Shown here: one piece after another, positions 1 through 20,985 of the stretch
Layout: every line of letters begins with the position of its first letter
Numbering within the stretch: the first letter of the stretch is position 1
Source of the DNA: a virus
Length of the DNA stretch: 20,985 bases
Virus record (IMG/VR): IMGVR_UViG_3300004448_000111
Location: 1-20,985 of that record
Reading direction: 5' to 3' (one strand)
Translations under genes and position numbers: made by a program
Notes under the pieces: model-generated
Databases searched by the model: none
Seen by the model: only the letters and a program-made list of their open reading frames with translations
Told to the model about the DNA's origin: nothing

Positions 1-1053
1 GTAGAAGCTGATGTCGCCTGTTGCCCCATCTATGTTTAATCGCTGCAAACTGTTTGTGCGTAATGTAATGTCACCTGTGGCTGTAGCATTATAAACAGTA
101 AAATTGTCGTTGGCGCCACTATCAAAACCAACATAAGCTGTAGCACCACCAGTATCAGAATATGTAATATAATTTGTAGGTGTACCTGATGCTGTAGCAT
201 TTAAGTCAATTAACGATCCACTTGCTTTATCCACAGTCAGCCCATCGCTGGTCAAAGTACCCGTGATGTCTACGCCCGTGCTGGTGGTGGCGAGTTTGGA
301 TGAGTTGTCGTAGTGTAGTGTTACGGCACCATCCCTTTCAGCAATAATCATATTATCGCCTTCAGGATAACTTCTTATATAAACATCCGTACCGTCTATA
401 TTCAAACTGGCTGATGCGTTTTGTTCTTGAATGTAACTTGCGTTATTCGCTGATAAGTGAAAAATCTGTAGGTCAGACCCAGCGCCGAAGATGGCTTTAC
501 CATTATCTGCAAAGGTAGCGTTTCCTGTTACGCTGATGCCTGTGCTGGTGGTGGCGAGTTTGGCTGCGTTGTTGTGGTAAAGTGTTACTGCACCATTGAT
601 TGCAAAATTAGCAAGGTTTTCATCAGAGGTGCTTTGCAGCCGCACACCAGCACCATTTGTGCGTAGGCGCAACTCCCCATCGCCCGTGTCGGCAATAATA
701 CTGTCTGTGCCATTATGAAACACTTGCAAATCAGACCCTGCGCCGAAGATGGCTTTGTCGCTGTCGCCAAACGTAATATCTGCGGAGGTACTAGCGCCAG
801 CTAAGGTTGTCGTGCCTGTGGCTGTTAGGTCAGTCGTGGTCGTTAGGCCGGTGACTGTCACCCCGCCCGACGTTGTAACCAGCTTCGCGCTATCTGCATA
901 CGACAATGTTCCGGCAGCGGTTTTACCGCCGATCGCGTTGATGATCGTGTCGAGGCTATCCAGATCTGTGTTTAGCTTCGTTCCCCACGTATCCTCTGAC
1001 GCGCCTACCTCTGGCTTCGTTAAGCCATATGCCGTTGTTGTCGTATCTGCCAT
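1..1053 (-). CDS. Tail fibre / tail structural protein, C-terminus off the window
   Basis: The frame is open for 351 codons from an ATG at 1053 to the window edge, with no stop, so the protein is incomplete. The start follows an AGGAG Shine-Dalgarno about 8 nt upstream. The N-terminus contains [20 protein letters not shown], a phrase common at the start of phage tail fibres and appendage proteins. It is followed by a Thr/Ser/Gly-rich beta-type sequence. Residues 100-185 and 186-271 are two exactly 86-residue modules, each opening with [11 protein letters not shown] and ending in a KLATTSTG segment. Such modules usually build an elongated trimeric fibre that contacts the host surface. It is the last visible gene of the leftward structural operon, 10 bp after the repeat protein. 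Tail fibre identity is inferred from composition and family resemblance; the receptor-binding tip is not seen. Confidence 0.85.
241..756 (-). repeat. Two tandem 86-residue tail fibre modules
   Basis: Module 1 is 756 down to 499 and module 2 is 498 down to 241, each exactly 258 bp. Both start with [11 protein letters not shown](V/I)FH. Both contain an NGAVTLYH or DGAVTLHY segment and then KLATTSTG. The middle parts differ, so the frame of the module is conserved while the exposed part has diverged, as is typical of fibre shaft repeats. Confidence 0.85.
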
Positions 1054-1063
1054 GTTCTATCTC

Positions 1064-1780
1064 CTATGCCGCATCGGCCCAAGTTTCGCTTGAAGCTGAT
1101 GCCGGTGTCCAATCCGTCGATGTGGGGGAAACAGCCGCCCAGCTTTCTGGCGTGCTGCCCGCATCTTGCCACGTTTTGCTGTTTTCCGCAACAGGCGTCC
1201 ACGTCTCAGGCGTGTCAGGCTCAGGCTCCCACTTTTTGCGACCATTTGCGACCACAGACGCCGCGCACACGATAACCGACGCAGCATTCTGCACGCGGTT
1301 GCATGTAGCGCTGACAGTTGCTACGCATGTCGCGGTGGCGCTGTCCTGATATATCGCAACGGCGCTGGCCGTTGTGGACGCCTGCACAGCAATCGCAGCA
1401 GCGCCATCACGAACCCTCAGACCAGACGCGGCAACAGTCGCCGCAGCGGATATGGAAGCGGAGCCAATATGCACGCGCTCAGCGGCAGCCGTGACGCTAA
1501 CAGACGCCGCAATCGTGGCAGACGCCTCCCTGACGCGCGTGGCAGACGCGGCAACGGATGCGGCGACGGCAATGGTGGCGCTGCCCTCTCGAACGCGATC
1601 AGCAGCAGACGCGGTGGTCGTAACCGTCTCGATGATCGACGCAGCACCGCGAACGCGTACAGATGCAGCAGCGGTGGCAGATGTGACGGCAATAATAGAT
1701 GCAGCGCCAATAATAGCGCCGTCCAAGCCGTAGTTGTAGCTGCCGTAGGTGCTTTGCCCGTAGCCGCTGCGATACGTCAT
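1064..1780 (-). CDS. Alanine-rich repeat protein with exact 20- and 10-residue periods
   Basis: A 238-residue protein of unknown function in the tail gene cluster. Residues 1-24 are Tyr/Gly/Ser-rich (MTYRSGYGQSTYGSYNYG). Residues 25-184 are eight consecutive repeats of exactly 20 residues with the pattern GAASI-x-V-x(4)-AAS-x(2)-RVR. Residues 185-238 switch to a 10-residue repeat with a tryptophan at 194, 204, 214, 224 and 234, usually preceded by Ser/Thr/Glu-Thr. The second period is half the first, which suggests one continuous repetitive fold such as a beta-helix, beta-prism or fibre shaft. The start overlaps the stop of the upstream gene by one base (TAATG). Function is not recognised; a virion appendage or tail-decorating protein is inferred from position. 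The repeat creates long false frames on the other strand. Confidence 0.8.
   Translation of the reverse strand: MTYRSGYGQSTYGSYNYGLDGAIIGAASIIAVTSATAAASVRVRGAASIIETVTTTASAADRVREGSATIAVAASVAASATRVREASATIAASVSVTAAAERVHIGSASISAAATVAASGLRVRDGAAAIAVQASTTASAVAIYQDSATATCVATVSATCNRVQNAASVIVCAASVVANGRKKWEPEPDTPETWTPVAENSKTWQDAGSTPESWAAVSPTSTDWTPASASSETWADAA
1079..1708 (-). repeat. Eight 60-bp units followed by five 30-bp units
   Basis: Positions 1708 down to 1229 encode eight 20-residue units with no insertion or deletion between them. Positions 1228 down to 1079 encode five 10-residue units, each ending in Trp. At the DNA level the 60-bp units are diverged but keep phase. There is a slight excess of cysteine in units 7 and 8 (two in unit 7, one in unit 8). 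Confidence 0.85.
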
Positions 1781-2160
1781 TAGTCTAGCGTGATGTCGAG
1801 ATCGCCCGCAGGAATGCGGAACACGTCGCCGGTGTCAATCGTCTTGCTGGTAGTCAGGTTGGCGTAGGCCAGCAGATTGCCGCCAGATGACGCGTCAAAG
1901 ATGCCCACAGCAACAACGGTGCCATATCCTGCCGTGGCAACAGGCCACTCTTCAGCGGATGTGTTTGACGCGGTATTGCCTGACACGGTGAACGCAGTCT
2001 CCTGACGCGCGTAGCCCCCGCCGGATACCTCTGTGCCGCCGCCAGTATCGTCAGGCGCAACGGTGTAAAGCGCGGTGTGCCACTCGGTCGGGCGTGTCGC
2101 GCTGTTGGTGGTAAACGACCATGTTAGAACGGTTGTCTCGAAGGTGTTGGTGAAGCTCAT
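1780..2160 (-). CDS. Phage tail-associated protein of unknown function
   Basis: A 126-residue protein starting MSFTNTFETTVLTWSF. The opening, followed by an HTALYT segment, then GGGTEVSGGGYARQ and a beta-rich C-terminal half ending GDLDITLD, matches the style of a widespread small phage tail protein family (N-terminal MSxxNxFExxLL, then SLHTADP-like and GGYAR-like motifs). That family lies beside tail fibre genes and may form a small jelly-roll or adaptor subunit; the family call is from memory. It lies between the adaptor gene (one base away) and the repeat protein (TAATG overlap), so it is translationally coupled to both. The exact role is unknown. Confidence 0.75.
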   Translation of the reverse strand: MSFTNTFETTVLTWSFTTNSATRPTEWHTALYTVAPDDTGGGTEVSGGGYARQETAFTVSGNTASNTSAEEWPVATAGYGTVVAVGIFDASSGGNLLAYANLTTSKTIDTGDVFRIPAGDLDITLD

Positions 2161-2161
2161 C

Positions 2162-2782
2162 TCAATACGCCTTTATCTTCATGCGGCGACCAGATCCGCC
2201 GAATTTCGCTTTATCATTGTCTGCGTTTATACCACCAATCGCGTTGCCATACAAAGATGACCACACTTGCAGGCGCGCATCGTCTTTCAGATACGGCGCA
2301 GAATGCGATAGAGCGCCATACAAATAAGCGTCGGGGAAGTATTCCAGCAGCCAGTTAGACGTGTTGCTGTCGGACAACGCGTCGATCTTGGCGTAGTAGT
2401 ATAGCTCCGTCGAGTACGTGCCGTCGGGAACGGGAAACACCTCGATTTCGCCAGCCGTGATCGCGTAGTAGCGCGGCTCGTAGGTGGCGTTGGCCGTGCG
2501 CCGCTTGCGCTCCAGAAGCTGAAACTGGCTCAGCAGCTCAAGCGGCTGCGTGTTGCCCGACGTAATATACATCCGTATGACCTCGTAGAAGTCGGCAGGC
2601 ACGGCGCTGTATTGCGTGTCGATGTTGGCCGTGGCGCGCTTCTCCTGACGCCAGTGGCGTATCTGGCGGTTCATGTCTGCCTCGGCCAGCGAAATAAACG
2701 TCGGGATGACGCTCGTCAGGTCATCGCGGTCAAGGAAGTCGCCTATGCTGGATTGCAGCTCTGCGTATGTTGTAATTGCCAT
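2162..2782 (-). CDS. Probable head-tail adaptor protein
   Basis: A 206-residue protein beginning MAITTYAELQSSIGDFLDRD. It is followed by LTSVIPTFISLAEADMNRQ, an arginine-rich stretch and a mixed alpha/beta C-terminal half with YYYAKIDAL and LLEYFPDAYLYGAL. This pattern (short N-terminal helices, LAEAxxNR, then a WLLExxPDxYLYGxL motif) is the one I associate with phage adaptor proteins of the SU10-like group, which form the ring between portal and tail nozzle. Length and position, downstream of terminase and ahead of tail genes, agree. The stop and the next start are one base apart. The alternative is another neck protein of the same ring. Confidence 0.75.
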   Translation of the reverse strand: MAITTYAELQSSIGDFLDRDDLTSVIPTFISLAEADMNRQIRHWRQEKRATANIDTQYSAVPADFYEVIRMYITSGNTQPLELLSQFQLLERKRRTANATYEPRYYAITAGEIEVFPVPDGTYSTELYYYAKIDALSDSNTSNWLLEYFPDAYLYGALSHSAPYLKDDARLQVWSSLYGNAIGGINADNDKAKFGGSGRRMKIKAY

Positions 2783-3058
2783 CTAACAATCCCATGCTCT
2801 GCGCGACCAATAATTCGCGCTTAATTTACTCGACTTGCCTTTTATTCCGCCCGACCTTGCGCAGTATGATGCCTTGCGCTTAGGCTGATCCTTCTTGATA
2901 GACATATTAGGATCGCCAAAGTTTATTTTCTTTACCGTGTCGCCCTCAACCGCCAGCACCTCAAACTTCTTCGGCCCGCCGCGTCGCGGCTTATTCACCG
3001 CCGTAAACCCGTGGCGCTTCTTCGCTGCTGCTATTTTTTCTGACTTGGTGCGGGGCAT
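2783..3058 (-). CDS. Small basic protein of unknown function (KINFGDPNM family)
   Basis: A 91-residue Lys/Arg-rich protein. The N-terminal helix (MPRTKSEKIAAAKKRHGF) is followed by a short beta part with KFEVLAVEGDTVKKINFGDP, then SIKKDQPKRKASYCARSGG and a C-terminal ANYWSRRAWDC. The combination of an FGDPNM-x-IKKDxPxRxxS motif with a terminal YWSxxAW recurs in small phage proteins located in the capsid/neck region; I recall no assigned function. Basic charge and location suggest contact with packaged DNA or another virion protein, which is inference. It overlaps the upstream stop by one base and abuts the adaptor gene. Confidence 0.75.
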   Translation of the reverse strand: MPRTKSEKIAAAKKRHGFTAVNKPRRGGPKKFEVLAVEGDTVKKINFGDPNMSIKKDQPKRKASYCARSGGIKGKSSKLSANYWSRRAWDC

Positions 3059-3666
3059 TACATACCACGCCCTTGAGATTTAATTTGATTTAACGTCTGG
3101 ATAAACTGTTGCCCTGACATTCTGTCAACAGCGGTTTGACCAAGCTGAGAAACCATTATTCTAAACGCATCATCATCCGTCATCACGGTCGGCATGCCAG
3201 CTTGTGGGCTTGGCCCCTGCAATGCTGCGCGTGCTGCTTGCGGCATACCAGACGCAGGCATTTCTGGTCTAGCCATATTTTGCGCAGCAGCAGGCATACC
3301 ACCGCCAACAGGGATATTACCAAATGTCATGCTTGGCGCGGCAGGCATACCACCACCAACAGGCGTGCTGCCAAACGGCATATTCTGCGCTGGACTCGCT
3401 TGCGGTCTAACCTGTGTTCGGCCAGTACCACCGCCGCGTGTCACTGTTGGGCGTGGGGCAGCTTTTGGCGCGATGCTTTCATCCGGCGCAAGCAAGCCAC
3501 GCATCTGACGCACGCGGCGCTTACGCTCATCATCCTCTGACCCATATGGCGTTGCAAGAGCATTTGCCAGCATAGAGAATATACCGCCGCCCTCAAACTC
3601 TTTGCCGAACTTGCCAGCGCCACCGCCGTCGATCATATCAATGAAGTCTAAAAATTTATCTGCCAT
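3058..3666 (-). CDS. Pro/Gly/Met-rich protein of unknown function
   Basis: A 202-residue protein. Residues 1-40 form an acidic/glycine-rich head (DFIDMIDGGGAGKFGKEFEG); residues 41-75 are charged (DDERKRRVRQMRGLL). The central part (about 75-160) is low complexity, with repeated (M/T)xFGxxPVGGGMPAA and several MPA or GMP steps. The end, about 161-202, looks helical (DDDAFRIMVSQLGQTAVDRM and SGQQFIQTLNQIKSQ). No enzyme motif is visible. It sits between two short basic proteins and likely works in the virion or in assembly, possibly as a flexible linker or scaffold-like protein. The start directly follows the previous gene's stop by one base, with an AGAAGAAG stretch serving as ribosome binding site. 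Confidence 0.7.
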   Translation of the reverse strand: MADKFLDFIDMIDGGGAGKFGKEFEGGGIFSMLANALATPYGSEDDERKRRVRQMRGLLAPDESIAPKAAPRPTVTRGGGTGRTQVRPQASPAQNMPFGSTPVGGGMPAAPSMTFGNIPVGGGMPAAAQNMARPEMPASGMPQAARAALQGPSPQAGMPTVMTDDDAFRIMVSQLGQTAVDRMSGQQFIQTLNQIKSQGRGM

Positions 3667-3667
3667 G

Positions 3668-3814
3668 CTACTTCTTCTTTGCTGTCTTAGCTGATTTCTT
3701 AAATGCCTTCGCGGTGGGCGCGCCCTTGCTGCCTACCTTGCGCATCTTCTCGCCAGACCCAGCAGCGATGCGCTTACGCTTCGCGTGGATGTTGGCGTAT
3801 AAACCCTTGGCCAT
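3668..3814 (-). CDS. 48-residue lysine-rich phage miniprotein
   Basis: Translation from the ATG at 3814 gives MAKGLYANIHAKRKRIAAGS, then GEKMRKVGSKGAPTAKAFKK and a tail SAKTAKKK. The GLYANIHAKRKRIAAGSGEKMRKxGxxGAPT phrase is a recurring signature of small basic phage proteins in the structural gene region; their role is not established to my knowledge. Charge suggests nucleic acid or acidic protein binding. It starts directly after the stop of the preceding gene at 3815 and ends one base before the start of the Pro/Gly-rich gene, so it belongs to the same tightly packed operon. Too short for usual ORF length cut-offs. Confidence 0.75.
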   Translation of the reverse strand: MAKGLYANIHAKRKRIAAGSGEKMRKVGSKGAPTAKAFKKSAKTAKKK

Positions 3815-4000
3815 CTAAGCTCCTTCGCCCCACTGGACGCATTTATAATCTGTTGCGCGGTACGCAGGAAACATCTGCCGCGCGTATTCCAGCCCGCTCG
3901 GTATGGATTGTATGCACTGGCTCTCGCTCTGCATCACGGGGCTGCCAAACGCAAAGCAGCCACGCTCGACGCTGCAAAGCAGGAGCAGCGCCGTCCACAT
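3815..4000 (-). CDS. Small exported or membrane protein with three later cysteines
   Basis: A 61-residue protein starting MWTALLLLCSVERGCFAFGS, a short hydrophobic N-terminus that may be a signal sequence or weak membrane anchor. Then come ESQCIQSIPSG, LEYARQMFPAYRATDYKCVQ and WGEGA. Cysteines at 9, 15, 29 and 54; the latter two may pair in an oxidising periplasm. The family is not recognised with certainty, though proteins with a hydrophobic start and spaced SExxC and DYxC motifs occur in marine phages. The ATG overlaps the upstream stop by one base (TAATG) and the stop directly precedes the next ATG, supporting real coupled translation. Confidence 0.65.
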   Translation of the reverse strand: MWTALLLLCSVERGCFAFGSPVMQSESQCIQSIPSGLEYARQMFPAYRATDYKCVQWGEGA

Positions 4001-4113
4001 TATTTCTTCTTCTTCGCGTATGACACCTTCTTGCCAGACTTTTTGGCAGCGGCCTTGGCTTTCGCCATGCCTTTGGGCGTGTACGCGTAGTGCTTTGATC
4101 CAACTTTAGGCAT
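4000..4113 (-). CDS. 37-residue lysine-rich phage miniprotein
   Basis: Starts at the second of two adjacent ATG codons (4114-4116 and 4111-4113). A GGAG motif lies 6 nt before the second and only 3 nt before the first, so 4113 is preferred. The product begins MPKVGSKHYAYTPKGMAKAK, continues AAAKKSGKKVSYAKKKK and is about 40 percent lysine. The phrase PKVGxKHYAYTPxG is a familiar start of short phage proteins beside terminase or portal genes; function unknown. It is the first gene after the terminase large subunit, 44 bp downstream. Confidence 0.7.
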   Translation of the reverse strand: MPKVGSKHYAYTPKGMAKAKAAAKKSGKKVSYAKKKK

Positions 4114-4157
4114 CATAATCTCCACAAATTACGCGCAGCGTAACATATTGAGCAAGA

Positions 4158-5564
4158 TTAGGCTATACCGCGCAGGTTCCTGCGTATCGCGCCACGCCAA
4201 GACATCATCGGGCCGGACAATGCCGTCGCCGCATCAGACGCCATAGTCAAGCAAACAGCATCAGCTAAATCCGGCGAACGCAAGCCACGCTTGCGCATGC
4301 TATCCTTGCTCTCGGCTTGCATCTTACCGGACGAGGTAAAGCTATACCGTATGGCAGTCAAATCAGCCCGCAAGTCATCATCTTCCGGCAGCTTACACGA
4401 ACGATCCTCTAACCACGCCTTTGTCTTGAACCACAATTCAGTACGCAAATTATTATACGTCTCGCCCATGCTGGGAGCCTCGGCAACATTCACACCACGC
4501 ACAGGCGCGCCTAGCTCACGCAACCTGTCAACTACACCAGCGCCAACGCCAATGCTATCCACAAGTATTTCATCAGGCTGCTGGCTGGGCGGCAACGCCT
4601 CATACTCAGCCATTACCCTACCCACGGTCTGCATCAGATCCAAACCCTGCCACGACTTAACTTCCGTTATAACGTTAGACTCGCGCTTGCAAAACGCTGT
4701 CCTGTCGCTACCAAATCTTGCCGGATCTATGGCCCACACAGTCTTCGCATTCGGCGCAAGCTCAATATCACGCTTCATGGCGCTCTCAACCAAATGATAC
4801 GGCACAATCGTATCATCGTCGGCAAGAGGAAAATCACCCATGACGCGGATAAGAAACGCGTTAGATTGTTCGCCATATCTGACGCGCATCTCGTCAACAA
4901 ACTCTTCCGACACCAGCGGGCTATCTACGCATGACCAACGACGCGTCCACCAGCTAGATGCCATCTTTGTCTGGCTTTCGTAAAACGTTCCGCTGGATCT
5001 GGTCGGGTTAGACAAAAGTATCGTGGTCGCGTTGTGGCCCGACATTGATCCAGCAGCAGCCTCAAACACCTTCTCAGGCACACCGCTGGCTTCATCAACA
5101 ACCAGCAAAACATGCTCTGAGTGAACGCCAGCCAGCGCCTCCGGCGTTTCGGCGCGAGACGTGCGGGCCGATATAAACGCCTCTGACGATGCAGCGGCAA
5201 GCTCAACGCGATCTGACTTTACAACCAGCAACTGCGATATTTGTTTAGGCAGCTCATTTATCCAACGCTTAAGCTCGGCAAAAAGCGCGTCAAAAAGCTG
5301 GCCGCTGGTGGGGGCCGTAACAACAACCTTATTCGGAAACCGCAATAACAAAAACCAAAGCATGGCCCAAGACGCGGATGTGGACTTTCCTGTGCCATGA
5401 CCAGACCTTACGCTAATCTTACGCTCGCCAGCCGCAATGGCTTGCAAGAACTCTGCCTGATATGGCAGCGGCTCAGCGCCAAGCATCTCCCTAACAAAAC
5501 GCACAGGATCTTGCGCGTACCGCGTCACAAAATCCTTCATCAGTTTTGCCTGTGCTTCACTCAT
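4158..5564 (-). CDS. terL: Terminase large subunit
   Basis: The packaging motor: an ATPase that drives DNA into the prohead and a nuclease that cuts concatemers. The start at 5564 (MSEAQAKLMKDF) is preferred over a longer frame reaching 5618, because it overlaps the small subunit stop by 8 bp and has GGAG upstream. It gives 468 residues, normal for the family. Walker A is SGHGTGKST (54-62), Walker B is VLLVVDEAS (152-160, with D157 and E158) and SNPTR (185-189) is the coupling motif. The RNase H-like nuclease half shows acidic residues at D280 (WAIDPARFGSDRTA), D336 (ILVDSIGVGAG) and D432/D435 (SPDLADAVCL). All key residues appear intact. The packaging mode (cos or headful) cannot be decided by eye. 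Confidence 0.97.
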   Translation of the reverse strand: MSEAQAKLMKDFVTRYAQDPVRFVREMLGAEPLPYQAEFLQAIAAGERKISVRSGHGTGKSTSASWAMLWFLLLRFPNKVVVTAPTSGQLFDALFAELKRWINELPKQISQLLVVKSDRVELAAASSEAFISARTSRAETPEALAGVHSEHVLLVVDEASGVPEKVFEAAAGSMSGHNATTILLSNPTRSSGTFYESQTKMASSWWTRRWSCVDSPLVSEEFVDEMRVRYGEQSNAFLIRVMGDFPLADDDTIVPYHLVESAMKRDIELAPNAKTVWAIDPARFGSDRTAFCKRESNVITEVKSWQGLDLMQTVGRVMAEYEALPPSQQPDEILVDSIGVGAGVVDRLRELGAPVRGVNVAEAPSMGETYNNLRTELWFKTKAWLEDRSCKLPEDDDLRADLTAIRYSFTSSGKMQAESKDSMRKRGLRSPDLADAVCLTMASDAATALSGPMMSWRGAIRRNLRGIA

Positions 5565-6018
5565 TGTCTGGCTCCGGCGTAACGTCAATAATGCTTGACC
5601 TATTCTTACGCAGCGCATCCAAATGCATGTCGCCCAAGCTAATCGTCACCTGAGCCGAAGGCTTCGTGCCGTACCTGTCAGCGTTCGCAGCGCCCGCCAT
5701 AAACCGGCGATGATGAACACGCTCACGCGCAAGGCTAACATCAGTCGATGTCAGGTCAGGCTTGTGCGTGAGATCATCCAATATGGCCAAGCCTTCCTCA
5801 ACAAAAGCATCCGCGCTGTCTTTCCTAGCGCGCTCCAAAGCCTCGCGGTAGTCCGGCACAGAATTAATAGCCGCGCTTAGGTAAGACCGGCTGCACTTAT
5901 ATTCTTCAGCAAGCTTGGCCAAAGTCACGCCTGATGCAACCTTGTCCGTTATGTAATCTATGCCACCGCGCTTGGCCACATCGCTTAGTATGCGCTTTTT
6001 TAACGCTCTGCCCGCCAT
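5557..6018 (-). CDS. terS: Terminase small subunit
   Basis: A 153-residue protein directly upstream of and overlapping terL. The N-terminal part has a helix-turn-helix-like stretch, VASGVTLAKLAEEYKCSRSY (about 27-46), followed by LSAAINSVPDYREALERARK. These are typical of the DNA-recognition and oligomerisation region that marks the packaging start site. The middle is helical with VSLARERVHHRRFMAGAANA; the C-terminus is acidic (VTPEPDNE) and may contact TerL. The start is an ATG after GGGGAAAAG. The 16-bp palindrome at 6031-6046 lies 12 bp before the start and could regulate it or be part of the recognition site. Assignment rests on context plus the HTH pattern. Confidence 0.85.
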   Translation of the reverse strand: MAGRALKKRILSDVAKRGGIDYITDKVASGVTLAKLAEEYKCSRSYLSAAINSVPDYREALERARKDSADAFVEEGLAILDDLTHKPDLTSTDVSLARERVHHRRFMAGAANADRYGTKPSAQVTISLGDMHLDALRKNRSSIIDVTPEPDNE

Positions 6019-6030
6019 TTGCTTTTCCCC

Positions 6031-6046
6031 AAATTTTGCAAAATTT
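6031..6046. promoter_or_regulatory. 16-bp perfect palindrome upstream of terS
   Basis: AAATTTTGCAAAATTT reads identically on both strands. It sits 12 bp before the terS start codon, where a repressor or the terminase itself could bind. No binding data; a chance AT-rich palindrome cannot be excluded. Confidence 0.5.
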
Positions 6047-6071
6047 TACGTGGGGCGGCGTAGGATAGCAA

Positions 6072-6096
6072 GGGGGGTGCAGGGGGGGGTGCAGGG
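6072..6096 (+). other. G-quadruplex-type motif, G6-TGCA-G8-TGCA-G3
   Basis: Three G-runs of 6, 8 and 3 are separated by two identical TGCA spacers. The 8-run can supply two G3 tracts with a GG loop, so the plus strand satisfies the four-tract G-quadruplex rule. A further G8 run lies at 6148-6155. The C-rich complement is on the terS coding strand, inside its leader region. Homopolymer runs this long are also prone to sequencing error, so exact run lengths should be treated with care. Confidence 0.6.
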
Positions 6097-6269
6097 ATTT
6101 GTGTGTGTGAGGGTATAATAATAACACTACCGGCGAAAAGCTTTGGCGGGGGGGGCTTTGCGCCTGCAAGCTGCAAAAGCTGGCCGGATTGCGTCTGGTG
6201 CATGGCCTTTATCGCATAATGTTTATTATGTTAAATTTATTGTGTAACGATAACAACGCCTTAGCATTT

Positions 6270-6289
6270 TACAACTATCTATAGTTGTA
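6270..6289. promoter_or_regulatory. 20-bp dyad, candidate operator
   Basis: TACAACTAT and ATAGTTGTA are perfect 9-bp arms around a CT spacer. The site is in the intergenic region between divergent terS and the small-gene operon. The form is typical of a dimeric repressor site; the protein is unknown. Confidence 0.5.
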
Positions 6290-6310
6290 TCATAGCTGCA
6301 TTTTAGGCGC

Positions 6311-6354
6311 ATCTTGACCAGTTGGTCAGGTTCAATCTTGACCAGTTAGTCAGG
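6311..6354. promoter_or_regulatory. Tandem TGACCA dyads in a 24-bp direct repeat
   Basis: Copy 1 holds TGACCAGTTGGTCA (6315-6328, perfect dyad). Copy 2 holds TGACCAGTTAGTCA (6339-6352, one arm mismatch). Each lies inside a matching ATCTTGACCAGTT context, and the copies start 24 bp apart, slightly over two helical turns. They lie about 65-110 bp upstream of the predicted promoter at 6421-6449. This arrangement suggests cooperative binding of a regulator on one face of DNA. Confidence 0.6.
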
Positions 6355-6420
6355 TTTTAGTATTCGCGCGCGCGTCTGTGTAGTGACGCTTCACTGTGTT
6401 GCGAGGCACTTTTTTTGCAT

Positions 6421-6449
6421 TTGATTGCATTTTATGCTTGCTCTATATA
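6421..6449 (+). promoter_or_regulatory. Predicted sigma70-like promoter for the small-gene operon
   Basis: TTGATT (6421-6426), a 17-bp spacer and TATATA (6444-6449) precede the first small plus-strand gene, whose ATG is at 6499. The AT-rich TATATATATC context fits a -10 region. It is a pattern match only. Confidence 0.5.
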
Positions 6450-6498
6450 TATCTCTATGCTATCCATTAGATATCAACACAAAACAAGGAGAATCTAA

Positions 6499-6672
6499 AT
6501 GCAAACTTTCCCAACTATGACATGCCGCAAATGTAATATTGTAAATCCAATGGTGTATTTTGCGCCGGTAAATGTTGCGCCAAGGCCAGCAACTTGCGTT
6601 TGTTTTGATTGCGCAAATGCGCGGCAATGGCTCGATAGTGAAGGCAACGTGCGCAAAGACGTAAATCTTTGA
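6499..6672 (+). CDS. 57-residue zinc-ribbon-like protein
   Basis: Starts MQTFPTMTCRKCNIVNPMVY and continues with FAPVNVAPRPATCVCFDCAN, then ARQWLDSEGNVRKDVNL. Two Cys pairs, CRKC at 9-12 and the CVCFDC cluster around 33-38, could form one zinc site. Proteins of this size with paired Cys pairs in early phage regions are often host-takeover or nucleic-acid-binding factors, but no family is recognised. A strong AAGGAG ribosome site lies 7 nt upstream. The stop codon is embedded in TTGACCCATCG, which resembles the TGACC dyad half-sites. First gene after the promoter at 6421-6449. Confidence 0.65.
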   Translation: MQTFPTMTCRKCNIVNPMVYFAPVNVAPRPATCVCFDCANARQWLDSEGNVRKDVNL

Positions 6673-6752
6673 CCCATCGCTCAGCAGCGCTTAACGGCGC
6701 TGCCTTGCCATGTGTCAAGCATGAAACAAAAACAAAACACGGAGCAAAATAG

Positions 6753-6986
6753 ATGGATTACGAAAGCGAATTGTTTGAAATAGATTATCACAATGGCTGG
6801 CTTGTCATCACCGACAAAGCAACAGGCAAACCGGAATGCGTGCGGCTTACCAATAACAAAGGCCGCAACATCACGTTGAATCAATTTAAATCCGGCATTA
6901 AATCACACGGCTTAGATAAAACATGCAAAACGTTCTTAAAGCTTGCGGCAACATATAAACCGACAGCAAGGCAAGTTTATGCTTGA
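6753..6986 (+). CDS. 77-residue hypothetical protein
   Basis: Starts MDYESELFEIDYHNGWLVIT, followed by DKATGKPECVRLTNNKGRNI and a basic C-terminal half (QFKSGIKSHGLDKTCKTFLK). The first part looks like a short beta-sheet with a WLVITDKATG hairpin and the second like a helix-rich domain. No known function. ACGGAG is placed 9 nt before the ATG, in a leader similar to those of the neighbouring small genes. A GC-rich hairpin (GCAGCGC/GCGCTGC, 6684-6703) separates it from the previous gene and may attenuate or protect the transcript; it has no T-run. Confidence 0.65.
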   Translation: MDYESELFEIDYHNGWLVITDKATGKPECVRLTNNKGRNITLNQFKSGIKSHGLDKTCKTFLKLAATYKPTARQVYA

Positions 6987-7047
6987 CCACATGATCGCTT
7001 TAAGATATCGCTAAGATATAACAACATAAAACACGGAGAATCTAAAA

Positions 7048-7332
7048 ATGGCATATAATAAACTCAGCAACTATCGCACAACATGGTTTGACAATGGCGA
7101 TCACGGCGGCGTGACATACGTGCAAACAGATATTGTTTCATGGCGTGATGGCGTTGTCACATTAAAGTCTGGTGGCTGGGAAACCGTTACGACTAAACGC
7201 AAAATGAACCAAGCTGCAATGAAATTTGGCCTTAATCACGGCGTTTATCAAAAAGATTATGATTGGTTTGTTGATCTGCCCAATGGCGAAACCGTGCCAT
7301 TTAAAGACGGCATGACGTTTGAGGCCGCATGA
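7048..7332 (+). CDS. Conserved phage protein of unknown function, 94 residues
   Basis: Starts MAYNKLSNYRTTWFDNGDHG, then GVTYVQTDIVSWRDGVVTLK and SGGWETVTTKRKMNQAAMKF. It ends with a YDWFVDLPNGETVPFKDGMT segment. The combination of TTWF, SGGWETVTTKRKMNQA and a V-PF-DGMT close is one I recall from small phage proteins with no assigned role. The start has CGGAG 10 nt upstream within a leader nearly identical to that of the gene at 6499. The stop shares bases with the next ATG (ATGATG), so translation is coupled. Confidence 0.75.
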   Translation: MAYNKLSNYRTTWFDNGDHGGVTYVQTDIVSWRDGVVTLKSGGWETVTTKRKMNQAAMKFGLNHGVYQKDYDWFVDLPNGETVPFKDGMTFEAA

Positions 7333-7436
7333 TGCCAATATTTCACAAAATAGCCGCTTGCTTATTCTTGCTGCATCTATTCGGCTCAATGTCTTATTTG
7401 GTTTTTCTTCCAATTCTTTTGGAGGCCATCCAATGA
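7332..7436 (+). CDS. 34-residue membrane miniprotein
   Basis: Product: MPIFHKIAACLFLLHLFGSM followed by SYLVFLPILLEAIQ. It is almost entirely hydrophobic after a basic start and would span the membrane once. The ATG follows the upstream stop with a one-base overlap (TGATG), and its own stop overlaps the next ATG as ATGA. This double coupling supports translation, although there is no homology evidence. It could be a small host-membrane effector, a holin-like peptide or an exclusion factor. Confidence 0.5.
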   Translation: MPIFHKIAACLFLLHLFGSMSYLVFLPILLEAIQ

Positions 7437-7561
7437 CCCGCCCCGAATTTATCGCAATCGTCAAATCAATTCGCCCGCATGACATAGCGGGCGGCGTGAT
7501 CCTCTTTGCCGCGCCAATTATTGCGGCAATTATCGCAACCATAGTTAAAACAGGAGTTTAA
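7433..7561 (+). CDS. 42-residue membrane miniprotein
   Basis: Product: MTRPEFIAIVKSIRPHDIAG followed by GVILFAAPIIAAIIATIVKT and GV. A basic N-terminus precedes one hydrophobic segment (about 18-38). A TTTTGGAGG ribosome site lies inside the end of the previous gene, and the start overlaps its stop (ATGA). A longer in-frame reading from 7319 has no ribosome site and crosses the coupled gene, so the 7433 start is preferred. Function unknown. Confidence 0.6.
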   Translation: MTRPEFIAIVKSIRPHDIAGGVILFAAPIIAAIIATIVKTGV

Positions 7562-7563
7562 TC

Positions 7564-8067
7564 ATGACAAACGAAAAGCGAACCCATCAGAACCAAGCCA
7601 ACCGCATGGCAGCGCGTAAAAAGTTTCTTGACGCATTGCAGGAAGAACAGCGCGAAGCTTTGCAAAAATCATTTGACGCAATGCAAAATTGCGTTTGGAT
7701 GCTTAACGAGTGCAACGATCTTTATGTGTCGGACGTTTCCAAGCTGGAAAGCGCCTTCCATAGGCTGCAAAGCATATTCTTCGATATAGAACCTAGCGAA
7801 TGGCAGCTTGAGCGCTTTGCCGAGCATGGCGTGGAATGGCCGCCGCGCCGCAGAAAAGGAAACAATCTAATGACATATGAAAGCAAAGATAGACAATGGT
7901 TTGCTCTTAGCACCAGCGGCGATCTGTTGGCACTAGGTGAATGTGGTGATTTTGATGCAGCGGAAGAAATAGCTAATGACTTAGAAATTGAAACCGTATG
8001 GATTGCAGATGCAGAAACCGCAAGACAATGGCACGACACAATAACAACAACACAAGAAAAGGTTTAA
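7564..8067 (+). CDS. Two-part hypothetical protein, probable fusion of two small genes
   Basis: A 167-residue frame. The ATG at 7564 follows CAGGAG. Residues 1-90 are helical and charged (RMAARKKFLDALQEEQREAL, then a Cys-containing MQNCVWMLNECNDLYV). Residues 103-167 start MTYESKDRQWFALSTSGDLL and end with AEEIANDLEIETVWIADAET and a QWHD; this looks like an independent small alpha/beta domain. The methionine at residue 103 (7870) is preceded by AAAAGGAAACAATCTA, a ribosome site and leader like those of genes 6499 and 7048. The second half may therefore also be made separately. No function is recognised for either half. Confidence 0.7.
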   Translation: MTNEKRTHQNQANRMAARKKFLDALQEEQREALQKSFDAMQNCVWMLNECNDLYVSDVSKLESAFHRLQSIFFDIEPSEWQLERFAEHGVEWPPRRRKGNNLMTYESKDRQWFALSTSGDLLALGECGDFDAAEEIANDLEIETVWIADAETARQWHDTITTTQEKV

Positions 8068-8071
8068 GAAC

Positions 8072-8119
8072 ATGACTCTAATAGCAAACTATCCAAGCAA
8101 GAAAGAAGGCAAAATCTGA
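8072..8119 (+). pseudogene. 15-codon remnant of a small conserved phage gene
   Basis: An ATG with AAAAGG upstream opens MTLIANYPSKKEGKI and then stops at TGA (8117-8119). MTLIANYPSKK is, from memory, the start of a small phage protein of about 60-70 residues that continues with a YxETSxFG segment. Here the frame ends after 15 residues and no continuation appears in any frame before the convergent ORF. Most likely the rest was deleted; the alternative is a genuine micropeptide. Confidence 0.5.
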
Positions 8120-8305
8120 TTAATGCAGCATTGCGCTGACGTCATCGTCAGCCAAGCCTGCCAAGGCCTCCACCATACTTTGCGCAATTTGTTGAACGCT
8201 TGACCCATCGGTCAGGCGTTCTTCAATATATTCTGCCAGCGCGTCTAGCTCAGCTTCCGCTTCATCATCGTTTTCCACCGGCATTATCAGCGTTAGCTTT
8301 ATCAT
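8120..8305 (-). CDS. Doubtful 61-residue acidic ORF
   Basis: Encodes MIKLTLIMPVENDDEAEAEL, then DALAEYIEERLTDGSSVQQI and AQSMVEALAGLADDDVSAML, an acidic helical protein that looks natural. Its start has no convincing ribosome site and lies only 16 bp beyond the T-run of a strong terminator that ends the upstream operon. It contains the extended TGACC dyad at 8194-8221. It may be an abandoned or weakly expressed gene, or may have its own unseen promoter. Confidence 0.35.
   Translation of the reverse strand: MIKLTLIMPVENDDEAEAELDALAEYIEERLTDGSSVQQIAQSMVEALAGLADDDVSAMLH
8194..8221. repeat. 28-bp inverted repeat with TGACC core
   Basis: GAACGC-T-TGACC then CATC then GGTCA-G-GCGTTC: 11 of 12 positions pair. 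The inner TGACC(N4)GGTCA matches the tandem dyads at 6311-6354 and a further copy at 12356-12369. It could be a regulator site or an RNA hairpin within the doubtful ORF. Confidence 0.5.
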
Positions 8306-8321
8306 GCGCTTACGCTATCCC

Positions 8322-8359
8322 AAAAAAAAGACCATGCAAAGCTTTTGCTTCACATGGTC
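8322..8359 (-). terminator. Intrinsic terminator of the leftward early operon
   Basis: Read on the minus strand, GACCAT pairs with ATGGTC and an inner GCAAA pairs with TTTGC around an AGC loop, with a 5-nt bulge (GTGAA) on the 5' side. Eight T residues follow directly. There is no T-run in the other direction. It lies after the last well-supported gene of the minus-strand recombination/replication operon. Confidence 0.85.
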
Positions 8360-8433
8360 AAGTATGTCGCTTGATATGAGGTAAAGAGCAGATCAAGGCG
8401 CGACAAGCGCAGACAGGGAGGAAACCGCGCTTG

Positions 8434-8511
8434 TTAAAAGCTAGGCCAGAACAGCCTAAAAATCAAGCCCCATAAAACCGCGAACAGAGCCGCATAAACC
8501 CCATTCAGCAC
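8434..8511 (-). CDS. Possible 25-residue membrane peptide, GTG start
   Basis: Read from a GTG at 8511, the product is (M)LNGVYAALFAVLWGLIFRLF followed by WPSF. It is strongly hydrophobic with the look of the tiny membrane proteins common in phage early operons. An AGGG lies about 7 nt upstream. It starts 31 bp after the stop of the DUF6378-like gene and ends before the terminator. Without homology the start is uncertain, and an upstream basic extension in the same frame is open but has no ATG. The rest of 8306-8542 shows no other gene. Confidence 0.35.
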   Translation of the reverse strand: MLNGVYAALFAVLWGLIFRLFWPSF

Positions 8512-8542
8512 CCACCCTAGCCTGACGCATCGTTTCGCGCCT

Positions 8543-8860
8543 CTATGGCCCCTCTACGGGCTTCCAATCGCCATCTTCCAGATCTATCCCAGCACACTCC
8601 GCGCCAAGCGCAGCATATCCCGCAAGATCCACGAACCCATCCGCGTCAACCTGATGCGAGACACGGCTTATCTTAAGCAGGCCCACCATCATGCACACGT
8701 CCGACGCGGTTAGCGTTTCCTTGCCCGCAATATACGCGTTCCACATGACCGCAATGCGTTGGAAGTTTTCCTGCGGTGGCCCGTAAACCCGATTCCTTGA
8801 TCCATGCACCAGCGTGCTTGCTTTTGCCAGCACCTTGCCGCGTGTCGTATCCGTATTCAT
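8543..8860 (-). CDS. DUF6378-like phage protein
   Basis: A 105-residue protein. Motifs in order: a helix with a small-residue loop, HGSRNRVYGPPQENFQRIAV (about 19-38), then MWNAYIAGKETLTASDVCMM, VGLLKISRVSHQVDADGFVD and LAGYAALGAECAG. The pattern YGxPxxNFxRIA, then LTxxDVxMMxxLxKISR, then DxxxDLAGYAAL is the signature I associate with DUF6378, a common phage protein of unknown but possibly nucleotide-related function; the all-helical form recalls MazG-type folds. The start overlaps the upstream stop (ATGA). It lies near the end of the leftward operon. Confidence 0.8.
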   Translation of the reverse strand: MNTDTTRGKVLAKASTLVHGSRNRVYGPPQENFQRIAVMWNAYIAGKETLTASDVCMMVGLLKISRVSHQVDADGFVDLAGYAALGAECAGIDLEDGDWKPVEGP

Positions 8861-9117
8861 TTTCGTTTTCCCTTTTCCAGTTTAATTTTGCGCTTGAGTA
8901 TTTCCGCGCGCTCTGTTGCCGTCCAGCGCGGCAAGCTTGGATCAAACCTGCGCCGGTTGGCGAACCCTTCCAATTCGGCAAGCGTCGAGCAGCTTGCCAG
9001 TTTTTCATCAAATGACCTGCCCCATTCACGCCCGACAAAATGCCCGCAAGGATAAGTCACCGCTTTACCCTCGGCAAACATACGATCCAACCATTTTTCC
9101 AAACCCTTTTTATTCAC
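8857..9117 (-). CDS. Small basic hypothetical protein with a CGH motif
   Basis: An 86-residue frame from a GTG at 9117, overlapping the next gene as ATGA. The N-terminus MNKKGLEKWLDRMFAEGKAV is followed by TYPCGHFVGREWGRSFDEKL, a helical middle and a very basic tail (RAEILKRKIKLEKGKRK). The YPCGHFVGREWG stretch is conserved in style with other small phage proteins; one Cys and one His nearby could bind metal. The ribosome site is weak, and a downstream ATG at residue 13 is an alternative start, though it would lose the first helix. Function unknown. Confidence 0.6.
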   Translation of the reverse strand: MNKKGLEKWLDRMFAEGKAVTYPCGHFVGREWGRSFDEKLASCSTLAELEGFANRRRFDPSLPRWTATERAEILKRKIKLEKGKRK

Positions 9118-9150
9118 CTAAATTTTACCTTGGCAAAACCGCAGCTATGC

Positions 9151-9203
9151 AATCTAGCAACCATTAACATTACCTAAAGGTAAAATGTTAATGTTGCTAG
9201 ATT
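9151..9203. repeat. 53-bp near-perfect inverted repeat after the primase gene
   Basis: Outer arms AATCTAGCAAC and GTTGCTAGATT pair perfectly. Next come ATTAACATT and AATGTTAAT, also perfect. The centre TTACCT-AA-AGGTAA is itself a perfect dyad. One extra C on the left and two extra bases on the right are the only irregularities. It has no downstream T-run in either direction, so it is unlikely to be a simple terminator. Candidate replication or regulatory site. Confidence 0.75.
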
Positions 9204-9237
9204 TCACAGCATTTAGCCAAAGTTATACCATTTCTAA

Positions 9238-9264
9238 TAACATTTAATAACATTTATAACATTT
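9238..9264 (+). repeat. Three TAACATTT iterons
   Basis: Exact TAACATTT occurs at 9238-9245, 9248-9255 and 9257-9264, with starts 10 and 9 bp apart, close to one DNA turn. Further copies lie in reverse at 9309-9316 and, as TAACATT, inside both arms of the adjacent 53-bp inverted repeat. The surrounding stretch is AT-rich. Arrangement resembles replication-initiator or repressor iterons. Confidence 0.6.
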
Positions 9265-9335
9265 TAACCCGTAACCCATTGATTTCATTGAACCTGCAAA
9301 ACGTTATCAAATGTTATCCCTTTCCCTTTTGCCGT

Positions 9336-11309
9336 CTAATCCTTCACCCGCCCATTTTTATCCGTAAACCATACCAAACCCTCATTTTTGACCAAATGAC
9401 CGCCCGCAATCAGCGCATCTATCGCCCTCGTATAAGACTGGTTTGGATTGGTTGCGCCGGTGATTTTGCCCTTGAAATGATCCCGCAAAACCTCCTCGTC
9501 AATCGTCCAGTAAGCGCTTGCCTCTGGAAATCCTGCGCCTGCTGGGTTTGGTTTTCCGACGCGTTCACCGCGTAATTGGGTAAAACACCGCTTGAGCAAT
9601 AGCTGATTTTTGCCGGTTATCTTTGGCTTGCTGGCTTCCTCGATTTGCTCTGCGCTGGCCTCTGATATGGTGCAAGTCGTTACGGCATCGCCGTCCTCGT
9701 CTTGCCCCAATTCAACAACGTCCAGCACAAAATCAAACCTTGCGCCAGTTTCCATGTCGCGTTGTTTTGTGGCTATCGCGTAGCGAATGCCCGTCTCCGC
9801 ATCATGGTCTAGCTCAATTTCTGCGTCCGTTGCGCTGCGCAAGCTTGAATGGCCACGCGCGCCCGCTGCTTTATCTTTGCCGCTGTGATGCACGATCATG
9901 ATATGCGCCAGCGTTACTTGGCGCAGCGCATCGACGTTGCCGATGAATCTTGTCATATCATCCGGCGCATTTTCATTGCCGCCCGCCATGCTGCGCGATA
10001 ATGTATCCACCACGATCATGCGCACCGGCCCATGCTTGCGCGATACCTCACGCACCAGCTTGGCCAGCTTTTCCAGATCCGCATTTGGGTCAAGCAAATT
10101 GACAGGCGACGGCCTGACAGCCAGCTTGACGTCTTTATGCTCTGGATATTTTTGGCGCAGCGCAACGATCCGATTGTGAAACGCATTGCCGCCTTCCGTT
10201 GCCAAATATAATACGCTGCCGCCTTGCACCTTGCATCCGTTCCACGGCTGGCTTGCTGCTACGTGCCACGACATATCTAGCGCAAAGAATGATTTGCCTG
10301 TGTTGCTTGGCCCGTATAGGACGGACATTTGCCCTTCGCCCAGCCATTTTTTTACCAGATAATTTCTTGAAAGCTGGGCCTGCGCATCTTCTGGGAAAAA
10401 CACCTCGTCCAGCAAGTTATGCACGGTTAATGCTTTGCGTGTGGCCTCTGGCCCTTGCGTAACCCAAAGATCATTAAAATCTGTGCCTTCGTTTGGCGGC
10501 AAAATATATTCAACGCCATGCTCGGCAAATGCTTGCTCCGCTGCCTTTATGCCAGCTTCGTCATTATCGCCTGCCACCACCAGCGTTGCGTCTGGCTTGG
10601 CTTCCCTAAGCCCCGCCACGACCTTGTGAATATTGCCTGCGTTTAGCGCAAATACGACTGGCTTGCCCGTTGCTTGTGCAATGCTTGCCGCCGTTGCCCA
10701 GCCTTCCGCTATATATGCAAAATCCCTGATTGGCCCGCCGATTACGGAGAAATTTCCGTTGACCGGCATTTTATACGAAAATTTCTTTTTGCCGTCCTCG
10801 TCTATAAACTGCACGCCTTGGCGTCTGCCTGTCACGTCAATTATTGGTATTTGCAGATCAGGCCCGTCAATAATAGCGTTATGACGCTGTACGTTTTTGC
10901 GTACCAGATACGGGTGCGTTTCCGCGTCTGGCGCTTCCTGCGCTTGCTCAATTTCCGGCATTATCTGCTCCCCCTGCGCTGGCCATTCTATGGCTTTATT
11001 TTGCGGCCTTGCAAGATCCGGCATTTTATTTGCGTCCGGCCATAACCCTTGGCTGCGCAATGCTTCTTGTATGGCCTTAAAATCATTGCACTGCCTGCAA
11101 TTAACCATGACCTCGCCGTTGAACTCTTTTATCCAAAACCTGTCCTTGCCGCCGCAATGCGGGCATGCTCCATGATGCTCGCCCTTGCTGGTTTGTTTTA
11201 GGTTAAGGAGCTTGACTATCTCGTTGCCCCATTCTGCCCAATGCGCGGTGGGGAACTTGCTATCCTGCCTTAAATTGCTTAACATAATCGTACATACCTC
11301 TCTTCCCAT
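9336..11309 (-). CDS. Primase-helicase fusion (zinc finger, TOPRIM-like, RecA-like ATPase)
   Basis: A 657-residue replication protein. A DnaG-type zinc finger (CPHC at 49-52 with FWIKE, and CRQC at 71-74) precedes a TOPRIM-like domain (AEGWATAAS, E202; VVAGDNDEAG, D248/D250). A RecA/RepA-type helicase ATPase follows, with Walker A GPSNTGKS (333-340), Walker B MIVVDTLSR (431-439) and HHSGKD (474-479). The C-terminal 75 residues look like a winged helix (EEVLRDHFKGK, then SYTRAIDALIAGGHLVKN). The protein should prime and unwind DNA at the phage fork. The ATG at 11309 follows a GGGCGGGG that lies in a hairpin; a second start at 11285 has AGAGG outside the hairpin and would remove eight residues. 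It is downstream of the single-strand binding protein gene. Confidence 0.93.
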   Translation of the reverse strand: MGREVCTIMLSNLRQDSKFPTAHWAEWGNEIVKLLNLKQTSKGEHHGACPHCGGKDRFWIKEFNGEVMVNCRQCNDFKAIQEALRSQGLWPDANKMPDLARPQNKAIEWPAQGEQIMPEIEQAQEAPDAETHPYLVRKNVQRHNAIIDGPDLQIPIIDVTGRRQGVQFIDEDGKKKFSYKMPVNGNFSVIGGPIRDFAYIAEGWATAASIAQATGKPVVFALNAGNIHKVVAGLREAKPDATLVVAGDNDEAGIKAAEQAFAEHGVEYILPPNEGTDFNDLWVTQGPEATRKALTVHNLLDEVFFPEDAQAQLSRNYLVKKWLGEGQMSVLYGPSNTGKSFFALDMSWHVAASQPWNGCKVQGGSVLYLATEGGNAFHNRIVALRQKYPEHKDVKLAVRPSPVNLLDPNADLEKLAKLVREVSRKHGPVRMIVVDTLSRSMAGGNENAPDDMTRFIGNVDALRQVTLAHIMIVHHSGKDKAAGARGHSSLRSATDAEIELDHDAETGIRYAIATKQRDMETGARFDFVLDVVELGQDEDGDAVTTCTISEASAEQIEEASKPKITGKNQLLLKRCFTQLRGERVGKPNPAGAGFPEASAYWTIDEEVLRDHFKGKITGATNPNQSYTRAIDALIAGGHLVKNEGLVWFTDKNGRVKD

Positions 11310-11313
11310 GATT

Positions 11314-11357
11314 GCCCCGCCCGATTAGGTTTCGCACTGTTCGGGCGGGGCTTTTTT
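11314..11357 (+). terminator. Strong intrinsic terminator facing the plus strand
   Basis: GCCCCGCCCGA (11314-11324) and TCGGGCGGGGC (11341-11351) form a perfect 11-bp GC-rich stem with a 16-nt loop, followed by six T. Read on the minus strand, the orientation of the genes here, the stem is followed by AATC and the primase start, not by T. It therefore points against the local genes, and may block antisense transcription or shape translation of the primase. Confidence 0.75.
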
Positions 11358-11362
11358 ATGTC

Positions 11363-12013
11363 CTAGAACGGTATTTCATCATCGAATGAATCCGACGCCG
11401 ATTGAGGCGCTGCCGTGGCAGGCGCTGGGCTTACTGGCGGTAGTGCAAACGGATCATCTGCCGCTGGGCTTGCTTCGGCTGTATAGCCCCCGATAACAGC
11501 ATCGAATGGATCGACGCCGTGCTGAAGCTCTGCCAATTCAAGCACCTGAACAGCACGCAATCGCAAGCTGATGCCGTTTATTGATCCAGTATTGTACGGC
11601 ACCAGCGTTACGGCCACGTTTACCTTGCTTCCCGATGTTAGCATAAAGTCATCCGGCAGCTTATTGCGCTGGGCATCGACCTGACGTGGAGGCATGGTTT
11701 TTTCCATGCCATACGCGCCTTTTAGCTTTGCCTTGCCGATTATTTCGCCATCATCGCCTTTTTTGTACGGCAAGTTTGACGGCTTAGGTGGCCATTGCTT
11801 TTTGTTATCCATAGATGCGGCATTGCTATACGCTTCCATGCAAAGCGAATGTAGCTGCTTGGCCTGATCTGGCGTCATAATAAATGACATGTCGTAGGCG
11901 GCTCCATCATCCAGCGCATCGCATTTCACGGATCTCATTTCGCCGCTGTCAAATTTATATGTGCCGTTAAGTCGGGGATAACGCGCGATGGCGTTACTGA
12001 TAATATGTTGCAT
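11363..12013 (-). CDS. Single-strand DNA-binding protein, phage type
   Basis: A 216-residue protein from the ATG at 12013, which has AAGGAG 6 nt upstream; a TTG two codons earlier is too close to that site. The body has OB-fold-like strands with KLPDDFMLTSGSKVNVAVTL, VPYNTGSINGISLRLRAVQV and LELAEL. A Pro/Ala linker follows, ending in SDSFDDEIPF. An acidic tail closing in IPF is the classic C-terminus of bacterial SSB, which recruits partner proteins; T7 gp2.5 has an analogous acidic tail. The VNVAVxxVPYNxG and ISLRLxAVQVLEL motifs match the gp2.5/DUF2815-like phage SSB group. It lies between the RecE-like nuclease and the primase-helicase, forming a recombination/replication unit. Confidence 0.88.
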   Translation of the reverse strand: MQHIISNAIARYPRLNGTYKFDSGEMRSVKCDALDDGAAYDMSFIMTPDQAKQLHSLCMEAYSNAASMDNKKQWPPKPSNLPYKKGDDGEIIGKAKLKGAYGMEKTMPPRQVDAQRNKLPDDFMLTSGSKVNVAVTLVPYNTGSINGISLRLRAVQVLELAELQHGVDPFDAVIGGYTAEASPAADDPFALPPVSPAPATAAPQSASDSFDDEIPF

Positions 12014-12071
12014 GTGCAACTCCTTGGTAAATTGCGTGGCACCCCCACGCTGGGATCTGTTGTAACATTTG

Positions 12072-12863
12072 TTAAAACGCGCCTGACGCGTTCATCCAGT
12101 CCGGCAAATGTATGGTGTTTATCTCATCCCAGCCGGTGTCATATTCTTCGTTATCTGTCGCATGCTTAATTGTGTATAGCGTTTCCATCATGCGATTATG
12201 CGCGTGCCGCAGATACATTTCGCTCATTTCGTGAACGCATACGGCGTATGGCTTTTCCTTTTCAACGCAAATAAACATGAACTGCTTTATGCGTAATCCT
12301 TCTAAATTAAGGCAATGCAGATAAAACGCCGCTTGTATGTCGTAGCCAAAATTCCTGACCGCTCGGTCAAATCCTTTAGGCGATGCATCAACGCACGTCT
12401 TTATATCTATTGCCATGCTTTGCTTAACCAGCAATCCATCTGGGCGTGTTTTGAGCGGCAAATCTAAATCTGGATCTGTCACGAAAAATGATGCTTCTGC
12501 AATTAGATCAGAATGCGTCAGCAGATGATGCGCAACGTTGTGCTGCAATACAGACTGCGCCATATCTATGCTTTGCTTGTATTCGGCTTCCGGCAAAAGC
12601 ACAGCGCCAGCTTTGTCGGCGTCTTCTTTTGCCTGCTTCCATTCTTTGCCGCGCCTAGTTTCCGGCCCGCATCTGACTAGGTTTTTTTCTGGTTCTAGCA
12701 AATGCGCGTGGACTGCGCTGCCAAGATCAAACGCGGCGCTTTCTTTACGCTCCTGACCCTTCCAATGCGCCAGCGATTTGCTGCTTACAGTTTTTACGTC
12801 CGACGATGATATTGCCGGATCTAAATGATATGCCTCGTTGGACATGTCCTTGCGCATAACCAT
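12072..12863 (-). CDS. RecE-like / PD-(D/E)xK exonuclease
   Basis: A 263-residue nuclease. Motifs in order: YHLDPAISSSDVKTVSSKSL (12-31), FDLGSAVHAHLLEP (45-58, with H53), the acidic E123 and KTRPDGLL (138-145, D142). These lead to AIDIKT (151-156, D153 and K155), the PD-(D/E)xK core, then GYDIQAAFYL (173-182), the RecB-family QxxxY motif. This is the layout of exonuclease VIII C-terminal domains (DUF3799) that resect double-strand ends for phage recombination. GAAGGGGAAGGG lies upstream of the start, which overlaps the resolvase stop (TAATG). No annealase (RecT/Beta) is recognised next door, so the single-strand-binding protein may be its partner. Confidence 0.93.
   Translation of the reverse strand: MVMRKDMSNEAYHLDPAISSSDVKTVSSKSLAHWKGQERKESAAFDLGSAVHAHLLEPEKNLVRCGPETRRGKEWKQAKEDADKAGAVLLPEAEYKQSIDMAQSVLQHNVAHHLLTHSDLIAEASFFVTDPDLDLPLKTRPDGLLVKQSMAIDIKTCVDASPKGFDRAVRNFGYDIQAAFYLHCLNLEGLRIKQFMFICVEKEKPYAVCVHEMSEMYLRHAHNRMMETLYTIKHATDNEEYDTGWDEINTIHLPDWMNASGAF
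12356..12369. repeat. TGACCGCTCGGTCA perfect dyad inside the exonuclease gene
   Basis: Arms TGACCG and CGGTCA flank CT. It shares TGACC(N4)GGTCA with the sites at 6315-6328 and 8201-8214. In a coding region this may be chance or a silencer/operator. Confidence 0.4.
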
Positions 12864-13321
12864 TACGCCCTTCCCCTTCCGTATAATGCAATTAGCAGCG
12901 CCTCAGCGCGATGCTCATGCTTTTTTAATTTTAATTCCGACGCCCGATCGGGAAACCATTGCTGCGCCAGACGTCTTGCCGCGTCTTTGTCTTTTGGCAA
13001 ATTCAGCGCGCGCTTCCAGTTGACTGGGCCTACCAACGTAAACCTTGAGCGGGAAAGCGCAACAGTAGATGTGATCTGACCAAACGCGTATCCCAGCTTA
13101 AACGTTGAGCTAACGCCCTGCTTTGGCATTGCTTGTTGCCGCTCAATCCATATGTGATCGACAGCATCACAGCTCATTATAATATCGTTTAGCGCCACGA
13201 CGTCTACGCCGCCCTCGCTATACACCGGCAAGTCATGCACCTCAGACCATGTGTCTGTGATAAGCGCTACGCCGCCGGTACGATATCCGCAGTCTATGCC
13301 AATGGTTACGGGATCGCTCAT
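12863..13321 (-). CDS. RuvC-like Holliday junction resolvase
   Basis: A 152-residue protein of the RNase H-like RuvC fold. The first strand TIGIDCGYRTGGVAL carries D10. HIWIERQQ (57-63) carries E60. The C-terminal helix KHEHRAEALLIALYG carries H137 and E140, matching the last two acidic positions of RuvC (the H substitution occurs in some resolvases). SSTFKLGYAFGQI and VGPVNWKRALNL are typical connecting motifs. It would cut branched DNA made by phage recombination and replication before packaging. AAGGA precedes the start. A stem-loop spanning 13321-13357 encloses this site. Confidence 0.9.
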   Translation of the reverse strand: MSDPVTIGIDCGYRTGGVALITDTWSEVHDLPVYSEGGVDVVALNDIIMSCDAVDHIWIERQQAMPKQGVSSTFKLGYAFGQITSTVALSRSRFTLVGPVNWKRALNLPKDKDAARRLAQQWFPDRASELKLKKHEHRAEALLIALYGRGRA

Positions 13322-13357
13322 GGTTGAGTCCTTATTCAGTTAAAGGTTGCTCAACCA
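13321..13357 (-). promoter_or_regulatory. Stem-loop over the resolvase ribosome-binding site
   Basis: On the mRNA, TGGTTGAG (13357-13350) pairs with CTCAACCA (13328-13321). The AAGGA site is in the 21-nt loop, and the A of the ATG closes the stem. The upstream arm is part of the regulator's coding end. Could couple resolvase translation to that of the regulator. Confidence 0.45.
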
Positions 13358-13496
13358 CAATATCGTGCTTCGCTAAGAAGTCACGCAGCGCCATTTCTAC
13401 TGTTGCCGCCTTTGTCATACGCGTCTTATCCTTATACAAGTCCAATCCCGCAATCACCTCTGGCCGCACGCGCACCAATAACTGTTGAAGCTCCAT
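13332..13496 (-). CDS. Ribbon-helix-helix transcription regulator, 54 residues
   Basis: From the ATG at 13496 (AAGGAG seven nt upstream; an earlier ATG at 13502 is only one base from it) the product starts MELQQLLVRVRPEVIAGLDL. It continues YKDKTRMTKAATVEMALRDF and LAKHDIVVEQPLTE. A short beta-strand (LLVRVRP), helix A (VIAGLDLYKDK), a turn with TRMTK and helix B (AATVEMALRDFLAKH) are the MetJ/Arc/CopG ribbon-helix-helix pattern. It would dimerise and bind DNA. It is the first gene of the leftward operon, next to the divergent promoter region, so autoregulation there is likely but inferred. Confidence 0.75.
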   Translation of the reverse strand: MELQQLLVRVRPEVIAGLDLYKDKTRMTKAATVEMALRDFLAKHDIVVEQPLTE

Positions 13497-13560
13497 TTTC
13501 ATTCTCCTTCTGTAGCCTGATTGGAACAGCTACAGATAAACATATATCGTGTCAATAGCA

Positions 13561-13571
13561 CTAAGATATAA
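13561..13571 (+). promoter_or_regulatory. CTAAGATATAA motif shared with 7011-7021
   Basis: The same 11 bases precede the gene at 7048 and lie in this divergent control region. Here an inverted partner, ATATCTT, follows at 13587-13593, overlapping the promoter spacer. At 7001-7019 TAAGATAT occurs twice 11 bp apart. Possible operator of the ribbon-helix-helix protein. Confidence 0.45.
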
Positions 13572-13579
13572 ATTAATTG

Positions 13580-13608
13580 TTGACAGATATCTTTTAGATA
13601 AATTATAA
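13580..13608 (+). promoter_or_regulatory. Strong sigma70-type promoter for the rightward operon
   Basis: A consensus TTGACA (13580-13585), a 17-bp spacer and TTATAA (13603-13608; TATAAG one base on) precede the gene at 13659 by about 50 bp. An AGATATCT palindrome overlaps the spacer, where a repressor would block RNA polymerase. On the other strand, TTGACA also appears at 13537-13532 facing the regulator gene, with a poorer -10. Confidence 0.75.
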
Positions 13609-13658
13609 GCAGGTTACGGACAGGCAATGACCAATTAATCTTAATAGGAGAATGCATA

Positions 13659-14201
13659 ATGAACCTTACGCACACACATGAATTTTTAATAACGCACATC
13701 ACCGACAGCGGCACAGGCTTTGGCGTGCGCACCGACAACGGCGAAAGCGTCCACATATCGCCGCGCTTATTGCAGCAGGCGCACGCAAACCTTGATGACA
13801 TTTGCAAAGGTATCATCGTGCAGAACGCCATCGAGGAGAACCGCGAGCGCACGCCGTGGGTTGCCGCCTACGTGCAGGAACGACGCGCTGCGCGTGACGT
13901 GCTGGGCGTGGCGACTGACGCGCCAGCAGAGGCCGTACAAGCGCCCACCGAGGAGCCTGAGCAGGTCGATTGGGCTGACGTCCAGCGCAAGATCATTTCG
14001 ACACTGCAAAGCGACAACGTGACGTATTGCGAGACGGCAGACATTGCTGAAGTCGTTGGCGTGGACACGCGCAAGCTGTCACAGCATCTCGAAAATATGC
14101 ACGCACGCGGCGAGATATGCAAAGCGCACGTCAATCAGCGAGCAAACCAACAGCGCGCAACCTTAGTGCTGTGGAGCATTAACGCGGATGTGTACAAATG
14201 A
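13659..14201 (+). CDS. Predicted OB-fold plus winged-helix DNA-binding protein
   Basis: A 180-residue protein with AGGAG upstream. The N-terminal 70 residues, with EFLITHITDSGTGFGVRTDN, GESVHISPRLLQ, KGIIVQNAIEENRERTPW and VAAYV, resemble a cold-shock-type OB fold (GFGxxxxDxGExVHIS, then a late V-x-N-x-E-x-R-x-TPW-A strand). An acidic Pro/Ala linker follows (about 85-105). Residues 110-180 look like a winged helix (VQRKIISTLQSDNVTYCETA, DIAEVVGVDTRKLSQHLENM, then a wing with RATLVLWSI). It is the first gene after the strong promoter and likely an early regulator or replication accessory factor. The fold call is by eye; no named family. Confidence 0.65.
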   Translation: MNLTHTHEFLITHITDSGTGFGVRTDNGESVHISPRLLQQAHANLDDICKGIIVQNAIEENRERTPWVAAYVQERRAARDVLGVATDAPAEAVQAPTEEPEQVDWADVQRKIISTLQSDNVTYCETADIAEVVGVDTRKLSQHLENMHARGEICKAHVNQRANQQRATLVLWSINADVYK

Positions 14202-14347
14202 TCTGCACGACTTGCGACGGAACCGGCTTCATCGAGTTGCCGCGTTTCGTCGATACGCCGGACAGCGACGCGTGGACAACGGTGCGCTGCCCAGAATGCC
14301 AAGACGAAGACGACTTCGACTGGCGCAATGAAGAAGAGGAAGAGTGA
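14198..14347 (+). CDS. 49-residue zinc-ribbon miniprotein
   Basis: The ATG overlaps the upstream stop (ATGA). Product: MICTTCDGTGFIELPRFVDT, then PDSDAWTTVRCPECQDEDDF and DWRNEEEEE. CTTCDGTG and CPEC are a DnaJ-type or rubredoxin-like zinc ribbon pair (C3, C6, C31, C34) with a highly acidic tail. Such proteins bind host factors or nucleic acid; the specific role is unknown. The codon context and position in a coupled series support expression. Confidence 0.7.
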   Translation: MICTTCDGTGFIELPRFVDTPDSDAWTTVRCPECQDEDDFDWRNEEEEE

Positions 14348-14350
14348 CTG

Positions 14351-14596
14351 ATGTATAATTATGAAGGCATTGTGACGCTGGCTACACTGGCAGTGACCTA
14401 TGTTGTTGCGAGGTACGCATACGAACGAGTAGCTAAGTCCAAAGGTGAGAACTCTAGTGCGGCACCTGTTATTAACGGCGACAACAATGTTATAATTCAA
14501 CAGATTTCTAGTGTTGTTGGGCAAGATCCAAAGTTCATTGAGAAAGCCTTGGAACGCAGTCTGCCCCCCACCAAACGCAAGGCATTGATCCCATGA
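14351..14596 (+). CDS. 81-residue single-pass membrane protein
   Basis: After GGAAG, the product starts MYNYEGIVTLATLAVTYVVA, a transmembrane segment at about 7-24, then RYAYERVAKSKGENSSAAPV and INGDNNVIIQQISSVVGQDP. A basic, helical end follows (KFIEKALERSLPPTKRKALI). The middle NGDNNVIIQ pattern resembles short beta-turn sequences seen in membrane-associated NTPases, but nothing else supports that. No family recognised. Base composition is more AT-rich than its neighbours (14351-14930), suggesting a small imported block. Confidence 0.65.
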   Translation: MYNYEGIVTLATLAVTYVVARYAYERVAKSKGENSSAAPVINGDNNVIIQQISSVVGQDPKFIEKALERSLPPTKRKALIP

Positions 14597-14610
14597 TAAG
14601 GAGTACAAGC

Positions 14611-14772
14611 ATGAACAAAGTAGTATGTGTACACTACATAATAGAAAGACTTAAAGCTATCGTAGAGTCTGACTTCCCACAGAGCGGGGCTAGTGAATTA
14701 CTAAGTGAGATGTACCACAACTTAGGTGTTGACGCACACAACGATTATAAGGATTACCCCTGTGATGACTAA
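14611..14772 (+). CDS. 53-residue hypothetical protein
   Basis: ATAAGGAG lies upstream. Product: MNKVVCVHYIIERLKAIVES, then DFPQSGASELLSEMYHNLGV and DAHNDYKDYPCDD. Mostly helical and acidic. It overlaps the next gene by 8 bp. No function recognised. Confidence 0.6.
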   Translation: MNKVVCVHYIIERLKAIVESDFPQSGASELLSEMYHNLGVDAHNDYKDYPCDD

Positions 14773-14929
14773 AGAAACTTGTGAAAAGTGCCGAGAATAC
14801 GGCAGCGAGCATACCTGCACTGGTAAACAGGAGCCTCATGTATGCCCTTATAGCGAGGAAATAAATGGGGATTTGACCCTGTGTGATTGCTGTGAAGAGC
14901 GTGAAGATGAATGTTGTTTATCTATATAA
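14765..14929 (+). CDS. 54-residue cysteine-rich zinc-binding protein
   Basis: Starts at the ATG at 14765, overlapping the previous stop by 8 bp, with AAGGA about 12 nt upstream; the longer frame from a GTG at 14726 is less likely. Product: MTKETCEKCREYGSEHTCTG, then KQEPHVCPYSEEINGDLTLC and DCCEEREDECCLSI. It has ten cysteines, including CEKC and CDCC, enough for two zinc sites. Its C-terminal LCDCCEEREDEC pattern is typical of tiny early phage proteins of unknown function. Confidence 0.7.
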   Translation: MTKETCEKCREYGSEHTCTGKQEPHVCPYSEEINGDLTLCDCCEEREDECCLSI

Positions 14930-14942
14930 AGGAGGAAGAGTG

Positions 14943-15035
14943 ATGACCAAGTGGACGCAAGACATCATCATCGCCGCAGCGATTGCCGCGTCGGTGCTGG
15001 GCTGGATCGGCGCCGTCAGCATGGGGTGGATGTGA
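14943..15035 (+). CDS. 30-residue membrane miniprotein
   Basis: A perfect AGGAGGAAGAG sequence precedes the ATG. Product: MTKWTQDIIIAAAIAASVLG followed by WIGAVSMGWM, one hydrophobic span with a short polar start. The stop shares one base with the next ATG (TGATG). Function unknown; the strong ribosome site favours a real gene. Confidence 0.6.
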   Translation: MTKWTQDIIIAAAIAASVLGWIGAVSMGWM

Positions 15036-15427
15036 TGAAGGTTTGCTCAAAATGTTTGCAAAAAAAGAGCAGCGACTTTTTCGCAATTGACAGGACAAAG
15101 CATGACGGGATGACCAGCCAGTGCAAGGAATGCCGCGCTGCATCTAAGCGCAAGTCTTATTTCAAGTCGGAATATGGCATTGGCGTCGAGTGGATTGACA
15201 TCACTTACAAGCAGCAAAATGGATGCTGTAAGGTGTGCGGCGAGAAATGCGAGAAGGCATCCCTTAAAGTTGACCATGTGCATGGCACCAACCCGCCGAT
15301 CTTGCGGGGCTTGCTGTGCAATAGCTGTAACTTGGATCTTGGCCGCGTTGAGGCAAACATCGCCAAATATGAAACCCTGATCGTAGAGGCAAAGCTTTCT
15401 GCGCATTACAGAGGAGAGGCGATATGA
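15035..15427 (+). CDS. Endonuclease VII-like HNH nuclease
   Basis: A 130-residue protein from the ATG at 15035. The start is fixed by the one-base overlap with the previous stop; an upstream frame extension is an artefact. An N-terminal zinc motif (CSKC at 4-7 and CKEC at 30-33) precedes a His-Me finger core: CCKVCGEKC (64-72), LKVDHVHGT (78-85, D80 and H81) and ILRGLLCNSCNLDLG (89-103). The DH-x-H, RGLLCNxCN pattern is that of phage T4 endonuclease VII, which resolves branched DNA. Such genes are also mobile homing-type nucleases in phages. It may act with, or duplicate, the RuvC-like resolvase at 12863-13321. Confidence 0.9.
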   Translation: MKVCSKCLQKKSSDFFAIDRTKHDGMTSQCKECRAASKRKSYFKSEYGIGVEWIDITYKQQNGCCKVCGEKCEKASLKVDHVHGTNPPILRGLLCNSCNLDLGRVEANIAKYETLIVEAKLSAHYRGEAI

Positions 15428-15624
15428 CCCTAGCTGAACCCGTCTTCATGGCATTCGCCGTCTTTTCATCCGTAGACGAGTGCGAAGCGTTTGCGAAATA
15501 CTACGACTTAGCGCGGATCTTTGAACCGCAATGCGTCGAGATGGGCGGCGAGGCAGAGTACCGCCGCCCGTGGCCCGACGTCAGACCACAGCCACGGCCA
15601 ACACAGGAGAATAACAATGGCTAA
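15424..15624 (+). CDS. 66-residue hypothetical protein
   Basis: AGAGGAGAGG precedes the ATG, which overlaps the nuclease stop as ATGA. Product: MTLAEPVFMAFAVFSSVDEC, EAFAKYYDLARIFEPQCVEM and a basic/proline-rich tail PDVRPQPRPTQENNNG. The first part could be a short alpha/beta domain. Function unknown. The final nine bases overlap the next gene. Confidence 0.65.
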   Translation: MTLAEPVFMAFAVFSSVDECEAFAKYYDLARIFEPQCVEMGGEAEYRRPWPDVRPQPRPTQENNNG

Positions 15625-15847
15625 ATGGGATATATCAAAACTGGAAAACAGCGCCAGCGTGGGCGCGTATATTGACGAAGATGACAGCACGCCGACGCAG
15701 CCAACGCCGCAGATGCTGGTTATGTCGATCCGGCGCAAGGCAGACATCATGCGGATGGACGCGGGGCGTGGCCCCGAGCGCCTGACGATCAAGCAGCGCG
15801 CCGAAGAGATCATGGCGCTCTGCGAGATGCTGGAGCGGCGGCTGTGA
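15617..15847 (+). CDS. 76-residue hypothetical protein
   Basis: Begins at the ATG at 15617, which has AGGAGA upstream and overlaps the previous stop by 8 bp; a longer frame from 15521 has no ribosome site. Product: MAKWDISKLENSASVGAYID, EDDSTPTQPTPQMLVMSIRR and a helical, basic C-terminal half (KADIMRMDAGRGPERLTIKQ, RAEEIMALCEMLERRL). It may be an accessory or regulator of the methyltransferase that follows; this is only a positional inference. Confidence 0.65.
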   Translation: MAKWDISKLENSASVGAYIDEDDSTPTQPTPQMLVMSIRRKADIMRMDAGRGPERLTIKQRAEEIMALCEMLERRL

Positions 15848-17166
15848 GCGCTCTACGATATGGCAGCGTTTGCTCTGGCGTAGAAGCCGCAACTGTCGCA
15901 TGGCACCCGCTTGGCTGGGAGCCGCAGTGGTTTAGCGAAATCGAAAAGTTCCCTAGCGCAGTGCTTGCGCATCACCACCCAAACACGCCAAACTTAGGCG
16001 ACATGACAGCTTTTAAGGAGTGGCCCAATGACCCAATCGACCTTCTTGTTGGGGGAACCCCCTGCCAAAGCTTCTCAGTCGCTGGACTTCGCAAAGGACT
16101 TAGTGACCCACGCGGGAACCTTATGCTCACCTATCTTGCCATTGCTGCACAATATCAGCCCAAGTGGTTGGTTTGGGAGAACGTCCCCGGCGTCCTGTCT
16201 AGCCAACGAGGACGGGATTTTGGAACCTTCCTCGGGGCGCTGGGCCAGCTCGGGTATGGGTTCGCCTACAGAGTGCTTGACGCTCAATACTTCGGAGTGG
16301 CCCAGCGACGCCGCCGTGTGTTCGTTGTCGGACACCTTGGAGACTGGAAGCGTGCCGCAGCGGTTCTTTTTGAGCGCGAAAGCCTGTCAGGGCATCCTGC
16401 GCCGAGCCGAGAAGCGGGGCAAAAAGCTGCCCCAACAGTTACACAAGGCGCTCCATTCAGTCGCACAGGAAACGAGCGAGTAGAGGCGGAGGCATATGTG
16501 CCGCAAAGCACTGGCAGCGCATACGATCCGACGATGGAGACTTTGCCTGTCATTACTGGTTCGCTTTGCGCCAGAACGGGCCAATCTATTAGCGTGCAAG
16601 ATGCGGCTCAGTCACACTTGCTGCCAATAGCCTTCGGCGCACAGAACAGCGCAAGCCAAGGCGACAGTGTGTCAACGAAAGTCACGCCAACGCTGGATAA
16701 AAGCAAGACGCCAGTGGTTTTGTATCAAGACAGCCAGTTTGGAGTTTCTGAATATGAAAGCGCAGGGACTCTTAGAGCTGGGCGCATCCCTGAGCATCAA
16801 ATGGTTATTGATCATGTCACACCAACGCTGGACAAGAGCAAGACGCCAGCGGTGGCTACGCATTCCGTCGCTGGAACAATGCTTTCAAGAAATACATCTG
16901 GCGGCTTTAGCAACAGTATTGACCACGCGGCGGCTGGATATATGGCTATGCAAGCCAGCGCAGTACGCCGCCTAACGCCAGTAGAATGCGAGCGTCTGCA
17001 GGGCTTTCCCGACAACTACACGCAGATACCGTGGCGCAACAAAACGCCAGAGAATTGCCCAGATGGGCCTCGCTACAAAGCTATGGGCAACTCAATGGCT
17101 GTGCCTGTGATGCGCTGGATTGGCGAGCGGATCAACATGGTAAACAGCATTGGAGAAAAGCTATGA
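15844..17166 (+). CDS. DNA cytosine-C5 methyltransferase
   Basis: A 440-residue Dcm-type enzyme from a GTG at 15844 (GGAG upstream, stop overlap GTGA). Motif I is YGSVCSGVEAAT (6-17), and motif IV GGTPCQSFS (70-78) contains the catalytic Cys74. Motif VI is WENVPG (111-116), motif VIII is AQRRRR (153-158), and the late motifs are RLTPVECERLQGFPDNYT and KAMGNSMAVPV. All catalytic motifs are intact. It would methylate cytosine in a short sequence, protecting phage DNA from restriction or partnering a nuclease. Between motifs VIII and IX lies a variable stretch with two near-identical VTPTLDKSKTP segments, usual in phage enzymes that carry multiple PTL repeats. No classic restriction partner is recognised, though two PD-(D/E)xK genes follow. 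Confidence 0.96.
   Translation: MSALRYGSVCSGVEAATVAWHPLGWEPQWFSEIEKFPSAVLAHHHPNTPNLGDMTAFKEWPNDPIDLLVGGTPCQSFSVAGLRKGLSDPRGNLMLTYLAIAAQYQPKWLVWENVPGVLSSQRGRDFGTFLGALGQLGYGFAYRVLDAQYFGVAQRRRRVFVVGHLGDWKRAAAVLFERESLSGHPAPSREAGQKAAPTVTQGAPFSRTGNERVEAEAYVPQSTGSAYDPTMETLPVITGSLCARTGQSISVQDAAQSHLLPIAFGAQNSASQGDSVSTKVTPTLDKSKTPVVLYQDSQFGVSEYESAGTLRAGRIPEHQMVIDHVTPTLDKSKTPAVATHSVAGTMLSRNTSGGFSNSIDHAAAGYMAMQASAVRRLTPVECERLQGFPDNYTQIPWRNKTPENCPDGPRYKAMGNSMAVPVMRWIGERINMVNSIGEKL
16681..16851 (+). repeat. Direct repeat in the methyltransferase variable region
   Basis: About 36 bases at 16681-16716 and 16816-16851 encode VTPTLDKSKTP(V/A)V and differ at only a few third or second positions. The copies are 135 bp (45 codons) apart in the target-recognition part. 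They look like a recent duplication or a site for gene rearrangement. Confidence 0.8.
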
Positions 17167-17495
17167 CGGAAAACATGACACCGCTGGAACGCTGGAAGGA
17201 GCTGGCGATCATCGAGAACGCGCGCATGAAGCGCAGGCTCATTGGCCGCGATGACATGCACGCGTATGCCCATAAGCCGTGGCCGCTGGAAGTGCTGCGC
17301 AAGGAGATTAAGCGCTGCCTGAGCAAGCATGGCGAGCTGTCGGTGGGCGACTTGTGCAGCATGATCGAGCAGGACGCCGTGCATATCGACATTGGGCTGA
17401 AGACCATGCGGGAGCGGCGCACAATCGTGAAGACGTCGTTTATCGAGGGCCAGCAACTGTACCGCCTGCGCACGCAGGAAGAGTTTGCGTTCTAA
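17163..17495 (+). CDS. Winged-helix-like protein, 110 residues
   Basis: The ATG at 17163 overlaps the methyltransferase stop (ATGA), with GGAG nine nt upstream. An N-terminal helical stretch, TPLERWKELAIIENARMKRR, is followed by a domain of about 60 residues: EVLRKEIKRCLSKHGELSVG, DLCSMIEQDAVHIDIGLKTM and a wing with IVKTSFIEGQQLYRLR. Its shape is close to the C-terminal domain of the protein at 13659-14201. It may regulate the modification/nuclease genes or recognise DNA for them; this is inferred from fold and position. Confidence 0.6.
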   Translation: MTENMTPLERWKELAIIENARMKRRLIGRDDMHAYAHKPWPLEVLRKEIKRCLSKHGELSVGDLCSMIEQDAVHIDIGLKTMRERRTIVKTSFIEGQQLYRLRTQEEFAF

Positions 17496-18001
17496 TGCTA
17501 ATCAAGCTCACAGATAAGGATATGGCTGATTGCCGCCAAAGCGCTAATTTGCGCTCAACACTTGCGCGGGCCAGCGGCATAGTAAATCAGCAACGCGATA
17601 CGCGCAGAGGCGTTGATCTGGATTTCCTTGGCATACGCTCAGAAGTTGCTGTCGCAAAGCTTTATGACGTTTCATATAATCCCAACACGCTGGGCGTAGA
17701 TGACGGCGTTGATTTATGGCTTGGCGAAATAAGCATAGACGTTAAGTCTACGTTTTACCCGACAGGCCAGCTTTTGTTCAAATCGCTTGAAGCGTTCAAA
17801 TCACGCGCTGCGGTGCTTGTGACAAAAACAGATGACGAAAATGTGATGGATGTTGCTGGCTGCATATCACGCAAGGCATTTGTCGAAAAAGCAATGCAAA
17901 CTGATTTAGGTAAGGGGAAATGCTTTGTTATGCCGCAAGATCAACTATGGGGCGTTGAGGAGCTTTGGCGGTCATATAAGTGCGAGCAACTTTGCCCGTA
18001 G
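17495..18001 (+). CDS. PD-(D/E)xK-like nuclease, candidate 1
   Basis: A 168-residue protein from an ATG that overlaps the previous stop by one base (TAATG). It has GIRSEVAVAKLYDV (E50), then GVDDGVDLWLGEISIDVKST, with D73 and the D82-x-K84 pair, then FKSLEAFKSRAAVLVTKT. An acidic residue on a helix, D on a strand, then (D/E)xK on the next strand is the PD-(D/E)xK nuclease signature of restriction, repair and resolvase enzymes. A DIVKVKS-type variant is read here as IDVKST. Its neighbours (C5 methyltransferase and a second nuclease) raise the possibility of a restriction-like unit, but it may equally be a DNA-processing enzyme of the phage. Experimental function unknown. Confidence 0.7.
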   Translation: MLIKLTDKDMADCRQSANLRSTLARASGIVNQQRDTRRGVDLDFLGIRSEVAVAKLYDVSYNPNTLGVDDGVDLWLGEISIDVKSTFYPTGQLLFKSLEAFKSRAAVLVTKTDDENVMDVAGCISRKAFVEKAMQTDLGKGKCFVMPQDQLWGVEELWRSYKCEQLCP

Positions 18002-18033
18002 TAACATTATGATATTTATAGTATATTCCGGCT

Positions 18034-18396
18034 GTGGCCAACAGCATCAACGTCGGTCGTGCTGGCGAGTTTCTCGTCGCAGCCGAGCTTGAGCAGCGCG
18101 GAATACGCTGCCATCGGGTAGACATGCAGGACGACGACCTATGGGTGAAGTCGGCCAGCGGTGAGCTATTGACGATGCAAGTGAAGGCGACCCTTGAGCC
18201 GCGCGCTGATCGCAGGCGCAAGGCGTGTTATATGTTCACGCGCGCAAATGGCGATGCGCACATATTTGCGTATGTGGCGCTGGATATACGATTGTTTATA
18301 CTGCGCGACGCTCCGAGCGGCAAAACGGTACGCATAAAGCCCGCCGATTTTACGCGGCAGGCTATGGATGACAGCATTGAGGCGATGCTAGGTTAG
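18034..18396 (+). CDS. PD-(D/E)xK-like nuclease, candidate 2
   Basis: A 120-residue protein from a GTG at 18034. The frame has GRAGEFLVAAELEQRGI (E12), DMQDDDLWVKS (D33-D35) and LLTMQVKAT (Q49-x-K51). The E-D-(Q)xK layout with an NxGxxGExxVAxxLxxRG start matches the PDDEXK_5 style of nucleases, where Q replaces the usual D/E in the xK motif. The gene ends in a 4-bp convergent overlap with the endolysin stop (18393-18396). There is no visible ribosome site; TATAGTATAT lies about 10 nt before the GTG, so leaderless expression is possible. Role unknown: restriction, defence or DNA clean-up. Confidence 0.65.
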   Translation: MANSINVGRAGEFLVAAELEQRGIRCHRVDMQDDDLWVKSASGELLTMQVKATLEPRADRRRKACYMFTRANGDAHIFAYVALDIRLFILRDAPSGKTVRIKPADFTRQAMDDSIEAMLG

Positions 18397-18848
18397 ACCA
18401 TCAGCTCAAAATGCGGAGCGTCAATGAACGGGCGTCTGCCCTGCCCGCGACGCGTGTCGATGTAGTCGTTCATCGCGTCCTCCATCGTGCAATCCCACTG
18501 CGCTATATTTGGCACAGTCCACGCGGCACCCCACCTGATTGGCACATCCACCTCGCGCGCAGCTTCTGCCATCGCATCGGCTATATCGTCATACAAATTC
18601 AGCTCCCACGATCCACGCGGGCCAACATAGGCCATGAGATCGACGGCCAACCCGTCTATGTGCTTCGACTTCATCGTCTGCGACGCGCCGCTTTTCACAA
18701 GCTCGCGCTGCTCCTCGATGGTGCGAAGCCCGCATATGACGCCGAAGTCGATCTTGGTTCTGTGAATTGCGCTGGTGACGACAGACGCCATGCGCTCGTC
18801 TACGCCTGACAGCTTATCGCGGCTGCGTGCTGATAGTTTAAACGTCAT
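18393..18848 (-). CDS. Endolysin, M15-type L-alanyl-D-glutamate or D-Ala-D-Ala peptidase
   Basis: A 151-residue enzyme from the ATG at 18848, which overlaps the holin stop (ATGA); an upstream frame extension has no support. Motifs: TKIDFGVICGLRTIEEQREL, KSGASQTMKSKHIDGLAVDL (first zinc ligands His and Asp) and HFELMV at the end (HxE, with the final zinc ligand and catalytic acid). This matches the VanY/T5 lys-type peptidase fold, which cleaves peptidoglycan peptides at lysis. No signal peptide is seen, so release depends on the adjacent holin. It lies last in the leftward lysis cassette. Confidence 0.93.
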   Translation of the reverse strand: MTFKLSARSRDKLSGVDERMASVVTSAIHRTKIDFGVICGLRTIEEQRELVKSGASQTMKSKHIDGLAVDLMAYVGPRGSWELNLYDDIADAMAEAAREVDVPIRWGAAWTVPNIAQWDCTMEDAMNDYIDTRRGQGRRPFIDAPHFELMV

Positions 18849-19189
18849 TTCTTCAAGCCTTTCATTGTGCGGATGCCAAAGCTGGCGGCGATGGACGCAT
18901 ACATGCCCCACTGCACCCAGAGCGGCGTTGTCTCAAGATTGGCGAATCCCTCTGCCATTACGTCCTGCATGGATGGCACGAAATTCATGCACAATATGGC
19001 TACGAAAACGATTGTCCACAGCTCATCTTTCCAGCTATCCTTGGATGCCTCGATAGCAGACTGCTCCCAATCCATTTCGCCTGTGGCCTGTTTCAGCTTG
19101 ATCTCGGCATTTGCTTTCTGGATTGCCGTTTTGCCGTCAAGGTAGCTTGTCGCCAGCCCTCCGACTGCGCCTATAATTTGGCCAATCAT
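18845..19189 (-). CDS. Holin, three-membrane-segment type
   Basis: A 114-residue membrane protein. MIGQIIGAVGGLATSYLDGK forms an N-terminal hydrophobic or amphipathic helix. It is followed by a polar, coiled middle (TAIQKANAEIKLKQATGEMD, WEQSAIEASKDSWKDELWTI), then hydrophobic segments VFVAILCMNFVPSMQDV and PLWVQWGMYASIAASFGIR. The K-D-E-x-W step before the second membrane segment is typical of the holin family with three membrane segments (PF11351). It would permeabilise the inner membrane and release the endolysin encoded just downstream (ATGA overlap). Confidence 0.85.
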   Translation of the reverse strand: MIGQIIGAVGGLATSYLDGKTAIQKANAEIKLKQATGEMDWEQSAIEASKDSWKDELWTIVFVAILCMNFVPSMQDVMAEGFANLETTPLWVQWGMYASIAASFGIRTMKGLKK

Positions 19190-19374
19190 TTCTCAGACCC
19201 CAGCCACACGGCAAAAGCACCAGTCATGGCACCGGCAACAACGCTAATAAGCGCACTCTGCTGCGTGCTAAGGTCGGGCTGTGTCAGCGCCCACTCGATG
19301 CAGCGTATATACATGATCGTCATCACCAGCATCATCAGACGCGGCATGATCTTCCAAGCAAGTATCTTTTCCAT
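19186..19374 (-). CDS. 62-residue two-segment membrane protein, holin-like
   Basis: MEKILAWKIMPRLMMLVMTI, with a first membrane span at about 9-30, then MYIRCIEWALTQPDLSTQQS and a second span in LISVVAGAMTGAFAVWLGSEK (about 40-58). The GAFAVWLGxEK end is, from memory, a recurring feature of small proteins next to phage holins. GAGG lies upstream and the stop overlaps the holin start (ATGA). It may be a pinholin, antiholin or second holin. Confidence 0.7.
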   Translation of the reverse strand: MEKILAWKIMPRLMMLVMTIMYIRCIEWALTQPDLSTQQSALISVVAGAMTGAFAVWLGSEK

Positions 19375-19375
19375 G

Positions 19376-19630
19376 TCAAACCTCTATATTGATGTTTGTG
19401 CCTTGCGGCCTGTCAGCAGTGGTCTTGGTGCCAAACCTATCATAAGCCTTGCCTAAGTCCAACTTCTGCTCCCTGAGCGCGTCCAGATGCGTGTGATTGG
19501 CCCTATGCTCCTTGGCTACCCTCTGCTCCACCAGATGCGCTTCTATGCGCTCACGCGACTGCGTTTGCTGGTGTATGTCCGACTGCACGTTAAACGGTGC
19601 GCTGCCTATGCCTGATACACCGTCAGCCAT
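19376..19630 (-). CDS. 84-residue hypothetical protein
   Basis: Starts at the ATG at 19630, whose bases overlap the upstream stop (ATGA); a longer frame to 19708 is not supported. MADGVSGIGSAPFNVQSDIH is followed by QQTQSRERIEAHLVEQRVAK and a His/Arg-rich helix, LDALREQKLDLGKAYDRFGT. The middle has a coiled-coil look. It ends with a short beta tail (TNINIEV). No membrane segment and no known motif; a virion or lysis accessory role is inferred from position. Confidence 0.6.
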   Translation of the reverse strand: MADGVSGIGSAPFNVQSDIHQQTQSRERIEAHLVEQRVAKEHRANHTHLDALREQKLDLGKAYDRFGTKTTADRPQGTNINIEV

Positions 19631-20091
19631 CAGCGTTTCACCGCGATCCAGACAAAGCCAAACAGCGCGCCAACGCAGATCAGGAACAGGAGCAGGCCAG
19701 CCGCCCACGCGATGATCGTCTCCTTGCGCTCGATGCGCTTATACATTGCGTCTTTCTGCTTTTGCCGGATGTCGTTTTCCATGCGGATCAGCTCTTGCCA
19801 CGCAGACGGGCCAAGCGTTTCGCTAATCATCTTGCGCAGCTCGTCGCGCATATTCTCGCGCTGCTTCTTCTGCACAAACAGATCCATCGCCTGCTGCTCG
19901 ACGCTGCCGAAGCTCTGATACCATTTGGGGTTTTCTACGCGCTTCGCTGCAAAGTCGAAGTCGCTGATCGCCTTAGACCAGCGCCCCAGATCGCCTGCCA
20001 TGCCCTCAAGGTCACGACCGATCTGGCAACCCTTCTTGATTGCGTTAAACGCAGCGCCAGCGGCCATGATTGCGGTTGCGGGGTCTATCAT
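19630..20091 (-). CDS. 153-residue membrane protein of the lysis cassette
   Basis: Starts MIDPATAIMAAGAAFNAIKK, then GCQIGRDLEGMAGDLGRWSK. A long charged coiled coil (about 70-120) follows: AMDLFVQKKQRENMRDELRK, then QELIRMENDIRQKQKDAMYK. A single C-terminal membrane span reads ETIIAWAAGLLLFLICVGAL and a basic end WIAVKR. The opening MIDPATAxxxAxxAFNxIKKG is, from memory, shared by a group of marine phage proteins of unknown role. The topology (coiled coil plus one span) resembles a spanin or tail/lysis membrane anchor, but no spanin motif is present. Confidence 0.65.
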   Translation of the reverse strand: MIDPATAIMAAGAAFNAIKKGCQIGRDLEGMAGDLGRWSKAISDFDFAAKRVENPKWYQSFGSVEQQAMDLFVQKKQRENMRDELRKMISETLGPSAWQELIRMENDIRQKQKDAMYKRIERKETIIAWAAGLLLFLICVGALFGFVWIAVKR

Positions 20092-20264
20092 TTGGCATCT
20101 TTACCCACGTCAGCTAAACGCGGGCATCCACTATTATACTCCACCCTTATAACATATGGGTAGTGATACCAGAAGCTTGGGTATGGGCATCTGTATATAC
20201 ACGCCGTGTAAAGCTGCCCATATGCAAGCACGCCAACGGCTACGCTGGCGAGCGAGCAGATCAC
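20088..20264 (-). CDS. 58-residue secreted cysteine-containing protein, GTG start
   Basis: Read from a GTG at 20264, sharing GTGA with the stop of the upstream gene, and ending in a TGA that overlaps the next start as ATGA. Product: (M)ICSLASVAVGVLAYGQLYTA, then CIYRCPYPSFWYHYPYVIRV and EYNSGCPRLADVGKDAK. A hydrophobic N-terminus with small residues resembles a signal peptide (cleavage near VLAYG) or lipoprotein. Cysteines at 22, 26 and 47 could form disulfides outside the cytoplasm. Coupling on both sides makes it convincing despite its size. An outer-membrane spanin or receptor-blocking role is possible; not established. Confidence 0.7.
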   Translation of the reverse strand: MICSLASVAVGVLAYGQLYTACIYRCPYPSFWYHYPYVIRVEYNSGCPRLADVGKDAK

Positions 20265-20494
20265 CGCTCCATCAGACGGTCTATTTTCTCTTCGATGCGA
20301 TCAAAGCGCGCCACGATCTGCGCCATGACGGCAGTGCTGTCTGCCTTGGTGACGTAATCCTTGGCCATTTCTTCGCGGGTCTTGTTCAGTAGAATATTGA
20401 GGCGCTGCATCTCGTCCACAGCGCTTTTCAATACCCAGCCGATCAGGCCCAATCCGGCAGTAAGTGCCGTTGTCCAAAGCAGATCAGCGTCCAT
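20261..20494 (-). CDS. 77-residue membrane-anchored coiled-coil protein
   Basis: MDADLLWTTALTAGLGLIGW is a single N-terminal membrane span. It is followed by a charged coiled coil, VLKSAVDEMQRLNILLNKTR, EEMAKDYVTKADSTAVMAQI and VARFDRIEEKIDRLMER. A short inner-membrane anchor with a periplasmic or cytosolic coiled coil is the topology of an inner-membrane spanin, and the next gene encodes a secreted Cys-containing protein that could be the outer component. The pairing is inference. Starts overlap neighbouring genes by one or four bases. Confidence 0.6.
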   Translation of the reverse strand: MDADLLWTTALTAGLGLIGWVLKSAVDEMQRLNILLNKTREEMAKDYVTKADSTAVMAQIVARFDRIEEKIDRLMER

Positions 20495-20781
20495 CAGTAA
20501 GACCCTTCCCAGACGCGCATCTTAGCGAACTCGCCTGACATCATCTTACGCTTGACGACTTCCTTGGCCGCCTCCGTATCAGACCACGCCACACCGGCCT
20601 CCTTAAGCCATGCGCCAAGCACAGCGCCGTCTACGAAGCCCACAAGCCGGTTTTCGCCTGACATGCCTATGCCAGCGTCTTTCGCTGCCTGCGCGTCTCT
20701 CAGAGACTGGCTGACGTCATGGCGCTGCTTGATGACCATGTGGTCATGCTCGAAGTCGATTTTTTCCGAAACCTTCGCCAT
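20494..20781 (-). CDS. Conserved phage head/neck-region protein of unknown function
   Basis: A 95-residue protein: MAKVSEKIDFEHDHMVIKQR, HDVSQSLRDAQAAKDAGIGM, SGENRLVGFVDGAVLGAWLK and EAGVAWSDTEAAKEVVKRKM, ending GEFAKMRVWEGSY. The combination of an IKQ-x-HDxSxxLxxxxxxK start, GxSxENxxVGxxxxxxxxxWxxEAGVxW and a closing MSGEFxKxRVWxGxY is a pattern I recall for small proteins near the portal/capsid genes of podovirus-like phages, with no assigned role. It starts 3 bp after the upstream gene ends and overlaps the downstream start by one base. Confidence 0.7.
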   Translation of the reverse strand: MAKVSEKIDFEHDHMVIKQRHDVSQSLRDAQAAKDAGIGMSGENRLVGFVDGAVLGAWLKEAGVAWSDTEAAKEVVKRKMMSGEFAKMRVWEGSY

Positions 20782-20784
20782 GTC

Positions 20785-20976
20785 TTATTTCTTCTTGGCG
20801 CGCTTCGTTGGTGCGGGTGCAGGCGCTGGCTCAACATCGCCAGTGACGATCAGTGCGTCTGGGCGAACGCGCATCAGCGTTTCAACCTCTGCGTCTGGCA
20901 GCTCGGCGTTGTCTCCTTTGACCAGCTTGCCGATTGACGTGTGTACCTTGTGGCCTACAACTGTAACTTTTTTCAT
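20785..20976 (-). CDS. Small protein with Ala-Pro / Lys-rich tail; start at the window edge
   Basis: Begins MKKVTVVGHKVHTSIGKLVK and continues GDNAELPDAEVETLMRVRPD, then ALIVTGDVEPAPAPAPTKRA and KKK. The first 50 residues are a short alpha/beta unit; the tail is a flexible (AP) stretch closing in lysines. The ATG at 20976 is the likely start, but the frame is open to the edge and a start further right cannot be excluded. It follows the same strand as the other genes here. Function unknown. Confidence 0.6.
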   Translation of the reverse strand: MKKVTVVGHKVHTSIGKLVKGDNAELPDAEVETLMRVRPDALIVTGDVEPAPAPAPTKRAKKK

Positions 20977-20985
20977 GTCGATCAC

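Follow-up and report, generated by a model that had tools for sequence, protein, structure and literature searches.

The window analysed here is a stretch of 20,985 nucleotides from a marine phage (IMG/VR record IMGVR_UViG_3300004448_000111, positions 1 to 20,985). Its minus-strand replication operon is interrupted by a gap without coding at positions 9118 to 9335. That this stretch is non-coding and lies directly 3' of the primase-helicase gene, as the original prediction held, is borne out by its flanks: the stop codon of the primase-helicase gene on one side and the start of the next ORF, encoding 86 amino acids, on the other (Table 1). The word TAACATT occurs nine times in the 21-kb window as compared to 2.85 copies expected, a number reached in none of 100 shuffles, and six of the nine copies fall within the gap. 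Three of these had been described as evenly spaced iterons; they are real, with spacings of 10 and 9 bp. Two further iterons, TAACGTT and TACCATT, had been overlooked, as had an IHF-type site, which is the sole match to the pattern WATCAANNNNTTR in the window. The iteron consensus of the window is TA[A/C]C[A/G]TT and the gap holds two facing sets. Read along the minus strand, two forward iterons are followed by the spacer with the IHF-type site, four reverse iterons and a 67-bp palindrome.

This palindrome had been announced as a 53-bp near-perfect inverted repeat. The repeat is real; its length is 67 bp, and it is imperfect with small bulges. As DNA it folds at -21.8 kcal/mol (z = -8.5), and none of 200 shuffles folded as well. 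Its arms carry TAACATT as stated, one copy on each strand, and a terminator scan of the window confirmed the absence of a T-run terminator. Rfam, tRNA, terminator and promoter scans of the window gave nothing explaining the palindrome; promoter matches at the array were at chance level only.

Table 1. Features of the non-coding gap and its flanking genes (window coordinates)
Feature	Position	Strand	Basis
Forward iteron 1, TAACATT	9310..9316	-	word count and layout across relatives
Forward iteron 2, TAACGTT, one mismatch	9300..9306	-	layout across relatives
IHF consensus AATCAATGGGTTA, spacer between the facing iteron sets	9272..9284	-	perfect match
Reverse iteron 1, TAACATT	9257..9263	+	word count and layout across relatives
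Reverse iteron 2, TAACATT	9248..9254	+	word count and layout across relatives
Reverse iteron 3, TAACATT	9238..9244	+	word count and layout across relatives
Reverse iteron 4, TACCATT, one mismatch	9226..9232	+	layout across relatives
67-bp palindrome, arms with further iterons (9184-9190 -, 9165-9171 +)	9144..9210		fold and word count
Palindrome centre CCTAAAGG/CCTTTAGG	9173..9180		kept in relatives with rewritten iterons
Primase-helicase gene: Zn ribbon, Toprim_3 primase, AAA_25 (RepA-type) helicase, C-terminal winged helix	9336..11309	-	Pfam; RSF1010 RepA match
C-terminal winged-helix domain, about residues 567-657, proposed origin-binding	9339..9611	-	AlphaFold model, PDB fold matches
Recognition helix, residues 622-636	9402..9446	-	covariation scan, 297 columns
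Arg628 codon	9426-9428	-	covariation scan
86-aa ORF just past the array, motif ELEGFANRR (..P.LP.W)	8857..9117	-	ORF and comparison with relatives

The last 118 residues of the primase-helicase, modelled with AlphaFold without DNA from an alignment of 45 relatives, are predicted to form a winged helix (pLDDT 79). Structural matches in the PDB reach a best Z of 8.6 and include KAT6A bound to DNA, ORC/MCM and CRP at Z about 7 to 8.6; such values indicate a common fold, not a family. No family for these 118 amino acids was found in Pfam or PHROGs, and a profile of the domain had no significant match among PDB sequences. For the helicase domain, RSF1010 RepA (1g8y) is the only PDB sequence match, with E 3.6e-6 for the single sequence and 5.1e-10 for the profile. 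Pfam searches of the primase-helicases returned only Zn_Ribbon_Prim, Toprim, Prim-Pol and AAA/Rad51-like families, and no D5 or DUF927. The N-terminal primase part differs between relatives: Toprim with Zn ribbon in the window, Prim-Pol in others and none detected in a third set. Helicase and winged helix are joined to different primase parts or to none (set L081-L084, L036, L050, L262, L310), which points to a shuffled module. In CRP phages an N-terminus without Pfam match is joined to the same helicase and winged helix.

Relatives were collected by using the primase-helicase as query against viral contigs, phage records and bacterial genomes; those from viruses number at least 554. A comparable layout with a rewritten word is present in about 150 relatives, in most cases immediately past the 3' end of the primase-helicase gene. 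Layouts with different words 3' of the gene are found in relatives about 40 to 99% identical and in prophages, and 28 five-base words occur across the relatives (e.g. GTATAAA, CTACAAA, GTCCTAA, CCGGACA; further GTAGAAA, GTGTAAA, GGAGGAA, GTCGGAA, CGTACCA, ATACCAA, CGTAACA, CGCAACA). Among near relatives (protein 95-99% identical) the flanks of the gap are kept and three array versions, A, B and C, are present. The isolated Roseobacter phages CRP-831/821 and CRP-811/823 share the layout of the window at the corresponding gap, their words being GTATAAA and CTACAAA, and in CRP-831, 10 of the 11 copies of its own word in 31 kb fall within the gap. In the CRP-821 record the gap 3' of the primase-helicase gene measures 175 bp (3282-3456); the match of this record to CRP-822, a phage of host FZCC0197, lies one base apart. 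These isolates are described in PMC12629253, where a term search for origin and repeats gave nothing on this region. The closer group is near base-exact: forward sites 10 bp apart, a spacer of 43-46 bp, reverse sites at 9, 9-10 and 11-12 bp, and the palindrome. In the distant (40%) group site counts differ and the CTWWAG palindrome is missing from many arrays; the distant named phages 1N2-2, XX1924, CGphi29 and CRP-406, whose C-termini are outside the covariation test, have a repeated word immediately past the 3' end of the gene. An IHF-like spacer site (at most one mismatch) is present in 59% of 46 nonredundant arrays as compared to 15% in shuffles, an enrichment that is only suggestive since related phages are not independent. 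Conservation in relatives, by which the original prediction was to be judged, fails for the letters of the repeats and holds for their number, orientation, spacing and palindrome.

The letter changes track the recognition helix of the primase-helicase. Arrays with a palindrome were registered on its centre by a rule blind to the protein, with filters for tandem sites and counts; the register of the word rests partly on fixing base 5 as A. Counts refer to nonredundant loci, not to independent events. Arg628 occurs with C at base 4 of the word in 47 of 47 nonredundant loci (72 loci in total) and Glu628 with G in 4 of 4, while Gly, Ser, Asn or Ala at this position go mostly with A and Gln mostly with T. 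In the scan of 297 columns covering helicase and C-terminus, the top column for base 4 is residue 628, whose corrected score of 0.71 compares with 0.39 for the runner-up; the top columns for bases 3 and 2 are residues 624 (Q624) and 621 (N621), respectively. Simulated on the helicase tree, the association at base 4 was reached in none of 2000 runs, and a tree built from the C-terminal domain with the helix left out gave none among 2974 that reached the observed score. When registers were not harmonised, 30 of 32 Arg loci had C; the other two are CGGGACA arrays whose register was shifted by two bases. Among loci collected once the rule had been noted, Arg was paired with C without exception (20/20). 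Poor fits are Gln628, which goes with T, G and possibly A and hence with no single base, a Ser with C (L323) and some low-copy arrays (L271, L322). Parsimony on the helicase tree puts the number of changes at about 13 for base 4 and at about 33 for the word. We propose that Gln624 and Asn623 may read neighbouring bases.

Gene and array adjoin each other, and linkage alone has to be considered as a source of such covariation. In 23 contigs of the clade of the window the 1974-bp gene has hundreds of variable sites. The only fixed gene difference between array types A/B and C is codon 623 in the recognition helix (Asn/Ser to Trp). Within the array, from stop+65 to stop+184, fixed differences set these types apart at 31 sites; none falls in the 170 bp that separate codon 623 from the array. 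A group about 70% identical (L021, L180-L227) has no array adjoining the gene. Taken alone, these relatives would seem to contradict the rule, but the three larger contigs of the group that were examined carry the array elsewhere, 5-6 kb from the primase-helicase and beside the small ORF of the 86-aa family. The words of the detached arrays, TATTA/TACTA or TATGA, suit Gln628, as in other Gln loci. Judged from the lone codon 623 and the detached arrays, the covariation is not mere linkage.

CRP-821 (L081-L084) has an N-terminus like CRP-823 and a C-terminus and array like CRP-831, as if C-terminus and origin had been swapped together.

We read the stretch as the replication origin of the phage and the adjoining primase-helicase as its own initiator, with a probability of roughly 85%. 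The origin reading of the original prediction is thereby supported and sharpened by array layout and by the covariation of word and recognition helix. Array layout, the winged helix of the predicted model and the residue-to-base covariation were computed. Binding, IHF binding, melting, loading, bidirectionality and the start of replication at this site are inferred only: binding of the iterons by the primase-helicase from the covariation, the start of replication from the kind of protein that binds, from the layout and from the precedent of other systems (SaPI/PICI, PMC6092414; Cch2, PMC7581432; pRN1, PMC4234260). In the simplest model a single chain would bind the origin through its winged helix, load itself as a ring and prime. 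The winged helix would insert its recognition helix (622-636) into each iteron, where residue 628 would recognise base 4; bases 2-3 and the preceding base would fall to residues 621-624. The facing iteron sets, the IHF-type bend site and the iteron palindrome might position helicase rings on both strands; AT-rich DNA would then melt, the RepA-type ring be loaded and the fused primase domain lay the first primers. A GC-skew inflection, which had been expected at an origin, was not found at the array, and in four circular relatives the skew is lowest some 5 kb away, at the junction of the divergent operons. Since skew follows gene orientation in the circular relatives, this is weak evidence against an origin.

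The strongest rival takes the array for an operator instead of a replication start: by binding it, the primase-helicase, or a fragment containing the winged helix, would control transcription of its own operon. The array is indeed placed between two genes of one operon, and covariation reveals the identity of the binder, not the consequence of binding. However, the array follows its own gene on the 3' side and does not sit at an operon promoter, promoter matches do not exceed chance, facing iterons with a bend site are the layout of origins, and in three genomes a different gene adjoins the array, the primase-helicase being 5-6 kb off. We consider this reading unlikely; the array could still serve, in a second role, as operator of a replication regulator. 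Still less support remains for another phage protein as the true binder, for example the product of the 86-aa ORF or the 180-aa HTH-like protein encoded at 13659-14201, with the C-terminus of the primase-helicase merely hitchhiking. Swaps would carry the 3' end of the gene along, gene and array being adjacent in the window, and the 86-aa ORF remains by the array where the primase-helicase does not. Such hitchhiking is at odds with the scores for bases 3 and 4, in which recognition-helix residues stand far above the remainder of the domain, with codon 623 as lone fixed site followed by 170 bp without fixed differences before the array, with a rule that holds when the array is detached and with an 86-aa ORF family found beside only 36 of 144 arrays; we regard it as very improbable. 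That the palindrome is an RNA element of the operon (terminator, RNase III site or leader) can draw on its strong stem-loop and is the least credible reading, given the lack of a T-run and of an Rfam match and given arms which in most lineages are made of the words of the linear iterons on both strands, pointing to a DNA-binding site.

The origin and initiator proposed here resemble several known systems. The P4 alpha protein combines primase, helicase and a C-terminal winged-helix origin-binding domain, which reads iterons (ori, crr), in one chain; its helicase belongs to another class. Likewise, the primase-helicase of the window has a predicted C-terminal winged helix whose recognition helix covaries with iterons, without binding data. 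A PDB sequence search with the window domain gave no match to that of P4 alpha, and P4 alpha is absent among the structural matches listed, which says little. SaPI/PICI pri-rep-ori modules and SCCmec Cch2 use an initiator helicase with a C-terminal DNA-binding domain, the primase being fused or adjacent, together with an origin that adjoins the 3' end of the initiator gene and consists of two sets of short iterons around an AT-rich stretch (PMC6092414, PMC7581432). The proposed iteron origin of the window phage likewise lies immediately 3' of its proposed initiator gene. In contrast, SaPI/PICI helicases are of the D5/DUF927 type and that of the window phage is an AAA_25 RecA-fold helicase related to RSF1010 RepA; SaPI/PICI are islands without full structural genes, whereas here we deal with a tailed phage, whose complete relatives encode capsid, portal, tail and terminase. 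The CCTTTAGG-centred iteron palindrome is an addition as compared to SaPI/PICI. In the archaeal plasmid pRN1 the primase-helicase ORF904 has a C-terminal winged helix, and an essential stem-loop origin just 3' of the gene varies in its letters while structure and flanks persist (PMC4234260). The window phage resembles it in the predicted winged helix of its primase-helicase and in a stem-loop of varying letters 3' of its own gene. Unlike the window protein, ORF904 has an AEP primase and an SF3 helicase, with neither iteron arrays reported as origin nor a residue-to-base rule. The RSF1010 RepA family has a RecA-fold helicase domain homologous to that of the window protein (E 5e-10 by profile), and the RSF1010 origin consists of iterons and inverted repeats (summarised in PMC4234260). 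RSF1010 uses three proteins (RepA/RepC/RepB'), whereas the window phage has primase, helicase and proposed iteron reader in one ORF. In PLE satellites the RepA DNA-binding domain and the origin covary and are swapped as modules, and an origin-targeting nuclease selects for changed iterons (PMC8263062). Covariation of the initiator DNA-binding domain with the origin is common to PLE and the window phage family; PLE differ in being satellites with a RepA_N initiator, semi-palindromic iterons of about 30 bp and two main origin types as opposed to 28 words here. Satellites, islands and an archaeal plasmid already show the overall plan, and PLE the covariation of initiator and origin. New are the helicase class, the phage/prophage family, the palindrome core and the residue-to-base rule with its 28 words; an earlier description outside the open-access literature is not excluded.

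To our knowledge, the origins of most phages are unknown. We tentatively suggest, well short of an established claim, that the arrays represent a large, previously undescribed origin family of phages and prophages, with a simple amino-acid-to-base rule in one recognition helix, in which layout, bend site and palindrome core persisted through dozens of replacements of the word in the sample, and that this rewriting serves as an identity tag. If so, the tag would keep co-infecting phages, satellites and origin-cutting nucleases off each other's origin. Independently of such a tag, the proposed origin, its initiator and the specificity residues can be read from the sequences of phages, and of prophages in several bacterial phyla, and the rule, which predicts part of the iteron from the protein, would allow origin prediction from sequence. 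Related phages, in which the word and the few amino acids proposed to read it change together, would offer a series of naturally matched pairs of initiator and origin, on which the evolution of origin specificity could be studied, along with the question whether it is driven by rivalry with satellites or other phages.

Some minor observations concern neighbouring genes and remote relatives. GC skew flips sign at about position 13500 of the window, at a divergent gene junction, and circular CRP genomes have their minimum at the matching junction. The 86-aa ORF family remains by the array even with the primase-helicase 5-6 kb away (contigs G001, G002, G003; L327-L332), and its product may be an origin or replication accessory factor. 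Two Verrucomicrobia contigs (L310 and L317, the latter Akkermansiaceae) encode a short helicase with the C-terminal domain, which in L310 is a protein of 419 aa without detected primase domain; their TCCCA array fits the pairing of Arg with C. At 15844-17166 (+) the window encodes a DNA cytosine-5 methyltransferase (TIGR00675, E 7e-54).

Follow-up and report, generated by a model that had tools for sequence, protein, structure and literature searches.

The window, as we call the whole 20,985-nucleotide stretch of viral DNA analyzed here, carries four closely spaced genes: a DNA methyltransferase (MTase), a possible winged-helix protein (WH) and two small predicted nucleases (N1 and N2), which close the accessory gene block of the phage. 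MTase and WH are joined by an ATGA overlap and WH and N1 by a TAATG overlap, whereas N2 begins with a GTG codon at 18034, 32 nt past N1. The features are as follows.

13642..17494, plus strand: accessory cassette, from the gene at 13659 to WH (approximate edges 13635-13647 and 17485-17495 in the compared loci)
15844..17166, plus strand: MTase, C5-cytosine DNA methyltransferase of 440 aa; the gene is optional cargo, inserted after the gene at 15599 and before that at 17163
16414..16962, plus strand: target-recognition-like variable region of MTase, from an alignment of eight alleles
16681-16719 and 16816-16854, plus strand: two copies of a V-T-P-T-L-D-K-S-K-T-P unit in the MTase variable region
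17163..17495, plus strand: WH, conserved 110-aa protein, possible winged helix, found in 68 related contigs; the last conserved gene of the cassette
17495..18001, plus strand: N1, predicted PD-(D/E)xK nuclease of 168 aa (E50, D73, D82-V-K84)
18020..18033, plus strand: AT-rich, -10-like stretch noted by eye before N2, with no room for a leader
18034..18396, plus strand: N2, predicted PD-(D/E)xK nuclease of 120 aa (E12, D33-D35, Q49-V-K51)
18199..18237, plus strand: hypervariable hairpin of N2, aa 56-68 (dN/dS 0.39 versus 0.03 for aa 2-55; entropy per site)

Coordinates and motif residues of the four genes were rechecked and agree with a preliminary description of this DNA. That description had also placed an endonuclease VII-like gene upstream, and the gene is indeed there (PF02945, E 6.6e-12), although it was found in only part of the related loci. 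The window already holds a Holliday-junction-resolvase-like gene as well, at 12863-13321. The closest named phage records to the TerL of the window are uncultured spring phages and Sinorhizobium phage phiM5.

PCQ, ENV and QxRxR are the defining motifs of C5-cytosine DNA methyltransferases. MTase has all three, at aa 70-77, 111-117 and 154-163, and matches PF00145 (Pfam, E 4.8e-55) and the dcm superfamily (NCBIfam, E 7.2e-54), so that its first assignment to the C5 type stands. Alignment of eight alleles showed a conserved frame around a middle composed of differing and recurring units, the units being defined by alignment alone. MTase adjoins WH in 10 of the 68 related contigs and is, in our reading, an orphan and probably multispecific C5 MTase in a cargo slot. 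The preliminary description was right about the gene that follows and its overlap, but the winged-helix fold it assigned to WH is weakly supported: an HTH regulator (2ia0) matched at E 0.13 and an ArsR-type profile at E 0.028, and no Pfam match exceeded the cut-off. WH has a dN/dS of 0.063 (here and for N1, from at most 300 random pairs per gene, with pairs of dS ≤0.02 or ≥2 dropped) and no match in cultured phages at E ≤1e-3.

N1 is a predicted PD-(D/E)xK nuclease in which both the core and the motif of that superfamily are found. The best of five structure models had a pLDDT of 80.2, and one of the five reached a mean pLDDT of 80. Searched against the PDB, the model gave VIA Z values of 9.2 for the Eco15I N-terminal domain, 9.0 for I-Ssp6803I, 8.8 for NhoI and 7.0 for DpnI, with the viral D212 within 1 of the top match, whereas Foldseek E values were only 0.02 at best and 0.1 for DpnI. 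The top PDB rows are nucleases of the PD-(D/E)xK superfamily, and the best matches are restriction enzymes in entries titled with methylated target DNA. E50, D69, D73, D82 and K84 are invariant in 15 aligned sequences, just one of which is distant (49%). The model also matched 51 viral models at E ≤0.001, many of them uncharacterised proteins; the 50 listed include two under the name 'Restriction endonuclease' and a single 'HNH endonuclease'. At the sequence level N1 gave a near full-length match to phrog_18407 (E 1.4e-6), whereas neither N1 (17 bits) nor its distant homologue on contig L031 (22.5 bits) reached the 25-bit cut-off of DUF5843 (PF19161), a family for which a full-text literature search returned nothing.

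N1 is confined to one lineage, where it lies between WH and N2 and evolves under purifying selection (dN/dS 0.044). It was absent from all 40 group B/C contigs by a search that recovered it in 10 of 10 N1-positive controls. A profile scan returned the same 32 N1 loci and no relatives in bacterial genomes. In cultured phages N1 had no match at E ≤1e-3 and chance-level matches at E ≤10, and the L031 homologue had none at E ≤0.01. The neighbors of the L031 homologue are a Sak SSAP, SSB, NinB, a DUF968/Ref-like HNH protein and RusA. Note that L031 is a different phage and was excluded from the counts of N1-positive contigs.

N2 likewise is a predicted PD-(D/E)xK nuclease with core and motif in place. 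Its best model reached a pLDDT of 84.7 (two of five reached a mean of 80), and the closest fold was that of I-Ssp6803I (VIA Z 12.4, Foldseek E 1.5e-4). A search of PDB sequences found no similarity to I-Ssp6803I, the only match being the SPARDA DUF4365 protein at E 1.3. E12, D35, Q49 and K51 are invariant in 18 sequences with identities down to 38%. Thus, for both N1 and N2 the proposed nuclease type is upheld by predicted folds and invariant motifs, and the acidic and lysine positions were not lost in any of the aligned sequences (15 for N1, 18 for N2).

A profile scan of viral contigs gave 236 relatives of N2; we retained the 80 best and classified 65 in addition to those in WH loci. N2 was seen in 59 of the 68 related contigs, and the other nine end before or within its place. 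The GTG start is shared by the window and 22 relatives from groups A-C. Within the AT-rich stretch that precedes this start, groups A and B become homologous again, and a sigma-70 scan reported no sigma-70-like promoter ahead of N2. Outside its variable stretches N2 is under purifying selection, in site profiles restricted to alleles of at least 83% identity. Its hypervariable hairpin would be odd in a structure-specific nuclease. The L166 homologue of N2 had no relatives in bacterial genomes.

We considered whether N1 and N2 are a duplicated pair. Profile comparison gave E 0.042 and a probability of 1.3% over 23 columns, covering only a D-L-W ... V-K-(S/A)-T motif, and on these alignments we treat the two as distant superfamily members rather than paralogues.

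The preliminary description had proposed that a methyltransferase, a recognition module and one or two nucleases make up a restriction-modification or exclusion system. This proposal fails, as the genes often occur apart. A C5 MTase (PF00145) was found anywhere in the contig in 3 of 31 N1-positive versus 11 of 40 N1-negative contigs (p 0.08), and beside WH in 3 of 28 versus 6 of 39 (Fisher p 0.72), counts that are not of independent events since most contigs are fragments (4-23 kb for N1-positive ones) and many are near-identical. L149 was omitted from the MTase/N1 table, the place of N1 lying outside the view of that locus. One of the three N1-positive contigs with an MTase, L092, is identical to the window over this locus, and in 25 of the 28 the MTase slot is visible yet empty of MTase. 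There is no association between MTase and N1. For N2, seven N2-positive contigs of 34-41 kb all lacked a C5 MTase; one encodes an N6/N4 MTase and none a Dam-family MTase. In group C, a C5 MTase lies beside N2 in four of eight contigs. Within its group N1 is near-constant (96-100% identity) while the central region of MTase differs between alleles, which speaks against a recognition sequence common to the two. PADLOC matched MTase to methyltransferase models and the gene at 13659 weakly to an HTH model, with no match for N1, N2 or WH at E ≤1. A type II restriction-modification system keeps its nuclease with a protecting MTase, and neither N1 nor N2 is so kept in these contigs; as an obligate pair, restriction-modification is largely refuted.

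The accessory cassette also varies in orientation. In 32 of the 68 related contigs, all of which lack N1, it is inverted relative to the flanking genes (edges were taken from blastn homology limits in 18 chosen loci and orientation from gene order). Inverted repeats that might account for this were sought within each end of the cassette: there were none in 13300-13700 and four weak pairs in 17400-18500 (10-16 nt, 81-100%). The pair 17497-17509/18085-18097 (85%) spans N1 but ends inside N2.

Taken together, we favor with moderate confidence the reading that MTase, N1 and N2 are neighbors rather than one system, namely an orphan anti-restriction MTase and two independent DNA-processing nucleases. 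MTase would occupy the cargo slot and probably shields phage DNA from host restriction, its recognition region varying in modular fashion between phages. N2 would be a small I-Ssp6803I/Hjc-like nuclease that the phage group retains with or without MTase, and N1 a second PD-(D/E)xK nuclease, at most distantly related to N2, that a single lineage carries between WH and N2. Both would most likely cut DNA structures or ends in phage replication and recombination. Because we know of no homologue of N1 or N2 with a known activity, this role draws on one distant N1 homologue and on fold likeness. A DNA-processing unit that included the endonuclease VII-like gene had been the fallback proposal: the role indeed fits better, above all for N1, but the unit does not hold, given that gene's patchy presence. 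This preferred reading does not account for the hypervariable hairpin of N2 or the inversion of the cassette.

An unlikely alternative is that N2 is, or once was, a free-standing homing-type endonuclease at the edge of the exchanged cassette, where its cuts would help the block to be exchanged or inverted. The idea is akin to the 'HEG islands' flanked by nucleases (PMC10448857). Such an enzyme would accord with the closest solved fold being that of a homing endonuclease, with the place of N2 beside a block whose orientation is reversed in some relatives and with the hairpin. However, N2 is present in 59 of 59 contigs showing its place, without an empty site, and it has a similar place in phages CRP-811 and CRP-831; purifying selection outside the variable stretches and the lack of an I-Ssp6803I match in the PDB sequence search also speak against homing.

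We are doubtful that breakdown of the host chromosome by N1 and/or N2 feeds phage replication during infection. Profile searches gave no family with such a role, and the phage would need a means of sparing its own DNA, of which none was identified, although the position of both genes in the rightward accessory block and the predicted nuclease fold would suit it.

A modification-dependent role for N1, in the manner of NhoI, Eco15I and DpnI and directed at methylated DNA of the host or of competitors, is improbable. These enzymes are among the top PDB matches, but the Foldseek values are poor, I-Ssp6803I and viral D212 score within Z 1 of the top, and in 3 of 31 contigs N1 is joined by a C5 MTase and might there endanger the phage's own DNA.

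More speculative still, and in our estimate quite improbable, N2 could be a boundary nuclease with a target set by the hairpin, which cuts the cassette edge of rivals and so lets phage recombination exchange the block in one orientation or the other, N1 being a resolvase added in one lineage. If true, an I-Ssp6803I-like nuclease lacking an intron would have settled as a fixed component of phage genome plasticity instead of a selfish gene.

Least of all do we credit restriction-modification or exclusion, in which MTase marks phage DNA, WH recognises DNA and N1 and/or N2 cut unmarked DNA: the four genes are tightly packed, the activities predicted for them would suit such a system and half of the group C contigs pair a C5 MTase with N2, but this is very unlikely because N1, N2 and MTase come and go independently in related phages, with no C5 MTase in 28 of 31 N1-positive fragments or in any of the seven N2-positive contigs of at least 34 kb, an MTase center that varies beside a constant N1, and PADLOC matches to MTase alone of the four.

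A tempting two-nuclease restriction system is set aside, and testable parts take its place. N1 and N2 represent two uncharacterised families of small, phage-encoded predicted PD-(D/E)xK nucleases, of which one has a rapidly changing hairpin, alongside an orphan MTase with a specificity region that varies in modular fashion. The cargo cassette, inverted between relatives, is a natural experiment on phage module exchange.

Among known systems, phages of the SPbeta group carry multispecific C5 MTases. MTase appears to resemble these in combining a single catalytic frame with a multi-unit variable central region. Structural comparisons of the models rank Eco15I (N-terminal domain), NhoI and DpnI near the top of the PDB matches for N1, with 9-18% identity and Foldseek E 0.02 at best. 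N1 is also like the phrog_18407/DUF5843-like viral proteins, with a near full-length match to phrog_18407, although Pfam DUF5843 itself stays below cut-off. I-Ssp6803I, a PD-(D/E)xK enzyme, is the homing endonuclease of a group I intron from a cyanobacterium. The N2 model superposes on it over 113 residues (rmsd 3.0, 15% identity), 3 Z above the next row, whereas N2, unlike I-Ssp6803I, is a conserved gene of its phage group, with no empty site seen. The nuclease domain of SPARDA DREN (DUF4365) gave Z 9.4 to the N2 model and 7.1 to that of N1, but the 120-aa N2 consists of one domain and lacks the APAZ portion of DREN-APAZ. For the archaeal Hjc/Hje Holliday-junction resolvases, model comparison gave Hjc Z values of 9.3 to N2 and 7.9 to N1, below or near those of other families.

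CRP-822-type Roseobacter phages (PMC12629253) served as a comparison group; we do not claim membership for the phage of the window. CRP-406 had no N2 match. N1 had no match in CRP-811 or CRP-831, the genes ahead of the N2 homologue in these two phages had no similarity to WH, and no MTase is annotated in the stretches shown. CRP-811 has a RusA-like/PDDEXK_15 gene; its PDDEXK endonuclease was considered as a counterpart of N1 or N2 and no similarity was found. Both CRP-811 and CRP-831, which are cultured phages, have a helicase, SSB, a PD-(D/E)XK nuclease-like protein and a small gene followed by a rightward block, of which the N2 homologue (40-41% identity) is the last gene before leftward genes with lysis enzymes.

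The window is 20,985 bases long with a G+C content of 52%. Its minus strand carries genes matching terminase and replication/recombination families, and a plus-strand block (13659-18396) precedes minus-strand genes that, by position, may be of the lysis type. The features considered here are:

12863-13321, Holliday-junction-resolvase-like gene (resolvase)
about 13642-17494, accessory cassette (first gene at 13659, last gene WH)
15844-17166, plus strand, C5-cytosine DNA methyltransferase (MTase) in a cargo slot
17163-17495, plus strand, possible winged-helix protein of 110 residues (WH)
17495-18001, plus strand, predicted PD-(D/E)xK nuclease of 168 residues (N1)
18034-18396, plus strand, predicted PD-(D/E)xK nuclease of 120 residues (N2)
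18199-18237, N2 hypervariable hairpin (residues 56-68), the rest of the protein being nearly constant

The coordinates, gene overlaps and residues reported for MTase, WH, N1 and N2 in the preliminary description were all correct upon re-checking. A Pfam family match makes the C5 methyltransferase identity clear, WH gave weak helix-turn-helix matches only, and searches of N1 and N2 against Pfam and NCBIfam returned nothing over cut-off. N1 and N2 are probably nucleases, an identity well supported in silico by the predicted folds and by catalytic positions that are invariant in the aligned sets. Our best guess for their role is DNA processing, one of two readings originally offered. The other, a restriction-modification or exclusion system, was not borne out as an obligate system by linkage across related contigs.

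Three IMG/VR searches recovered 32 contigs with N1, 65 with N2 and 68 with WH; these are counts of contigs, many near-identical, rather than of independent lineages. Distinct sequences numbered 62 for N2 (two incomplete) and 19 for N1, including the homologue in locus L031. Locus L092 is identical to the window across these genes and the two may be one and the same phage. By gene order the WH contigs fell into three arrangements.

Gene-order groups among the WH contigs (n = 68)
Group A, 28/68: cassette forward; WH, then N1 directly
Group B, 32/68: cassette (13659 gene to WH) inverted relative to resolvase or N2; without N1
Group C (WH 67-70% identical), 8/68: cassette forward; WH, then N2; without N1

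Group B comprises 30 contigs classified in the WH loci plus L110 and L131, in which the inversion is visible through loci L077 and L054 of their contigs; in seven group B contigs the view is limited to the resolvase side. N1 was absent from all 40 group B and C contigs in a search that was positive in 10/10 controls. Of the 68 WH contigs, 59 show N2, 56 of them within the WH locus itself and three at another locus on that contig; the remaining nine stop before or inside its place. Among the 65 N2 contigs, N1 precedes N2 in 29, the cassette is inverted in 30, WH stands straight before N2 without N1 in five (L087-L091) and one is out of view (L066). The N2 copy of L091 (4001-4321) is shortened to 71 residues, through either gene disruption or sequencing error. 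MTase, N1 and N2 are distributed independently across related contigs and are not a co-travelling set.

The MTase adjoins WH in 10/68 WH contigs, and PF00145 (the C5 MTase family) was found anywhere on the contig in 3/31 contigs with N1 and 11/40 without it. The association of MTase with N1 was non-significant by adjacency (p 0.72) and over whole contigs (p 0.08). PF00145 was absent from all seven N2-containing contigs of 34-41 kb; among ten contigs tested, an N6/N4 MTase was found in one, which is one of those seven, and a Dam-family MTase in none, the search for methyltransferases covering these three families. Given such a distribution, a nuclease dependent on the MTase for sparing its own genome is hardly expected, and we rejected an obligate restriction/exclusion system because C5 MTase and nucleases are distributed independently in relatives. 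PMC12629253 (section 20) places a DNA MTase somewhere in most CRP-822-type phages outside subgroup IV.

A C5 MTase lies between WH and N2 in four of the eight group C contigs. It is a different C5 MTase (L142 4341-5357; also L144, L145 and L146) and occupies the place that N1 has in group A. By eye, group C loci L141, L142, L087 and L088 carry ATACCGC ... GCGGTAT, an inverted sequence immediately ahead of the start codon of N2, a position that might suit a terminator or operator.

Across the compared loci, groups A and B become homologous at 13635-13647, lose homology at 17485-17495 and regain it at 18020, the stretch from 17485-17495 to 18020 (N1 plus flanks) being specific to group A. Contigs with the inverted cassette (window 13642-17494; 32/68, e.g. 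L094, L103, L106, L111 and L125) also have adjoining replication genes of another type, with identities of about 42% for the exonuclease and about 84% for the resolvase. The cargo slots hold HNH nuclease, GIY-YIG nuclease, EndoVII-like, PAPS-reductase-like, queuine-transglycosylase-like and sigma-like proteins, MTase and unidentified genes, for example:

L130 314-991, queuine tRNA-ribosyltransferase-like protein
L020 2382-3209, PAPS-reductase-like protein
L118 2782-3399, GIY-YIG nuclease

Slot-3 gene joints (10 loci checked) are a GGAG- or GAAG-containing stretch closing with an (A/G)TGA stop/start overlap, which accounts for the C-terminal E-K-L of unrelated cargo proteins (MTase and the 82- and 62-residue genes). 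Similar joints occur at window 15835-15850 and 17150-17166 and in L100, L138, L119 and L103.

Alignment of eight alleles from the MTase's slot showed a common catalytic frame and a differing central region partly composed of recurring units, one of which occurs twice in the window MTase. The variable recognition-like units lie at 16414-16962 (compared with L018, L101, L109, L110, L111, L130 and L149). Such a central region would be expected of an orphan MTase that is multispecific and can exchange its recognition units. By analogy the MTase may be of that type, which would fit protection from varied host restriction enzymes.

Mean dN divided by mean dS was 0.044 for N1, 0.063 for WH and 0.19 for N2 (0.02-0.14 for the region's other genes). 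Among N2 alleles at least 83% identical, residues 2-55 are almost constant (dN/dS 0.03) and the varying stretches gave 0.39 (residues 56-68), 0.83 (residues 92-95, four codons) and 0.32 (residues 111-120), no stretch exceeding 1. As dS is raised as well in residues 56-68 and 111-120, allele exchange may contribute. Possible causes of the variability are a shifting DNA target, escape from a host factor or relaxed constraint.

N1 has a single distant relative (48-50% identical), which lies among recombination genes, with a Sak annealing protein, SSB and a NinB-like protein on one side and a DUF968/Ref-like HNH protein on the other, with RusA on the opposite strand. N2 relatives occur in five Roseobacter phage records; in the two inspected, CRP-811 and CRP-831, the homologue is the last rightward gene and the surrounding stretches contain no annotated MTase. 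A 39% identical N2 relative in L166 lies near a terminase-like gene (ORF list, by eye).

The best N1 model had a pLDDT of 80.2, the other four of five falling below that level. Against a viral structure library it matched 51 models at E<=0.001; the 50 listed were mostly uncharacterised phage proteins, and they included two named restriction endonuclease, another named HNH endonuclease and a DUF5843 protein. Against the PDB its lowest Foldseek E value was 0.02, and the top rows were the Eco15I N-terminal domain (Z 9.2), I-Ssp6803I (9.0), NhoI (8.8) and viral D212 (8.2). For N2, two of five models were good, the best having a mean pLDDT of 84.7. The solved structure nearest to it, at a Foldseek E of 1.5e-4, is that of the homing endonuclease I-Ssp6803I (Z 12.4, rmsd 3.0 over 113 residues), which outranks the best SPARDA DREN domain (Z 9.4) and Hjc (Z 9.3) by 3 Z.
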